Source: Streptomyces soli
Lineage (GTDB): Bacteria; Actinomycetota; Actinomycetes; Streptomycetales; Streptomycetaceae
NCBI RefSeq assembly: GCF_003999195.1
Contig: NZ_RJVR01000057.1
Coordinates: 1-64,000 of the forward strand
Direction: 5' to 3'
Length of the DNA: 64,000 bases
In this document: positions 1-64,000 of the stretch, one piece after another
How positions within the stretch are numbered: position 1 is the stretch's first letter
How the letters are laid out: each line of letters begins with the position of its first letter
Notes under the pieces: generated by a model
What the model saw: only the letters and a program-made list of their open reading frames with translations
Told to the model about the DNA's origin: nothing
The model's database searches: none
Translations under genes and position numbers: made by a program

Positions 1-71
1 TCCGATCCTTCACGCCGCCCTCGCACTGCTTCGCAGGCTTCGGGACGGCTGCGCCGGACTCCGTCCGTCGT

Positions 72-88
72 GCCGGGGGCGCCCCGGC
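72..88. terminator. Short GC hairpin downstream of S66 peptidase remnant
   Basis: A 7-bp perfect stem (72-78 with 82-88) and a 3-nt loop lie just after the stop of the minus-strand S66 peptidase remnant. It has no T-run, as is usual in Streptomyces, so a terminator role is inferred from position only. Confidence 0.35.
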
Positions 89-105
89 CTCGGCGTGAGT
101 ACAGG

Positions 106-1092
106 TCAGTAGGTGACGAAGATCCGCCGCGCCAGCCCGTCCACCCGCACCCGGCCGCCGTACGGCATGACGATGCGCGGGTCGGTGTGGCCGAGGTCGA
201 CGTCGAGGACGGCGAGGGTGTCGGGGGCGTACTCCTTGAGGGCGCGGAGGACGGCCTCGCGCTGCCCGGAGACGTAACGCCCACGCTCCTCCGCCGCCAG
301 CGGAGCCTCGAAGGACCAGCTCTGCGGCCGGCCCATCAGCAGCGCCGGGAACCGCGCGAGCAGACCGCGCTCGCCCATGTTCCGGAGGATCCGGTAGACC
401 TCATCGGCACTCGGCATCTCCTCCGAGGTCTCCAGGAAGAGCACGCAGCCCTCGTACCGCTCCGCCGGAAGTATCTCCCGGTCCGCCATCATCAGCCAGG
501 ACACGATCTCCAGGCACCCGCCCCAGCTCACGCCCTCGACGACGCGATCGGCGTTGTGCCAGATCCAGCCCCCGGCGGGCTCCATCGCCGGGGCCGCCTC
601 GAAGGTCGCCGGGTCCTCCCACCGCCCGGCCACGTACCGCGTCTCACCGGGCGATGCCAGCTCGTACTCCTCACCCGAGGTGAACACCGCCGCGCGCAGC
701 GCGCCTTCGGTCAGCGGATGCATCGCGACCGGGCGACCGAACTCCGCCATCACGGCGCCGCCGTAATAGCCGACGATCCCCGAATTCCACAGGTAGACAA
801 GGAAGTTGGTGTTGTCGCTCCAGCCGAAGAACGGCTTCGGATTGGCCTTGACCAACTCCCGGTCCAGATGACGCAGAACCGTGATCTGGTCATCCCCGCC
901 GATGCTCGTGAAGACCGCCTTGATCGTCGGATCCGCGAACGCCGCGTGAATGTCGGCCGCCCGCTCCTGCGGGCTCGCGTCCATCCGGCGGGTCGTCGCG
1001 TACTCCACCGGAGTACGAGGCCGAAGTCCTCGGCGAGCCGGCTCAGCCCCAGCTCGTACGGTCGCGGGAAGAGCGCGGGCAGCCCGGCGGCT
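106..1092 (-). pseudogene. Truncated, frameshifted S66 family (LD-carboxypeptidase/MccF-like) peptidase
   Basis: The 301-codon frame ending at 106 matches the S66 serine peptidases (LD-carboxypeptidase / microcin C immunity MccF): the GWSDNT motif, the GGDDQ stretch and the C-terminal DLGHTDPR region are visible. Upstream homology continues in another frame (LPALFPRPYELGLSRLAEDF, about 1088-1018), so the gene is frameshifted near 1008-1018. Removing two bases there would restore 'GLVPVEYAT'. The true N-terminus is missing: homology stops near 1090, where a plus-strand galactanase fragment begins. An isolated downstream GTG start at 1008 could still make a partial protein, but this is most likely a decayed gene. 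Confidence 0.75.
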
Positions 1093-1380
1093 GACGACGC
1101 GCTGGAGAACAACATCGCGACTTCCTCGCAGCTCGTCTCCGGCTACCCGGCCACGCCCGCCGGGCAGGCGGCGAACCTGCGGGATATCATGAACGTCGTC
1201 GAGGCCGTCCCCAACGGCCTCGGCCTGGGCGTCTTCTACTGGGAGCCGACCTGGACCGCCGTCACCGGCAACGGCTGGGATCCCGCCGACCCGTCATCGG
1301 GCGACGCGTGGGAGAACCAGGCACTGTTCGACTACGGCGACAGGGCGCTGCCGACGATGAGGTGGTTCAACCACCGCTGA
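1093..1380 (+). pseudogene. C-terminal remnant of GH53 arabinogalactan endo-beta-1,4-galactanase
   Basis: The last ~95 codons of this frame match the C-terminus of secreted GH53 galactanases, with the SGYPATPAGQ, GLGVFYWEP, GNGWDPADP and GDAWENQALFD blocks. The signal peptide and the (beta/alpha)8 barrel with its catalytic glutamates are absent. The frame upstream is only the antisense of the S66 remnant. The fragment ends in a normal stop, so a deletion removed the 5' part of the galactanase and fused it tail to head with the broken peptidase gene. Confidence 0.8.
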
Positions 1381-1397
1381 GGCGTCAGAGCCCCGCG

Positions 1398-2165
1398 TCA
1401 GAGCCGCCGCGTGGCGAGCGTCAGCCGGTCGCGGGCGTCGAAGAGCGCGTCCTTGATCATCTGCTCGTGTGCCGGGGTCAGCCGGGCCACCGGGACCGAG
1501 CAGCTGATCGCGTCCCGGGCGGGGGTGCGGTAGGGGATCGCGACGCCGTAACAGCGCAGGCCGAGGGTGTTCTCCTCGCGGTCGATCGCGTAGCCCTGCT
1601 CGCGGATCTGCTGGAGTTCGAGGATGAGCTTCTCGCGGTCGGTGTGGGTGTGCTCGGTCAGCGGGTCCAGGGTCTCCGGGAGCAGCTTGCGGACCTGCTC
1701 GTCGGTGTACGTCGCGAGCAACGCCTTGCCCAGGGAGGTCGAGTGGGCGGGGAGGCGGCGGCCGACGCGTGTGAAGGGGCGCAGATAGTGCTGGGACTGG
1801 CGGGTGGCGAGGTAGACCACGTTGGTGCCGTCGAGGCGGGCGAGGTGGATGGTCTCGCTGGTGTCGTCCGAGAGCCGGTCGAGGGCCGGGCGGGCGGCCG
1901 CGACCACCTCGTCGCCGTCGATGTACGAGGTGCCGACGAGCAGGGCCCGTACGCCGATCCCGTAGCGCGTGCCGGTGGCGTCGGTCTCGATCCAGCCGAG
2001 CTCGACGAGCGTGCGCAGCAGCATGTAGAGGCTGGACTTGGGGTATCCGACGGCCTCCTGCACGGCGGCAAGGCTGTGCATGCCGGGGCTCCCGGCGAAG
2101 AACTCCAGCAGCTCCACGGTACGGACCGCCGACTTGACCTGCGCTCCGGCGTCACCAGCAGCCAT
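1398..2165 (-). CDS. IclR family transcriptional regulator
   Basis: A 255-aa IclR regulator: N-terminal winged helix (VKSAVRTVELLEFFAG, recognition region GYPKSSLYMLLRTL) followed by the effector-binding IclR domain ending ARDRLTLATRRL. I chose the ATG at 2165 over a start 17 codons upstream because AGGGG lies 7 nt before it and the longer N-terminus is not family-like. It is divergent from the aldehyde dehydrogenase at 2277 across a ~110-bp promoter region. That arrangement suggests it controls this sugar-acid oxidation gene, as in related Streptomyces glucarate/galactarate loci; the effector is unknown. Confidence 0.9.
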   Translation of the reverse strand: MAAGDAGAQVKSAVRTVELLEFFAGSPGMHSLAAVQEAVGYPKSSLYMLLRTLVELGWIETDATGTRYGIGVRALLVGTSYIDGDEVVAAARPALDRLSDDTSETIHLARLDGTNVVYLATRQSQHYLRPFTRVGRRLPAHSTSLGKALLATYTDEQVRKLLPETLDPLTEHTHTDREKLILELQQIREQGYAIDREENTLGLRCYGVAIPYRTPARDAISCSVPVARLTPAHEQMIKDALFDARDRLTLATRRL

Positions 2166-2276
2166 CGGTCGACCCCTCTTGTTCGGCCGGGATGCCCGGA
2201 AGTAGGCTCCCGACACAGTTCACGGTTACAGACGCTGTTCAGTATATCGAACGAAGTATAAGGTGGAGGCACCGCG

Positions 2277-3803
2277 ATGGCTGTACCAGTGTGGAGCGTA
2301 GATCCCCGTACCGGGAAGCAGCGGGAGCAGGTCGCCGTAGAAGCTACCGCCGAGGAGATCGACGCGGTCGTACGGGCGGCGGCAGCCGCCGCCCCGGCGC
2401 TGGCCGACCGGATCGTACGCGCCCGGCTGCTGCGCACCGCCGCCGACTTCCTGGAAGAGGCCGGCCCCCGCATCCTGGAGGCCGCCGACGCCGAAACCGC
2501 ACTCGGCCCGGGCCGGCTCACCGGCGAACTCGGCCGCACCACCTACCAGTTGCGGGCCTTCGCCGACATCGTGGACGAGGGCGCCTTCCTCGACGTGATC
2601 ATCGACCACGCCGATCCCTCGCTGGCGCCCCCGCGCCCCGACCTGCGGCGCTACAAGATCCCGCTGGGCGTCGTCGCGGTCTACTCGGCAAGCAACTTCC
2701 CGCTCGCCTTCTCCGTCCCCGGCGGCGACACGGCGAGCGCGCTGGCGGCCGGCTGCCCGGTCGTCGTCAAGGCCCACCCCGACCACCCGGCCACCTCGGA
2801 GCTGTGCGCCGACGCGCTGCGGCGCGCCGCTGTCGCGGTGGGCCTCCCGGTGGACGTGGTGGCGGTCGTGCACGGCTTCGAGGCCGGCGTTGAGCTGGTC
2901 AAGCACCCGCTGGTCTCGGCGGCCGGCTTCACCGGCTCCGTACGGGGCGGCCGGGCGCTGTTCGACGCGGCCGCCGCCCGGCCCGTGCCCATCCCCTTCC
3001 ACGGCGAACTGGGCTCCCTCAACCCGGTGGTGATCACCGAGGCCGCCGCAGAGGAGCGCGCCGAGCAGATCGGCGCCGGCCTCGCCGGATCCCTGACGCT
3101 CGGCGTCGGCCAGTTCTGCGTCAAGCCCGGCCTGGTCCTCGCCCCGGAGGGAGAGGCGGGTGACCGGCTGCTCAAGTCCCTCACCGGCGCCGTCTCCGAC
3201 GCCCCCGCCGGCACCCTCCTCGACGCCCGGATGCGGGACAACTTCATCGCCGGCGTCCGCGAACGCGCCGAACTCCCCGGCGTCCAGGCCCCCGTCGAGC
3301 CCGGCGACGGCGGCGAGCACCTGGTGCGCCCTGGCTTCGTCTCCGTACCGGCGGCCCGGCTCACGGAGCCGGGTGACTACGACGCCCTGCTGGAGGAGTG
3401 CTTCGGCCCCGTCACGGTCGTCGCCCGCTACGCCACCCCCGGCGAGCTCGAGGCCGTCCTCGGCCGCCTCCCCGGCAACCTCACCGCCACCGCCCACATC
3501 AGCGAGGCCGAGGCCTCCGGAGACGGCCCCGGCGCCGACCTCCTCGCCCGCCTCACCCCCCTCGCCGGACGCGTCGTGGTCAACGGCTGGCCTACCGGCG
3601 TCGCCGTCGCCCCCGCCATGCACCACGGCGGCCCCTACCCCGCCACCACCTCCACCTCCACCTCCGTCGGCGGCACCGCCATCGAGCGCTGGCTCCGCCC
3701 CGTCGTCTACCAGGACGCCCCGGCAGCCCTCCTCCCGACCGAGCTCCGCGACGACAACCCGCTCGGCCTGCCGCGCCGGGTGGACGGCCACCGCGAGGCC
3801 TGA
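2277..3803 (+). CDS. Aldehyde dehydrogenase, probable alpha-ketoglutaric semialdehyde dehydrogenase
   Basis: A 508-aa NAD(P)-dependent aldehyde dehydrogenase of the 2,5-dioxovalerate (alpha-ketoglutaric semialdehyde) type, which finishes sugar-acid breakdown by making 2-oxoglutarate. Visible residues are Asn140 (SASNFP), Lys165 (VVVKAHP), Glu244 (FHGELGSLNP) and catalytic Cys281 (GQFCVKPG). Its divergent IclR neighbour fits a catabolic gene. The usual partners (5-dehydro-4-deoxyglucarate dehydratase, glucarate dehydratase) are not in the window, so the exact substrate is inferred from family resemblance. Confidence 0.9.
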   Translation: MAVPVWSVDPRTGKQREQVAVEATAEEIDAVVRAAAAAAPALADRIVRARLLRTAADFLEEAGPRILEAADAETALGPGRLTGELGRTTYQLRAFADIVDEGAFLDVIIDHADPSLAPPRPDLRRYKIPLGVVAVYSASNFPLAFSVPGGDTASALAAGCPVVVKAHPDHPATSELCADALRRAAVAVGLPVDVVAVVHGFEAGVELVKHPLVSAAGFTGSVRGGRALFDAAAARPVPIPFHGELGSLNPVVITEAAAEERAEQIGAGLAGSLTLGVGQFCVKPGLVLAPEGEAGDRLLKSLTGAVSDAPAGTLLDARMRDNFIAGVRERAELPGVQAPVEPGDGGEHLVRPGFVSVPAARLTEPGDYDALLEECFGPVTVVARYATPGELEAVLGRLPGNLTATAHISEAEASGDGPGADLLARLTPLAGRVVVNGWPTGVAVAPAMHHGGPYPATTSTSTSVGGTAIERWLRPVVYQDAPAALLPTELRDDNPLGLPRRVDGHREA

Positions 3804-3807
3804 TGCC

Positions 3808-3839
3808 GGGGGGCGGCCGCCCGCCGGCGGCCGCCCCCC
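3808..3839. terminator. Bidirectional terminator between aldehyde dehydrogenase and ectD
   Basis: A perfect 10-bp GC stem (3808-3817 with 3830-3839) and 12-nt loop sit between two convergent genes whose stops are at 3803 and 3852. It probably ends transcripts from both sides. Confidence 0.7.
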
Positions 3840-3851
3840 GGTCCGCCGGGG

Positions 3852-4730
3852 TTACCCGACGGGCTCGAAGTCCCGGGCGCCGATGAAGTCGGGTCGGCGC
3901 ACCGGGGCCGCGTAGGGCTCGACGGCGGCGTTCTCCACGCTGTTGAAGACGATGAAGACGTTGCTGCGTGGGAACGGTGTGATGTTGTCGCCGGACCCGT
4001 GCATGCAGTTGCAGTCGAACCAGGTCGCCGAGCCGGCCGGGCCGGTGAAGAGCTTGATGCCGTGCCGCCCGGCCAGCTCCGTGAGCGCGGCGTCGGACGG
4101 GGTGCCGGCCTCCTGCATCTTCAGGGACTGCCGGTAGTTGTCGGCGGGGGTCTCGCCCGCGCAGCCGAGGAAGGTGCGGTGCGAGCCAGGCATGATCATC
4201 AGGCCGCCGTTGGTGGCGTGGTTCTCCGTCAGGGCGATGGAGACGGAGACCGTACGCATCCGGGGGAGGCCGTCCTCGGCGTGCCAGGTCTCGAAGTCCG
4301 AGTGCCAGTAGAAGCCGGAGGCGCCGAAGCCCGGCTTGACGTTGACACGACTCTGGTGGACGTAGACGTCGGAGCCGAGGATCCGGCGGGCGTAGTCCAG
4401 CAGGCGGGTGTCGCGGACCAGACCGGCGAAGACCTCGCTGAGCTTGTGCACCTCGAAGACGGAGCGGATCTCCTGGGACTTCGGCTCGATCACCGCCCGC
4501 TCGTCGGCGCGCACGGCGGGATCGGCGAGCAGCCGATCGAGTTCGGCGCGGTAGGTCTTCACCTCGGTGGGCGTCATCAGCTGATCGACCGTCAGGAAGC
4601 CGTCACGGTCGTAGTCACGCAGGTCCGCCGCTCCCGACTCGCCCCAGACGACGGGGTCCTGGCGGGGGCTGATCACCTCGGTGGCGCCCCGGGTCGGGTA
4701 CAGGTCGGCCGGTTGTGTCGTCGTCGTCAT
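3852..4730 (-). CDS. ectD: Ectoine 5-hydroxylase EctD
   Basis: A 292-aa Fe(II)/2-oxoglutarate dioxygenase that hydroxylates ectoine to 5-hydroxyectoine in the cytoplasm. The EctD signature FYWHSDFETWHAEDGLPRMR is intact, giving iron ligands His143 and Asp145 with His244 (CMHGSGDN) as the third. It is the last gene of ectABCD. Its ATG follows the ectC stop by a single base, with GGAG inside the ectC 3' end, so translation is probably coupled. Length is normal for the family. Confidence 0.96.
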   Translation of the reverse strand: MTTTTQPADLYPTRGATEVISPRQDPVVWGESGAADLRDYDRDGFLTVDQLMTPTEVKTYRAELDRLLADPAVRADERAVIEPKSQEIRSVFEVHKLSEVFAGLVRDTRLLDYARRILGSDVYVHQSRVNVKPGFGASGFYWHSDFETWHAEDGLPRMRTVSVSIALTENHATNGGLMIMPGSHRTFLGCAGETPADNYRQSLKMQEAGTPSDAALTELAGRHGIKLFTGPAGSATWFDCNCMHGSGDNITPFPRSNVFIVFNSVENAAVEPYAAPVRRPDFIGARDFEPVG

Positions 4731-4731
4731 C

Positions 4732-5130
4732 TCAGACTCCCCCCGTCAGCAGGGGGTAGACGCCGTTCTCGTCGTGCTCCTCGCGGCCGGTGACGGGCGG
4801 GTTGAAGACGCACACGAAGCGCAGATCGGTCCTCGGCCGCATGGTGTGCCGCTCGTGACCGTCGAGGAGATAGAGCGTGCCGGGGGAGATCCGGTGCGTC
4901 TCGCCGGTCTCGTCGTTGGTCAACTCGCCCTCGCCTTCGACGCAGAGGACGGCCTCGATGTGGTTCGCGTACCACATGGAGGTCTCGGTGCCCGCGTACA
5001 TGACGGTCTCGTGCATGGAGAAGCCGACGCCCTCGCGGGCCAGGATGATGCGCTTGCTGCGCCAGGTGCCGCCCTCGGCGGCGATGTCGCGGTCGGTGCC
5101 TTCGATGTCCTTCAGGGAACGGACGATCAT
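4732..5130 (-). CDS. ectC: L-ectoine synthase EctC
   Basis: A 132-aa cupin-fold enzyme that cyclises N-gamma-acetyl-L-2,4-diaminobutyrate to ectoine. It starts [15 protein letters not shown] and shows the family pattern [28 protein letters not shown] and [17 protein letters not shown], which carries metal-binding residues. The ATG at 5130 has GGAAGGAG upstream; the longer open frame beyond it is antisense/ectB sequence. It lies 17 bp after ectB and directly before ectD. Confidence 0.96.
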
Positions 5131-5147
5131 CTCTGCGTTCTCCTTCC

Positions 5148-6467
5148 TTACGCGGTCTCGCGGATGGCGCGGGCGAGGGTACGCAACCCCTCGTCCAGCT
5201 CTTCGGGGGTGATGGTCAGGGCGGGCAGCAGCTTGACGACCTCGCTCTGCGGGCCCGAGGTCTCGACGAGCAGGCCGAGTTCGAAGGCGCGGGCGCAGAC
5301 CCTCTCGGCGCGGCCGGTGTCGGTGAACTCCAGCCCCCATGCCATGCCACGGCCCCGGTACTCGGCCCCGGCAGTAAGAGGGGCGCGCGAAGCGCTCGTT
5401 GAAGGGGTGGTGGCGGGCGACGGGCGGGCGTGCTCGTCGCAGATCTGCCGCAGGGCCGCCTCGATCTGCTCGCCGCGCGCGATGGTCTGCTTCTCCATGC
5501 CGCTGTCGGCCCAGTACGTGTCCAGGGCGGCGGTCGCGGTGACGAAGGCCGGGTTGTTGCCCCGGAAGGTGCCGTTGTGCTCGCCGGGCTCCCAGATGTC
5601 GAGCTCGGGCTTGAACAGGGCCAGCGACATGGGCATGCCGTAGCCGCCGATGGACTTGGAGAGGGTGACGATGTCGGGGACGATCCCGGCCTCCTCGAAG
5701 GAGAAGAAGGTCCCCGTGCGGCCGCAGCCCATCTGGATGTCGTCGACGATCAGCAGCATGTCGCGCCGCTTGCACAGGTCGGCCAGGCCGCGCAGCCACT
5801 CCGGGCGGGCGACGTTGATGCCGCCCTCGCCCTGGATGGTCTCGACGATCACGGCGGCGGGCTTGTTGAGCCCCGATCCCTGGTCCTCAAGCAGCCGTTC
5901 GAACCACAGGAAGTCCGGGACGCGGCCCGCGAAGTAGTTGTCGAACGGCATCGGCGTGCCATGGACGAGGGGGATGCCGGCGCCCGCCCGCTTCATCGAG
6001 TTGCCGGTGACGGCGAGCGAGCCCAGCGACATGCCGTGGAAGGCGTTGGTGAACGACACGACCGACTCACGGCCCTTGACCTTGCGGGCCAGCTTCAGCG
6101 CGGCCTCCACGGCGTTGGTACCGGTGGGGCCGGGGAACATCACCTTGTAGTCCAGGCCGCGCGGGCGCAGCACCAGGTCCTGGAAGCGCTCCAGGAAGGC
6201 CCGCTTGGCGGTGGTGCTCATGTCCAGGCCGTGGGTGACGCCGTCGCGTTCCAGGTAGTCCAGCAGGGCGCGTTTGAGGACCGGGTTGTTGTGCCCGTAG
6301 TTGAGCGCTCCGGCGCCGGAGAAGAAGTCCAGGTAGCCGTGGCCGTCCTCGTCGTACATCCAGCTGCCCTGCGCGCGGTCGAACACGGCGGGCCAGCCAC
6401 GGCAGTAGCTGCGTACCTCGGACTCCAGGGTCTCGAAAACGGTCATGACGGGCGGGGTGATGGTCAT
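5148..6467 (-). CDS. ectB: Diaminobutyrate--2-oxoglutarate transaminase EctB
   Basis: A 439-aa class III aminotransferase that makes L-2,4-diaminobutyrate from aspartate semialdehyde, the first committed step to ectoine. The PLP lysine is in [10 protein letters not shown], and [13 protein letters not shown] and [12 protein letters not shown] are typical. Residues about 347-368 (rich in Ser, Thr, Pro, Ala) look like an extra ~20-residue loop just before [13 protein letters not shown]; streptomycete relatives I remember run straight from the preceding helix into that motif. The upstream ATG was chosen for its AAGGA motif. Confidence 0.95.
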
Positions 6468-6506
6468 TCCAGATCCTTACGATGTGCGTGGGGGGATGGG
6501 GGAAAG

Positions 6507-7001
6507 TCAGGCGATCGGCTCGATGCGGTACAGCAACTCGGGCTCGTGCCCGTCGGGGAACAGGGCACCGTCGAACAGCACTTCGCGCTCGATGCGGGCG
6601 CCGTGCCGCTCGCCGAAGGACATGAACAGGCGGTGCGAGGCCTCGTTGTCCGGCGTGATCGTCGTCTCGACGCCCCGTACGCCCTCGGCGACCACGCGCT
6701 GCGCCAGGTCGTCCAGCATCGCGCCGGCCAGCCCCCGGCCACGGTGCGCGCGGTCCACCGCGACCTGCCACACCACCAGCGTCTCCGGCCGGTCGGGCCG
6801 TACGTAGCCGGTCGCGAAGCCCACCGGCTCGCCGCCGTCCCCGCGCGCCACCACCGAGGTGCGGGCGAAGTCGCGGCACCAGAGGAGATAGCTGTACGAG
6901 GAGTTGAGGTCGAGGGCGTCCGAATCGCGGGCGATACGCCAGAGCGCGGCACCGTCCCCGATATCCGGGATGTCGAGCAGCAATTGCGTTGCGGCGGTCA
7001 T
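6507..7001 (-). CDS. ectA: L-2,4-diaminobutyric acid acetyltransferase EctA
   Basis: A GNAT acetyltransferase of 164 aa that N-gamma-acetylates diaminobutyrate using acetyl-CoA. The family hallmark DLNSSYSYLLWCRDF and the acetyl-CoA loop AHRGRGLAGAML are present. I start at the ATG at 7001 (MTAATQLLL) rather than an upstream ATG at 7079 whose extra 26 residues are unlike the family. There is no good Shine-Dalgarno before 7001, so the operon transcript may be leaderless. It is the first gene of ectABCD. Confidence 0.93.
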   Translation of the reverse strand: MTAATQLLLDIPDIGDGAALWRIARDSDALDLNSSYSYLLWCRDFARTSVVARGDGGEPVGFATGYVRPDRPETLVVWQVAVDRAHRGRGLAGAMLDDLAQRVVAEGVRGVETTITPDNEASHRLFMSFGERHGARIEREVLFDGALFPDGHEPELLYRIEPIA

Positions 7002-7325
7002 GCGGCACGAAGCTACCGAGTGGAAATTGGAATTGCACGGGGCAATGGCCTTTACGCGGCGGACTTCATCGGTTATCACGCGTGCGTGAGAGTGGCCGGG
7101 TATCGGGGGTATTTATCAGCACAATACCGGACAGAACGGTCCGGATGTGGGGTCGGTCACACATGGGAAATCACCGTGAGACGTTCACGAAATCTTGGCG
7201 TTTGGCCCGTGATCGATTGGGCAGGAGTGTGTCGGAGGAATATCCGGTGACAATTGCCGGGAATTCACTTGGAATTCCGGGAGGAGTGCCCGTCGGAATA
7301 GGGGGAAGCATCCGCCCGCAAAGGC
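7002..7325. promoter_or_regulatory. AT-richer region upstream of ectA
   Basis: This 324-bp gap is clearly richer in A and T than its neighbours and should hold the ectA promoter. An imperfect inverted repeat (CCGGGAATTC ... GAATTCCGGG, about 7257-7281) is operator-like, and TATCAG/ATACC motifs occur near 7110-7125. I recognise no -35/-10 pair with confidence and see no convincing gene. Confidence 0.4.
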
Positions 7326-7487
7326 TCAGTAGAAGTCGCCGCGGACTTCCACCGTGCCATCGGAGCCGTCCCCCTGCGCCGCGTAGAGGTCGCCGCCGGT
7401 GTCACGGCCGCCCTGTGCGTGGTTGTACTGGCCGGCGAAGCGGGCAGCGGTCATCGGGGGCAGCTGATCAAGGAGGGGATGTGCCAT
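7326..7487 (-). CDS. Small hypothetical protein (53 aa)
   Basis: A 53-codon frame starting MAHPLLDQLPPMTAARF and ending EVRGDFY. Third codon positions are strongly G/C, as in real genes here. It has no signal peptide or membrane segment and is acidic and glycine-rich in the second half. There is no clear ribosome binding site. It is divergent from the amidohydrolase at 7525, the two starts being only 37 bp apart. I do not recognise the family. Confidence 0.45.
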   Translation of the reverse strand: MAHPLLDQLPPMTAARFAGQYNHAQGGRDTGGDLYAAQGDGSDGTVEVRGDFY

Positions 7488-7524
7488 GGGCCGAGGGTAA
7501 CCGGTGCCTCGTAGAGTGCATGGC

Positions 7525-8622
7525 ATGGGAGAACGCGAGGTGCTGCACATCAGGGGCCGGGTCCTCACCGGCCCCGACGACGGGGACGTACGGGACGAGC
7601 TGTGGGTGATCGACGGCCGGATCAGCTACGACCGGCCGACCGGCACCCGCGATGCGGTGACCGTCGACGGCTGGGTCCTGCCCGGCCTGGTCGACGCCCA
7701 CTGCCATGTCGGCCTCGGCCAGCAGGGCGCCGTCGATGCGGCCACCGCCGAGAAGCAGGCCCTCACCGACCGGGACGCCGGCACCCTTCTCCTCCGCGAC
7801 GCCGGGTCGCCCTCCGACACCCGCTGGGTCGACGATCGCGAGGACCTGCCCCGGATCATCCGTGCCGGCCGCCACATCGCCCGCACCCGGCGCTACATCC
7901 GTGACTTCGCCTGGGAGATCGAGCCCGAGGACCTGGTCGCCTATGTCCGCCAGGAGGCCCGGCGCGGCGACGGCTGGGTCAAGCTGGTCGGCGACTGGAT
8001 CGACCGCGAGGCCGGCGATCTGACCGCCTGCTGGCCGCGCGGCGCCGTCGAGGCCGCGATCGCCGCCGCCCACGAGGAGGGCGCCCGGGTCACGGCGCAC
8101 TGCTTCGCCGAGGACTCCCTCCGGGACCTGGTCGAGGCCGGCATCGACTGCATCGAGCACGCCACCGGCCTGACCGACGACACCATCCCGCTCTTCGCCG
8201 AGCGTGGCGTCGCCGTCGTCCCCACCCTGGTCAACATCGCCACCTTCCCGCAGCTCGCGGCCCCCGCCGACGCCAAGTTCCCCCGCTGGGCCGACCACAT
8301 GCGGCGCCTCCACGCCCGCCGCTACGACACCGTCCGCTCCGCCTACGACGCCGGCATCCCCGTCTTCGCGGGCACCGACGCCGGCGGCTCCCTCGCCCAC
8401 GGCCTCATTCCCGACGAGGTCGCCGAGCTCGTCCGCGCCGGCCTCCCGCCCACCGCCGCCCTGTCGGCCGCCACCTGGGGGGCGCGCGAATGGCTCGGCC
8501 GCCCCTCCCTCACCGAGGGCGCCTCCGCCGACCTCGTCGTTCTCCCCTCCGACCCCCGCGAGGACGTACGCGTCCTGGCCGCCCCGCGCCGGGCGGTCCT
8601 GCGGGGCCGGGTGGTCGGGTAG
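7525..8622 (+). CDS. Metal-dependent amidohydrolase family protein
   Basis: A 365-aa amidohydrolase-superfamily enzyme of the imidazolonepropionase/prolidase-like branch. The metal motif VDAHCHVG follows the GWVLPGLV strand, later ligands are in VTAHCF and CIEHATG, and the catalytic Asp is in FAGTDAGGS. The ATG at 7525 was chosen over a start 7 codons upstream because TAGAGT (7512-7517) looks like a -10 box placing the transcript start at or next to this ATG, so it may be leaderless. The substrate is unknown. Confidence 0.85.
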   Translation: MGEREVLHIRGRVLTGPDDGDVRDELWVIDGRISYDRPTGTRDAVTVDGWVLPGLVDAHCHVGLGQQGAVDAATAEKQALTDRDAGTLLLRDAGSPSDTRWVDDREDLPRIIRAGRHIARTRRYIRDFAWEIEPEDLVAYVRQEARRGDGWVKLVGDWIDREAGDLTACWPRGAVEAAIAAAHEEGARVTAHCFAEDSLRDLVEAGIDCIEHATGLTDDTIPLFAERGVAVVPTLVNIATFPQLAAPADAKFPRWADHMRRLHARRYDTVRSAYDAGIPVFAGTDAGGSLAHGLIPDEVAELVRAGLPPTAALSAATWGAREWLGRPSLTEGASADLVVLPSDPREDVRVLAAPRRAVLRGRVVG

Positions 8623-8745
8623 GAACCGGCGGGAAATCAGAACCCCAATTCGGGTGATCCCTGGCGGAACCGACGGATCCGCTTGCCCCGTCCGTGTTGA
8701 CATCGGAAGCAACCGGTCAGAAAGCACACAGGACGGGGAACCGCC

Positions 8746-9375
8746 ATGACCAGGCGAGGACCACAGAAGTTCCCGGGCGCATCGCTGCGTTACTGGTACC
8801 AGGACGACTTCGGCGGCGACGCCATGGAGGTCAACGTCGTCGTCCTCCACACGACCGAGTGCCGGACCGTCCCGTCGTACGAAGGCGGCAGCAATGCGCC
8901 CAATCTGACGGCGGTCCCGGACTTCGGGGCGGAGAAGCTGAAGTGGTACCAGCACTTCGACATCGACATCTCGTCGCGCGCGCTGGCCAACCTGCCGGTC
9001 GGCGTGGAGACCAACACGCTAAACGTCTGCCAGGTCGAGCTGGTGGGCACCTGCGACCCGGGCCGGCATCACCGGTGGGGGGGGGGCAGCCCGCACCTCT
9101 ACTGGCCGGAGGCACCGGACTGGGCCCTGCGTGAACTGGCGCGGTTCCTGGCCTGGATGAGCGAGGAACACGACGTGCCGCTGAGCGGGCCCAAGGTGTG
9201 GAAGCCGTATCCCGAGTCGTACGGGGCCCACAACGGGGAGCGGATGTCGGGGCGGACGTGGAACGGCTTCAAGGGAGTGTGCGGGCACTGCCACGTCCCC
9301 GAGAACCTCCATGGGGATCCCGGTGCGATCGACTTCGCGACGCTGATCGCCTACGCGAGGGAGTACGCGAGTTGA
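8746..9375 (+). CDS. N-acetylmuramoyl-L-alanine amidase-like (PGRP-fold) protein
   Basis: A 209-aa protein resembling Amidase_2/PGRP zinc amidases that cleave the MurNAc-L-Ala bond. A strand ends in VVVLHTTE, whose His would be a zinc ligand, and a C-terminal HCHVPENLHGDPG block carries further His and the Asp/Gly typical of these enzymes. There is no signal peptide, so it may act in the cytoplasm or be of phage-lysin origin. A run of ten G at 9077-9086 encodes part of RWGGGS and could slip. GGACGGGG precedes the ATG. Confidence 0.75.
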   Translation: MTRRGPQKFPGASLRYWYQDDFGGDAMEVNVVVLHTTECRTVPSYEGGSNAPNLTAVPDFGAEKLKWYQHFDIDISSRALANLPVGVETNTLNVCQVELVGTCDPGRHHRWGGGSPHLYWPEAPDWALRELARFLAWMSEEHDVPLSGPKVWKPYPESYGAHNGERMSGRTWNGFKGVCGHCHVPENLHGDPGAIDFATLIAYAREYAS

Positions 9376-9529
9376 CGCTGCGTGACCCGGAGTGCGAGGC
9401 GCTCGTTGCTCACCACGGTGTGCGCCGCGGCGCGTCAAGGGAGGTGGGAGGCGTCACCCCGTTGAACGGGTGACGGATGGGAATGGGCGTACCGAAAGGT
9501 TCGAATATGCGGGCGAAAACCACCCTTTG

Positions 9530-9564
9530 GAGTGAACTGGCGCCAGGTAGTCGCCAGTTCACTC
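9530..9564. promoter_or_regulatory. 13-bp perfect inverted repeat before the LAETG surface-protein gene
   Basis: GAGTGAACTGGCG (9530-9542) is perfectly complementary to 9552-9564, with a 9-nt loop. A second dyad, ACGTAA-ATCA-TTACGT, follows at 9570-9585. Together they could be an operator or an mRNA hairpin controlling the downstream gene. The most upstream possible start (GTG 9532) lies inside the left arm. Confidence 0.5.
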
Positions 9565-10620
9565 TCAGTACGTAAATCATTACGTGCGTCAAGGTCGTCG
9601 CGAACGCGCTGTCCCCATCAGCAAGCGTCGACGACCCATGCCAGTTGGGGGTTTTCCACCTTGTACAGCACTGCCTTCAGCATGCCCGTCGTCGCACTCG
9701 CGGCAGGCACGCTCGCTCTGGCGCCCGCGGCCACCGCACACGCGACGGGGAACACGAGCAGCAGCGGAAAGGCCACGGCCGTTGTCCTGCGGACCGGGCT
9801 CGATGTCTCGCTGCTCAACAACACGGTCGACGTGCCGCTGAATCTCTCGCTCAACGACGTGCACGCGCCCGCCGACGCCGGCCAGACCGCCCTGATCGCC
9901 AAGCTCGACGGGGTCGACGGTGGCAAGCCGTTCAGCGTGGTGCGCGCCGACGTCGCCACCGCGCGGGCCACGGCGGACAAGCACAAGGCCGAGGGATACG
10001 TGAATCTGGTCAACGCGCAGGTCCATGTCCCGGGCCTGCCGCTGATCGGCCTGATCAAAGTCGGGACGGTGACGTCCAGAGCCACCTGCGAGGCCGGCAA
10101 GCAGCCGACGGCCGAATCGAATCTGCTGGGACATGTGGCCGTCCTCGGCAAGAGGGTGACGGTCAGCACGGGCGGTACGACCAAGGTCACGGTGCCGGGG
10201 GTCGGTGAGGTCCGGCTTGATCTGTCGAAGCGGGAGGTGACTTCGCGTACGGCGGCGGCCACCGCGCTCGAACTGACGGTGTCGGTCAACCCGCTCAACC
10301 TCAACGTGGCCGAAGTGAACGGGACGGTCACGCTGGCCAAGGCGACCTGCGAGTCGCCGAAGGCCGGCAGTTCGACGGGCGGTAGCTCCGATCCCAGCCC
10401 CGGTACGAGCACCGGCGCGGGAAGCGGCACCGGAACCGGCACTGGAACCAAGGCCAAGGCCCAGAACGTCGCCACCAGCGAACAGAACCTCGCCGAGACC
10501 GGCGGCAGCTCCGCCACCCCGTACCTCGCAGCAGGCGCGGCCGGCCTGCTCGCCATCGGCGGCGCCGTGGTCTACGCCGCCCGCCGCCGCAAGCCGGCCA
10601 CGGTGAACGTCCGGGACTGA
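9532..10620 (+). CDS. LAETG-anchored secreted surface protein (SCO1860-like)
   Basis: A secreted protein with a C-terminal sortase signal: LAETG at residues 320-324 of the longest reading, then a hydrophobic span and ARRRKPA, fitting class E sortase attachment to peptidoglycan. A Gly/Ser/Thr-rich linker (GTSTGAGSGTGTGTGT) precedes it. A signal-peptide core (VVALAAGTLALAPAATAHA) begins at ATG 9682 but has no charged N-region. A charged stretch (RRERAVPISKRRRP) lies just upstream in another frame, so a frameshift or an unusual start is possible. The start is therefore uncertain between 9532 and 9682. Function unknown. Confidence 0.8.
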   Translation: MNWRQVVASSLSVRKSLRASRSSRTRCPHQQASTTHASWGFSTLYSTAFSMPVVALAAGTLALAPAATAHATGNTSSSGKATAVVLRTGLDVSLLNNTVDVPLNLSLNDVHAPADAGQTALIAKLDGVDGGKPFSVVRADVATARATADKHKAEGYVNLVNAQVHVPGLPLIGLIKVGTVTSRATCEAGKQPTAESNLLGHVAVLGKRVTVSTGGTTKVTVPGVGEVRLDLSKREVTSRTAAATALELTVSVNPLNLNVAEVNGTVTLAKATCESPKAGSSTGGSSDPSPGTSTGAGSGTGTGTGTKAKAQNVATSEQNLAETGGSSATPYLAAGAAGLLAIGGAVVYAARRRKPATVNVRD

Positions 10621-10657
10621 CCCGGACCCCGGGGGGGACAGGGGGCCGGGGGGAAAC

Positions 10658-10693
10658 GTGGAGGGCGGCGACGTGTCCGGCGCCGCCCTCCAC
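10658..10693. terminator. Bidirectional terminator between LAETG gene and cobC
   Basis: A perfect 13-bp stem (10658-10670 with 10681-10693) and 10-nt loop between two convergent genes. It should stop both the surface-protein transcript and the long cobalamin transcript. Confidence 0.75.
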
Positions 10694-10705
10694 CACTACC
10701 GGTGT

Positions 10706-11746
10706 TCAGCCCACCAGCGCCTTGCCCAGCGCCTCCGCGAACCGATCCGTGGTGTCCCGGTCCCGCACGGCGACCCGCAGCCACTCCGGGCCCAGCCCAG
10801 GGAACGTATCGGCCCGCCGCACCGCGAAGCCGAGGTCCCGCAGCCGCTCGCGTACGACGTCCGCACCCGGCAGCCGTACGAGCAGGAAAGGCCCCGCAGG
10901 CGCGTCGCCCGCGATCTCCAGCCCAGCGAACTCCCGCAGCCGGGCGGCGAGATACTCGCGGTCGGCCGCGATGCGCAGCGCCGCCTCCGCCGCCTCGGCC
11001 AGCGCGGCGGACTCCACGCACGCCGAGATGGCGGTCAGCCCCGGCGTGGACACCGCCCACAGCGGCTGGGCGCGCTCCAACTCGCCGATGCGCGCCGGGT
11101 CCGCCAGCACGTAGCCGATCCGCAGCCCCGCCAGCCCCCAGGTCTTGGTGAGGCTGCGCAGCACCACCAGCCCGGGCAGATCGCGCCGCCCGGCCAGGGA
11201 CTCGGACTCGCCCGGGACCGCGTCCATGAAGGCCTCGTCGACCACCAGGGTCCGGCCGGGGCGGGCCAGCGCGGCGATGTCGGCGGCCGGGTGCAGTACG
11301 GACGTCGGGTTGGTCGGGTTGCCGATGACGACCAGGTCGGCGTCATCGGGAACCAGCGCCGGGTCGAGCCGGAAGCCGTCGGAGCCGCTGAGCAGCACCC
11401 GCTCGACCGCGTGGCCGGCGTCCAGCAGCGCCGCCTCCGGCTCGGTGAACTGCGGGTGCACCACGACCGCCCGGCGCGGTGACAACGCCCGGGCGAGCAG
11501 GACGAAGGCCTCCGCCGCACCCGCCGTCAGCAGCACCTCGCCGGGTGGCCGGCCGTGCCGTACGGCCACCGCGTCGCGCGCCGCCCGGCCGTCGGGGTAG
11601 GCGGCGAGCCCGTCGAGGGAGGCGGCGATGCGCTTCTTCAGCCAGGGCGGCGGCGTACCGGTGCGGACGTTGACGGCGAGGTCGACGAGGCCGTCGCCGA
11701 CCTCCTGGTCCCCGTGGTGGCGCAGATCGTAGCCGTCAGTGGGCAT
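10706..11746 (-). CDS. cobC: CobC, L-threonine-phosphate decarboxylase-type aminotransferase
   Basis: A 346-aa PLP fold-type I enzyme of the CobC/CobD(Salmonella) group, which provides (R)-1-amino-2-propanol phosphate for the corrin side arm or helps attach it. The PLP lysine is in SLTKTWGLAGLRIGY; GNPTNPTSV and VVDEAFMDAV are typical. It is the last gene of the cobalamin operon. Its start overlaps the cbiX end by 11 nt, where the cbiX product ends in a His-rich tail. Confidence 0.88.
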   Translation of the reverse strand: MPTDGYDLRHHGDQEVGDGLVDLAVNVRTGTPPPWLKKRIAASLDGLAAYPDGRAARDAVAVRHGRPPGEVLLTAGAAEAFVLLARALSPRRAVVVHPQFTEPEAALLDAGHAVERVLLSGSDGFRLDPALVPDDADLVVIGNPTNPTSVLHPAADIAALARPGRTLVVDEAFMDAVPGESESLAGRRDLPGLVVLRSLTKTWGLAGLRIGYVLADPARIGELERAQPLWAVSTPGLTAISACVESAALAEAAEAALRIAADREYLAARLREFAGLEIAGDAPAGPFLLVRLPGADVVRERLRDLGFAVRRADTFPGLGPEWLRVAVRDRDTTDRFAEALGKALVG

Positions 11747-12638
11747 GGTCGTGGTGGTGATGGCCGTGGGAGTGCGACGGGTCGTCCGGGTGGTGGTGCG
11801 GCTGCTGCGGCGAGCCGACCCGGTCCTCGAACCCCGGCAGCTTGATGCGGTACATGCAGGTGTCGCAGTTCATCCGCAGATCGCCCTTGAGCGTCTCCCG
11901 GTACCGCTCCATCACCAGCTCCGCCAACTCCGGCTCCGGCCCGATGACATCGGCCTGCCGCAGCGCCACCTCCGGGTGTGCCGCCCCCCAGCCCTCCGCC
12001 TGCTGGCGTACGCGCTCCGGCAGGATCCCGGTGAACAGGAAGTACGGCAGCACCACGACCCGCTTGGCGCCCAGCTTCGCGCACCGGTCGAGCCCCGACG
12101 GCACGTCCGGCGCCGCCAGCGACACGAAGGCGGTCTCCACGCCCGCGAACCCCCGGCCCTCCCACAGCAGCCTGGCGACCTTGCAGACCTCGGCGTTGGC
12201 GTCCGGGTCGGTCGAGCCACGGCCGACGACGAGCACCGTGGTGTCCTCGCGCTCGGCCAGGCCGACCACCTCGTCCAGCCGCCGCTCCAGCACCGCCAGC
12301 AGCCCCGGATGCGGGCCGAGGGGCCGCCCGTACGCGTACGAGGTGCCAGGGTGCCGCTGCTCTTCTCGGGCCAGCGCGGCCGGGATGTCGCCCTTCGCGT
12401 GTCCGGCCGACACCAGCACGAGCGGCACGGCGGCGAAGCGGCGGGCGCCGCCCTCCACCAGCTCGGCCACGGCGTCCGCCAGTGGCGGCGGCGACAGCTC
12501 GATGAAGCCGCCGCCGACCGGCAGCCCCGGATTCCGCTCACCGAGCTGCGCCACGAACGCGCGGAACGCATCGGCCCCGGCGTCGTCACGGGTGCCATGG
12601 CCGACGAGGAGGAGTGCGGGTGGTGCGGGCGGGGTCAC
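11736..12638 (-). CDS. cbiX: Sirohydrochlorin cobaltochelatase CbiX with His-rich tail
   Basis: A 300-aa class II chelatase that inserts Co(II) into sirohydrochlorin. It is the long, two-domain form: first half LLLVGHGTRDDAG and SAGHAKGDIPAAL with active-site histidines, second half VLVVGRGSTDPDAN. It continues with NCDTCMYRIKLPGF (CxxC) and ends in a tail with about ten histidines in its last 20 residues, likely metal binding. The GTG at 12638 has AAGGAG 8 nt upstream and overlaps the cobH stop (GTGA). Confidence 0.92.
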   Translation of the reverse strand: MTPPAPPALLLVGHGTRDDAGADAFRAFVAQLGERNPGLPVGGGFIELSPPPLADAVAELVEGGARRFAAVPLVLVSAGHAKGDIPAALAREEQRHPGTSYAYGRPLGPHPGLLAVLERRLDEVVGLAEREDTTVLVVGRGSTDPDANAEVCKVARLLWEGRGFAGVETAFVSLAAPDVPSGLDRCAKLGAKRVVVLPYFLFTGILPERVRQQAEGWGAAHPEVALRQADVIGPEPELAELVMERYRETLKGDLRMNCDTCMYRIKLPGFEDRVGSPQQPHHHPDDPSHSHGHHHHDHAH

Positions 12639-13231
12639 AGGTGATTCTCCTTGTTGGGGTATTCCGTATAGAGCAGGGCGTTGAGCGCGGCCGCGGCCAC
12701 CGCAGAACCGCCCTTCTCCGAGACATTGCTGACGGCGGGCAGGCCGGAGGCCCGCAGCGCCGCCTTGCTCTCCGCCGCGCCGACGAAGCCGACCGGCAGC
12801 CCGATCACGAGGGCCGGACCCGCCGCCTCGAGCGTCAGCAGCTCCTCCAGCGCGGTCGGCGCGCACCCGATCACCCATATGGCGCCGGGGCCCACCTCCT
12901 CGTACGCGAGGCGGATCGCATGGGCCGAACGAGTCAGCGCGGGGCCGGACTTGGCCTCCTTGAGGCGGCAGACCGCCTTGCGGGTGGTGATCCCCGAGGC
13001 CACCATCTCGACGTCCGCGACGATCGGCGCGCCCGCGAGCAGCGCCGCGTGCGCGGTGACGAGCGACGGCTCGTCGCAGACCAGGTCGTCCGCGTAGTCC
13101 AGGTCCGCGCTGGAGTGGATCACGCGCTCCACCACCGCGCGCGTCAGCGGCGGAAGTGGTGACGTGTCGAGCCGCGACCGCAGAATGCGGAACGACTCCT
13201 GCTCGATCGGGTGAACCGTCGTCCGGCTCAT
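12635..13231 (-). CDS. cobH: Precorrin-8X methylmutase CobH (CbiC)
   Basis: A 198-aa enzyme that moves the methyl group from C-11 to C-12, giving hydrogenobyrinate or its cobalt form. The catalytic His39 is in RVIHSSADLDYADDL, and ADVEMVASGI and GLPVGFVGAAESK are family blocks. It lies between the small ferredoxin gene and cbiX, with a 4-nt overlap with cbiX. Confidence 0.95.
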   Translation of the reverse strand: MSRTTVHPIEQESFRILRSRLDTSPLPPLTRAVVERVIHSSADLDYADDLVCDEPSLVTAHAALLAGAPIVADVEMVASGITTRKAVCRLKEAKSGPALTRSAHAIRLAYEEVGPGAIWVIGCAPTALEELLTLEAAGPALVIGLPVGFVGAAESKAALRASGLPAVSNVSEKGGSAVAAAALNALLYTEYPNKENHL

Positions 13232-13425
13232 CGGACTCCTCCGGTAAGGGTCGTCTCTTCAATGGCGTCGACCGGGCACACCTCGATGCACTCCACGCAC
13301 CCGGTGCACAGCTCCGCCAGCACGTGCAGCGTCCCGCCCCGCGGCCGGATGGCGTGCGTCGGGCACGTCAGCAGACACGCCCCGCAGCCCGCGCAGCGCG
13401 AGGTGACGCGGACCGGGGCCGTCAC
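13228..13425 (-). CDS. Small 2[4Fe-4S] ferredoxin in the cob operon
   Basis: A 65-aa ferredoxin with two CxxCxxCxxxCP motifs (CAGCGACLLTCP and CTGCVECIEVCP). It starts at GTG 13425, overlapping the cbiG/cobJ stop, and its end overlaps the cobH start (13231), so it is translationally coupled in the operon. It may pass electrons to a corrin-pathway step such as cobalt reduction before adenosylation by CobO; this is inferred from position only. Confidence 0.85.
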   Translation of the reverse strand: MTAPVRVTSRCAGCGACLLTCPTHAIRPRGGTLHVLAELCTGCVECIEVCPVDAIEETTLTGGVR

Positions 13426-15095
13426 ACCTGCCACCGGTAGCCGCGCGGGGTGACCATGCGGCCGGCGACATTGCGGGTGGCGGTGTTGCCGATGGTCACC
13501 ACGGTGACCATGTCGACGGTGGTCACGTCCAGCGCGGCCAAGGTCGTGACCTCGCTGCGCTCGTCGGCGCGCGAGGCCGCGTGGACCACGCCGACCGGGG
13601 TCTGCGGGGTGCGGTGGCCGGCCAGGATGGACAGCGCCTTGGGAAGCTGCCAGTCGCGGCCCCGGCTGCGCGGGTTGTAGAAGGTGACCACGAGGTCGGA
13701 CTCCGCCGCCGCCCGCACCCGCCGCTCGATGACCTCCCACGGCGTGTGCAGATCCGACAGGCTGATCGACACGTGGTCGTGGCCCAGCGGCGCCCCCAGA
13801 ATCGCGGCGGCCGCCAGCGCGGCCGTCACCCCGGGTACGCCCACCACGTCGATGTCGCCACTCGCCTCGGCCAGGGCGGGGGAGGCCATCGCGTACACCC
13901 CCGCGTCCCCGCTCCCGATCAGCGCGACCGCGTACCCCGCCCGTGCCTCGGCCACGGCCGTACGGGCCCGCTCCTCCTCCGCGCCCAGCCCGGACTCCAG
14001 GGTCCGGGTGCCCGGGCGCAGCAGATCCCGGATCTGGTCCACGTACTGGTCCAGGCCCACCACGACCGACGCCCGCCGCAGCTCCTCACGGGCCCGCGGC
14101 GTCACCAGGTCCCGCGCGCCCGGGCCCAGCCCGACCACCGCCAGCCGCCCGCGCGGACGCCGCCGCGCCACGGCCGCCGTGGCCATCGCCGACTTCCGCT
14201 TCTGGACCACCAGTTCACCGCCGGGCGCCGCCGCCAGCGCCGCCGCCTCCGCCACGGACGGCGTCCCCACCGCCGCGAGGGGCGCCGCCGACGGGTTCGG
14301 CACCGCGATGCCGGCCAACACCTCGGCCCCGTACGTCTCCAGGGGCACCCCCAGCCGCTCCGCCGCCGCCACGATCCCCGCCTCGTCCGCCTTGGCGTCC
14401 ACCGTCGCAAGCGCGGCCACCGACTTCGGCGACAACCCCCCTTCCGCCAGGGCAGTTTCAACGATCGCCAGCACCTCGTCGGCACGCACACCCCGGCTGG
14501 CCCCGACCCCCACCACGAGCGACGGCGGCCGCAGCACGGCGGTCCGGTCCCTCTCGGCCAAGACGCGGTCGGTCACCAGCAGTTCGGCCTCCCCGGCCGC
14601 CCCCACGTTGGGCGGAAGCGCGGGCAACGGCCAGATGGCGTCCGCCCGCAGCGCGACCGGCTCACCGTCGAGCATTGCGCGGCTTACGGCCGCCACCGCG
14701 CCCTCGACCGGCAGCCCGAGCATGTCGAGCCCAGCTGCGTCCGTGGCATCCGTAGCCGTCGTGATCACCGGCGCCGTACCGAGCACGTCCGACACCGCCT
14801 CCGCAAGTGCATTCGCCCCGCCCCCGTGCCCGCCCAGCAGCGCGACCGCGTGCCGCTGCGCCTCGTCGACGCACACCACGCCCGGGTCGGCCGCCTTGCC
14901 CTCGAGCAGCGGCGCAACGAGCCGCACCACCGCTCCGGTCGCCAGGAAGCACACCAACTGCTCACACTCGGTGAAGGCTTGTGTCACGGCCTCGCGGACC
15001 GGGCCGCCGTACAGCCGCGTACGGTCCGGCCAGGCGGCCGCGAGCTGCTCGCAGCCGCGCTGTCCCGCCGCGGTGGCGGATATCAGGCCGATCAC
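13422..15095 (-). CDS. cobJ: CbiG-CobJ fusion: cobalt-precorrin-5A hydrolase / precorrin-3B C17-methyltransferase
   Basis: A 557-aa two-domain protein. Residues 1 to ~310 are CbiG (FLATGAVVRLVAPLLEGKAADPGVV and GGHGGGANALA blocks), which opens the lactone ring and releases acetaldehyde. Residues ~316-557 are a CobJ/CbiH SAM methyltransferase (GRLAVVGLGPG, LIGSGDAGVYAMASP, FYNPRSRGRDWQL), which contracts the ring. The GTG at 15095 has GAAGGAG 8 nt upstream; the open frame further upstream is repeat and intergenic DNA. Such fusions are common in actinobacteria. Confidence 0.94.
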   Translation of the reverse strand: MIGLISATAAGQRGCEQLAAAWPDRTRLYGGPVREAVTQAFTECEQLVCFLATGAVVRLVAPLLEGKAADPGVVCVDEAQRHAVALLGGHGGGANALAEAVSDVLGTAPVITTATDATDAAGLDMLGLPVEGAVAAVSRAMLDGEPVALRADAIWPLPALPPNVGAAGEAELLVTDRVLAERDRTAVLRPPSLVVGVGASRGVRADEVLAIVETALAEGGLSPKSVAALATVDAKADEAGIVAAAERLGVPLETYGAEVLAGIAVPNPSAAPLAAVGTPSVAEAAALAAAPGGELVVQKRKSAMATAAVARRRPRGRLAVVGLGPGARDLVTPRAREELRRASVVVGLDQYVDQIRDLLRPGTRTLESGLGAEEERARTAVAEARAGYAVALIGSGDAGVYAMASPALAEASGDIDVVGVPGVTAALAAAAILGAPLGHDHVSISLSDLHTPWEVIERRVRAAAESDLVVTFYNPRSRGRDWQLPKALSILAGHRTPQTPVGVVHAASRADERSEVTTLAALDVTTVDMVTVVTIGNTATRNVAGRMVTPRGYRWQV

Positions 15096-15235
15096 TGTGT
15101 TGCTCCTTCGGTGGTTGTGCGGTGCGGCTGGTGCCGCCTGCGCCGGGGTTCGTTGCCACGTGCGGCGTCGTTGCGCCTGCGGCGGGCTTCCTCCCGCCCG
15201 CCCGCCTGTTCGCCGGCCCGTCGGCTTCTGGCCTC

Positions 15236-16999
15236 TCATGGGTGGTTGTTCGCGGTCGGCGGCCGCGGCCCTTCGGGTGGATCTTCTGCCAGAACAGGAC
15301 CCCCACCGAGCCGCTGCCGCGCGACAAGTTGAGAGGGTGCGCCGGGTTGCCCCCGGAAGCGACGAGAACACACGGGGGGCAACACAACGCCCCCGGTGAC
15401 GTTCAAGCGCTGAGGAGGCTGCCCGGTGGCGCCCCAGACCCAGGGCACAATCAGGCGCACCCGGCACAGGCCGCCCGGCCCGCTGCGCTCTGCAGTCGAC
15501 CTCGGGCTTTGGGAGAACGTTCCGCCAGGCGGAACCGGCTGGCACAACCCGGCCACGTGCCTCGGGCCGCCGACGCACCCCCGGCAACCCACCGTCGTGG
15601 TGCGAGCCCGTTCCCGGGTGCTGGTGGGTTGGGCCAGCCTCCCCCAAAGCTTCCTTCGGGAGGTGCCCCCACCCCCAGCTAGACGCTGGGAGGTGCCCCC
15701 ATCTCGCTTGCTCGCGTCAGGCGGACGGCCTACCCCCAACCCATCGGCAAGTAGGGGGTCCGCGTCCCCGGACCCGCCACCGTCCCGCGTACCCCAGAGG
15801 ACGAAGACCGGATTGGTCGCCGCAAGCCGGCTGACCTCACCCGGCAGCGGGGCGAGCCGCGAGGACTGCAACAGAACCCCCTCGACGACGAGCCCCGCAC
15901 CGGCAAGAGCCGCCCGGACATCCGCGACGCGGTCAAGCGCGGCCAGCGTCACGACCACGACCCGCCGCACCCGGGCAGCGCACGCAGCCACGATCGCCGG
16001 AAGGTCCGCACCGCCGCCGCCGATGAAAACCGCGTCCGGATCGGGGAGTTGGCCGAGGACGGCAGGGGCGGAGCCGTGCACGGCCTGCACGTCCACGCCG
16101 TGGGCGGCGGCGTTGGCCAAGACCCGGTCGACGCCGTCGGCGGCGCGCTCGACGGCCACCACCGCAGCCCCGAAGCGCGCGCATTCGACGGCCACCGACC
16201 CGGAGCCGGCGCCGATGTCCCAGACGAGGTCGCCCGTGCGGGGGCCGAGCCGGGAAAGCGCCAGCGCCCGGACCTCGTACTTCGTGACCATGGAGTCCCG
16301 GTAGGCAAACGCATCCTCCGGCAGCGCCCAGCCGGCAGGCGAAGGCCGCGGACCGGCGACCGTACGCGGCACCGGCGACAACACCCGCCCCTCATCGAGG
16401 CACAGGACGACGCTGACACCCACCGCCGACCAGTCCCGCGCTGCCGCGTCCGCCGGGGAGAGCCGTTCGACGGACTCCTCGGCCGTGCCGAGCGCCGCCG
16501 CGACGACCAGCGTCCGCTCGATGCCGGTGTCCGCCAGCGCCGCGCCCAGCTCACCCGGCCCGGCCCCCGGGCCGGTCAGCACGGCGGTCTTCGCGTGCGC
16601 ACGGCACACGTTGACCGCCGTGCGCGGGTCGCGGCCGTGCGCGCTGACGACGACCGCGTCGTCCCACGTCAAGCCGAGCCGTGCGAAGGCCACGGCCACC
16701 GACGGTGCCGAGGGCCGTACGTCCAGTGCCGCCGGGCCGAAGCGCTCGGCCAGGGCGCGTACGATCCCGAAGAACCCGGGGTCGCCGGAGGCGAGGACGG
16801 TCGCCGTGCCGCCCTTGGCGAGGTGTTCCTCGATGGCGTCCAGCGCGGGGGCGAGCGGCCCGAGGCCGATCCGCTGGACGCCGGGCGGGAGCGCGGCGGC
16901 GTCCAGGTGGCGCCGGGCGCCGACGACCAGGGTCGCGTCAGCGGGCACCCCCGAAGCCGCGGGCCCAGCAGCCGTACCCGTACCGATGACCGTGATCAC
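15236..16999 (-). CDS. cobL: Precorrin-6Y C5,15-methyltransferase CobL (CbiET) with repeat-derived C-terminal extension
   Basis: Residues 1 to ~405 form a normal CobL: CbiE methyltransferase domain (VITVIGTGTA, ASGDPGFFGIVRAL) and CbiT C15-methylating/decarboxylating domain (VWDIGAGSGSVAVECARFGA). Homologues I know end soon after NPVFVLWGTR. Here the frame stays open for ~180 more codons (about 15784-15239) through a hairpin repeat cluster and non-coding-looking DNA, giving a low-complexity tail. The GTG at 16999 overlaps the cbiD stop. The core is surely functional; the tail may be an accident of lost stop codons. Confidence 0.9.
   Translation of the reverse strand: MITVIGTGTAAGPAASGVPADATLVVGARRHLDAAALPPGVQRIGLGPLAPALDAIEEHLAKGGTATVLASGDPGFFGIVRALAERFGPAALDVRPSAPSVAVAFARLGLTWDDAVVVSAHGRDPRTAVNVCRAHAKTAVLTGPGAGPGELGAALADTGIERTLVVAAALGTAEESVERLSPADAAARDWSAVGVSVVLCLDEGRVLSPVPRTVAGPRPSPAGWALPEDAFAYRDSMVTKYEVRALALSRLGPRTGDLVWDIGAGSGSVAVECARFGAAVVAVERAADGVDRVLANAAAHGVDVQAVHGSAPAVLGQLPDPDAVFIGGGGADLPAIVAACAARVRRVVVVTLAALDRVADVRAALAGAGLVVEGVLLQSSRLAPLPGEVSRLAATNPVFVLWGTRDGGGSGDADPLLADGLGVGRPPDASKRDGGTSQRLAGGGGTSRRKLWGRLAQPTSTRERARTTTVGCRGCVGGPRHVAGLCQPVPPGGTFSQSPRSTAERSGPGGLCRVRLIVPWVWGATGQPPQRLNVTGGVVLPPVCSRRFRGQPGAPSQLVARQRLGGGPVLAEDPPEGPRPPTANNHP
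15628..15752. repeat. GC-rich hairpin repeat cluster A (in cobL tail)
   Basis: Several small inverted repeats of the type CCCCCAGC-n-GCTGGG and CTCCCGAAGG-like arms occur here. An 18-nt block, 15639-15656, occurs in reverse complement at 23968-23985 (cluster C). It lies within the extended cobL frame. Confidence 0.8.
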
Positions 17000-18165
17000 G
17001 CCAGCAGCCCCCCGCCCCACCGCGCGACGAGCTCGCGCCCCGTGAAGTCGACCATCGCCGCCTCCGCCGCGACCCGGCCCTCCGTGAAGCGCTCCATGAC
17101 GTCCGCGACACGCCGGCACAGTTCGACCCCGGCCGGGGCGAGCAGCCCCGCCGTGTCCCACAACTCGTACGCGTGGCGGGCGGTGTTGGCGGCGGCCACC
17201 TCCGCCGCGAGCTCCGCGTCGCCGCCCACCGCGCGCGTGATGTCGGCGAGGACGGCCGTGTTGACCTTGGAGCGCGTGTAGTGCGTCATCAGCACACCCG
17301 CCGCCAGTTTCGTCAGCTTGCCGGCCATCCCGACGAAGATCACCCGCCCGACGCCCAGTTCCACCGCCCGGCGCAGCGCCGCGCCCGTGAAGTCGCCGAC
17401 CTCGATGAAGCACACCGACGGCAGCTGCGGCAGCAGCTCCATCGCGCCCTTCTCCGTGCGGCCGCCGGTGCACAGCACGACCGCCTGCTCGCCCTGCGCT
17501 GCGGCGACGGCCACGGCCTGTTCGACGCTCGCCCGCCAGGAGGCGGTCGAGAAGGGCCGGACGATGCCGGTGGTCCCGAGGATCGAAATGCCGCCCAGGA
17601 TGCCCAGCTTGCCGTTCGTCGTCTTTTTGGCCCGCTGCTCGCCGTCGGGGACGCTGATCGTGACGTCGACCCCGCGCACCGCCAGGTCCACGACCTCGCC
17701 GACCGCCTGCGTGATCATCGCGCGCGGTGTCGGGTTGATCGCGGGCCCGCCGACCTCGAGGCCCAGCCCCGGCTTGGTCACCACCCCGACGCCAAGGCCG
17801 CCGTGCAGCGCGATCCCTGGCGTGTCCCGCCAGCTGACCGTCGCCGTGAGGTGCGCGCCGTGCGTCACGTCCGGGTCGTCGCCGGCGTCTTTCACCACGA
17901 CCGCCTCCGTACGCCCCGGCCGCAGTTCCACCGACCGCTCCACTGCAAAGGTCACCCGTCGCCCGGACGGCAGCCCGATCTCCACCCACGGCTTCGCGGT
18001 CCCCGTCACCAGGTGCAGGGCGGCCGCCCGCGCTGCGGCTGACGCGCAGGTGCCGGTCGTCCAGCCGGTACGCAGCGCCTTGGGACGCTCCTTGGCGGTG
18101 CGCGGCAGATCGGGCTCGCGCAGCTCGGGTCCTTCGTAAGGCTCTTCGTAGGGGGTGTCGCTCAA
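16996..18165 (-). CDS. cbiD: Cobalt-precorrin-5B C1-methyltransferase CbiD
   Basis: A 389-aa SAM-dependent C1-methyltransferase of the 'anaerobic' corrin route. The motifs LRTGWTTGTCASAAARAA, GVVTKPGLGLEVGGPAINPTPR and LGILGGISILGTTGIV are diagnostic. It starts at TTG 18165, backed by AAGGAGGG about 7 nt upstream. Its stop overlaps the cobL GTG. With CbiG in the same operon it replaces the CobF/CobG steps of the oxygen-dependent route. Confidence 0.94.
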   Translation of the reverse strand: MSDTPYEEPYEGPELREPDLPRTAKERPKALRTGWTTGTCASAAARAAALHLVTGTAKPWVEIGLPSGRRVTFAVERSVELRPGRTEAVVVKDAGDDPDVTHGAHLTATVSWRDTPGIALHGGLGVGVVTKPGLGLEVGGPAINPTPRAMITQAVGEVVDLAVRGVDVTISVPDGEQRAKKTTNGKLGILGGISILGTTGIVRPFSTASWRASVEQAVAVAAAQGEQAVVLCTGGRTEKGAMELLPQLPSVCFIEVGDFTGAALRRAVELGVGRVIFVGMAGKLTKLAAGVLMTHYTRSKVNTAVLADITRAVGGDAELAAEVAAANTARHAYELWDTAGLLAPAGVELCRRVADVMERFTEGRVAAEAAMVDFTGRELVARWGGGLLA

Positions 18166-18212
18166 GGCCGTCCCTCCTTCCGGGGTCTCGTCAGTCTGTA
18201 CGGGCAGGTCGG

Positions 18213-19028
18213 CTAGCCGCGCGATTCACGCAGCTCGCGGCGCGCCACCGGGTCGGCCCGGCGATAGCCGTGGAAGTGGCCGGGGTGGTAGAGGTGCGAG
18301 CGTGTGCCGGTCGCCGACAGGGCCGGGCCGACCAGGAACAGGGTGTGCTTCCAGAGCTTGTGCTCCTTGACCGTGGCCTCCAGCGTCGCGATCGTGCAGC
18401 GCAGCACCAGTTCCTCCGGCCAGGTCGCCTGGTAGGCGATCACCACCGGCGTGTCCTCCGGATAGCCGCCCTCCAGCAACTCGCCGACCAGCTGCCCGGA
18501 CCGGGCCGCCGACAGGAACAGCGCCATCGTCGTGCCGTGCCGCGCGAACTCCCGTACCTCTTCGCCCGGCGGCATCGGCGTCTTGCCGCCGCCCAGTCGG
18601 GTCAGGATCACGGACTGCGCGACCTCGGGGATCGTCAGCTCGCGCTGCGCGATGGCCGCGACCGCCGAGAAGGACGACACGCCCGGCACGATCTCGGTCT
18701 CGAGCCCCAGTTCCACGCAGCGGTCGAGCTGCTCCTGCGTACCGCCCCACAGGGCCGGGTCGCCGGAGTGGATCCGCGCGACCCGCAGGCCGTCGCGCTG
18801 CGCCCGCTCATAGACGGCGACCACGTCCTCCAGCGACATCGTCGCCGAGTCCAGGATCTCCGCACCCTCGCGGGCGTGCTCCAGCACCTCGGCCTGCACC
18901 AGGCTCGCCGCCCAGATCACGACGTCCGCGTCGGCGATGGCCTTCGCGGCCCGGAAGGTCAGCAGATCGGCCGCGCCGGGACCGGCCCCGACGAAGGTCA
19001 CTTTCCCATTGGTCCCGGTGACCGTCAC
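18213..19028 (-). CDS. cobM: Precorrin-4 C11-methyltransferase CobM
   Basis: A 271-aa SAM methyltransferase adding the C-11 methyl. It begins after VTVTGTNG with KVTFVGAGPGAADLLT and has RIHSGDPALWGGTQEQ, PGVSSF and LTRLGGGKTPMP. The GTG at 19028 has GGAGG 7 nt upstream and overlaps the cobI stop (GTGA). A 47-bp gap with no recognised feature separates its stop from the cbiD start. Confidence 0.95.
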   Translation of the reverse strand: MTVTGTNGKVTFVGAGPGAADLLTFRAAKAIADADVVIWAASLVQAEVLEHAREGAEILDSATMSLEDVVAVYERAQRDGLRVARIHSGDPALWGGTQEQLDRCVELGLETEIVPGVSSFSAVAAIAQRELTIPEVAQSVILTRLGGGKTPMPPGEEVREFARHGTTMALFLSAARSGQLVGELLEGGYPEDTPVVIAYQATWPEELVLRCTIATLEATVKEHKLWKHTLFLVGPALSATGTRSHLYHPGHFHGYRRADPVARRELRESRG

Positions 19029-19756
19029 AGCTTTCCTCCACGGGTCTCCCGCGACGCGGGCGCGATCAATGTCGACAAATATGGCAACGGACCGTCCAGC
19101 AGCTCGCTCGCGGGCCGTATCGACTCCTCCGGCAGCCCCAGCGCAGACCCCCACACCGCGCCCTCGGTCCGGCCCGTCTCCTTCAACGCCGCCGCCACCT
19201 CCTCCGCCAGCCGCCCGAACTTGTACGCCACGACCGTCCCCGGCCCCTCCAGCGCCTCCCTCAGCACCGCCGATCCCGCCGTCACCGGCACCAGCGTCAA
19301 CGGCTCGGTCCCCTCGGTCAGTACGGCCCCGCTGCGCGCCGCCAGGTCCTGCATCGCCGTGATGCCCGGCACCGTCTCGACGGTGAGCCCGTCGACCAGC
19401 CCGTCGACCGTCTGCGCGAGGTAGGTGAACGTCGAGTACACGTTCGGGTCCCCGATCGTCGCGAACGCCACCGTCCCGTGCGCCCGCAGCAACTCAGCGA
19501 CCCGCCCGCCCGCCGCGTCCCACGCCGCCTCGCGCCGCGCGCGGTCACTCCGCTCGTTGAGCGCGAACACCACCCGTACGACCTTCTCCTGCGCCACGTA
19601 ATGCAGCACCGTCGCCTCCGCCCGGCCCCGCTCGCCCGTGTCCATCACCGGGACCACCACGACGTCGGCGGCCCGCAGCGCGTTCACGCCCTTCACGGTC
19701 ACCAGTTCCGGGTCGCCGGGTCCGACCCCGACCCCGATCAGCCGGTGTGTCGTCAT
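19025..19756 (-). CDS. cobI: Precorrin-2 C20-methyltransferase CobI
   Basis: A 243-aa SAM methyltransferase that methylates C-20 of (cobalt-)precorrin-2. MTTHRLIGVGVGPGDPELVT is the typical N-terminus; FATIGDPNVYSTFTYL and VETVPGITAMQDLAA follow. The ATG at 19756 has GAGGAG 7 nt upstream, so I reject the longer open frame. It overlaps cobM by 4 nt and follows cobB by 19 bp. Confidence 0.95.
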   Translation of the reverse strand: MTTHRLIGVGVGPGDPELVTVKGVNALRAADVVVVPVMDTGERGRAEATVLHYVAQEKVVRVVFALNERSDRARREAAWDAAGGRVAELLRAHGTVAFATIGDPNVYSTFTYLAQTVDGLVDGLTVETVPGITAMQDLAARSGAVLTEGTEPLTLVPVTAGSAVLREALEGPGTVVAYKFGRLAEEVAAALKETGRTEGAVWGSALGLPEESIRPASELLDGPLPYLSTLIAPASRETRGGKL

Positions 19757-19775
19757 GCTGCTGCTCCTCGTCCGT

Positions 19776-21149
19776 TCATCGTGTGGCGCCTTCCGCGAAC
19801 CGCCGTGCGAGCGACGGCTCCGCCGCCCAGTGCACGTGCAGGTACGAGGCGTGCACCCTGCCTGCCTTGACGAAGCCCTCAACGCGCCGCTCGGGCTTCG
19901 TCAGCCCCCACGCCGGCGCCGCGCCCGCCCCCGGTTCGATCACGGTCCGGTGGAACTCGTGCCCCCGCACGCGCGTCCCCGCCACCGCCAGCGCGCTGTC
20001 CGACACCGCCACCGCTTCCCGGTAGCCCAGCGTCAGCCGCTCCGACATGCGGGCGGTCGCGTCCAGCACGCCGCACATCGGCAGGTCGTCCAGCTCCCTC
20101 GCCAGGTACAGCAGCCCGGCGCACTCGGCGGCCACGGGCCCGTCGAACGCCGCCACGGCCTTGCGCAGCGGCTCGTTGGCCGACAACTCGGGCGCGTACA
20201 CCTCCGGGAAGCCGCCACCGATGACGATGCCCGCAGTGCGCTCCGGCAGGCTCTCGTCACGGAGGGGGTCGAAGGTCACGACCTCCGCCCCGGCGGCCGC
20301 CAGCAGCTCCGCATGCTCGGCGTACGAGAACGTGAACGCGGCCCCGCCGGCCACGGCGATCACCGGCGAATGGGCCCGTCCGCCGTCCGGGGAGCCGTCC
20401 GCGACCACCTCCGCCGCGTCCCACGGCGCAGCCGCAAGCGGGGGAGCGCTGCGCGCCAGCGCCAGCAGCCCCTCCAGGTCGCACCCGGCGCGTACCCGTG
20501 CCGCCAGCGCGCGCACGGACTCCAGGGCCTCCGGCCGCCGCTCGGCGACGGGCACCAGCCCGAGGTGGCGCGAGGGCGCGCCCAGCGCACCGTCGCGCCG
20601 CAGGGCGCCGAGCACCGGCACCCCGGACTCGTCCAGGGCGGCCCGCAGCAAGGCCTCGTGGCGGTCGGAGCCGACCTTGTTGAGGATCACGCCCGCGACC
20701 CGCACCTCGGGGTCCCAGGAGGCGAAGCCGTGCACCAGGGCGGCCACCGACCGCGACTGCGACGACGCGTCGACGACCAGCACGACCGGCGCCCGCAGCC
20801 GCTTCGCCACATGCGCGGTCGACGCCAGCTCGCCCTGCCCCGAGGCGCCGTCGTACAGCCCCATGACGCCCTCGACCACCGCGAGATCGGCACCGGCCGC
20901 ACCATGCAGGAAGAGCGGAGCGACCAGCTCCTCCCCGCACATGTACGCGTCGAGATTGCGGCCGACGCGCCCCGTGGCCAGCGCGTGGTACCCCGGGTCG
21001 ATGTAGTCGGGCCCGACCTTGTGCGGGGACACGGCGAGTCCGGCCTCCGCGAAGGCGGCCATCAGCCCGGTGGCGACGGTCGTCTTGCCGCTGCCGGAGG
21101 CCGGCGCGGCGATCACAAGCCGGGGGACGTTGGACGAGGACGAGGTCAC
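19776..21149 (-). CDS. cobB: Cobyrinate a,c-diamide synthase CobB (CbiA)
   Basis: A 457-aa amidotransferase that amidates the a and c side chains with glutamine and ATP. The dethiobiotin-synthase-like P-loop (LVIAAPASGSGKTTVATGLM) is N-terminal, and a class I glutaminase domain with nucleophile Cys (VAAECAGLLYLA) is C-terminal. It starts at GTG 21149, overlapping the cobO stop; an adjacent GTG one codon earlier is equally possible. Confidence 0.95.
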   Translation of the reverse strand: MTSSSSNVPRLVIAAPASGSGKTTVATGLMAAFAEAGLAVSPHKVGPDYIDPGYHALATGRVGRNLDAYMCGEELVAPLFLHGAAGADLAVVEGVMGLYDGASGQGELASTAHVAKRLRAPVVLVVDASSQSRSVAALVHGFASWDPEVRVAGVILNKVGSDRHEALLRAALDESGVPVLGALRRDGALGAPSRHLGLVPVAERRPEALESVRALAARVRAGCDLEGLLALARSAPPLAAAPWDAAEVVADGSPDGGRAHSPVIAVAGGAAFTFSYAEHAELLAAAGAEVVTFDPLRDESLPERTAGIVIGGGFPEVYAPELSANEPLRKAVAAFDGPVAAECAGLLYLARELDDLPMCGVLDATARMSERLTLGYREAVAVSDSALAVAGTRVRGHEFHRTVIEPGAGAAPAWGLTKPERRVEGFVKAGRVHASYLHVHWAAEPSLARRFAEGATR

Positions 21150-21742
21150 CACTCGATGCCCTTCTGGCCCTTCTGGCCGACATCCATCGGGTGCTTGACC
21201 TTGCCCATCTCGGTCACCAGATCGGCGGCCACCACCAGCTTCTCGGGCGCGTTGCGGCCGGTGATGACGACGTGCTGCGTCCCGGGCCGGTCGCGCAGCA
21301 CCGCGACGACCTCGTCGGTGTCCACCCAGCCCCAGTGCATCGGATAGGCGAACTCGTCGAGCACGTAAAGCCCGTACGTCTCCGCCGCCAGGTCCCGCTT
21401 GACCTGCTCCCAGCCCTCCCGGGCGGCTTCCTCGCTGGTCTCCAGGTCCCGCTGCACCCAGGACCAGCCCTCGCCCATCTTGTGCCAGGCGACGGTCCCG
21501 CCCTCGCCGGAGTCGCCGAGCACGCGCAGCGCCCGCTCCTCGCCGACCTTCCACTTCGCCGACTTCACGAACTGGAACACCCCGATCGGCCAGCCCTGAT
21601 TCCACGCCCGCAGCGCCAGCCCGAAGGCCGCCGTCGACTTGCCCTTCCCGATGCCCGTGTGCACCACGACCAGCGGCCGGTTGCGGCGCTGCCGCGTCGT
21701 CAGCCCGTCCTCCGGCACGACGCTCGGCTTTCCCTGCGGCAT
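21146..21742 (-). CDS. cobO: Cob(I)yrinic acid a,c-diamide adenosyltransferase CobO
   Basis: A 198-aa CobA/CobO-type corrinoid adenosyltransferase with P-loop HTGIGKGKSTAAFGLALRA and the VLDEFAYPMHWGW block. It transfers 5'-deoxyadenosine from ATP to Co(I). Its ATG shares one base with the TAA stop of the upstream chelatase gene (TAATG), and its stop overlaps cobB. Confidence 0.95.
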   Translation of the reverse strand: MPQGKPSVVPEDGLTTRQRRNRPLVVVHTGIGKGKSTAAFGLALRAWNQGWPIGVFQFVKSAKWKVGEERALRVLGDSGEGGTVAWHKMGEGWSWVQRDLETSEEAAREGWEQVKRDLAAETYGLYVLDEFAYPMHWGWVDTDEVVAVLRDRPGTQHVVITGRNAPEKLVVAADLVTEMGKVKHPMDVGQKGQKGIEW

Positions 21743-23844
21743 TACGCGGCCCTCCTGCGTACGTCCCGTACGAGCGCGGACACGGTGTCCGCGCGCAATT
21801 CCTCCAGCGTCACGGCGGCGCCGCTCAGATCCCGCGCCAGCGCACCCGCCAGCCCGAGCCGTACGGGCCCCGACTCACAGTCCACGACCACCGACGCCAC
21901 GCCCTCGGCCGCCAGCAGCCGCGCCGCCCGCGACGCGAGCGCCACCGGCCCGCCGGTCTCCCGCCCCCGCCCTTCTGCGGAAGCTCCCCCGGCCTCCGGC
22001 TGGTGGGGGCACTCTCCCTCGCTTCGCTGGGGGCGCCCCCACCCAGCCGCCAGGCTGGGGGAGGACCCTGCACCTTTTTCTTGGCCACCCGTCGCCCGGC
22101 CGTCGGTCACCACGACCAGCAGCGGCCGCCGCGACGCGTCCCGCAGCCGCTCCACGCGCAACACCTCGCGGGCCTTCAGAAGCCCGGCCGCCAGCGGCGT
22201 CCTGCCGCCGGTCGGCAGCATGCCCAGGCGCGCCGCGCCCGCCTCCACCGACGACGTCGGCGGCAGCGCCAACTCGGCCCCGCTGCCCCGGAAGGTGATC
22301 AGCCCGATCTTGTCCCGTCGCTGGTAGGCGTCCAGCAGCAGTGACAGCACCGCGCCCTTGACCGCGCTCATCCGCTGCCGCGCCGCCATCGACCCGGACG
22401 CGTCCACCACGAACAGGACGAGGTTGCCCTCGCGGCCCTCCCGTACGGCCTGCCGCAAGTCGTCCTTACGTATCACCAGCCCGGCACCACTACGCCCCCG
22501 CGCCCGCTGGTGCGGGGCCGCCGCCTGCACGGTCGCCGCCAAGTGCAGCTTGCTCAGGGCGCCCTGGGGCCGCCGGGCCCCCGTCGTCCGCCCGTGCGCC
22601 GTCCGCGCCCTTGAGCGGCGTCCTGCGGCGCCCTCGCCGAGCCCCGGCACGCTCAGCGCCTTCGCCTTGAACGGCTCCCCGGCGGGGGCGGTCTTCTGCT
22701 CGCCGCCGGTAGCAGGGGCGGTGCCTTGGGCCGGCTCAGTCCCTTCGCCGTCGCCAGGTCCGTCCTCCGGCGGCTGCCCGCCGCCGTCATCCGGGCCATC
22801 GGGGTCCGGGTCGGGGTCCGGGTCCTCGTCCCCGCCCCGGTTCTGCTCCAGCGTCTCGTCGAGCTTCTCCTCGTCCAGGCCGGGCGCGTCAAAGGGGTTG
22901 CGCCTGCGCCGGTGCGGCAACGCCAGCAGCGCCGCCTGCCGTACGTCCTCCGCCAGCACCTCCGTGCGGCCCGCCCACGCCGCCAGCGCCGTCGCCGTAC
23001 GGGCCATCACGATGTCCGCCCGCATCCCGTCGACCTCGAACGCCGCGCACGTCGCCGCGATCTGCCGCAACGGCCCGTCCCCCAGCCGCACCTCCGGCAA
23101 CAACGCACGGGCCCCAGCGATCCGCTTCCGCAGCGCGCTCTCCTCATCTGCCCAACGCCCCGCGAACCCCGCCGGATCCTCGTCGTACGCCAGCCTCCGC
23201 CGCACCACCTCGACCCGCTCGTCCGTCTCCCGCGACGCCGCCACCTCGACCGTCAGCCCGAACCGGTCCAGCAACTGCGGCCGCAGCTCCCCCTCCTCCG
23301 GGTTCATCGTCCCCACCAGCAGGAACCGCGCCGCGTGCCGCACGGACACGCCCTCCCGCTCCACGTACGACGCCCCCATGGCCGCCGCGTCCAGCAACAG
23401 GTCCACCAGGTGGTCGTGGAGCAGATTCACCTCGTCCACATACAGCACCCCCCGGTGCGCCGCCGCGAGCAGGCCCGGCTCGAAAGACTTCACGCCCTCC
23501 GCCAGCGCCCGCTCAATATCCAGCGCCCCCACCAGCCGGTCCTCCGACGCCCCGACCGGCAGTTCCACCATCCGCGCGGCCCGCGCCGTCCCGTCCGTCG
23601 ACTTATGCGGCCCATCCGGGCACGCCGGATCCGGCGCTCCCGGATCACAACTGAACCGGCACCCCGGCACGACCTTCACCTCCGGCATGAGCGCCGACAG
23701 GGCGCGTACGGCGGTGCTTTTGGCAGTGCCCTTCTCGCCACGTACCAGCACGCCGCCCACGGCTGGGGAGACCGCGTTGAGCAGCAACGCCAGCCGCAGA
23801 TCATCCATCCCGACGATCGCGCTAAAGGGGTAAGGGGTGCTCAT
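21742..23844 (-). CDS. Magnesium/cobalt chelatase I-D type subunit (AAA+ and VWA) with repeat insertion
   Basis: A 700-aa fusion of a ChlI/BchI AAA+ ATPase ([56 protein letters not shown]), an acidic Pro/Asp/Gly linker (~340-420) and a von Willebrand A domain with MIDAS VDASGSM. It is the likely motor partner of CobN in ATP-driven cobalt insertion. Residues about 590-632, right after TDGRATGG, are a low-complexity insert encoded by a hairpin repeat and absent from relatives I know. The ATG at 23844 has AAGGAG 6 nt upstream. Confidence 0.92.
21980..22066. repeat. GC-rich hairpin repeat cluster B, inside the chelatase VWA coding region
   Basis: This cluster contains a 27-bp block (22036-22062) repeated exactly, in reverse complement, at 41071-41097. 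It is in frame with the chelatase gene and adds about 40 codons without a stop. Confidence 0.85.
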
Positions 23845-23899
23845 GCGGCGCTCCTTGGGGTTGTGGGCAGGCGTTCCGCTGTGGCGAGCGAAGCGATAT

Positions 23900-24098
23900 G
23901 GGGGTACCTCCCAGACGGAGTCCGAGGGTGGGGGTCCCCCAGCCTTGGGCGGGGGGACCCCCACCCAAAGGAAGCTTTGGGGGAGGTGGGCACAACCCAC
24001 CTGCACCCGGCAACGGCGAGTACCTCGACGGTGGCGGGCCGGGGGTCCAGGGGGCCGGCCCCCTGGTTTCGGGAAGGGGCGGGGTAGGGGAGCGAGAC
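23900..24098. repeat. GC-rich hairpin repeat cluster C between cobN and chelatase I/D gene
   Basis: The 274-bp gap between cobN and the I/D gene is mostly hairpins: CCCCCAGCC/GGGGG arms near 23925-23990 and a strong GGGGGCCGGCCCCC-type palindrome near 24050-24064. It shares 18 nt with cluster A (23968-23985) and 16 nt with cluster G (24058-24073). Confidence 0.85.
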
Positions 24099-24118
24099 GC
24101 CCGGGCCCGAGCCGCCGC

Positions 24119-27100
24119 TCACGCGTCGCCCTCCAGATCGCCCTCGAGCTGGAGGTACGTCTCGCGGAGACGGTCAAGCGTCGCAGACTCCGGCTCCGCC
24201 CAAAGCCCCCGCTCCGCCGCCTCCAACAGCCGCTCGCTGATCCCGCGCAGCGCCCAGGGGTTGGACTTCTCCATGAACTCCCGGTTCTCCGGGGAGAAGA
24301 CGTACTCGCTCGCCAGCCGTTCGTACATCCAGTCGTCCACGACACCCGCCGTCGCGTCGTACCCGAACAGATAATCAACCGTCGCGGCCATCTCGAACGC
24401 ACCCTTGTAGCCGTGCCGCCGCATCGCCGCCATCCACCTCGGGTTGACGACCCGCGCGCGGAAGACCCGGTGCGTTTCCTCACCCAGGGTCCGGGTCTTG
24501 ACCTGGTCGGTCATGGCGCTGTCGCCGACGTACGCCTCCGGGGAGACGCCCGCCAGATGGCGCACCATGGCGACCATGCCGCCGTGGTACTGGAAGTAGT
24601 CATCCGCGTCGACCAGATCGTGCTCACGAGTGTCGACGTTCTTCGCCGCGACCTGGATCCGCCTGAACGCCTGCTCCATGTCACCGCGCGCCGCCCGCCC
24701 GTCGAGCCCGCGCCCGTACGCGTAGCCGCCCCACACCGCGTACACCTCGGCGAGGTCCGCGTCGCTGCGCCAGTTGCGTGCGTCGATGAGAGGCAGCAGC
24801 CCCGCGCCGTAAGCGCCCGGTTTGGAGCCGAAGATACGAGCCGTCGCCCTTCGCCGGTCGCCGTGGTGGGCGGTGTCCTCGTCGGCGTGGGCGCGTACGA
24901 AGTTCTGGTCGGCCGGCTCGTCGAGCTCGGCGACGGCACGTACGGCGTCGTCGATCAAGGCCACTACATGGGGGAAGGCGTCCCGGAAGAACCCGGAAAT
25001 CCGCACGGTCACGTCAATACGCGGACGGCCCAACTCCTCGAGCCCCACCACCTCGAAGCCGGTCACCCGCCGGGACGCGTCGTCCCACACGGGCCGGCAG
25101 CCGAGCAGGGCAAGGATCTCGGCGATGTCGTCGCCCTGCGTACGCATGCAGGACGTGCCCCAGACCGTCAGGCCCACGGACTTCGGGTACGCGCCGGTGT
25201 CGGCCAGGTGCCGGGCCAGCAGCGAGTCGGCGAGGGCCGTGCCGACGTCCCAGGCCAGCCGCGACGGAATGGCCTTGGGGTCGACGGAGTAGAAATTGCG
25301 GCCGGTCGGGAGGACGTTGACCAGGCCGCGCGTGGGCGAGCCGGACGGGCCGGCCGGGACGTAGCCGCCGCGCAGGGCGCGCAGGATGTTGTCGATCTCA
25401 TCCGTCGTACGGGCCAGGCGGGGCACGACCTCCTCCGCCGCGAACTCCAGCACCCTTACGGCGTCCGGCACTTCGTGCCCGAGGACCTCCGCCACGACGC
25501 TCTTGGCCGCGCCGGTCGCCCAGCCGTCGGCCTCCATGGCCTCCGCCAGCCGCCGGGCCAGCGTCTCCAGCAGGTCCACGGCGTCGGAGGCCGTACGGGA
25601 AGGCCCTTCCGCCAGCGCGGTCAACGAGGCCGGCACCTCCACCCGGGCGCCCGGCTCGGCCAGCAGCGACTTCTCCTCCAGGCCGAACCACGCCGCCAGC
25701 GCCGCCCGCAGACCCGGCAGGGCGCCGCCGACGCCGCCCCACACCTGGGACGAACGCAGCACCGCCAGCACCAGGTTGACCTGGGCCTCGCCGACCGGGC
25801 CGCCGCCGAGGATGTGGAGGCCGTCCCGGATCTGGACGTCCTTGATCTCGCAGAGCCAGCCGTCGACGTGCATGACGAACTCGTCGAAGTCGTCGTCGTC
25901 CGGCTGGTCGTCCACATGCAGGTCGTGGTGGAGCTCTGCGGCCCGCACCAGCGTCCAGATCTGGCTGCGTACGGCCGGGGCCTTCGTCGGATCGAGGTCG
26001 CTGACCATCGCGTACTCGTCCAGCAGCTGTTCCAGCTTCGCCAGGTCGCCGTACGAGTCGGCCCGCGCCATCGGCGGCACCAGGTGGTCCACGACCGTGG
26101 CGTGGCCGCGACGCTTGGCCTGGGTGCCCTCGCCCGGGTCGTTGACAATGAAGGGGTAGACCAGCGGCAGTGCGCCCATCACCGCGTCGGGCGCGCAACC
26201 GGCCGACAGGCCGAGGCCCTTGCCCGGCAGCCACTCCATGGTGCCGTGCTTGCCCATGTGCACGATCGCGTCGGCGCCGAACGAGAGCTCCAGCCACCGG
26301 TAGGCCGCCATGTAGTGGTGCGACGGCGGCATATCGGGGTCGTGGTAGATCGCGATCGGGTTCTCGCCGAACCCGCGCGGCGGCTGGATCATGATGACGA
26401 TGTTGCCGAACTGCAGCGACGCCAGCACGATGTCCTCGCCGTCCACGTAGAGCGTGCCCGGCGGCTCTCCCCAGTGCCGCAGCATGCCCTCGCGCAGTTG
26501 GTCGTCCAGCCCCGCGAACCACCGCTGGTAGTCGGCGAGCGGCACCCGAGCGGGGGCGGAGGCCAACTGCTCCTCCGTCAGCCACTCCACGTCATGGCCA
26601 CCGGCAGCGATAAGTCGATGAATCAGCTCATCCCCATGGTCCGGGTAGCCGTCAACGCCGTATCCCGCTCCCCGTAGCGCGTCCAGTAGTCGCACCGCCG
26701 ACGCGGGCGTGTCCAGGCCGACCGCGTTGCCGACCCGCGAGTGCTTGGTGGGGTAGGCGGTGAAGACCACGGCCAGCCGCTTCTCCGCGTTCGGCTTGTG
26801 CTTGAGCGCGGCGTGCCGCACCGCGATCCCGGCCACCCGCGCCGCCCGCTCGGGATCGGCCACGTACACCGGCACGTCGCCCTCGCCCTGCTCCTTGAAG
26901 GAGAAGGGTACGGTGATCAGCCGTCCGTCGAACTCCGGGATCGCCACCTGCATCGCCGCGTCCATCGGCGACAGCGCCGCGTCCGACGCGTCCCACGCCG
27001 CCCGTGACGACGTCAGACACAGCCCCTGCAGCACCGGCACGTCCAGCTCCGCCAGCGCCCCGATGTCCCACGCCTCGTCGTCCCCGCCGGCGCTCGCGTC

Positions 27101-27769
27101 GCTCGCCCGGGTCCCGCCGGCCGCCAGCACCGTCGCGACGATCGCGTCCGCCCGCTGCAGGAGCTCGTACAGCCCGGCGTCCGCGCCGCGCAGCGAACCG
27201 CAGTACACCGGCAGCGCGTTGGCGCCCTTCGCCTCGATCGCCTCACACAGCGTGTCGACAAAGCCCGTGTTCCCCGACAGCTCGTGCGCCCGGTAGAAGA
27301 GCACGCCGACCGTCGGGCGGCCCTTCTCGTACGCGTACGAGCCGTGCGTCCCGTAGTCCGGCATCGGGGCCGGCGGCTCGAAGCCCTCGCCCGTCAGCAG
27401 GACCGTGTCCGACAGGAACCGCGCCAGCTCCCGCAGGTTCCCCGGCCCGCCCTCGACCAGATAGCGCAGCGCCTCCGCCACCACGCCCGCCGGCACCGAC
27501 GACTCCGCCATCAACTCCGCGTCCGGCACCGCCTCACCGCTCAGCAGCACCGTCGGAATCCCGGCGGCCCGCAGCGCGCCCAGCCCGTCCTCCCAGGCCC
27601 GCTTGCCGCCCAGGAGCCGTACGACGGCGATGTCGGCGCCCGCCAGCAGCGCGGGCAGGTCCGCCGCCGCGTCCACCCGCGTCGGGTTGCCGATCCGGTA
27701 CGGCGCGCCGGACGCCCGCGCGGCCAGCAGATCGGTGTCGGCGGTGGACAGCAGAAGTACGGTGCTCAC
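24119..27769 (-). CDS. cobN: Cobaltochelatase large subunit CobN
   Basis: A 1216-aa CobN, the tetrapyrrole-binding large subunit of the ATP-dependent cobaltochelatase. Family blocks include [55 protein letters not shown] and [18 protein letters not shown]. Its length is normal. The GTG at 27769 overlaps the cobQ stop (GTGA). It inserts cobalt into hydrogenobyrinate a,c-diamide in the late-insertion route, yet CbiX for early insertion is in the same operon. Confidence 0.96.
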
Positions 27770-29268
27770 GGTGCCCCCGGGGCTACGAACGGGAGGCCGG
27801 CGGGTGCGCCGTCCTCGATGAGCCGCATCAGCGCGGCGGTGTCTGCGTGCTCCTCGATCAGATCGCCGAGGCGGTCCAACTGCTCCTCGCGCAGCGCGGC
27901 GAACGCCGTGTCCGGCGCCGGTACGAACCGCCGCCCGGCGGCTTCCGCGACCCGGCGCAGAAAGGCGCGCCGGAAGCCGTCGCTCTCCAGTGAACCGTGC
28001 CAGTGCGTACCCCACACGGCGCCGGCCCGGCAGCCGTCCAGGAAGGCCTCGTCGCCGCCCTCGCGCAGCTCGGCGACCCCGTGGTGGATCTCGTAACCCT
28101 CCACCGGCTCCCCGTACGCCTTGCCGACCGGCCGCGCCAGCGTCTTCTCCGCCGCGAACCGGACCCGCACCGGCAGCAGCCCGAGCCCCTTCACGGTCCC
28201 GGCCCGCGACTCGACCTTGTCCTCGATCGACTCGCCCAGCACCTGGAACCCGCCGCAGATCCCCAGCACCGGCCGCCCCTCCGCCGCCCGCCGCTTGATG
28301 GCGTCGGCCAGCCCGTGCTCCCGCAGCCACGCCAGGGCTCTGACGGTGCCGCGCGTGCCGGGCACCACCACCAGGTCGGCGTCCGCCAGTTCCTCGGGTC
28401 GGTCGGCAAAGCGCACGACCACACCCGGCTCGGCCGCCAGCGCGTCCACATCCGTGAAGTTCGACATCAGCGGCACGGCGGCGACGGCCACGCGCAGCAC
28501 GTCCTCCCCGTACGGCGGCCCGGCCGCCCTGCGCTCCCGGGCGATCTCCAGCCCGTCCTCCTGGTCGATCCCCAGCCCGTGCCGGTGCGGCAACACCCCG
28601 TAGAACGGCCGCCCGGTCAGCCCGCGCATCATCTCCAGCCCCGGCTCCAGCAGCGACACATCGCCCCGGAACTTGTTCACGATGTACCCGGCCACCAGGG
28701 CTTGGTCCTCCGCGCTCAGCAGCGCCGTCGTCCCGAAGAACGACGCGAACACCCCGCCCCTGTCGATATCCCCGACCACCACCACCGGCAACCGTGCCGC
28801 CCGCGCCAGCCCCATGTTCACGATGTCCCCACGCCGCAGATTGATCTCCGCCGGGCTCCCCGCCCCCTCGCAGATCACCGCGTCATACTGCCCACGCAAT
28901 TCCTCCAAGCACCCCACGACAGTGTCCAGCAATTGCGCCCGGCTCCCGTCGTGATACCCCCGCGCACTCATCTCGCCCACCGGCCTCCCCAGCACCACCA
29001 CCTGGCTCGTCCGATCCCCGCCCGGCTTCAACAGCACCGGATTCATCAACGCCGTCGGCTCGATCCGCGCCGCCTGCGCCTGCATCGCCTGGGCCCGGCC
29101 GATCTCCGCGCCCTCGCGCGTCACGTACGAATTCAGCGACATGTTCTGCGCCTTGAACGGCGCAACGCGCACGCCCTGCCGGACGAGCCACCGGCAGATG
29201 CCCGCTGTCACTACGCTCTTCCCGGCATCGGACGTGGTCCCGGCCACCAACAGCGCCCCGCCGCTCAT
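27766..29268 (-). CDS. cobQ: Cobyric acid synthase CobQ (CbiP)
   Basis: A 500-aa glutamine amidotransferase that amidates side chains b, d, e and g of adenosylcobyrinate diamide. It has the N-terminal P-loop [29 protein letters not shown] and [12 protein letters not shown], and a C-terminal triad-type glutaminase domain with [10 protein letters not shown]. The ATG at 29268 overlaps the end of the extended cobD frame (ATGA) and lies next to repeat cluster D. The Shine-Dalgarno is weak. Confidence 0.95.
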
Positions 29269-30398
29269 GATTCAGCCCGTCCGGCGTTTGAGGACCTGGG
29301 GGCACTCCCCCAGCCTTCGGCCGGTGGGGACACTCCCCCAGCCTTCGGCCGGTGGGGGCACCCCCGGCGAAGCCAGGGGGAGGACCCCCACCCAAACGAA
29401 GGTTTGGGGGAGAGCCCGGTTTCGGTAAGGGGCGGGGTGGTGGGGGCGCCTCCCAGAAGGTCTGGGGGAGACAGAACTGCCCACGCCAGCCGACCCCCGA
29501 CCGCAACGGCCAGCGCCAGCAAACTCACCCGCCCCGAAAGCCGAACCGCCCGCTCGATATCCGCGACCTCCACCGCCCGGTTGCCACCCCCGAGAACCGG
29601 CCGGTGCTCAACCCGCCCCCCGTAAGCCAGCGTCCCGCCCAGCCGCACACCCAGCGCCCCCGCGAACGAAGCCTCAACCGGCCCCGCATTAGGACTGGGA
29701 TGGGCCGCCCCATCCATCCGCCACACCCGCCACGCCCCGCGCGGATCCGCCCCCGCCAGCACCACAAGGACCGCCGTCAGCCGCGAACCGGGCCACCCCA
29801 CAACGTCGTCGAGCCGCGCCGACGCCCAACCGAAGCGGCGCAGCCGGGCCGACCGGTGCCCGACCATCGCGTCGAGCGTGTTGACGGCCCGGAAGCCGAC
29901 GAGCCCCGGTACGCCACCCACCGCACCCCACACGAGCGCGCCGACCACCGCGTCCGAGGTGTTCTCGGCGACGGACTCGACGACGGCCCGCGCGATCTGC
30001 TGCCCGTCCAGGGCCTGCGGGTCGCGTCCGCACAGGTTCGGCAGCCGTTCCCGCGCTGCCGCCAGATCACCGGCCTCAAGCGCGGCCCCCACCGCCCGAG
30101 CCTCGCGCCCCAGCGAAGTCCCGCCGAGCGCGGCCCAGGTGGCTGCGGCCGTCAGCCCCACGGACGCGGCAGCGGAAGAACGTACGACCCGGGAGGCCAC
30201 CGCGGCGCCGGCCACCGCTCCGCCCACGCACAGGGCCGTGTAGAGCGCACCCCGGCCCCGGTGGTCACGCCACAGGCGCCGTTCGAGAGATCCCGCGATG
30301 CGACCGAAGGCGGCGACGGGATGACCGCGCCGGGGGTCGCCGAATGCGCGGTCGGCGACAAAGCCGAGCACAGCGCCGTACGTGTGGGCACGCGGCAT
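29265..30398 (-). CDS. cobD: Adenosylcobinamide-phosphate synthase CobD (CbiB) with repeat-derived C-terminal tail
   Basis: Residues 1 to ~316 are a normal CobD/CbiB membrane enzyme that joins aminopropanol (phosphate) to adenosylcobyric acid ([54 protein letters not shown], several hydrophobic segments). The last ~60 residues (Pro, Gly, Trp-rich) are translated from hairpin repeat cluster D and are not family-like. It is the first gene of the operon; GAGGA 10 nt before the ATG sits right after the riboswitch. Confidence 0.92.
29272..29295. repeat. 24-bp dispersed motif, copy 1
   Basis: A 24-bp motif (starting TCAGCCCGTCCGGCGTTTGA) is found exactly here and at 34662-34685. It lies at the cobD-cobQ junction, flanking cluster D. 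Confidence 0.85.
29300..29485. repeat. GC-rich hairpin repeat cluster D with 28-bp tandem duplication
   Basis: Two tandem near-identical 28-bp units begin at 29303 and 29331 (CACTCCCCCAGCCTTCGGCC...). They are followed by the CCCCCACCCAAA...TTTGGGGG hairpin also seen in cluster C. The whole cluster is read through as the cobD C-terminal tail. Confidence 0.85.
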
Positions 30399-30415
30399 CT
30401 GCAGATGTCCTCACT

Positions 30416-30630
30416 CAGGGTCCGCGCCCTGGTTCGACGTGACCGGCGGTGAGAGTCTCCTGGCTCCCGGATCGGCACACCTCCGGCCTTCCAGCCCGAC
30501 GTACGAGCCGTGACCACGTGCGGAGGTGCACTCCCCGGTGACAGTGGCGGGACCGCGCCGGATTCTCACCGGACTTCCTCTCCTGCCGCCGCTTGGCCCC
30601 GGAAGTCCACCACGCGCCGCGAATGCCCGT
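30416..30630 (-). promoter_or_regulatory. Cobalamin riboswitch upstream of cobD
   Basis: Read on the minus strand, 30600 to 30416 shows the cobalamin aptamer core: GGAAGTCCGGTG, AATCCGGCGCGG, TCCCGCCACTGTCACC and the B12 box AGCCAGGAGACT (plus 30454-30465). A hairpin CAGGG-CGCGGA-CCCTG (30416-30431) follows, then GAGGA, the ribosome binding site of cobD. No T-tract terminator is seen, so adenosylcobalamin probably represses by hiding the start region. The 5' limit is approximate. Confidence 0.95.
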
Positions 30631-30699
30631 CAACTCACCCTTGACCTGCATCGGGAGATGTGTGAAGACACACACGAGTACGCACACGAGCACAAACGT

Positions 30700-30732
30700 G
30701 AGCGGGGCACGGACTTGGTCCGTGCCCCGCTC
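30700..30732 (-). terminator. Terminator after the small membrane protein / phosphate transporter genes
   Basis: A perfect 15-bp stem (30700-30714 with 30718-30732) and 3-nt loop lie 42 bp past the stop of the 65-aa gene. It separates the phosphate unit from the cobalamin riboswitch, both on the minus strand. Confidence 0.8.
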
Positions 30733-30773
30733 CGGCGTACGCGACGGCCCGTCAGGCCGCGATCAGGCGGCGG

Positions 30774-30971
30774 TCAGGCGACGATGATGTAAATCCCGTA
30801 CGCCACCGCGGCCGCGCACACCGCGAACGCGGCGTACGCGCCTGTGCGGGCGGCCACCGCGCCTTCCTTGGAGAGGCCGACGATGCCGAGCGTGAAGACG
30901 CCGACGAGGCCGACAGTGACGGCGAGGCTGACGCCGAGGACGGAGCCGAGAGCTGCCCAATCGATGTTCAT
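30774..30971 (-). CDS. Small two-helix membrane protein (65 aa)
   Basis: A 65-aa protein with two hydrophobic helices (residues ~7-30 and ~43-64) separated by SKEGAVAARTG. The ATG at 30971 has AAGGA upstream. It follows the Pit transporter gene by 34 bp on the same strand and precedes a strong terminator, so the two form one transcript. It may be an accessory of the transporter; no family function is known to me. Confidence 0.8.
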   Translation of the reverse strand: MNIDWAALGSVLGVSLAVTVGLVGVFTLGIVGLSKEGAVAARTGAYAAFAVCAAAVAYGIYIIVA

Positions 30972-31005
30972 GGGGTGGGGTTCCTTTTCCGGGTGTCCGG
31001 GGCCG

Positions 31006-32268
31006 TCAGGCCGTGGCCTGCGCGGGGTCGGTGGGGGAGACCGGGGCCACCGGGGTGCCGGCCGGGGCCGGGATGGTCGCGGTCAGACCGTCCGCGGGCA
31101 GGGAGCCGGCCGGCGGCGGGGTGACGGCGGCGATCGCGGTGGTCACCACACCGGTCTCGTCCACCGCCCCGTCGTTGACGTTGGTGTGGTCGACCGGCTT
31201 GCGGCGCGACGCGACCCAGATCGTGGCGCATCCGGCGGCCGCGAGGAGAGCCACCACGGCGACGCCCCAGGTGCCCTGGTCGGCCAGCAGCGCGGCGCCC
31301 GCCGCGACGAGGCCGGCGGCCGGCAGGGTCAGCGCCCAGGCGGCGAGCATCCGGCCCGCGGTGCTCCACCGCACGACGCCGCCCTTGCGGCCGAGCCCGG
31401 CACCCATGACGGAGCCGGAGACCACATGCGTCGTCGACAGCGAGAAACCGATGTGGGACGAGGCGAGGATCACGGTCGCGGCGCCGGTCTGGGCGGCGAA
31501 GCCCTGCGGTGGCTGGATGTCGGTGATGCCCTTGCCCATGGTGCGGATGATCCGCCAGCCACCGATGAAGGTGCCGAGCGCGATGGCCATGCCGGACGAG
31601 ATGATGACCCACAGCGGCGGGTTGGCGTCCGGGGCGATGACCTTGCCCGTGACCAGGGCGAGGGTGATGACGCCCATGGTCTTCTGCGCGTCGTTGGTGC
31701 CGTGCGCGAGCGAGACCAGACCTGCCGAGGCGATCTGGCCGGCGCGGTAGCCCTTGGCCGTGGCCTTCGGGTCGGCGTCGCGGCCGATCCGGTACGTGAG
31801 GCGGGTCGCCAGCAGTGAGGCGATGCCCGCGACGATCGGCGCGGCGATGGCGGGGATCAGCACCTTCTCGGCAACCGCCTCACCGTTGACCCCTGCCAGG
31901 CCGACGGAGGCGACGGTGGCGCCGATGAGGCCGCCCATCAGTGCGTGGGAGGAACTGGAGGGCAGCCCGGCGTACCAGGTGACCAGGTTCCAGAGGATCG
32001 CGCCGACCAGACCGGCGAAGATCACTTCAGGATGGACGCCCGCACTCTCGTCGATGATGCCCTTGGAGATGGTCAGGGCGACCTGGACGGAGATGAAGGC
32101 ACCGACAAGATTCAGCGCGGCGGACATCGCCACCGCCGTCTTGGGCTTGAGTGCGCCAGTGGAGATGGTGGTGGCCATCGCATTGGCGGTGTCGTGGAAA
32201 CCGTTCGTGAAGTCGAACACGAGAGCGGTGATGATCACGATTCCGATCAGGAGCGTGACGTGTTCCAT
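31006..32268 (-). CDS. pit: Low-affinity inorganic phosphate transporter (Pit family)
   Basis: A 420-aa Pit/PiT secondary transporter that takes up metal-phosphate with protons. Both family signatures appear: FDFTNGFHDTANAMATTIS near the N-terminus and SLAHGTNDAQKTMGVI in the second repeat. About ten hydrophobic segments are seen, then a cytoplasmic Pro/Ala/Thr-rich tail from ~365. A PHO box lies upstream (32319-32340), so PhoP probably controls it. From memory it corresponds to PitH2 of S. coelicolor. Confidence 0.94.
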   Translation of the reverse strand: MEHVTLLIGIVIITALVFDFTNGFHDTANAMATTISTGALKPKTAVAMSAALNLVGAFISVQVALTISKGIIDESAGVHPEVIFAGLVGAILWNLVTWYAGLPSSSSHALMGGLIGATVASVGLAGVNGEAVAEKVLIPAIAAPIVAGIASLLATRLTYRIGRDADPKATAKGYRAGQIASAGLVSLAHGTNDAQKTMGVITLALVTGKVIAPDANPPLWVIISSGMAIALGTFIGGWRIIRTMGKGITDIQPPQGFAAQTGAATVILASSHIGFSLSTTHVVSGSVMGAGLGRKGGVVRWSTAGRMLAAWALTLPAAGLVAAGAALLADQGTWGVAVVALLAAAGCATIWVASRRKPVDHTNVNDGAVDETGVVTTAIAAVTPPPAGSLPADGLTATIPAPAGTPVAPVSPTDPAQATA

Positions 32269-32318
32269 TTACCCAGGCAATCGTTTGATCCGACAGTGGC
32301 GGTGGCGACCGTACGGAC

Positions 32319-32340
32319 CCTGAATGAACGGAAGGTGAAC
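32319..32340 (-). promoter_or_regulatory. PHO box (PhoP-binding direct repeats) upstream of pit
   Basis: On the minus strand two adjacent 11-nt units read GTTCACCTTCC and GTTCATTCAGG. They match the Streptomyces PHO-box repeat (GTTCACC-like, 11-bp spacing) and lie 51-72 bp before the pit start. Confidence 0.75.
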
Positions 32341-32477
32341 GAAGGGCGGCCGCTCGGTGCCGCATGAAACGCGTCCGAAATATTCGCCTGAAGGACACGC
32401 CTTGTTCGCCTTGAGAGGGCATCATGCGCCCCCTCAGAGCTCCCGCCCAGAGCCGCCACGCCACCGAATCGGTCCCC

Positions 32478-33869
32478 TCAGTGGCGCCCCGCCACCCGGT
32501 CCGCGAGCTGCGCCACCCGGTCCGTCTCCGCGCTGCGTCCGGTCAGCTCACGGCGGTCCGCGCCGCGATAGGCCGCGTACATCCCGTGCACCCCGGCCCA
32601 GCGCAGCGGCTCAGGCTCCCACTTGCGCACCTTGTGCCCAACCCACGGCAGCGCGGTGAGCGCCGTGCCGTGGGCCTGGCCGGAGTCCAGCTGCACGAGG
32701 TCGCGCAAGGTGCGCGCCGCGAGGTTCGCCGTGGCGACACCGCTGCCGACATAGCCGCCGGCCCAGCCGAGCCCGGTGGAGCGGTCCAACTCGACGCTCG
32801 CACACCAGTCGCGCGGCACGCCGAGGACGCCGGACCACGCGTGGTCGATCGCCACGCCCGCCGTGGCCGGGAAGAAGCGGACCAGGATCTCGCGCAGCGC
32901 CTCGATGGTCGCCGCCTGCGTACGCCCGTCGTTGTCCGTACGCGAGCCGAAGCGGTACGGAACGCCCCGGCCGCCCAGCGCGATCCGGCCGTCGGCAGTG
33001 CGCTGCGCGTACATGTAGGCGTGCGCCATGTCGCCGAGGGTCTCGCGGCCCTCCCAGCCGATGGTCTTCCAGATGTGCTCCGGCAGCGGCTCGGTCGCGA
33101 TCATCGAGGAGTTCATCGGCAGCCAGGTCCGCTTCTGACCCTTGACGGAGGCGGTGAACCCCTCGGTGCAGCGCAGCACATAGGGCGCCCGCACCGTGCC
33201 GTAGGCGGTGACCGCGTGCTTCGGGCGGATCTCGGTCACCCGGGTCGACTCGTGGATCGCCACGCCCAGCGCCTCCACCGCCCGGGCGAGCCCCTGGAGC
33301 AACTTCACCGGGTGGATGCGCGCGCCGTGCGGGGTCCAGGTGCCGCCGGCCGTCCCGGCGACCCGGATCCGCTCGGCGGACTCGGCCGCGCCGAGTAGCA
33401 GCCGGTCCTTCTCGCCGAAGGCGACCTCGGCCTCGTGGAAGGCCTTCAGCCGGGCCAGCTGGGCGGGGGAGTAGGCCACCTCCAGCACGCCGCCCTGGTG
33501 GATGTCGGCCTCGATGCCCTCCTCGGCGGCGACCCGCACCACTTCGCTCACCGTGTCGTTCATGGCCCGCTGGAGGGCGACGGCGGCCTCATGGCCGTGC
33601 AGGCGGGCGTAGCGGTCCCGGCCGGCGATGCCGTTGTAGAGCCAGCCGCCGTTGCGCCCCGAGGCGCCGTAGCCGCAGAACTTCTGCTCCAGGACGACGA
33701 TGCGCAGGAACGGCACGGCCTTCTTCAGGTAGTACGCGGTCCACAGGCCGGTGTAGCCGCCGCCGACGATGCACACGTCCGCGGTCGTGTCGCCGGGCAG
33801 CGGCTCGCGCGGTGCCGGAATGCCCTCCTGTGCGTACCAGAAGGAGATTCCGCCGTTGACGGTGGTCAT
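32478..33869 (-). CDS. FAD-dependent oxidoreductase (DAO family, gamma-glutamylputrescine oxidase-like)
   Basis: A 463-aa DAO-fold flavoenzyme: GxGxxG dinucleotide motif VCIVGGGYTGLWTAYYL (~32-48), GYGASGRNGGW, and a C-terminal FAD-binding stretch GWAGGYVGSGVATANLAA. Such enzymes oxidise secondary or polyamine-type amines; the overall pattern is closest to PuuB/OrdL-like oxidases, though the substrate is unproven. The ATG at 33869 has AGAGG upstream. It is divergent from the class II aldolase gene. Confidence 0.88.
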   Translation of the reverse strand: MTTVNGGISFWYAQEGIPAPREPLPGDTTADVCIVGGGYTGLWTAYYLKKAVPFLRIVVLEQKFCGYGASGRNGGWLYNGIAGRDRYARLHGHEAAVALQRAMNDTVSEVVRVAAEEGIEADIHQGGVLEVAYSPAQLARLKAFHEAEVAFGEKDRLLLGAAESAERIRVAGTAGGTWTPHGARIHPVKLLQGLARAVEALGVAIHESTRVTEIRPKHAVTAYGTVRAPYVLRCTEGFTASVKGQKRTWLPMNSSMIATEPLPEHIWKTIGWEGRETLGDMAHAYMYAQRTADGRIALGGRGVPYRFGSRTDNDGRTQAATIEALREILVRFFPATAGVAIDHAWSGVLGVPRDWCASVELDRSTGLGWAGGYVGSGVATANLAARTLRDLVQLDSGQAHGTALTALPWVGHKVRKWEPEPLRWAGVHGMYAAYRGADRRELTGRSAETDRVAQLADRVAGRH

Positions 33870-33987
33870 GGATGCCTCTGTATTCGTATGGCTTATCGGC
33901 GCGGAAGGATTTGGCGGGACGTTACTGCGCCCCGGGAGCGCGCGGCAACGAGCAACCTGTCAGGATCAGGGCTCGGAGGTGGGGCGA

Positions 33988-34650
33988 ATGTCGGAGCGCG
34001 AAGGCCGGGACGGTCTGGAGCAGCCGTGGATGCAACTGGTGGCCACGGCCCGCCGCATGGTCGACGACGGACTGGTGGTCGGCACGTCGGGCAACGTCTC
34101 CGCCCGGGTCGGCCACCTCATCCTGGTGACCCCGAGCGGCATCCCGTACGACCGCATCGGCCTCCAGGACATCGTCGCCGTCGATCTCGACGGCAAGCAG
34201 GTCGTCGGCGAGCTGCGGCCCAGCAGTGAACTGCCCATGCACCTGGCCGTCTACCTCCGCACCGACGCCCGGGCCGTCGTCCACACCCACGCCGTGCACG
34301 CCACCGCCGTCTCCACCCTGCTCTACGAGCTGCCCGCCATCCACTACATGGCGGCCGCCCTCGGCGGCAAGATCCGCGTCGCCGACTACGCCACGTACGG
34401 CAGCGAAGAGCTCGCCGCCAACGTCCTCCACGCCCTCCGCGAGCGCACCGGCTGCCTGATCCGCAACCACGGCACCATCGTCTACGGCGACGACCTCGAT
34501 CAGGCGTACGAGCGCACCGCCCAGCTCGAATGGATGTGCCAGGTCTGGCTCGCCGCCCGTTCCGTGGACGGCTTCTCCCCCTCGCTGCTCTCCAAGCGCG
34601 AACTGGCCCGCGTAGCGGAAAAACTCCGCGACTACGGCCCGCACAACTAG
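33988..34650 (+). CDS. Class II aldolase/adducin family protein
   Basis: A 220-aa class II aldolase of the L-fuculose-phosphate aldolase type. GTSGNVSAR, PSSELPMH, the zinc ligands of VVHTHAVHATA and the third His in IRNHGT are all in place. The ATG at 33988 has GGAGG 9 nt upstream; the longer open frame upstream overlaps the divergent oxidoreductase gene. The sugar-phosphate substrate cannot be told. Confidence 0.92.
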   Translation: MSEREGRDGLEQPWMQLVATARRMVDDGLVVGTSGNVSARVGHLILVTPSGIPYDRIGLQDIVAVDLDGKQVVGELRPSSELPMHLAVYLRTDARAVVHTHAVHATAVSTLLYELPAIHYMAAALGGKIRVADYATYGSEELAANVLHALRERTGCLIRNHGTIVYGDDLDQAYERTAQLEWMCQVWLAARSVDGFSPSLLSKRELARVAEKLRDYGPHN

Positions 34651-34661
34651 CTGCTCCTGTC

Positions 34662-34685
34662 TCAGCCCGTCCGGCGTTTGAGGAC
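34662..34685. repeat. 24-bp dispersed motif, copy 2
   Basis: An exact copy of the motif at 29272-29295, lying in the 77-bp gap between the aldolase and the alpha/beta hydrolase genes. Confidence 0.85.
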
Positions 34686-34727
34686 GCCCACTGGCCGTCG
34701 CGCCGCACGGCGCCGACACTGGTACGG

Positions 34728-35843
34728 ATGCGCCTCCGAACCGCGGCAGCCCTGACCGCCATGACAATCCTGGGCGCCGGCACCGCCGCCGTCGCGGCCG
34801 GCCGGTACGCCTCGAGCTTCGCCCTGAAGCCCTCCCGCGACGGTGCCGAACCCGAGCCGCCGCTCACCGTGCACGCCGCCGATGACACCCACGTCACCCT
34901 GACCCGCACCCTCGCCTCCGCCCGGCCCGGCGTCTACGGGCTGACCGGCGACGGCGTCCACGCCCAGGTCGGGGAGATCACCTCCACGGCGCCCGACTCC
35001 GTGACCCGCCGCCTGCGCCACGTCCAGCGCGGCGCCCTCAAGCCGGGTGCGGCGGTGCGTCTCACCCCGCAGGTCTACGCCGGCGACCCGCGCGAGGCGC
35101 TCGGCCTGGACTTCAGCGAGGTCCAGGTCCGCGGCGAACTGGGCCTGCTGCCCGCGTGGTTCATCCCCGGCGCCCGCGACGTCTGGGTCATCACCGCCCA
35201 CGGCCTCGGCACCACCCGCGAGCACTCGCTCGTCGTCGTGCCCGCCCTGCACCGCTGCCGCATCCCCGTTCTGGACATCACCTACCGCAACGACCCCGGC
35301 GCGCCCCGCTCCCCGGACGGCATCGCCCACCTCGGCGACACCGAATGGCGCGACCTCGACGCGGCCATGCGCTACGCCGTCCGGCACGGAGCCCAGCGCT
35401 TCGTGCTCTACGGCTGGTCCATCGGCGCCACCATGGCGCTGCGTGCCGCCGACCACTCCCCGCTGCACAACCGGGTCAGCGGCCTGGTCCTCGACTCGCC
35501 CGTCCTGGACTGGCGGTCCACGGTCCGCGAGGCCGCCGCCAACCACGGGGTCCCCGCCCCGCTGCTCCCGCTCGGCGTACGCGCCGCCGAAGGCCGCACC
35601 GGCCTGCACGCGGCCCGTATCACCGACTCGGCCGACCCGGCGCGCCTTCGCGTCCCCACCCTGATCGTCCACGGCCCGGACGACACCCTCGCCCCTTGGG
35701 GGCCCTCCCGGCACCTCGCCGAATCCCGACCCGACCTCGTCTCCCTCCAAGCCGTCGCGGACGCGCCGCACGCCGCCATGTGGAACCGCGACCCGGAGAG
35801 CTACGAGGAAGCACTGCGCCGTTTCCTGACGCCATTGGTCTGA
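34728..35843 (+). CDS. Alpha/beta hydrolase with N-terminal membrane/secretion segment
   Basis: A 371-aa protein: an N-terminal hydrophobic helix (residues ~5-25), a ~110-residue unrecognised region, then an alpha/beta hydrolase core with nucleophile elbow YGWSIGAT (GxSxG), a late Asp in VHGPDDTLAPWG and His in DAPHAAMW. The ATG at 34728 begins MRLRTAAAL, with arginines fitting a signal anchor, so it is probably membrane-bound or exported. Its natural ester or amide substrate is unknown. Confidence 0.85.
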   Translation: MRLRTAAALTAMTILGAGTAAVAAGRYASSFALKPSRDGAEPEPPLTVHAADDTHVTLTRTLASARPGVYGLTGDGVHAQVGEITSTAPDSVTRRLRHVQRGALKPGAAVRLTPQVYAGDPREALGLDFSEVQVRGELGLLPAWFIPGARDVWVITAHGLGTTREHSLVVVPALHRCRIPVLDITYRNDPGAPRSPDGIAHLGDTEWRDLDAAMRYAVRHGAQRFVLYGWSIGATMALRAADHSPLHNRVSGLVLDSPVLDWRSTVREAAANHGVPAPLLPLGVRAAEGRTGLHAARITDSADPARLRVPTLIVHGPDDTLAPWGPSRHLAESRPDLVSLQAVADAPHAAMWNRDPESYEEALRRFLTPLV

Positions 35844-35927
35844 CCTCGCCCGGCGGCCCGGCGCGGGTGCAAAATATCACCATCACGACAAATCACCCAT
35901 GGTCAACCGCTCGGCGGAGGCGCTCGT

Positions 35928-37364
35928 TTGGGAATCCGGGTACTCACCCGCAAGACTGCTCCCGTGACGTCCCGTATCCCGCGAGACACTCCGCTCCGCC
36001 TCGTCCCCCGCAGGCCGATGGCAGCCGCGCCCCGCGCCGCCGCAGCGCGCCGCTCACGTCCGCCCAGACCACCGGAGGGGACCCCGCCGCTGTCCGAACT
36101 CGCCCGCCGGGCCAGAAACGAGCTCGTCGATGCCGTACGCCTGGCCCGCTGGGCGGACGCCGCGACCGGCATGGCGACCGGCACCGCCCGCCCGGGGGCC
36201 GGCGGGATACTGCGGGACGCCGACGTCCAACGGGCCTCGGCCGCGCTGCGGCTGACGGACCGGCAGGTGCGGGCGGCATGGGACCGGGCACGCCTCGCCG
36301 GGCTGATCGAGCTGCACAAGGGCTCCGCCCGCCCGGGCTGGCGGCTGCGCGCCTGGGACCGGGACGACACGGCCGTGCTGCGCGGCTGGGTCGCCCTCTT
36401 CGACGCGTGGTCGCTCGCGCACCCCGCCGATGAGCACCCCGCGTGCGAGGGCGCCGACCCCTCGCTGGTCGCGGAGGTCGTCGAGGCCGCCCCTCAGCTG
36501 CTCTCCCTCCTGCATCTGTCCTCCGGGCCCGTGGCGGTCGCCGTGCTGCTCGACCTGCTGCGGCAGCGCGTGGCCGAGCTGCGCGAGGAACGCCATGAGC
36601 CCCCCGCCGACGGCAGCAGCGGCAGCCGGGACGAGCTGCCGCAGCTCCTGGACTGGACCCTGGACGCCCTCGCCCGCGTGGGCTCCCTGCATCCGCGCGG
36701 CCCCGGGAGCGCGGAAGAGGTGACGATCACCGCGCTCGGCAGCTGGGCGGTATGGGTCAAGCTGGAGCAGATCTGCGTGGCTGCCCAGGGCCCCGCCGGG
36801 AACATCGAGCAGTCCGCCGAGGAGATGCTCAAGGCCTGCGTCGGCCTTTCCCCCCGGCCGGCCCGCGCAGAGCACCAGGCGTGGCTCGCCGCCCGCCCGG
36901 TCGCCCAGGCGGTCGCCGAACTGCTCGACGTCGCCCGCGGCGACGACGCCCTGCTGCGCGGCCTCGCCTTCGAGGTGCTCCGCTCCGTGGGCGCCCCCGC
37001 CGAGCCCGCCGTGCGCGCCGTCACGGACGAGCCCTCGCTGCGCCCCTACGCGCTGATGTGGATCGCCGAGCAGGAAGGCGGCGACCCCGACGCCGCCGCC
37101 GAACTCCTCACCCGCGAAGAGGCCACCTGGCTCTGGGTGGACACCGCCGCCGCCGTCGCCGAGCACGGCGAGAGCCATCTGCTGGTCAGCCACCTGGAGG
37201 CCGCCCTGCAGGGCTCGGTGCCCCGCCTCCTGGCGGAGCTGACCGCCATAGGGCACCCCCGCACCGTCCAGGTGCTGGTCGCGCTCGCCTCCGCCCACCC
37301 GGACCCGGCCCTGGCCAAGGCGATGCGCCGCGCCGCCTTCCAGGTGCACACAGGAGCCGAGTGA
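35928..37364 (+). CDS. Hypothetical protein with helical repeat C-terminus
   Basis: A 478-aa protein with a basic, Arg/Pro-rich N-terminus (1-50) and a possible winged-helix-like segment around ASAALRLTDRQVRAAWDRARLAGLIEL (86-112). A long alpha-helical part rich in Ala/Leu follows; near the end (~330-475) it resembles HEAT-like repeats. The TTG at 35928 is preceded by GGAGG at good spacing, so I use it. I recognise no family function. It may be a DNA- or protein-binding scaffold typical of Streptomyces. Confidence 0.75.
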   Translation: MGIRVLTRKTAPVTSRIPRDTPLRLVPRRPMAAAPRAAAARRSRPPRPPEGTPPLSELARRARNELVDAVRLARWADAATGMATGTARPGAGGILRDADVQRASAALRLTDRQVRAAWDRARLAGLIELHKGSARPGWRLRAWDRDDTAVLRGWVALFDAWSLAHPADEHPACEGADPSLVAEVVEAAPQLLSLLHLSSGPVAVAVLLDLLRQRVAELREERHEPPADGSSGSRDELPQLLDWTLDALARVGSLHPRGPGSAEEVTITALGSWAVWVKLEQICVAAQGPAGNIEQSAEEMLKACVGLSPRPARAEHQAWLAARPVAQAVAELLDVARGDDALLRGLAFEVLRSVGAPAEPAVRAVTDEPSLRPYALMWIAEQEGGDPDAAAELLTREEATWLWVDTAAAVAEHGESHLLVSHLEAALQGSVPRLLAELTAIGHPRTVQVLVALASAHPDPALAKAMRRAAFQVHTGAE

Positions 37365-37376
37365 CTCAGGCTGCGG

Positions 37377-37749
37377 TCAGCCCGCTGTCGGCGGTATCTG
37401 CGGCAGATACGTCCCGAAGCTCCAGAGGTTGCCCTCGGGGTCGCGGGCCGTGTAGTCCCGAGATCCGTAGACCTGGTCGGTCAGCGGCATGACGACCTCG
37501 GCGCCTGCTGCCACCGCCCGCGCCTGGTGGGCGTCGGTGACAGTCCTGGGTGCCGCGCGGCGCGTTCTTCTGGAAGAAGCCCTCCGCGTCCACCCCGTCC
37601 GGGAAGCGCTTGAAGGAGGCCGGGCGTCCGCGGACGCGGGGCAGCAGGGCCGGGGCGACCGGCTCCCGGTAATCCAGCACCTCGCCCTTGGTGAAGCCGG
37701 TGGCCGGGTACAGCACCTTCTCGGTGTTTGTCCGCGTTACGTCGTCCAT
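37377..37749 (-). pseudogene. Chimeric scar: LigD-polymerase N-terminus joined to glyoxalase (VOC) C-terminus
   Basis: From ATG 37749 to about 37549 the frame matches the N-terminus of LigD-type primase/polymerase proteins (NTEKVLYP, FTKGEVLDY, RGRPASFKRFPDGVDAEGFF). From about 37545 to the TGA at 37377, in a different frame, it matches the C-terminus of a VOC/glyoxalase protein (VTDAHQARAVAAGAEVV, GSRDYTARDPEGNLWSFG). Neither gene is complete, so a deletion fused two unrelated genes. One frame reads through the junction and could make a nonsense hybrid. Confidence 0.8.
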
Positions 37750-37774
37750 AGAGTGCGGGTGACCGAAAAACCGC

Positions 37775-37806
37775 TTGGCAATCCGGTGGCCCCCGCCCGG
37801 TAGACT
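37775..37806 (+). promoter_or_regulatory. Candidate promoter for the ABC-F leader/gene
   Basis: TAGACT (37801-37806) fits the Streptomyces housekeeping -10 pattern TANNNT. TTGGCA (37775-37780) is a possible -35, though the 20-bp spacing is long. The expected transcript start lies within a few bases of the leader ATG at 37813. Confidence 0.5.
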
Positions 37807-37812
37807 GGTCGC

Positions 37813-37836
37813 ATGGCAGTTCTCCTCGCGCATTAG
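37813..37836 (+). CDS. Seven-codon leader ORF (MAVLLAH) before ABC-F gene
   Basis: ATG GCA GTT CTC CTC GCG CAT TAG sits about 7 nt after a -10 box, so it would be translated leaderless. It ends 60 nt before the ABC-F start. A 7-bp stem GACGGCA (37836-37842) / TGCCGTC (37867-37873) follows it. The layout resembles translation-dependent attenuators of antibiotic-resistance ABC-F genes. Confidence 0.45.
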   Translation: MAVLLAH

Positions 37837-37896
37837 ACGGCACCGCACGACCTCGACCGTCCGCACTGCCGTCCGCCACGCCCTGGAGTCTTTCCC

Positions 37897-39495
<1,599 letters not shown>

Positions 39496-39507
39496 CGTCC
39501 TCGGTCG

Positions 39508-39779
39508 GATCAACCGTATGGATCATTCGGCCTACGGGTGATCCTTCATCTGTGTGAGATGAGCTCATACCCCGGCGTGGTGATCCGTCCCATGGCGACT
39601 CTCTGTGTCGATCAGCCGTGTCACGTGGGGAAACTCCTTACCGACCATGGTGACCTGCCCTTTCTTCACGACACTCGCTCCGGGGCCGGGAATGCGGGGC
39701 CCCGGGCGCCTGTCGGGGCGGAAATGTTGTCGCACGGACCTTGCCGAATGGGTGGCCAGGAAGCGCCCAAGGGGTGATC
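39508..39779. promoter_or_regulatory. Cluster of six GATC sites upstream of gbn
   Basis: The 322-bp gap between the ABC-F and gbn genes carries GATC at 39508, 39521, 39540, 39582, 39610 and 39776. By my estimate fewer than one would be expected at ~70% GC. GATC is the motif bound by Gbn, so these may be autoregulatory sites. I see no gene in this gap. Confidence 0.55.
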
Positions 39780-39817
39780 ATGAGAGTCCGAAGCGCACTT
39801 CCCTGGAGGAGGCACGG

Positions 39818-40039
39818 GTGGCCGAGACTCTGAAGAAGGGCAGCCGGGTAACCGGAGCCGCGCGCGAAAAGCTCGCGGCAGACCTGAAGAAGAAGTACGA
39901 CGGCGGTGCGAGCATCCGGGCACTGGCCGAAGAGACCGGCCGTTCCTACGGCTTCGTTCACCGGATGCTCAGCGAGTCCGGCGTGTCCCTGCGTGGGCGC
40001 GGCGGAGCGACACGGGGCAAGAAGGTCCCCGCGTCCTGA
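39818..40039 (+). CDS. gbn: GATC-binding nucleoid-associated protein Gbn (SCO1839-like)
   Basis: A 73-aa basic protein with one helix-turn-helix (GASIRALAEETGRSYGFVHRMLSESG) flanked by Lys/Arg-rich ends. Size, sequence and gene order (ABC ATPase before, enoyl-CoA hydratase after) fit the S. coelicolor nucleoid-associated protein Gbn (SCO1839), described as binding GATC and influencing development. The GTG start at 39818 has GGAGGAGG upstream. The identification is from memory and context. Confidence 0.85.
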   Translation: MAETLKKGSRVTGAAREKLAADLKKKYDGGASIRALAEETGRSYGFVHRMLSESGVSLRGRGGATRGKKVPAS

Positions 40040-40172
40040 CGGACGTCGGCACCTCTCGTGGTTGCGGTTCGCGGTTTTCCGGTATCCGTTGCGGTGCCAC
40101 CCGGTCGCATTGATGACCGACCGGGTGGTTACTCTTCGGTAATCGAATCCGCGGTTCGCTCGGAGGTGCCCG

Positions 40173-40973
40173 ATGTCCGACCCCACTGTGCTGCTCGACC
40201 GTGACGGCATACGGCTCACGGCGGAGGAACCCCTCCACCTCGCCACTGTCACGCTGAGCAACCCGGGCAAGCGGAATGTCCAGTCGCCCGCTCTGTGGCG
40301 GGCGTTGGCCGAGGCCGGCCGGCTGCTGCCGGGCAGTGTCAGGGTGGTCGTACTGCGCGCGGAAGGCGTGTCCTTCTCCGCAGGGCTCGACCGCCAGGCG
40401 TTCACCCCCGAAGGCTTTGACGGCGAACCGTCCTTCATCGACCTCGCACGCGCTTCCGAGGCCGAACTCGACGCCACCATCGCCTCCTACCAGGAGGCCT
40501 TCACCTGGTGGCGGCGCAATGACATCGTCTCCATCGCCGCCGTCCAGGGTCATGCCATCGGGGCGGGCTTCCAGCTGGCCCTCGCCTGCGACCTGCGGGT
40601 CGTCGCGGACGACGTGCAGTTCGCCATGCGCGAGACCAGCCTCGGGCTCGTCCCCGACCTCACCGGCACCAAGCCGCTGCTCGACCTCGTCGGCTACTCC
40701 CGCGCGCTCGAGATCTGCGCCACCGGCCGCTTTGTCAAGGCCGACGACGCCCTGAGCATGGGCCTCGCCAACATCGTCGTGCCCGCGGCCGGGCTCGACG
40801 CCGCCGTCAAGGACCTCGCCGGCGTGCTCCTCGCCGCCCCCCGCGACGCCGTCATCGAGACCAAGGCGCTGCTGCGGGACGGCTCCGGCCGTACGTACGA
40901 CGACCAGCGCGGCGCCGAGCGCGCCGCGCAGGGCCGCCGCCTGCGGGACCACGCGGGAGTGGACGGTTCTTGA
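40173..40973 (+). CDS. Enoyl-CoA hydratase/isomerase family protein
   Basis: A 266-aa crotonase-fold protein. The oxyanion-hole segments SFSAGLDRQAF and VQGHAIGAGFQLALACDLR are present, followed by RETSLGLVPDLTGTKPL. A Pro-Asp appears where many hydratases have a catalytic Glu, so the exact reaction (hydratase, isomerase or other acyl-CoA chemistry) is uncertain. The ATG has GGAGG upstream. It follows gbn on the same strand. Confidence 0.88.
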   Translation: MSDPTVLLDRDGIRLTAEEPLHLATVTLSNPGKRNVQSPALWRALAEAGRLLPGSVRVVVLRAEGVSFSAGLDRQAFTPEGFDGEPSFIDLARASEAELDATIASYQEAFTWWRRNDIVSIAAVQGHAIGAGFQLALACDLRVVADDVQFAMRETSLGLVPDLTGTKPLLDLVGYSRALEICATGRFVKADDALSMGLANIVVPAAGLDAAVKDLAGVLLAAPRDAVIETKALLRDGSGRTYDDQRGAERAAQGRRLRDHAGVDGS

Positions 40974-41067
40974 TGGGCCGGGGCCGCCGGGTTAGAGGCC
41001 GCGCGAATAGGTGGGGCGGTGTCGCGTGCCGATGGCTCTCGCCTGGCGGCGTTGTCGTCGGTCGACG

Positions 41068-41146
41068 ACGTCCCCCAGCCTGGCGGCTGGGTGGGGGTCC
41101 TCCCCCCGGACGGAGTCTGGGGGGGAGTGCCCCCACCGCCTTGCCA
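41068..41146. repeat. GC-rich hairpin repeat cluster F
   Basis: Two hairpins (TCCCCCAGCCTGGCGGCTGG-type and GACGGAGTCTGGGGG-type) lie in the gap between two convergent genes. Its 27-nt block, 41071-41097, is an exact reverse complement of 22036-22062 in cluster B. It may act as a terminator here. Confidence 0.85.
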
Positions 41147-41207
41147 GACTCGGCCCTCGACACGCTCCTTCCCCCGCCCCACCTATTTGCGCGGCCTCTT
41201 ACTCCAC

Positions 41208-41753
41208 TTACTCCACGTCGGTGATCAGCACCGATTGCGGCGCCGCCATCTCCCTGACCGCCCGGGCGACGTCCAACGCTCGGTGACCGGCCGCCACCAC
41301 GATCTGGAAGTACGCCTCAGAACCCGCCCCGCCCAGTCGCGAGGTGACTCCGGCCAGGCCGGGGACCGGCCCCGGACCGGGGTCGGTCGACACGGGCCCG
41401 CGCTCCGGCGGGGGCGGGGCCTCGTCCAGGAGCCCGGTGACCGTCAGGTCGACGGCGGTCACCTCCAGGCCGAGCCGGTCGTGCGCGGCGTCCCAAAGCG
41501 CGCGCCGCAGGGCGTCGGAGGTGACCGGCAGCGGACGGTCGGGGGTGGCCTCGAAGTCGGCGGCCACGTGGCCGTCCTGGCCGATGCGCAGGGTTGTGAT
41601 TCGTACGGAGCCCAACGCGGCGGCCGCCGAACGCAGCACCTCCGCTGCCGCCTGCTCGGTGATCCAGGCCGTGTCGGCGGGCCCGCCGAGCGGCAGGATG
41701 CGGCCGATGGCGACCTGGTCGCGTACGGCTTGAGCCAAACGGTCCGACGTCAT
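41208..41753 (-). CDS. Asp23-cluster-associated protein ('nucleopolyhedrovirus P10 family' in Streptomyces annotations)
   Basis: A 181-aa protein with no signal peptide. Two alpha/beta segments (~25-110 and ~140-180) are joined by a Pro/Gly-rich linker (EAPPPPERGPVSTDPGPGPV). ATG 41753 is chosen over GTG 41765 because GGAGGTGA lies before it. Its start is ~70 bp from the divergent Asp23/Gls24 gene, so it probably belongs to that envelope-stress locus. The viral P10 label is a naming accident; the function is unknown. Confidence 0.75.
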   Translation of the reverse strand: MTSDRLAQAVRDQVAIGRILPLGGPADTAWITEQAAAEVLRSAAAALGSVRITTLRIGQDGHVAADFEATPDRPLPVTSDALRRALWDAAHDRLGLEVTAVDLTVTGLLDEAPPPPERGPVSTDPGPGPVPGLAGVTSRLGGAGSEAYFQIVVAAGHRALDVARAVREMAAPQSVLITDVE

Positions 41754-41822
41754 CGCAGGTATCACCTCCGGGACCTAGTGTGGGGCATGGACCAGCCCGC
41801 ACCGGAGAGGGGACGACTCGCG

Positions 41823-42317
41823 ATGAGCGACACCGCGCTGGAGGGCGCCGGCAACGGCAAGACCCTGGAGCAGGGCACCAGTCCGGGCGTGGGCCCGGGC
41901 GTGTCGGGACGGCGGGCACCCCTCGGCGATCCGGCCACCCGGGGTCGGACCACCATCTCCGACGGCGTCGTGGAGAAGATCGCCGGGCTCGCCGCGCGGG
42001 ACGTCCTGGGCGTGCACGCCCTCGGCACCGGCTTCTCCCGCACCTTCGGCGCTGTACGCGACCGGGTCCCCGGCGGGAAGACGCAGACGCCCGGCGTCAG
42101 GGCGGAGGTCGGCGAAGTGCAGACCGCGCTCGACCTGGCCATCGTGGTGGACTACGGCGTGGCGATCGTCGAAGTCGCCCGCGTGGTGCGGGAGAACGTG
42201 ATCGCGGCGGTCGAGCGGATGACCGGCCTCGAGGTCGTCGAGGTCAACATCGCGGTCGGCGATGTGAAGCTGCCCGACGACTACGATGACGAGCAGACCG
42301 AGCAGAGGGTCCAGTGA
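41823..42317 (+). CDS. Asp23/Gls24 family envelope stress protein (first copy)
   Basis: A 164-aa protein with a disordered N-terminus (1-40) and an Asp23/Gls24 domain (ISDGVVEKIAGLAARDVLGVHAL ... LDLAIVVDYGVAIVEVARVVRENVIAAVERMTGLEVVEVNIAV). In other Gram-positives such proteins gather at the membrane through AmaP, which is encoded three genes downstream. An in-frame ATG at 41787 is an alternative start; neither has a strong Shine-Dalgarno. Confidence 0.92.
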   Translation: MSDTALEGAGNGKTLEQGTSPGVGPGVSGRRAPLGDPATRGRTTISDGVVEKIAGLAARDVLGVHALGTGFSRTFGAVRDRVPGGKTQTPGVRAEVGEVQTALDLAIVVDYGVAIVEVARVVRENVIAAVERMTGLEVVEVNIAVGDVKLPDDYDDEQTEQRVQ

Positions 42318-42327
42318 GGTGCCGTTG

Positions 42328-42510
42328 ATGAGCAATGCCGTGGTGGGCCTGATCGCGGGAATGGCGCTCGGCTTCGCCGGATACTTCGGCGGGTTCGCCG
42401 CCTTCCTGCTGGTCGCAGCGCTCGGCGCCATCGGCTTCGTCGCAGGACGGCTGCTCGACGGCGACATGGAGCTGGGCGACTTCTTTCGCGGCCGCGACCG
42501 GCGCCGGTGA
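42328..42510 (+). CDS. DUF2273 small membrane protein
   Basis: A 60-aa protein with two hydrophobic segments (residues 4-22 and 24-41) followed by a charged tail ending FFRGRDRRR. DUF2273 proteins are regular members of Asp23/AmaP operons and may anchor the complex in the membrane. The ATG follows GAGGTG and lies 10 bp past the upstream gene. Confidence 0.88.
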   Translation: MSNAVVGLIAGMALGFAGYFGGFAAFLLVAALGAIGFVAGRLLDGDMELGDFFRGRDRRR

Positions 42511-42526
42511 CCGTGAGAGGGCACCG

Positions 42527-42880
42527 GTGACCACCGCCGCCGCCGACCGAGGCTCACTGCGCATCGCGGACCGCGTCATCGCCAAGATCGCCGCCCGCGC
42601 GGCCCGTGACGCCCTGTCCGACGCGCCCCAGGCCCAGCACGTGCCCCCCGGCACCGAACCCAACGCCTCCGTCGCGATGCGCCGCGGGCAGGCCCACGTC
42701 CGGCTGTCGGTCGAACTCGGCTACCCCAATGACATCGTTGCCGTGGCCCGCACCGTACGCCGCCATGTCGCCGACCGCGTCGAGGCGTTGACCGGCATCA
42801 CGGTCCCCGAGGTCGCCGTGGAGGTGGAGCGGCTGCACTCGCCGGCCACGCACCGCGCGGAAGAAGGGAGGGTCAGATGA
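42527..42880 (+). CDS. Asp23/Gls24 family protein (second copy)
   Basis: A 117-aa Asp23-like protein: LRIADRVIAKIAARAARDAL, then VRLSVELGYPNDIVAVARTVRRHVADRVEALTGITVPEVAVEVERL. It starts at GTG 42527 and overlaps the next gene by 4 nt. It is a second, shorter paralogue in the same operon as the 41823 gene, so the two may form mixed assemblies. Confidence 0.9.
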   Translation: MTTAAADRGSLRIADRVIAKIAARAARDALSDAPQAQHVPPGTEPNASVAMRRGQAHVRLSVELGYPNDIVAVARTVRRHVADRVEALTGITVPEVAVEVERLHSPATHRAEEGRVR

Positions 42881-43464
42881 GCGCCCCGACCGAGACCCCG
42901 CCCACCACCGCGACAGCCGCGCCCCGCGCCCGGCGCTTCTGGTCCGCCCGCAGGATCCCGGCCGCCCTGACGGCGCTGGTCGTACTCGGCACGGCAGGGC
43001 TGCTGCTCTACGACGTCACGGCCGTACGCGCCCACCGGCCCGGGATGACCTGGCGCAGGACGCTCGCCCACGAACTGGCGAGCCGCCCGCTGAACGACGT
43101 CTGGGTCGTCACGGGCGCCGCGGTCGCCGCCGCCATCGGCCTCTGGCTCCTGCTGCTGGCCGCCACGCCGGGGCTGCGGGCCGTGCTTCCCATGCGCCGC
43201 GACACCACCCCCATCCGGGCCGGGCTCGACCGCCACGCCGCCGAACTCGCCCTGCGCGACCGCGCGATGGAGGTCCCCGGCGTCCGGTCGGCGCGGGTCT
43301 CGGTCGGCCGGCGGCGGGCCAGGGTGCGCGCCGAAGTGAACCACCGGGACACCGACTCCGTGCGCGCGGACCTCGACGCCGCGCTCGCCGACGGGCTGGC
43401 GCGGCTGTCCCTGGCCCGCCCGCCGGCGCTGGCGCTGTCGGTCCGCCGCACGGCAGGGGGGTGA
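42877..43464 (+). CDS. DUF6286 membrane protein of the Asp23 cluster
   Basis: A 195-aa protein with two transmembrane helices (~29-46 and ~76-96) and a cytoplasmic C-terminal domain (ELALRDRAMEVPGVRSARVSVGRRRARVRAEVNHRD) that looks like the AmaP/Asp23-type alpha/beta fold. It overlaps the preceding gene (ATGA) and sits just before amaP. It probably acts as a membrane partner of the Asp23 proteins. Confidence 0.88.
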   Translation: MSAPTETPPTTATAAPRARRFWSARRIPAALTALVVLGTAGLLLYDVTAVRAHRPGMTWRRTLAHELASRPLNDVWVVTGAAVAAAIGLWLLLLAATPGLRAVLPMRRDTTPIRAGLDRHAAELALRDRAMEVPGVRSARVSVGRRRARVRAEVNHRDTDSVRADLDAALADGLARLSLARPPALALSVRRTAGG

Positions 43465-43471
43465 GGGCGGG

Positions 43472-44044
43472 ATGCGGAGCACCGTCAACCGGCTGATGCT
43501 CGGGCTGACCGGGCTGGTGCTGCTCGCGGTCGGCCTGGCCGTGCTGGCGGGCGGCCTCGGCCACTGGCCGTACGGCAGCGCGCATGACGTCCTGCTCAGC
43601 GCCACCGCCCGCCGCCGCTACCGGGGCGAGCACTGGTGGTGGCCCACGGCGATCGGGGTCCTCGGCATCGTCGTCCTCGTGGCGCTGTGGTGGCTGCTGG
43701 CGCAGTTCCGCGACCGCCGGATCCGCCAGATCCAGGTGGAAGGCCGCGACAGCGGCGACGGCCAGGGCGTGATGCTGCGCGGCCGGGCCCTGGAGCACAT
43801 CGTCGCCGCCGAGGCCGAGAGCCTCCCCGGCGTCGCCCACGCCCAGGCGGCCCTCACCACGCTGCTCGATGCCCCCACCGTCCGGCTGCTCCTCGCCCTC
43901 GCCCCGCACGCCGACCCCGGCGCCCTGCTCACCGAGCTCGACACTTACGTATTGGAGCGCGCCCGCACCTCGGCCGCCCTGCCCGCACTCCCGGCGGAGG
44001 CACGGCTGCGGGCCGTCAGCCACCGGGCCTCGCGGGTCAGCTGA
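43472..44044 (+). CDS. amaP: Alkaline shock response membrane anchor protein AmaP
   Basis: A 190-aa AmaP-like protein with two transmembrane helices (residues ~8-28 and ~58-78) and a cytoplasmic domain (VMLRGRALEHIVAAEAESLPGVAHAQAALT). It is the last gene of the plus-strand envelope-stress operon. Its 3' end overlaps the convergent GH15 gene by 8 bp, leaving no room for a separate terminator. Confidence 0.9.
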   Translation: MRSTVNRLMLGLTGLVLLAVGLAVLAGGLGHWPYGSAHDVLLSATARRRYRGEHWWWPTAIGVLGIVVLVALWWLLAQFRDRRIRQIQVEGRDSGDGQGVMLRGRALEHIVAAEAESLPGVAHAQAALTTLLDAPTVRLLLALAPHADPGALLTELDTYVLERARTSAALPALPAEARLRAVSHRASRVS

Positions 44045-45836
44045 CGCCCTGCCGGGCGCCGTCGAAGCCGGACAGCGTCAATGCCGTGTTGACCAGGCCG
44101 ATGTGGCTGAACGCCTGCGGGAAGTTGCCGAGCTGGCGGCCCTCGACCGCGTCCCACTCCTCCGCGAGCAGCCCGACGTCGTTGCGCAGCGCCAGTAGCT
44201 TCTCGAACAGCACCCGGGCCTCGTCCTCCCGGCCGGTCCTGTGCAGGGCGTCCGCCAGCCAGAACGAGCAGGCGAGGAAGGACCCTTCACCGCCGGGCAG
44301 GCCGTCGACGCTGCTCTCCTCCAGCGTGTACCGGCGTACGAACCCGCCGTGGTCCAGCTCGCGCCGGACCGCCTCGACCGTGCCGATGACCCGTGGGTCG
44401 GTCGCCGGAAGAAAGCCGACCTGCGGGATCAGCAGCGTCGCGGCGTCCAGCTCCCGCGAGCCGTAGAACTGCGTGAAGGTGTTGCGCACCGGGTCGAATC
44501 CCTTGCGCAGCACCTCGCGGTGCACCTCGTCGCGCATCGCCCGCCACCGGGCCGGGCTGCCCTTGAGCTGGGGCCGGCTCTCCAGCGTGCGCGCGGCGCG
44601 GTCGGCGGCGACCCAGGCCATGACCTTGGAGTGCACGAAGTGCTGCCGGTCGCCGCGCACCTCCCACAAGCCCTCGTCGGGCTCGCGCCACTTGCCCTCA
44701 AGGAAGTTCATCATGGCGCGCTGGACCGCCCAGGTGTGCTGCTCCGTGGGCATCCCGGCGGCGTGACCGAGGAAGAGGGAGTCCATGACCTCCCCGTACA
44801 CGTCGAGCTGAAGCTGGTCGACCGCCGCATTGCCGACCCGGATCGGCAGCGAGGCCTCGTAGCCGTCGAGCCACGGGATCTCGGTCTCCGCCAGCCTCCG
44901 TTCGCCCTCTATGCCGTACATGATCTGCAGGTCGGCGGGGTCTCCGGCGACCGCGCGCAGCAGCCAGTCCCGCCATTCGGCGGCCTCGGTCATGAAACCG
45001 CTGGTCACCAGCGCGTTGAGGGTCAGCGTCGAGTCGCGCAGCCAGCAGTAGCGGTAGTCCCAGTTGCGTACGCCCCGGATCTCCTCGGGGAGGGAGGTGG
45101 TCGCGGCGGCGACGATGCCTCCGCTGGGCGCGTACGTGAGTGCCTTGAGGGTGATCAGCGAGCGCAGCACCGCGTCCCGCCACGGGCCGTCGTAGCGGCA
45201 CTGGGAGGCCCACTTCTCCCAGTCCTGGAGGCTCTGCTCCAGGCTCTTGTACGGATCGACCAGCTGCGGTCGCTTCTCGTGCGAGGGGTGCCAGGTGAGG
45301 ACGAAGGCGACCCGCTCGCCCGCGGAGACCGCGAACTCGGCGTAGGTGCAGAAGTCCTTGCCGTAGGTATGGACCTCCGGCTCGCTGCGCAGCCACGCGG
45401 AGTCAGGCCCGGCGATAGCGACCCGGTGGCCGTCGACCCGCCGCACCCAGGGGACGATGTTGCCGTAGTCGAAGCGCAGCCGCAGCTCACCCTTCATCTC
45501 CACGCGGCCCGACACGCCCTCGACGATGCGGATGACGTCCGGGGCGCGATCGCGCTGTGGCATCAGGTCGATGATCTTGACGGTGCCGGAGCCGGTCTCC
45601 CAGACCGACTCCAGGACCAGGGTGTCTCCGATGTACGAGCGCCGGGCGCAGTTTCCGGGCCCATGGGCCGGGGCGATCCGCCAGTGGCCGTTCTCCTGGT
45701 CGCCGAGCAGAGCGGCGAAGCAGGCGGCGGAGTCGAACCGGGGCAGGCACAGCCAGTCGATGGAGCCGTCCCTGCCGACCAGCGCGGCGGTCTGCAGATC
45801 GCCGATGAGCGCGTAGTCCTCGATGAGTCCTGGCAC
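44037..45836 (-). CDS. Glycoside hydrolase family 15 protein (glucoamylase/trehalase type)
   Basis: A 599-aa cytoplasmic GH15 enzyme: N-terminal beta-sandwich (IEDYALIGDLQTAALVGRDGSIDWLCLPRFDS) and (alpha/alpha)6 barrel with IRGVRNWDYRYCWLRDSTLTLNAL, MEFLEGKW-like DEGLWEVRG and a late EEWD motif giving catalytic acids. Mycobacterial homologues act as trehalases, so trehalose or malto-oligosaccharide breakdown is likely. It starts at GTG 45836 with GAGAGG upstream and has normal length. Confidence 0.92.
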   Translation of the reverse strand: MPGLIEDYALIGDLQTAALVGRDGSIDWLCLPRFDSAACFAALLGDQENGHWRIAPAHGPGNCARRSYIGDTLVLESVWETGSGTVKIIDLMPQRDRAPDVIRIVEGVSGRVEMKGELRLRFDYGNIVPWVRRVDGHRVAIAGPDSAWLRSEPEVHTYGKDFCTYAEFAVSAGERVAFVLTWHPSHEKRPQLVDPYKSLEQSLQDWEKWASQCRYDGPWRDAVLRSLITLKALTYAPSGGIVAAATTSLPEEIRGVRNWDYRYCWLRDSTLTLNALVTSGFMTEAAEWRDWLLRAVAGDPADLQIMYGIEGERRLAETEIPWLDGYEASLPIRVGNAAVDQLQLDVYGEVMDSLFLGHAAGMPTEQHTWAVQRAMMNFLEGKWREPDEGLWEVRGDRQHFVHSKVMAWVAADRAARTLESRPQLKGSPARWRAMRDEVHREVLRKGFDPVRNTFTQFYGSRELDAATLLIPQVGFLPATDPRVIGTVEAVRRELDHGGFVRRYTLEESSVDGLPGGEGSFLACSFWLADALHRTGREDEARVLFEKLLALRNDVGLLAEEWDAVEGRQLGNFPQAFSHIGLVNTALTLSGFDGARQGVS

Positions 45837-45899
45837 CGTGCCCGCCTCTCTCAGGATCTACGGATCGGTGGTCCCGTCTCTGTAGGGTGCCCCTGCGGG

Positions 45900-46721
45900 C
45901 TAGGGGGACGCGACTCCGGCGGTTGCCGGGTCCGGCTCCAGGGCCCGGCCCTCGGTCGTCGCCTTCGCCGCGAGGCGTTCCCTGCGCTCGCGGCGGACCA
46001 GGATGACCCAGCCGACCGGGACCATGGCGGTGAACAGCCACCACTGGATGGCGTAGCCCATGTTGAGCGCGGAACTGATGTCGGCGGGCTCGGCAATCAG
46101 CTCGGGCTGCTTGCCGGTCGGCTTGGGGGACGTGGTGGCCAGCTCGACGTAGCCGCCGACCAGGGTCTCGGGCACCTGGTTGGTGACCAGGGTGCTGTTG
46201 ATCAGCGAGATCTGGCGGGCGGGCAGGCCGGCACGGTTGCGGATACCTGTCTCGGCCGTGGTCTCGTCCGGGCGCAGCCGCCCGGTGAGGGTGACCTCGC
46301 CGGTGGGCGCCTCGGGGACCTTCGGAAACGTGGTGAGGTCGTTCCCGGCGGCGATCCAGCCCCGGTTGACCAGCACGGCCTTGCCGTCGGCCAGCACCAG
46401 CGGCGTGATGACGTGGTAGCCGATGCTGCTGCCGTCAGCTGCCGTGCGCTGCCGGGCGACCAGCTCGTGAGCGGTGTCGTAATGCCCTTGCAGGAGGACC
46501 GTGCGGTACGTGTCCGCGGACGGCACGGTCCGCGCCGGCCCGGTCAGCGACTCGACCGGCACGGCCTTGGCGGCCATATTCCGGTGGATGAGCTGGTTGG
46601 TCGCGTCTTTACGGTCGTGCCGGTGCAGCTGCCAGAAGCCCAGCCGGTACATGGTGGGCATGACGAGCAGGGCGACCAGCGTGAGGATCACCCACTGCCG
46701 GGACAACAGGAAGCGGTACAC
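45900..46721 (-). CDS. SURF1 family protein
   Basis: A 273-aa membrane protein with the SURF1 plan: N-terminal helix (QWVILTLVALLVMPTMYRLGFWQLHR), a large extracytoplasmic loop (VLVNRGWIAAGND, VTLTGRLRPDE) and a C-terminal helix (NMGYAIQWWLFTAMVPVGWVILV). SURF1 helps insert haem into cytochrome c oxidase. It starts at GTG 46721 with no strong Shine-Dalgarno. Confidence 0.93.
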   Translation of the reverse strand: MYRFLLSRQWVILTLVALLVMPTMYRLGFWQLHRHDRKDATNQLIHRNMAAKAVPVESLTGPARTVPSADTYRTVLLQGHYDTAHELVARQRTAADGSSIGYHVITPLVLADGKAVLVNRGWIAAGNDLTTFPKVPEAPTGEVTLTGRLRPDETTAETGIRNRAGLPARQISLINSTLVTNQVPETLVGGYVELATTSPKPTGKQPELIAEPADISSALNMGYAIQWWLFTAMVPVGWVILVRRERRERLAAKATTEGRALEPDPATAGVASP

Positions 46722-46783
46722 GGCATCGACGTTACATCCGCTGTCCCGGCGCCCTACCGGAGGGGGCCCGCTCGGGCCGTGGC

Positions 46784-47032
46784 TCAGGCCGGCAGCGAGC
46801 CCACCCGGTCGACGATGCCGGCCGCGCCCTCCGCCTTGGCGCAGTGACCGCCGCAGTACCAGCGGCCGTCGACCTCGACGCCGTGACCGACGATCCGCAC
46901 CATGCAGTGCTCGCAGATGGGGGCCATCCGGTGGATGGCGCATTCGAAGCTGTCGAACACGTGCACCGCCCCCTGGGCGTGCACCTCGAAGCTCATGACG
47001 TAGTCGTTTCCGCACACTTCACATCGGGCCAT
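46784..47032 (-). CDS. Small Cys/His-rich protein (zinc-ribbon or metallothionein-like)
   Basis: An 82-aa protein with CEVCGNDY at the N-terminus, then FECAIHRMAPICEHCMVRIVGHGVEVDGRWYCGGHCAK: seven or more Cys in CxxC-like pairs plus several His, enough for two metal sites. Relatives are sometimes called prokaryotic metallothionein, but the spacing also fits LIM/zinc-ribbon folds. The ATG at 47032 was chosen because upstream residues are low-complexity. Function unknown. Confidence 0.82.
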   Translation of the reverse strand: MARCEVCGNDYVMSFEVHAQGAVHVFDSFECAIHRMAPICEHCMVRIVGHGVEVDGRWYCGGHCAKAEGAAGIVDRVGSLPA

Positions 47033-47111
47033 GGGGCCCAGACTGCGGCGCGGCGCCGGACCCGGCAACCGGAAGCCGGGTGCGTCGCGGCGGCACCACC
47101 CGATCGGAGGG

Positions 47112-48101
47112 TCAGCCGTGGACATCCGGCGCGGGAGCCACTGCCTTCAGCAGCTCGACGAAGCGCCGTTCGTCGATGACCCGCGTCCCGAACTCACCGG
47201 CCTTGGCGACCTTGGTGCTGGGGGAGTCCGGGTCGTTGGTGACCAGCAGGCTGGTGAGCCGGCTCACCGACGACGCCACATGCAGCCCGGCGTCGGTGGC
47301 CCGGTCCTCCAGCAGCTCCCGGTCGATCGCCGTGTCACCCGAGAAGGCGACCCGCATGCCCTGCACCAGCGGCCCGTCCGCCGCCATCCGCCCCGGATTG
47401 GGGTACGGGCACGCAGGCCGCTTGCGGGACGGCCGCCAGCTCATCGGCCGGTACGTCGAGCGGTAGCCGGCCGAGCCGCTGGAACGGCCGGACATGCCGC
47501 CGTCGACCCATTCGGTCAGCGGCCGGCAGGCGTGCAGCGGCAGCCGCATCCCGGCGGCCGCCGCCAGATGCAGGCTGGGCCGGAAGGACTCGGCCAGCAC
47601 GCGGGCGTCGTCCAGCGCGTGGTGGGCGCGCTGCTGTGCGACGCCGTAGTGCGCGGCCAGCGACTCCAGCTTGTGGTTGGCCAGCGGCAGCCGCAGCTCC
47701 TTGGACAGCACGATGGTGCACAGCCGGTGCTCCACGGGCGCAGCCGAGTTGGCGCGGGAGTACTCGCGGGCCAGCATCGACCAGTCGAAGACCGCGTTGT
47801 GCGCGACCAGGACCCGGCCGTCGAGACGCTCGGCCAGCTCGGCGGCGATCTCCGGGAAGAGGGGGGCGTCGGCGAGCATCCGGCTAGTGAGGCCGTGGAT
47901 CCACACGGGTCCCGGGTCGCGCTGCGGGTTGACGGGGGAGTACCAGTGGTCCTGCACGTCGCCCCGGGCGTCCAGCCGGTAGACGGCCGCCGACACTATC
48001 CGGTCGTCGCGGCCCAGCCCGGTGGTCTCGACATCCACGACGGCGTATCCGTCGGGGTAGGCCTCTGGCCACGGCTGCTGCGGAATCAGGGACGCGTGCA
48101 T
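47112..48101 (-). CDS. DEDDh 3'-5' exonuclease with C-terminal BRCT domain
   Basis: A 329-aa protein. Residues ~17-180 are a DnaQ-like exonuclease (YAVVDVETTGLG, VWIHGLTSRML, VLVAHNAVFDWSML, HHALDDARVLAE: the D-E-D-D-H set). The C-terminal ~90 residues (GMRVAFSGDTAIDRELLEDRATDAGLHVASSVSRLTSLLVTND) are a BRCT domain, as in NAD-dependent ligases. It is probably a DNA repair or proofreading exonuclease. The ATG at 48101 lacks a clear Shine-Dalgarno. Confidence 0.9.
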   Translation of the reverse strand: MHASLIPQQPWPEAYPDGYAVVDVETTGLGRDDRIVSAAVYRLDARGDVQDHWYSPVNPQRDPGPVWIHGLTSRMLADAPLFPEIAAELAERLDGRVLVAHNAVFDWSMLAREYSRANSAAPVEHRLCTIVLSKELRLPLANHKLESLAAHYGVAQQRAHHALDDARVLAESFRPSLHLAAAAGMRLPLHACRPLTEWVDGGMSGRSSGSAGYRSTYRPMSWRPSRKRPACPYPNPGRMAADGPLVQGMRVAFSGDTAIDRELLEDRATDAGLHVASSVSRLTSLLVTNDPDSPSTKVAKAGEFGTRVIDERRFVELLKAVAPAPDVHG

Positions 48102-48165
48102 GGTGGAACACAATACGGGTCGCCACTGACAGTGGCCGAACCCCCGTAAGCCGTACGCTCTGCGG

Positions 48166-48882
48166 GTGAGCGACGAGACACCCACGCACGACGAGGCCCA
48201 CAACGGCGACATCGGCGCGCGGCTCAACTGGCTGCGGGCGGCCGTGCTGGGCGCCAACGACGGCGTGGTCTCGACGGCCGGCCTCGTGGTCGGCGTCGCC
48301 GGGGCCACCAATTCGCGCAGCGCCCTGCTCACGGCGGGCCTTGCGGGACTGCTGGCCGGGTCGCTGTCCATGGCGGCCGGCGAGTACGTGTCGGTGAGCA
48401 CCCAGCGCGATTCGGAGAAGGCCGCCCTGGCGAAGGAAGCGCGGGAGCTGCGCACCGAGCCGCAGGCCGAACTCGCCGAGCTGGCCGGGCTGTTGGAGGA
48501 GCAGGGGCTCACCCCCGAACTGGCCCGGGAAGTGGCCCAGCAGTACACCGCCCGGGACGCCCTGCGCGCTCACGCCAGCATCGAGCTGGGCATCGACCCC
48601 GACGAGCTCACCAACCCCTGGCACGCCGCCGGGGCGAGCTTCCTGGCCTTCACCGTCGGCGCCCTGCTGCCGCTCCTCGCCATCGTGCTGCCGCCCACGG
48701 CCCTCCGCCTGCCGATCACTGTCGGCTCGGTCCTCGTGGCCCTCGTCCTGACCGGCTGGGGCAGCGCCCGCCTCGGCGCGGCCCCGGTCCGCCCGGCGAT
48801 CCTGCGCAACGTGGCCGGCGGCGCGCTGGCGATGGCGGTGACGTACGGGGTGGGGTCGCTACTGGGGGCGGCCGGGGTGTGA
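48166..48882 (+). CDS. VIT1/CCC1 family transporter
   Basis: A 238-aa membrane protein of the VIT1/CCC1 family (iron/manganese efflux). LNWLRAAVLGANDGVVSTAGLVVGVAGA, the MAAGEYVSVSTQRDSEKAAL metal-binding helix region, an acidic cytoplasmic helix and three C-terminal transmembrane helices are visible. It starts at GTG 48166; TACGCT (48154-48159) is a possible -10, so the mRNA may be leaderless. It is divergent from the exonuclease gene. Confidence 0.92.
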   Translation: MSDETPTHDEAHNGDIGARLNWLRAAVLGANDGVVSTAGLVVGVAGATNSRSALLTAGLAGLLAGSLSMAAGEYVSVSTQRDSEKAALAKEARELRTEPQAELAELAGLLEEQGLTPELAREVAQQYTARDALRAHASIELGIDPDELTNPWHAAGASFLAFTVGALLPLLAIVLPPTALRLPITVGSVLVALVLTGWGSARLGAAPVRPAILRNVAGGALAMAVTYGVGSLLGAAGV

Positions 48883-48961
48883 GCGTCGCTGACACCACGT
48901 CTTACATACTTCTCGGTAACAACATCTAGCCGTGGCCGCCGTGCGCCTTTACGGTGCACGC

Positions 48962-49831
48962 ATGCCGAACCTGCCCGATGTCGTGGTGTGGTCCATACCT
49001 GCCTTCGTTCTGCTCACCGTCGTCGAGATCGTGAGCTACCGCCTCCACCCCGACGAGGACTCCGCCGGGTACGCGGCGAAGGACGCCGCCACCAGCATCT
49101 CCATGGGGCTCGGCAGCCTCGTCTTCGACCTGGCCTGGAAGATCCCGATCGTCGCGATCTACACCGCCGTCTACGAGCTGACGCCGCTGCGCGTCCCCGT
49201 GCTGTGGTGGACGGTCCCGCTGATGCTCCTCGTGCAGGACTTCTTCTACTACTGGTCCCACCGCGGCCACCACGTCATCCGCATCCTGTGGGCCTGCCAC
49301 GTGGTCCACCACTCCAGCCGGAAGTTCAACCTCTCAACCGCCCTGCGCCAGCCCTGGACCAGCCTCACCGTCTGGCCCTTCTACCTCCCCCTGATCGCCT
49401 GCGGCGTCCACCCGGCCGCCCTCGCCTTCTGCTCGTCGGCCAACCTCGTCTACCAGTTCTGGATCCACACCGAGCGCATCGACAAGCTGCCCCGGCCCTT
49501 CGAGTACATCCTCAACACCCCCTCCCATCACCGCGTCCACCACGCCTCCCAAGGCGGCTACCTCGACCGTAACTTCGGCGGCATCCTCATCCTCTGGGAC
49601 CGCCTCTTCGGCTCCTTCACCCCCGAGACCGACCGCCCCGTCTACGGCCTCACCAAGAACATCTCCACTTACAACCCCCTCCGCGTCGCCACCCACGAAT
49701 ACGCCGCCATCGCCCGCGACCTCCGCGCCGCCCAAACCTGGCGCGAACGCGCCGGTCGCGTCTTCCGCGGCCCCGGCTGGGCGCCCCCGGCGCCCACGGC
49801 CCCAGAGCCCGTCGCTGAGCGTGCGGCGTGA
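48962..49831 (+). CDS. Sterol desaturase / fatty acid hydroxylase superfamily protein
   Basis: A 289-aa integral membrane di-iron enzyme. The histidine clusters are HRGHH, HVVHHSS and HRVHH, placed as in the family, with four or five hydrophobic segments. It hydroxylates or desaturates a lipid whose identity is not clear. The ATG at 48962 follows TACGGT (48950-48955), so it may be leaderless. The end of the gene is 4 nt past the start of the next, truncated frame. Confidence 0.9.
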   Translation: MPNLPDVVVWSIPAFVLLTVVEIVSYRLHPDEDSAGYAAKDAATSISMGLGSLVFDLAWKIPIVAIYTAVYELTPLRVPVLWWTVPLMLLVQDFFYYWSHRGHHVIRILWACHVVHHSSRKFNLSTALRQPWTSLTVWPFYLPLIACGVHPAALAFCSSANLVYQFWIHTERIDKLPRPFEYILNTPSHHRVHHASQGGYLDRNFGGILILWDRLFGSFTPETDRPVYGLTKNISTYNPLRVATHEYAAIARDLRAAQTWRERAGRVFRGPGWAPPAPTAPEPVAERAA

Positions 49832-50115
49832 CCGCTGCTGCGGGTGACAGCGGCTCTTCCCCCACCCAGCCCCTGCCCGAAACCAGGGGGCAAGCCCCTT
49901 GGACCCCTGGTTCCGGGCAACCGCCCGCGATGGCGGCTGCCGCGACGACGCGAGGCCCGCGCGCGGCGGTGGGCGGCGCGCTGTTCCTGCTGTCGGACAC
50001 CCTGATCATCACCGGCGCGCCGGGCTTCTGGATCATGCTGACCTACGCGGCAGCCCAGTACGCGCTGGCCTCGGGCCTGCTCAGGTACCGTGAAAGGACC
50101 TCGATCACCACCTGA
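49828..50115 (+). pseudogene. Truncated lysoplasmalogenase (YhhN family) remnant with repeat-derived N-terminus
   Basis: Only the last ~55 residues (RAAVGGALFLLSDTLIITG, FWIMLTYAAAQYALASGLL) match YhhN-type membrane lysoplasmalogenases, which normally have ~8 helices and ~210-230 aa. The first ~35 codons come from hairpin repeat cluster G. The 5' three quarters of the gene are gone and the repeat sits at the break, so this is most likely a pseudogene even though the frame is open. Confidence 0.7.
49857..49921. repeat. GC-rich hairpin repeat cluster G
   Basis: This contains GCCCCTTGG/CCAGGGGGC-type arms and a 16-nt block (49876-49891) that is the reverse complement of 24058-24073 in cluster C. 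It lies at the truncation point of the lysoplasmalogenase remnant. Confidence 0.8.
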
Positions 50116-50134
50116 GCACCGACAAGGACACACC

Positions 50135-51178
50135 ATGCGCGCGACCGTCATCAATGCCCCTCGCGACATCCGGGTCGAGGAAGTACCGGACGCCGCGATC
50201 AAGGAATCCGGGGACGCCGTGGTGCGGGTGGTGCTGGCCTGCATCTGCGGCAGCGACCTGTGGGCGTACCGGGGGGAGTCGCCGCGGCAGCCGGGCCAGC
50301 GGATCGGGCACGAGTTCCTGGGCGTGGTCGAGGAGACCGGCTCCGAGGTGGCGGGACTCAAGGCGGGGGACCTTGTCGTGGCGCCGTTCGTCTGGTCGGA
50401 CGGCACCTGCGAGCACTGCGTCGAGGGCCTGACGACCTCCTGCCCGGCGGGCGGCTTCTGGGGCTCGGTGGGCTCCGACGGCGGCCAGGGCGAGGCCGTA
50501 CGGGTGCCCTTCGCCGAGGCCACCCTGGTGAAGCTCCCCGCGGAGGCGGCCTCCGACGAGCGGCTGCTCACCGCCCTGCTGTCCCTGTCCGACGTGCTGG
50601 GCACCGGCCACCACGCCGCCGTGGGCGCCGGCGTGAAGCCCGGCAGCAGGGTCGCCGTGGTCGGCGACGGCGCGGTGGGCCTGTGCGGCGTGCTGGCCGC
50701 CCGCCGTCTGGGCGCGGAGCGGATCATCGCGCTGGGGCGCCACACCGTACGTACCGACATCGCCCGGAAGTTCGGCGCCACCGACATCGTGGCCGAGCGG
50801 GGGGACGCCGCCGTCGAGGCGGTCCGCGAGCTCACCGGGGGCAAGGGCGCCCACGCGGTCATCGAGGCCGTGGGCACCGAGCAGTCCATGCGCACCGCCG
50901 TCGGCATCACCCGCGACGGCGGCGCCATCGGCTACGTCGGCGTCCCCCACGGCAGCGGCACCGGGCTCGACCTGGGCATCATGTTCAACCGCAACATCGC
51001 GCTGCGCGGCGGGGTCGCCCCGGTCCGTACGTACATCCCCGAGCTGCTGCCCGACGTGCTGGACGGCACCATCGACCCGTCCCCGGTCTTCGACCTCACG
51101 GTGGGCCTGGAGGGCGTCCCGGGCGGCTATGCGGCGATGGACGACCGCACCGCCCTCAAGACGCTCGTCAAGCTCTGA
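50135..51178 (+). CDS. Zinc-dependent alcohol dehydrogenase family protein
   Basis: A 347-aa medium-chain dehydrogenase. The catalytic zinc site is CICGSDLW plus GHEF; a structural-zinc-like loop DGTCEHCVEGLTTSCPAG has one Cys fewer than the classic four. The Rossmann motif VAVVGDGAVGLCGVLAARRLGA binds NAD(P). The ATG at 50135 has AAGGA upstream. The substrate is not predictable. Confidence 0.92.
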   Translation: MRATVINAPRDIRVEEVPDAAIKESGDAVVRVVLACICGSDLWAYRGESPRQPGQRIGHEFLGVVEETGSEVAGLKAGDLVVAPFVWSDGTCEHCVEGLTTSCPAGGFWGSVGSDGGQGEAVRVPFAEATLVKLPAEAASDERLLTALLSLSDVLGTGHHAAVGAGVKPGSRVAVVGDGAVGLCGVLAARRLGAERIIALGRHTVRTDIARKFGATDIVAERGDAAVEAVRELTGGKGAHAVIEAVGTEQSMRTAVGITRDGGAIGYVGVPHGSGTGLDLGIMFNRNIALRGGVAPVRTYIPELLPDVLDGTIDPSPVFDLTVGLEGVPGGYAAMDDRTALKTLVKL

Positions 51179-51203
51179 GCGTCCCGAGGGCGGTGCGCGC
51201 CGG

Positions 51204-52751
<1,548 letters not shown>

Positions 52752-53053
52752 GGGTTCTCCAATCGTCCAGCGACCCGTCCGGCGGCAGGGTTGCCTTTGG
52801 ACGGGTACATGACGATGGAAACTAGCGCTGGTCAGAGGGTGCCTTCAATGGATCCCGGCGGAAAGCTCGGATTCCATTTCGTACAGGGGTTCGTGACGGA
52901 GGGTCGAAAGAGGGCCAATTTTCAATTACCGCCCCCTGTCGAAGCCTGTGGCCCGGCCTTTACCATGCGCGAGTCCGATCTTTACGTGGCGCACCTCACG
53001 TCACACACTCCCGCACGTCGCCGCCACACCCGCTCCGCCCCACAGGAGGAACC
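52752..53053. promoter_or_regulatory. Divergent promoter region between subtilase and DUF485/actP
   Basis: A 302-bp gap with no gene seen. It is AT-richer around 52880-52965. TACCAT (52961-52966) is a possible -10 for the DUF485-actP unit with a weak TGTCGA -35 region; CAGGAGGA precedes the GTG at 53054. No clear operator was found. Confidence 0.35.
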
Positions 53054-53410
53054 GTGGATTCCGCACCACCCTCCAGCACCTCCAGCACCTCCAGTCCGCC
53101 GACCCCGGCCTCCTACTCCGAGGTCGAGGCAAGCACGGAGTTCGGCCAACTCCGGCGCTCGTACCGTAACTTCACCTTCCCCGTCACGGTGGCCTTCATC
53201 GCCTGGTACCTGCTGTACGTGGTGTTGTCGAGCTACGCGGACTCCTTCATGGGCACCAAGATCGTCGGCAATATCAATGTCGCCTTCGTCCTGGGACTCG
53301 CGCAGTTCGTCACCACCTTCCTCATCGCGTGGCTTTACTCCCGCTATGCCAACGCCAAGCTCGACCCGGGCGCCGCAGCGCTCAAGAGCCGTCTGGAGGA
53401 AGCCGAATGA
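53054..53410 (+). CDS. DUF485 membrane protein (YjcH-like)
   Basis: A 118-aa protein with a Ser/Thr/Pro-rich N-terminus and two transmembrane helices (~44-62, ~76-96). It has the DUF485 pattern RRSYRNFTFPVTVAFIAWYLLYV and the motif GTKIVGNINVAFVLGLAQF. Such proteins are partners of acetate symporters. The GTG start has AGGAGGA upstream and its end overlaps actP (ATGA), indicating coupled translation. Confidence 0.92.
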   Translation: MDSAPPSSTSSTSSPPTPASYSEVEASTEFGQLRRSYRNFTFPVTVAFIAWYLLYVVLSSYADSFMGTKIVGNINVAFVLGLAQFVTTFLIAWLYSRYANAKLDPGAAALKSRLEEAE

Positions 53411-55050
53411 GCGCGCCGCTGACCACCGCCCAGGACACGGTCCCGCTCGCGGCGGCCGTCGCGAGCGAGCACCGCACCCTGATCATCAGCCTGTTCGCGG
53501 TCTTCGTCCTCGCCACCCTCGCCATCACCGTCTGGGCCGGCCGCCAGACCAAGGACGCCACCGACTTCTACGCCGGCGGCCGTTCCTTCACCGGCTTCCA
53601 GAACGGCCTGGCGATCTCCGGCGACTACATGTCCGCCGCCTCGTTCCTCGGCATCGCCGGCGCCATCGCCCTGGTCGGCTACGACGGCTTCCTCTACTCC
53701 ATCGGCTTCCTGGTCGCCTGGCTCGTCGCCCTGCTCCTGGTCGCCGAACCGCTGCGCAACTCCGGCCGCTTCACCATGGCCGACGTCCTGGCCTTCCGGC
53801 TGAAGCAGCGCCCGGTCCGTACGGCGGCCGGCACCTCCACCATCGTCGTCTCGATCTTCTATCTGCTGGCGCAGATGGTCGGCGCCGGCGCGCTCGTCTC
53901 GCTGCTGCTCGGGGTCACCGGCGACGGGCCGAAGCGGCTGATCGTCGCGCTCGTCGGCATCGTCATGGTCCTCTACGTGACGATCGGCGGCATGAAGGGC
54001 ACCACCTGGGTGCAGATCATCAAGGCCGTGCTCCTGATCCTCGGCACCCTGCTGATCACGATCCTGGTGCTCAACAAGTTCAACTGGAACGTTTCCTCGC
54101 TGCTCGGCGCAGCCGCCGAGAAGAGCGGCCAGGGCTCGAAGTTCCTGGAGCCGGGCCTGAAATACGGCGTCGACAGCACCAGTAAGATCAACTTCATCTC
54201 GCTCGGCCTCGCCCTCGTCCTGGGCACCGCCGGCCTGCCACACATCCTGGTGCGCTTCTACACGGTCCCGACCGCCAAGGCCGCCCGTAAGTCGGTGAAC
54301 TGGGCGATCGGCATCATCGGCGTCTTCTACCTGATGACCATCGCGCTCGGCTTCGGTGCCGCCGCCCTGGTCGGCGCGGCGAAGATCACCGCCGTCGACA
54401 AGTCCGGCAACACCGCCGCCCCGCAGCTCGCCGAGGCCGTCGGCGGCGGCGCGGGCTCGACCTGGGGCGCGATCCTGCTGGCGGTGATCTCGGCGGTCGC
54501 CTTCGCGACGATCCTCGCCGTGGTCGCGGGGCTCACCCTGGCCTCGTCAGCCTCCTTCGCCCACGACCTGTGGGCCAATGTGATCCGTAAGGGGGAGACG
54601 ACCGAGAAGAACGAGGTCGTCGTCGCCAAGATCGCGGCGGTCGTGATCGGCGCGGTGGCGATCGTCCTCGGTATGTACGCAACCAAACTCAACGCGGCGG
54701 CCCTGGTCGCCCTCGCCTTCGCGGTCGCGGCCTCCGCCAACCTCCCGACCATCCTCTACAGCCTCTACTGGAAGGGCTTCAAAACTCAGGGCGCGACGTG
54801 GTCCATCTACGGCGGCCTGATCTCCGCCGTGGTCCTGGTGGTCTTCTCCCCGGTGGTCTCCGGCTCGCCCGAGGCCCTCTTCTCCGGCAGTGACTTCCAC
54901 TGGTTCCCGCTGACCAACCCCGGCATCGTCTCCATCCCGCTGGGCTTCGTCCTCGGCTGGCTCGGCACGGTCCTGTCCCGCGAGGAAGCGGACATAGAGA
55001 AGTACAAGGAGCTGGAGGTACGCGCCCTCACCGGCGCCGGCGCCCACTGA
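53407..55050 (+). CDS. actP: Cation/acetate symporter ActP
   Basis: A 547-aa sodium:solute symporter with ~13 hydrophobic helices. TKDATDFYAGGRSFTGFQNGLAISGDYMSAASFLGIAG and GTAGLPHILVRFYTVPTAKAARKSV are typical of ActP, which imports acetate and other short monocarboxylates. It overlaps the DUF485 gene by 4 nt, the usual yjcH-actP pairing. Confidence 0.94.
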   Translation: MSAPLTTAQDTVPLAAAVASEHRTLIISLFAVFVLATLAITVWAGRQTKDATDFYAGGRSFTGFQNGLAISGDYMSAASFLGIAGAIALVGYDGFLYSIGFLVAWLVALLLVAEPLRNSGRFTMADVLAFRLKQRPVRTAAGTSTIVVSIFYLLAQMVGAGALVSLLLGVTGDGPKRLIVALVGIVMVLYVTIGGMKGTTWVQIIKAVLLILGTLLITILVLNKFNWNVSSLLGAAAEKSGQGSKFLEPGLKYGVDSTSKINFISLGLALVLGTAGLPHILVRFYTVPTAKAARKSVNWAIGIIGVFYLMTIALGFGAAALVGAAKITAVDKSGNTAAPQLAEAVGGGAGSTWGAILLAVISAVAFATILAVVAGLTLASSASFAHDLWANVIRKGETTEKNEVVVAKIAAVVIGAVAIVLGMYATKLNAAALVALAFAVAASANLPTILYSLYWKGFKTQGATWSIYGGLISAVVLVVFSPVVSGSPEALFSGSDFHWFPLTNPGIVSIPLGFVLGWLGTVLSREEADIEKYKELEVRALTGAGAH

Positions 55051-55075
55051 TCACCACGGTGATATCAACAGACTG

Positions 55076-55102
55076 TTGAATGTCGGACCCGTCACGTAGG
55101 CT
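55076..55102 (+). promoter_or_regulatory. Candidate promoter for moaA
   Basis: TTGAAT (55076-55081) and TAGGCT (55097-55102) with a 15-bp spacer, 62 bp before the moaA ATG. The spacing is short, so this is tentative. Confidence 0.35.
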
Positions 55103-55163
55103 TCAGCACTACGGGGGCGGGTCCGGCCGCACCCGGGACCCCCAACCCCGCGGGAGGCGAAAC

Positions 55164-56153
55164 ATGCTGATCGACACGTATGGGCGCGTCGCCACAGATC
55201 TGCGCGTCTCGCTCACCGACCGCTGCAACCTGCGGTGTACGTACTGCATGCCCGAGGAAGGCCTCCAGTGGCTCGCCAAGCCCGAGCTGCTGACCGATGA
55301 CGAAATCGTCCGGATGGTGCGGATCGCCGTCACCGACCTCGGCGTCAAGGACGTCCGCTTCACGGGCGGCGAGCCGCTGCTGCGCCCCGGCATCGTCGGT
55401 ATCGTCGAGCGCTGCGCCGCCCTGGCGCCGCGCCCCAGGCTGTCGCTGACCACCAACGGCATCGGCCTTCAGCGCACCGCCGCCGCGCTGCGCGACGCGG
55501 GCCTGGACCGGGTCAATGTCTCCCTCGACACCCTGCGCCCGGACGTCTTCCAGGCCCTCACCCGCCGCAAGCGCCACCACGACGTCATAGGCGGCCTCGA
55601 GGCCGCACGGGCCGCCGGCCTCGCCCCCGTCAAGGTCAACACCGTGCTGATGCGCGGCGTCAACGACGACGAGGCCCCCGAGCTGCTGCAATGGGCCGTC
55701 GACAACGACTACGAGCTGCGCTTCATCGAGCAGATGCCGCTCGACGCCCAGCACGGCTGGCAGCGCAGCGACATGGTCACCGCCGAGGAGATCCTCGACA
55801 GCCTCCGCACCCGCTTCGACCTCGCCCCCGAGCCCGACGAGGCCCGTGGCCACGCCCCCGCCGAGCGCTGGCTGGTCGACGGCGGCCCCGCCCGGGTCGG
55901 CGTGATCGCCTCCGTCACCCGCCCCTTCTGCCGCGCCTGCGACCGCACCCGGCTCACCGCCGACGGCCAGGTCCGCAACTGCCTGTTCGCCCGTGAGGAG
56001 TCCGACCTGCGCGCCGCGCTGCGGTCCGGGGCGTCCGACGCCGAGATCGCCGAGCTGTGGAAGGTCGCCATGTGGGGCAAGAAGGCCGGCTCCGGGCTCG
56101 ACGACCCCACCTTCCTCCAGCCCGAGCGGCCCATGTCAGCGATCGGCGGCTGA
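55164..56153 (+). CDS. moaA: GTP 3',8-cyclase MoaA
   Basis: A 329-aa radical SAM enzyme that starts molybdenum-cofactor synthesis by cyclising GTP. The SAM cluster motif CNLRCTYC gives Cys21, Cys25 and Cys28. The C-terminal second cluster (FCRACDRTRL ... VRNCLF) and the C-terminal Gly-Gly (SAIGG) needed for catalysis are intact. The ATG at 55164 has GGGAGG upstream. No other mo-cofactor gene lies nearby. Confidence 0.96.
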   Translation: MLIDTYGRVATDLRVSLTDRCNLRCTYCMPEEGLQWLAKPELLTDDEIVRMVRIAVTDLGVKDVRFTGGEPLLRPGIVGIVERCAALAPRPRLSLTTNGIGLQRTAAALRDAGLDRVNVSLDTLRPDVFQALTRRKRHHDVIGGLEAARAAGLAPVKVNTVLMRGVNDDEAPELLQWAVDNDYELRFIEQMPLDAQHGWQRSDMVTAEEILDSLRTRFDLAPEPDEARGHAPAERWLVDGGPARVGVIASVTRPFCRACDRTRLTADGQVRNCLFAREESDLRAALRSGASDAEIAELWKVAMWGKKAGSGLDDPTFLQPERPMSAIGG

Positions 56154-56357
56154 CGCCTCCCACTCGTCGAGGGCGACCACGTCCCTGAGGAACCCGCGCA
56201 TGTCCAGGAACTGCGAGAGATGCTCCCGGTGTTCCTCGCACGCCAGCCAGGTCTTCCGCCGCTCCGGCGTATGGATCTTCGGGTTGTTCCAGGCCAGCAC
56301 CCACACAGCGGGGTTGCGGCAGCCCTTGGCCGAGCAGATCGGCGCGTCATCAGTCAC
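56136..56357 (-). CDS. Small Cys-containing hypothetical protein (73 aa)
   Basis: A 73-aa protein with CSAKGC near the start and WLACEEHREHL later, a possible zinc-binding C-C-C-H-H set. The middle reads AVWVLAWNNPKIHTPERRK. Relatives are often labelled 'acetone carboxylase', which the size and sequence do not support. It starts at GTG 56357; its 3' end overlaps moaA by 18 bp on the opposite strand. Function unknown. Confidence 0.75.
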   Translation of the reverse strand: MTDDAPICSAKGCRNPAVWVLAWNNPKIHTPERRKTWLACEEHREHLSQFLDMRGFLRDVVALDEWEASAADR

Positions 56358-56533
56358 AAGGACCAGTAAACATGGCGACGCCGGGCAGCCACGGGGGGAG
56401 CCGCCCGGCGTCGGTCCGTCGCTCCGACGGGGGATGCGGAGCGCGTACAAAGTATGTCACGCGGACACCCCGGCAGTGCAGTGGATCCCCATGATTGATC
56501 TGAGCTTTTCTTGAGCTTACGCATTGGTACGGA

Positions 56534-56905
56534 TCAAGACTGGCCGGTGTGCGGAGCGGCCTTCTCCTCGGCGACCGGCTCCGCCGGAAGGTTCTCCGCT
56601 TCCTCCTCACCGGGGCCCAGCATCGGACTTACCGGCGCGTGAATGAAGGTCGACGGGAGCTTCGGCGCGTTCTCCCGGCCCGCGTTGGCGACCACCACCG
56701 CGACGTACGGCAGTAGAAGCCCCAGAGCCAGTGCGATCCAGCCCAGCGGCCGCGACACGTTCCACAGTGCGACGAAAAGGATGAACGACACCGTGCGCAC
56801 CGACATCGAAATGATGTACCGCCGCTGCCTGCCCCGGACGTCGTCCGTCAGCCCGGCCCTGGCCCCCGTGATCCGGAAGACCTCCCCATGGCTGTGCTTC
56901 CGCAT
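56534..56905 (-). CDS. DUF3099 membrane protein
   Basis: A 123-aa protein: N-terminal VFRITGARAGLTDDVRGRQRRYIISMSVRTV (the DUF3099 core), two transmembrane helices (~37-49 and ~54-72) and an acidic Pro/Glu-rich tail. The start at ATG 56905 matches the family N-terminus. Function unknown; it is conserved in actinobacteria. Confidence 0.88.
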   Translation of the reverse strand: MRKHSHGEVFRITGARAGLTDDVRGRQRRYIISMSVRTVSFILFVALWNVSRPLGWIALALGLLLPYVAVVVANAGRENAPKLPSTFIHAPVSPMLGPGEEEAENLPAEPVAEEKAAPHTGQS

Positions 56906-57130
56906 CACGTTCCACCACCCGCTCGACCCGCCGGATGTTCCCTGGTCCGGACAACTCCCACGGTACGCCGCGAGTCCGCCGCATTCGAGACCGGGGCCGC
57001 ACCGTCCGTAACGCCGCCACCCCCGCCGTACGGCGTACGGACGCACCCGGCATGCGGCGTATGCCGCCCCGGCCCAGACTGGCGCTACGGGCGGCCGTGT
57101 CGGTCACCCCCACGCGAGGAGGCGACGGGA

Positions 57131-57406
57131 ATGAGCTGGTTGTGGGCGATCATCGTCGGGTTGGTCCTGGGCTTGATCGCGAAGGCGATCCTGCCGGGGA
57201 AGCAGAACATCCCGCTGTGGCTGACGACGATCTACGGCATCCTGGGCAGCATCCTCGGCAATGCCGTCGCCGCGTGGGTCGGCATTGGGGAGACGAAGGG
57301 CATCGACTGGGGCCGGCATGCCCTCCAACTCGCCGGGGCGGTGCTCATCGTCGCCCTGGGCACCCCGTTGTGGGCCGCGATCCGGGGGCAGAAGAAGACC
57401 GCCTGA
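57131..57406 (+). CDS. GlsB/YeaQ/YmgE family stress-response membrane protein
   Basis: A 91-aa protein of the transglycosylase-associated (GlsB/YeaQ) family with three hydrophobic segments and the repeated pattern GLVLGLIAKAILPGKQN and GILGSILGNAVAAWVG. GAGGAGG precedes the ATG at 57131. Related genes are induced by envelope or general stress, so it may work with the Asp23 cluster. It is convergent with kptA. Confidence 0.92.
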   Translation: MSWLWAIIVGLVLGLIAKAILPGKQNIPLWLTTIYGILGSILGNAVAAWVGIGETKGIDWGRHALQLAGAVLIVALGTPLWAAIRGQKKTA

Positions 57407-57424
57407 ACCAGGCCCACCCCAGGC

Positions 57425-57976
57425 TCACCCGGTGTACTGCCGCAGATGTGCGGGCGGTACGCGGTCGGTGAGCCAGACGCCGTTGGCGCTGAGCCGGAAG
57501 ATGTGGCCCTCGGTGGCCAGGGCGGCGGCGTCGACGACCAGGACCACGGGGCGGCCGTGGCGTGAGCCCACGCGCAGGGCCGTTTCGACGTCCGCCGAGA
57601 GGTGGACGTCCTGGCGGGACATGGGCTTGAGGCCTTCGCGGAGCACGAGGGGCAGCGTGGCGGTCGCGGTGCCGTGGTAGAGCACGGGGGGCGGCTCGGC
57701 GGAGGCCAGGCCGAGATCGACCTCGACCGAGTGGCCCTGGCTGGCGCGGATCCGCAGGCCGTCGTCGGAGTAGGCGAAGCGCTTCTTGTTGTTGTTCGCC
57801 ACGACGTGGTCCAGCTCGGCCCGCGAGAAGCGCCGGCCGGCCCGGGTGGACGCGGCGAGGAGCTCCTCCACGTCCACCCAGCCGCCCTCGTCGAGGACGA
57901 TGCCGATCGCCGCCGGATCGTGCCGCAGCACGCGCGACAGGAACTTCGACGTCCGGACCGTACTCTTCTCGTCCAC
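57425..57976 (-). CDS. kptA: RNA 2'-phosphotransferase KptA (Tpt1 family)
   Basis: A 183-aa KptA/Tpt1 enzyme, which removes a 2'-phosphate from RNA using NAD+. RTSKFLSRVLRHDPAAIGIVLDEGGWVDVEELL is the family N-lobe, and LYHGTATATLPLVLREGL, MSRQDVHLS and GVWLTDRVPPAHL form the NAD lobe. The GTG start is at 57976, directly after the tldE stop. The natural bacterial substrate is unclear because bacteria lack the eukaryotic tRNA-splicing route. Confidence 0.94.
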   Translation of the reverse strand: MDEKSTVRTSKFLSRVLRHDPAAIGIVLDEGGWVDVEELLAASTRAGRRFSRAELDHVVANNNKKRFAYSDDGLRIRASQGHSVEVDLGLASAEPPPVLYHGTATATLPLVLREGLKPMSRQDVHLSADVETALRVGSRHGRPVVLVVDAAALATEGHIFRLSANGVWLTDRVPPAHLRQYTG

Positions 57977-57981
57977 CGCCG

Positions 57982-59376
57982 CTAGACCCCCTGACTGACC
58001 GAGCTCATGTTGAAGTCCGGCACCCGCATGGCCGGGAACGCGGCCCGTGTGAACCAGTCGCTCCACTCACGCGGCAGTGTCCGCTCCGTACGCCCGACCT
58101 CCGTGACCCGCCCCAGCAGGTCCACCGGAGACTCGTTGAACCGGAAGTTGTTGACGGCGCCCGTCACCTCGCCGTTCTCCACCAGGTAGACGCCGTCCCG
58201 GGTGAGGCCGGTGAGCAGCAGCGTGGCCGGGTCCACCTCGCGGATATACCAAAGGCAGGTCAGCAGCAGTCCGCGCTCGGTGTCGGCGACCAGCTCCTCC
58301 AGCGACCGCTTGCCGCCGCCGTCGAGCAGCAGATTGCCGCCGACGGGGGCGACGGGGAGGCCGGTGAGGGCAGCACTGTGCCGGGTGGTGAGCAGCCGCT
58401 CCAGGACGCCGTCGCGCAGCCAGTCGGTCGGCCCGACGGGCAGCCCGTTGTCGAAGACCGACGACGCGTCGCCGGAGGAGTGCGCGATCACGAAGGGCGC
58501 CGACTCCAGGCCGGGCTCGGCCGGGTCGCTGCGCAGGGTCAGCGGCAGCTCGGAGAGCTTCTCGCCGACCCGGGTGCCGCCGCCGGGCCTGCTGAAGACG
58601 GTACGGCCCTCGTGGGCGTCCCGGGCCGCCGCCGACCACTGCTGGTAGATCACCAGGTCGGCCACGGCGGACGGCGGCAGCAGCGTTTCGTACCGTCCCG
58701 CCGGGAGCTCGACCCGACGCTCGGCCCAGGCGAGCCGCTGGGCGAGGTCCGCGTCGAGCGCGCCGGGGTCGACGTCCTTGAAGTCCCGCGTGGCCGCGCC
58801 CGCCCAGGCCGAGCGGGACAGGTCCTCGGACTTGGCGTTGAGCTCCAGCGTGCCGCTCGGCTGGTCGTGCCGCAGCCGCAGCCCGGTCGAGGTCCCCAGG
58901 TAGGTGGACGTCACCGAGTGGTACGCGAAGCCGTACAGTCGCCGGCCGCCGGCCCGCGCGGTCGCGAAGGCCTCGCCCAGCGCCGGGGCGAAGGCCGCGA
59001 AGACCTCCGACGAGGTCTCGGCGGGCCCCTCCGTGAAGTGCGGGGACGCCGGAACGCCCTCGACCAGCGGCTGCGCGTCCTCCGCGGGACCCGCGTCCCG
59101 GGCGGCCGCCTCCGCCGCCCGCACCAGCGGCTCCAGCTCGTCATCGGTCACCGCGGCCCGGGACACGACACCCGAGGCGGTGCCCTGCGTGCCGTTCACC
59201 GTCGCGATGACGGTCAGTGTGCGACCGCGGGTCACGCCGTTCGTGGTCAGGGCGTTGCCCGCCCAGCGCAGGTTGGCGGAGGACTCCTCGTCGGCGATGA
59301 CGATGGTGCCGTCCGCGCGTGACAACTCGAGGGCGCGCTCGACGATCTCGTGCGGGGCATTGACGCGAGGACTCAT
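57982..59376 (-). CDS. tldE: TldE/PmbA family metallopeptidase subunit
   Basis: A 464-aa TldD/PmbA-fold protein lacking the HExxxH zinc motif, as expected for the TldE half of the TldD/TldE peptidase. Conserved blocks include LRWAGNALTTNGVTRGRTLTV and LLLTGLTRDGVYLVENGEVTGAVNNFRFNESP. The ATG at 59376 has AGGAGG upstream and overlaps the tldD stop (ATGA). The complex degrades unfolded peptides and matures some ribosomal peptides in other bacteria. Confidence 0.92.
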   Translation of the reverse strand: MSPRVNAPHEIVERALELSRADGTIVIADEESSANLRWAGNALTTNGVTRGRTLTVIATVNGTQGTASGVVSRAAVTDDELEPLVRAAEAAARDAGPAEDAQPLVEGVPASPHFTEGPAETSSEVFAAFAPALGEAFATARAGGRRLYGFAYHSVTSTYLGTSTGLRLRHDQPSGTLELNAKSEDLSRSAWAGAATRDFKDVDPGALDADLAQRLAWAERRVELPAGRYETLLPPSAVADLVIYQQWSAAARDAHEGRTVFSRPGGGTRVGEKLSELPLTLRSDPAEPGLESAPFVIAHSSGDASSVFDNGLPVGPTDWLRDGVLERLLTTRHSAALTGLPVAPVGGNLLLDGGGKRSLEELVADTERGLLLTCLWYIREVDPATLLLTGLTRDGVYLVENGEVTGAVNNFRFNESPVDLLGRVTEVGRTERTLPREWSDWFTRAAFPAMRVPDFNMSSVSQGV

Positions 59377-60896
59377 CGACCCGCCTCCTGCGTGGTGTTG
59401 AGGATGTTGACGCCGCGGAACAGCGCGGAGGGGCAGCCGTGTGACACGGCCGCGACCTGCCCCGGCTGGGCCTTGCCACAGTTGAAGGCGCCACCGAGGA
59501 CGTACGTCTCGGGGCCGCCGACCGCCTCCATCGAACCCCAGAAATCGGTGGTGGTGGCCTGGTAGGCGACATCGCGGAGCTGCCCCGCCAGCCGCCCGTT
59601 CTCGATCCGGAAGAAGCGCTGACCGGTGAACTGGAAGTTGTAGCGCTGCATGTCGATCGACCACGACCGGTCGCCGACGATGTAGATGCCGCGCTCCACG
59701 CCGCCGATCAGCTCCTGCGTCGACGGGCCGTCCGCCGCGGGCCGCAGCGACACATTCGCCATCCGCTGCACCGGCACATGCCCGGGGGAGTCCGCGAAGG
59801 CGCAGCCGTTGGACCGCTCGAAGCCGGTCAGCTTCGCGATCCTGCGGTCCAGCTGGTAACCGACCAGCGTGCCGTCCTTCACCAGGTCCCAGGACTGCCC
59901 GGCCACGCCCTCGTCGTCGTACCCGATGGTCGCCAGGCCGTGCTCGGCCGTCCGGTCGCCGGTCACATTCAGGTGTTCGGAGCCGTACTTGAGCTTGCCG
60001 AGCTGGTCGAAGGTCGCGAAGGAGGTCCCCGCGTATGCCGCTTCGTAGCCCAGCGCGCGGTCCAGCTCCGTCGCGTGCCCGATCGACTCATGGATCGTCA
60101 GCCACAGATTGGAGGGGTCCACCACGAGGTCGTACGTGCCCGCCTCCACCGCCGGCGCCCGCATTTTCTCCGCCAGCAGCCCGGGGATCTCCGCCAGCTC
60201 GGCGTCCCAGTCCCACGCGGTGCCGGTCAGATACTCCCAGCCGCGCCCGACCGGCGGCGCCAGTGTCCGCATCGAGTCGAACTCACCCGACGTGGGGTCG
60301 ACCGCGACAGCGGTGAGCACCGGATGGACCCGCACCCGCTGCTGCGTGGTGGTCGTGCCCGCCGTGTCCGCGTAGAACTTGTTCTCATGCACCGTCATCA
60401 GCGACGCGTCCACATGCGACACGCCGTCCGCCGCGAGCAGACGTCCGCTCCACTCCGCGAGCAGCCCGGTCTTGTCGGCATCCGGCACATCGAAGGGATC
60501 GGTCTCGTACGCCGAGATCCACACCTTGTCCGCGTGCACCGGCTCCGGAGCCAGCTCGACCCGCTCGTCCGAACCCGCCGCCGCGATGACCTTGGCCGAC
60601 AGCTTCGCCATCGCCACCGCCTGCCCGGCCACCCGTGCCGCGGCGTCCATCGTCAGGTCCACGCCGGACGCGAACCCCCAGGCCCCGCCGTGCACCACCC
60701 GCACCGCATATCCCGCGTCCGTACCGTCCGACGAGCCGGAGGGCTTGCCGTCCCGCAGCCGCCACGACGCGCTGCGCACCCGCTCGAAGCGGAAGTCCGC
60801 GTGATCGGCGCCCAGCGCACGGGCCCTGGCCAGCGCCGCGTCGGCCAGCGCGCGCAACGGCAGCGCCAGAAATGACTGATCGATCTCATGGGGCAC
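59373..60896 (-). CDS. tldD: TldD family zinc metallopeptidase
   Basis: A 507-aa TldD subunit with the zinc motif HESIGHATELD and later GCAFADSPGHVPVQRMANVSL, IYIVGDRSWSID and GAFNCGKAQPGQVAAVSHGC. It forms a peptidase with TldE, encoded by the next, overlapping gene. GTG 60896 is chosen because AAGGGGAGG lies 5 nt upstream, in preference to a start 12 codons earlier. No ribosomal-peptide precursor is visible nearby. Confidence 0.94.
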   Translation of the reverse strand: MPHEIDQSFLALPLRALADAALARARALGADHADFRFERVRSASWRLRDGKPSGSSDGTDAGYAVRVVHGGAWGFASGVDLTMDAAARVAGQAVAMAKLSAKVIAAAGSDERVELAPEPVHADKVWISAYETDPFDVPDADKTGLLAEWSGRLLAADGVSHVDASLMTVHENKFYADTAGTTTTQQRVRVHPVLTAVAVDPTSGEFDSMRTLAPPVGRGWEYLTGTAWDWDAELAEIPGLLAEKMRAPAVEAGTYDLVVDPSNLWLTIHESIGHATELDRALGYEAAYAGTSFATFDQLGKLKYGSEHLNVTGDRTAEHGLATIGYDDEGVAGQSWDLVKDGTLVGYQLDRRIAKLTGFERSNGCAFADSPGHVPVQRMANVSLRPAADGPSTQELIGGVERGIYIVGDRSWSIDMQRYNFQFTGQRFFRIENGRLAGQLRDVAYQATTTDFWGSMEAVGGPETYVLGGAFNCGKAQPGQVAAVSHGCPSALFRGVNILNTTQEAGR

Positions 60897-61041
60897 GGCG
60901 GCCTCCCCTTCTCGCCCACGCGACACGTCCACAGCTTCCCGAAGTGAATCATGCCGCTACGACAGTCCTGCCGGCCACGACTTTCCCCCACCCCCGCTAG
61001 GCTGATCGGCACCGGTTTCCCAGGGGCGGGAAACGAGACCG

Positions 61042-61320
61042 GTGACACGCGGCAAGCAAGGGGAGATTGCCTTCACTGTGGATGTTTTCGGGGTTCACCA
61101 GAAGCTCATCGCCGACTACGACGCCTTTACAAGTTCGCTGGTGGGTGTCAGGAGCCGCGAGATCCAACGGCACCTGGACGGTGAGCGGGACCGCAAGGCG
61201 CGCTGGCCCGACCCCCGGATCTCCCTCAACCCGAACTTCCGCAGTGGCGGCACGGTCGCCCAGCTCGCCGAGGACCTGGTCCTGCACCCCGAGTGCAGTC
61301 GCTACTTCCGGCTGAAGAGC
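61042..61320 (+). pseudogene. N-terminal remnant of a DEAD/DEAH-box helicase-type protein
   Basis: About 85 codons (VDVFGVHQKLIADYDAFTSS, RWPDPRISLNPNFRSGGTVAQL, LHPECSRYF) match the N-terminus of large Streptomyces DEAD/DEAH helicases (family recalled from memory). All helicase motifs are missing. After about 61320 the frame stays open to 61488, but that part is antisense to the neighbouring broken gene. GTG 61042 or 61078 could be the old start. Confidence 0.65.
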
Positions 61321-61394
61321 ACCCACTCGGCGCTCGGGTCGTACTCGAAGGCCCAACCGGTCTCGTCCTCGACGCCTTCCCGGTGTTCGGTCAC
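61302..61394 (-). pseudogene. Truncated partner gene of the DUF6247 protein
   Basis: A 30-codon frame starting at GTG 61394, overlapping the DUF6247 stop (GTGA), reads VTEHREGVEDETGWAFEYDP and stops at the helicase remnant. The start resembles small proteins usually encoded right after DUF6247 genes; the rest was lost by the same deletion that cut the helicase gene. Confidence 0.55.
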
Positions 61395-61747
61395 AGACCG
61401 ATCTCCTGTTGAGCCTCGCCAAGGATGCGGCCGGTGGTCTCCATGGCATCCCGAAACTGCTGCTCGCTCGCCTTCGGGTCGCCGCTGAGTCGTTCGGCCT
61501 CGTGGAAGGCCGCAGCCCGGGTGGGCCAGCGCTCGATGGCCACGACGGTCGCCCACTTGGCCAGGAAGAACCGAAGAGGGTTGGTCGACTGAGCTTGCAC
61601 AGCACAGTCGAAAGCCTCCGCGCACTCTCGGTCCAGCTCAGCAAGGCGGGGGAGCGCGACCCGCCGAATCGCTTCCCGCAACGCTTCTCGCGTCATCACC
61701 GGCTGCGGGATCAGGGGGCCGTCCTGTTCAGCGTGCTGAGCGGACAT
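61391..61747 (-). CDS. DUF6247 family protein
   Basis: A 118-aa mostly helical protein (TREALREAIRRVALPRLAELDRECAEAFDCAV ... FLAKWATVVAIERWPTRAAAFHEAERL). DUF6247 genes often precede a small ORF in a two-gene, toxin-antitoxin-like unit; here that partner is cut short. The ATG at 61747 (MSAQHAEQDGP) fits the family start. Function unproven; it may now be an orphan. Confidence 0.75.
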   Translation of the reverse strand: MSAQHAEQDGPLIPQPVMTREALREAIRRVALPRLAELDRECAEAFDCAVQAQSTNPLRFFLAKWATVVAIERWPTRAAAFHEAERLSGDPKASEQQFRDAMETTGRILGEAQQEIGL

Positions 61748-62045
61748 GCCTGGATCCCTTCTGCGGAGTGTTCTCGGCCGCGGCCCAGTCTGCCAGAGGG
61801 CTGCGACATTCATGCCCAGTAGCTCTGTAGGCACCGCACTCAGCTTGTTCAAGGCACGCCATACCCCAGAGATGGTTTCCGGGAGAGGTGACCTTGCTGA
61901 GACGTTGCTTAGCCCTTCGGACTCGGTTGTTCTGTAGAGACCCGACATAGAGCCGTACGAGCCCCTGTCGAGGGTCGATTCTCCGTACCGGCCCGTAGAC
62001 CGATAGCTTCGAGGTAAGCCAGACGACTATTGAAAGGGTGATCCG

Positions 62046-62750
62046 TTGAGCCGCTCGGTTCTCGTCACCGGAGGAAACCGGGGCATCGGCCTCGCCATCG
62101 CCCGCGCCTTCGCCGACGCCGGCGACAAAGTCGCCATCACCTACCGCTCGGGAGAGCCGCCGGCCGGCTTCCTGGCCGTCAAGTGCGACATCACCGACTC
62201 CGAGCAGGTCGAGCAGGCATTCAAGGAGATCGAGTCCGAGCAGGGCGCGGTCGAGGTGCTGGTTGCCAACGCCGGTGTCACCCGTGACCAGTTGCTGCTG
62301 CGGATGACCGACGAGGACTTCACCTCGGTCCTGGACACCAACCTCACCGGCACCTTCCGGGTGGTCAAGGCCGCCACGAAGAAGATGCTGCGGGCCCGTA
62401 AGGGCCGGATTGTCCTCATCTCCTCGGTGGTCGGACTCCTCGGCTCCGCGGGCCAGGCCAACTACGCCGCATCCAAGGCCGGTCTGGTCGGCTTCGCGCG
62501 CTCCGTCGCCCGTGAGCTCGGCTCGCGCAACATCACCGTCAACGTCGTCGCGCCCGGCTTCGTCGACACCGACATGACCCGCGTGCTCACCGACGAGCAG
62601 CGCAAGGGCATCGTCGCGCAGGTCCCGCTGGGCCGCTACGCCCAGCCCGAGGAGATCGCCTCCTCGGTCCGCTTCCTCGCATCCGACGAGGCCGCATACA
62701 TCACCGGAGCCGTCATTCCCGTCGACGGCGGATTGGGCATGGGTCACTGA
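62046..62750 (+). CDS. fabG: 3-oxoacyl-[acyl-carrier-protein] reductase FabG
   Basis: A 234-aa short-chain dehydrogenase that reduces 3-oxoacyl-ACP with NADPH in fatty acid synthesis. TGGNRGIG binds the cofactor, and the catalytic set is Ser127, Tyr140 and Lys144 (ISSVVG ... NYAASKAG). It starts at TTG 62046, supported by AAAGGGTGA upstream. It lies 5 bp before fabI, forming the fabG-inhA pair also found in mycobacteria. Confidence 0.95.
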   Translation: MSRSVLVTGGNRGIGLAIARAFADAGDKVAITYRSGEPPAGFLAVKCDITDSEQVEQAFKEIESEQGAVEVLVANAGVTRDQLLLRMTDEDFTSVLDTNLTGTFRVVKAATKKMLRARKGRIVLISSVVGLLGSAGQANYAASKAGLVGFARSVARELGSRNITVNVVAPGFVDTDMTRVLTDEQRKGIVAQVPLGRYAQPEEIASSVRFLASDEAAYITGAVIPVDGGLGMGH

Positions 62751-62755
62751 GCACC

Positions 62756-63535
62756 ATGAGTGGAATCCTCGCAGGCAAGCGCATCCTGGTCACCGGAGTC
62801 CTCACCGACTCCTCGATCGCTTTCCACGTCGCGAAGCTCGCCCAGGAGGAGGGCGCGGAGGTCGTCCTCACCGGCTTCGGCCGGCTGAGCCTCGTCGAGC
62901 GCATCTCCAAGCGCCTGCCGAAGCCGGCCCCGGTCATCGAGCTCGACGTCCAGAACAAGGAGCACCTCGACGGCCTCGCCGCCAAGGTCTCCGAGCACAT
63001 CGGCGATGGCATCAACCTCGACGGCGTCGTGCACTCCATCGGCTTCGCCCCGCAGGACGCGCTCGGCGGCAACTTCCTCAACACCGAGTGGCCGTCCGTG
63101 GCCACCGCCGTCGAGGTCTCCGCGTACTCGCTCAAGTCGCTGACCATGGCCCTGCTGCCGCTGCTCGAGCAGCGCGGCGGTTCCGTCGTCGGCATGGACT
63201 TCGACGCGCAGGTCGCCTGGCCGAAGTACGACTGGATGGGCGTCGCCAAGGCCGCCCTCGAGTCGACATCGCGCTACCTCGCCCGCGACCTCGGCGAGAA
63301 GAACATCCGCTGCAACCTCATCTCCGCCGGCCCCATCAAGTCCATGGCCGCCAAGTCCATCCCCGGCTTCGAGGACCTCGCCCAGGTCTGGGACTCCCGC
63401 GCCCCCCTCACGTGGGACCTCACCGACCCCGAGCCCGCCGCCCGCGGCGTCGTCGCCCTCCTCTCCGACTGGTTCCCCAAGACCACCGGTGAGATCGTCC
63501 ACGTCGACGGCGGCCTGCACGCGATCGGCGCCTAA
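62756..63535 (+). CDS. fabI: Enoyl-[acyl-carrier-protein] reductase FabI/InhA
   Basis: A 259-aa NADH-dependent enoyl-ACP reductase, close to mycobacterial InhA. The numbering coincides with InhA: Ile21 (SSIAF), Ser94 (HSIGF), Tyr158 and Lys165 (KYDWMGVAK). It performs the last reduction of each fatty-acid elongation cycle. It is cotranscribed with fabG and followed by a strong terminator. Confidence 0.96.
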   Translation: MSGILAGKRILVTGVLTDSSIAFHVAKLAQEEGAEVVLTGFGRLSLVERISKRLPKPAPVIELDVQNKEHLDGLAAKVSEHIGDGINLDGVVHSIGFAPQDALGGNFLNTEWPSVATAVEVSAYSLKSLTMALLPLLEQRGGSVVGMDFDAQVAWPKYDWMGVAKAALESTSRYLARDLGEKNIRCNLISAGPIKSMAAKSIPGFEDLAQVWDSRAPLTWDLTDPEPAARGVVALLSDWFPKTTGEIVHVDGGLHAIGA

Positions 63536-63545
63536 CGGCTGCTTC

Positions 63546-63587
63546 GCCCGGTTCTGGATTCGCCCGTTCGGGCGACCAGAACTGGGC
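63546..63587 (+). terminator. Terminator after fabG-fabI
   Basis: Two nested stems: outer 63546-63557 with 63576-63587 (12 bp, one G-T pair) and inner TCGCCCG-TT-CGGGCGA (63560-63575). It starts 10 bp after the fabI stop. Confidence 0.8.
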
Positions 63588-63619
63588 GTTGTGCGTGGTG
63601 GGGGGCACACGATGAGGCT

Positions 63620-63931
63620 ATGGCGCGCACCTCGGCAGTCCTGGTCCTGACCGCGATAGCCGCCCTCGCGGCGGCGTACGCGTGTCCGTCCGCTCACGCC
63701 GATACCGGCTGTAGTACGCATGTGCAAGGGAGTCTGGGGGTGGCGGTGTGCCACAACCCGGACCCGCGGAAGGATCATGTGCAGCTGCACATCGAGTGCC
63801 GACGATGGTGGGATCCGGACGTGGACGGGCGGCTGCTGGAGATCGGGCCGGCCGAGACGGTGACGATGGGGGACCGCTGCTGGAAGGAGATCCAGCGGAT
63901 CTGGGTCACCATTACGCAGGGGGAACGCTGA
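63620..63931 (+). CDS. Small secreted Cys-rich protein (103 aa)
   Basis: A 103-aa protein with a signal peptide (MARTSAVLVLTAIAALAAAYACPSAHA by position 1-27) and a ~75-residue mature part. Four Cys remain after cleavage (GCSTH, VCHN, ECRRWW, RCWKE), likely two disulfides. DPRKDHVQLHIECRRWWDPDVD looks like a small beta-rich domain. I do not recognise the family. It is separated from fabI by a terminator, so it has its own transcript. Confidence 0.78.
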   Translation: MARTSAVLVLTAIAALAAAYACPSAHADTGCSTHVQGSLGVAVCHNPDPRKDHVQLHIECRRWWDPDVDGRLLEIGPAETVTMGDRCWKEIQRIWVTITQGER

Positions 63932-64000
63932 AGCACCAGCTGAAGGCGTGTCCGGCTGCTTCCGTCGCGGCGGTGTCGCCGTCGCCGGCCCGGATCGCCT

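Follow-up and report, generated by a model that had tools for sequence, protein, structure and literature searches.

Hairpin clusters in a Streptomyces soli cobalamin operon as probable insertions of a small, non-autonomous, REP-like repeat family

Described palindromic repeats and the hairpin unit of S. soli

REP superfamilies tagged GTAG or CGTC are known from a number of phyla and include copies within genes as well as clusters that encode 43 to 82 residues, and the CGTC repeats are apparently without a dedicated transposase (passages of PMC3733652). According to PMC2817692, a RAYT gene invariably has one REP on either side, two in all, and palindromes in some Actinomycetota have been reported with RepRanger (PMC12306157). 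A term search of the texts of PMC3733652, PMC2817692, and PMC8266576 returned neither "Streptomyces" nor "Actinobac". Titles and the opening lines of abstracts yielded no published account of the hairpin family considered here; subscription papers lay mostly outside the reach of that search, making it weak evidence of absence.

The window, by which we mean the whole stretch of DNA analyzed, comprises 64,000 nucleotides of Streptomyces soli (assembly GCF_003999195.1, contig NZ_RJVR01000057.1, positions 1 to 64,000). The building block of its hairpin clusters is a hairpin of ~31 nt, roughly TGGGGGCACCTCCC-arm-loop-arm-TGGGGGA, for which a rough consensus is TGGGGG(CACC/TCC)(T)CCC-arm-loop-arm-TGGGGGA. 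For all counts of units, linkers, and coding contexts, duplicates were removed by flank or sequence. The most frequent length of single units was 31 nt (17 of 31 units, range 29–33 nt, under a search pattern that permits only 26–35 nt). Target duplication was absent at 28 of these 31 units and measured 2–3 nt at the other three, and a GTAG, CTAC, CGTC, or GACG motif lay within 6 nt of an end in a single case. There is covariation between the inner arms: of 26 distinct types, 15 have four out of four pairs with wobble allowed (shuffled mean 3.8), a number reached by none of 5000 shuffles. A looser covariation pattern did not rise above shuffled arms (21 of 180 vs. a mean of 14.2 and a maximum of 24).

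Between arrays of units lies a linker of ~102 bp whose ends are inverted, with 17 distinct matches among loci of this genome, including the window copy and some that are partial. The terminal inverted repeats seen are those of this linker core. Units also occur inside another repeat, occupying one fixed place of GGGGCGCG...GAACTGCGCGA at three loci of one genome (G115) and lying likewise, at three places in G029, the nearest relative found, within the almost identical GGGGCGCG...GAACGGAGCGA. The host repeat without the unit was represented by seven copies in five loci, one of them in G115.

In its behavior the family resembles the REPs and REPINs of the GTAG superfamily, being a short palindrome of high copy number that occurs as singles, dimers, and arrays, is patchy among relatives, and is in some cases intragenic (parts of PMC3733652, PMC2817692, and PMC3116915). 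It differs from them in that the ends of the hairpin units bear no GTAG or CGTC tag, with the one exception given above, and in that the Y1 transposase genes examined are mostly without flanking units. Since RAYT genes are described as always REP-flanked, the RAYT arrangement is not found here. Lacking these two defining features, the family is not filed as a GTAG REP despite its REP-like behavior. Its occurrence in Streptomycetaceae is a further difference, since the passages cited make no reference to that family.

Other systems share some properties with the family. Insertion into coding genes with the addition of residues is also known for CGTC palindromes and Rickettsia palindromic elements (passages of PMC3733652), from which the family differs in the absence of the tag and in its GC-rich host; an unsystematic look showed no sequence relation to them. 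Hairpin units in both orientations and repeated linkers are reminiscent of BIME mosaics, but the units are different in our reading. A linker core bounded by inverted ends is MITE-like, whereas the general absence of target duplication at single units is not. Mitochondrial GC clusters and double-hairpin elements are, as here, short mobile hairpins that are GC-rich and non-coding, although the host in the present case is a bacterium and not an organelle, and the comparison is one of descriptions.

Clusters A–D and the corresponding sites in relatives

The gene content of the minus strand fits a single cobalamin operon as judged from sequence, with cobJ, cobL, cbiD, cobM, cobI, cobB, cobO, a chlID-type chelatase gene, cobN, cobQ, and cbiB; cobJ carries a CbiG-like part that scores below the cut-off of that model. 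An earlier note on this DNA had described four clusters with common blocks, A–D, within the operon, and they are indeed present (Table 1). A and C have a 19-nt block in common, and 22 of 23 nt are identical between A (15638–15660, plus strand) and C (23964–23986, minus strand) in opposite orientation, as part of a 69-nt inverted pair with 83% identity. A 35-nt arm block of C is 91% identical to its counterpart in D and 69% identical to that in B. All four clusters do lie inside the operon, with the correction that B is within a gene and that the cobL and cbiB frames stay open through A and D, respectively. The cbiB frame runs through D as a C-terminal tail (377 aa), and the length of this tail varies in relatives.

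Table 1. Positions of the operon features and hairpin clusters in the window
Feature	Position	Strand	11-mer detector span	Remark
Extra stretch A, 674 bp	15110..15783		15575-15742	between cobL and next cob gene
cobL (CbiE/CbiT) frame	15236..16999	-		open through hairpins of A to 15236
Linker of ~102 bp between hairpin arrays	15538..15638	+		ends GCTGGCxCAACCC ... GGGTTGGGCCAGC
Hairpins of stretch A	~15628-15760			
chlID-type cobaltochelatase subunit (TIGR02442)	21742..23844	-		insertion B in VWA domain
Insertion B	21967..22084		21999-22067	within chlID-type cobaltochelatase gene, ~residues 590-632
Extra stretch C, 262 bp	23857..24118		23927-23986	between cobN and chlID
Hairpins of stretch C	~23880-23986			
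Extra stretch D	29296..29484		29297-29415	cbiB/cobQ junction
Single-unit-like copy, 29 nt, inside D	29441..29469	+		
Cobalamin riboswitch	30453..30580	-		RF00174, 69 bits; operon 5' end
Further cluster of the hairpin family	41071..41138		41071-41138	outside operon; found with 11-mer detector

The detector used for these spans consists of 162 over-represented 11-mers and was trained with the window and the loci L008, L189, and L207 left out; many of the training loci had been retrieved with window-derived probes. It found no cluster in the reversed window. After retraining on 40 contig heads only, C, D, and the cluster at 41 kb remained at a threshold of three, C alone at a threshold of four, and none at a threshold of five. 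A laxer setting of the detector added three two-word spots (14342, 15296, and 36849). The earlier note had counted two other clusters in the window, F and G, of which G, given without coordinates, was not matched. Above the Rfam gathering threshold, the window and six loci contained just the cobalamin riboswitch and a tRNA, with no family for the hairpins.

Alignment to G029 (93% in the chelatase, with alignment matches of less than 150 bp dropped) breaks at all four clusters, and the S. soli sequence is longer each time. The 674 bp of site A compare with 71 bp in G029 and 5 bp in a second relative, G020. At site C, 262 bp stand against 95 bp in G029, and in G020 and G007 almost nothing separates the genes. 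Site D measures 167 bp vs. 57 bp in G029, with the alignment resuming at 29463 (G029) or 29485 (G020). Insertion B amounts to 129–135 nt net in frame (43–45 codons; +135 nt against G029), and the chelatase residues that it encodes are absent from all 34 other genomes of the genus. A different repeat module occupies A, C, and D in G029, so that none of the three is a clean empty site, and some of the length differences could be due to loss in G029; the absence of B from all relatives argues against loss in G029 at B. Outside the cob region, cluster-bearing stretches of 453 and 692 bp, other sequence included, correspond to 38 and 28 bp in G029. No usable orthologous site was found in G029 for cluster F, one flank of locus L235 was not found in the site comparison, and the alignment of another junction gave no information. 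The insertions take the place of roughly 2–6 or more nt that the relative has at the junctions.

Several insertions lie inside genes. In the predicted model of the chelatase, residues 588–629 have a pLDDT below 50, compared with ~80 for the next VWA elements, and the insert is predicted as a loop that follows the strand preceding the TDG motif and leads to the next helix; the model is modest overall (mean pLDDT 65.1, pTM 0.47). Two starch genes carry four single units between them. A pullulanase-type gene (1865 aa) contains three units (net +30, +24, and +24 vs. G029, in frame), and a nearby frame, which we take from its sequence to be alpha-glucosidase-like, contains one (net +27 vs. G029, in frame). 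Together with B, all five insertions in genes of apparent use are multiples of three. A unit in one tnpA copy shifts the frame, and a 95%-identical tnpA copy without the unit exists. A tnpA remnant in G029 has a unit at the same position, in surroundings that are otherwise non-matching (one 186-bp match). On a Streptomyces chartreusis plasmid, a tnpB-type CDS reads through a unit in frame, with tnpB looking split upstream. A crude coding test, which dropped clusters with flanks under 150 bases, placed 2 of 57 clusters in frame within genes and found no coding flank for 36; the test overlooked established cases, B among them, and was too insensitive to yield a share of intragenic copies.

These observations make it probable that the clusters represent insertions, specific to this lineage, of a small REP-like hairpin family that is non-autonomous, spread through the genome, and patchy in Streptomycetaceae. 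A non-autonomous mobile element was among the possibilities raised in the earlier note, and it is supported by short or empty sites in relatives, by single units located within genes and within another repeat, and by patchy copy numbers. A–D look like recent insertions and not like a regulatory feature of the B12 genes. Copying would proceed through single-stranded hairpins, with the units entering at gene junctions, and later insertions may nest into earlier ones, giving rise to mosaic arrays. Insertions that break needed genes would presumably be lost, so that the copies surviving in genes would be those in frame, in tolerant loops or tails.

Spread in Streptomycetaceae and the means of movement

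A genome-wide search with three exact probes gave 9, 59, and 98 matches in the S. soli genome, and none with the reversed probes. Merged, these matches form 133 clusters, which are distributed over 86 of the 412 contigs and not confined to cob genes. The family was found in 12 of 35 genomes of the genus, and the pattern TCCCCCAGCCTNCGGCNGG was present in 140 of 249 Streptomycetaceae genomes belonging to 10 of 17 genera, with 1406 matches in total and 0–92 per genome (four in all for the reversed control). Among plasmid records, 4 of 72,556 contain the unit, all of them from Streptomyces, and the exact 32-nt unit had no match in viral contigs.

Copy number is related to the presence of Y1 transposases. 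Genomes positive for Y1_Tnp (81, fragments included) average 11.7 matches, compared with 2.7 in the 168 negative genomes (one-sided p = 4e-10), and the difference points the same way in each of the four genera tested (g1, p = 0.0003; g3, p = 0.03; g9, p = 0.003; g14, p = 1.5e-5). A table of genomes with at least 10 matches against Y1 was not significant in g3 and g9. On this evidence, the most likely engine is mobilization in trans by a Y1 (HUH, IS200/IS605-type) transposase, which we propose tentatively; the link is a copy-number correlation, confounded by general mobile-element load and by relatedness. The replacement of nucleotides at the junctions counts against the mobility reading and this engine, as it is not predicted for IS200/IS605 insertion, and divergence explains it only in part.

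Examination of 29 Y1 loci, with flanks mostly of ~1–2 kb, shorter at contig ends, and a detector trained on the source genome (G000), showed no cluster adjoining the gene in 26, one of which has a stray two-word match almost 2 kb away. Two of the 29 loci have a unit inside the gene itself, and one has a cluster ~430 bp off.

Spread without a transposase is a possible, somewhat doubtful explanation, according to which hairpin copies enter at DNA breaks or through template switching at short homologies, and slippage and gene conversion enlarge the arrays. It would account for the small target loss and the mostly absent target duplication, and the fixed place of the unit in the other repeat is explicable by copying of the whole composite. 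One copy-rich genome, G013, with 47 matches of the unit pattern, has no Y1 match, and the target in the tnpA host resembles, in our reading, the tip of the unit's own hairpin. The narrow range of unit lengths and the within-genus link to Y1, however, are more in keeping with an enzyme with defined ends than with such capture.

Taking mobilization by Y1 one step further, we suggest with considerable reserve that the units may represent a third class of bacterial REP-like palindrome, one that carries neither the GTAG nor the CGTC tag, is moved in trans by ordinary IS200/IS605 Y1 transposases and not by a domesticated RAYT, and has repeatedly added in-frame peptides to enzymes such as pullulanase and cobaltochelatase.

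Readings that tie the clusters to the operon

It is improbable that A–D are selected RNA elements that stabilize or split the cob mRNA and set gene ratios, as the earlier note had envisaged. As RNA of the operon strand, A–D fold very stably, at −70.1, −78.6, −59.6, and −92.2 kcal/mol (z-scores of −2.0, −3.4, −4.6, and −4.3), three of the four clusters are at gene junctions, and REPs have been hypothesized to act in mRNA stabilization and termination (passages of PMC3733652). Against such a role, neither the nearest relative nor most of the others examined have hairpins at these sites, the family occurs genome-wide, and B is located in a coding region.

Intrinsic transcription termination is very improbable as the explanation of the clusters. 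The stems are strong and GC-rich, and U-tailed candidates exist in A on the operon strand (15394–15375) and in B on the other strand (22056–22070), but U-tailed sites number 4 in 18 kb vs. 3.6 in shuffles, the clusters are upstream of further operon genes, and single units occur inside genes.

The earlier note had also considered a mobile element that favors this operon. The detector found 9 clusters (~0.26 per 14 kb) in a sample taken from the start of 40 contigs, up to 20 kb of each (488,749 bases), compared with 4 in the 14-kb cob region, a contrast that is post hoc and inflated by training. With words taken from the sample only, where the bias runs the opposite way, there were 27 clusters in the sample vs. 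2 in the operon. The exact probes place 3 clusters per 14 kb in the cob region, 4 in 9 kb of contig C379, and 3 in contig C187. In 2000 uniform simulations, some 14-kb window contained at least three clusters in 88% and at least four in 13%, so that the scan statistic for the exact probes is unexceptional.

Two other descriptions of the same sample were tried and rejected. A strict perfect-stem scan returned 20 clusters vs. 9, 13, and 17 in three Markov simulations, a weak excess, and the commonest 12-mers of the sample were codon-type repeats and not members of the hairpin family.

Cobalamin loci of relatives rarely carry the family. Any cluster was found in 3 of 20 cob loci of the genus (G010, G003, and G014) and in 3 of 80 named cob loci, one of which, L064, is probably G010 itself. 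Copy-rich genomes with 50 (G008), 46 (G013), and 86 (G025) core-pattern matches genome-wide had no cluster in their 16-kb cob stretches, those of G008 and G025 covering part of the operon only. The detector was trained on the source genome, and diverged units in relatives could be missed. A preference of the element for cobalamin genes is thus not borne out, and we regard it as the least credible reading, since the family is genome-wide, C379 is denser, and chance alone should give three exact-probe clusters in some 14-kb stretch. On the sequence comparisons made here, A–D would be four scars left in the operon of one lineage, and nothing in them points to targeting or a selected role.

If the reading of the clusters as insertions of a mobile hairpin family is correct, REP-type mobile palindromes would occur in a large antibiotic-producing family without the usual arrangement of tag and transposase, and the movement of such repeats would become testable in culturable laboratory hosts. 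Sister species would differ by in-frame peptides in enzymes and by reshaped operon junctions, which is relevant to annotation, and hairpins in Streptomyces-type operons that are read as regulation may be scars.

Repeats and hairpins in and around the cobalamin operon

A second repeat module, CAGCCCGTCCGGCGTTTGAGGA, lies at the gene junctions A, C and D of the nearest relative compared (G029), where these letters denote the hairpin clusters of the operon, and it recurs as several near-identical copies at other places in that genome. At some places the module is adjoined by CCCCGCCCCTTCCCGAAACC or its complement. Within stretch A (15110-15783) of the window, one U-tailed hairpin is present on the operon strand at 15375-15394. 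The operon gene cobB carries about 100-250 extra bases inside the gene in several relatives, which are absent at window 20367-20399. Outside the operon, a long G-first hairpin with a perfect stem (window 3808-3838) gave no match with the family detector, a set of over-represented 11-mers trained on loci of the window's genome.

Locations of the hairpin unit and the second repeat module in the window and in other loci (L numbers)
Feature	Location
Second repeat module CAGCCCGTCCGGCGTTTGAGGA	L169 sites A, C, D (G029); window 29270-29296
Unit nested in host repeat	L252, L253, L262, L263; L258-L260
Unit in tnpA	L217 about 2522-2557; L245 about 2117-2150
Unit in IS605-type tnpB CDS	L265 1501-1532 (NZ_CP108842.1)
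Single units in two starch-degradation-type genes	L232 10239-15836 and 1473-3257

A repeat hosting the hairpin unit

The ~31-nt hairpin unit of the REP-like family is hosted at a fixed place by a repeat of another family (GGGGCGCG...GAACTGCGCGA; GAACGGAGCGA in G029), which also occurs without the unit. A comparable arrangement in the opposite orientation was seen in the comparison genome G013.

Units within genes

Two species carry the unit at an identical position in a tnpA gene, the surroundings being otherwise unmatched. On a Streptomyces chartreusis plasmid, an annotated IS605-type tnpB CDS contains the unit with an in-frame reading. Four single units are found in a neighbouring pair of starch-degradation-type genes, all four in frame.
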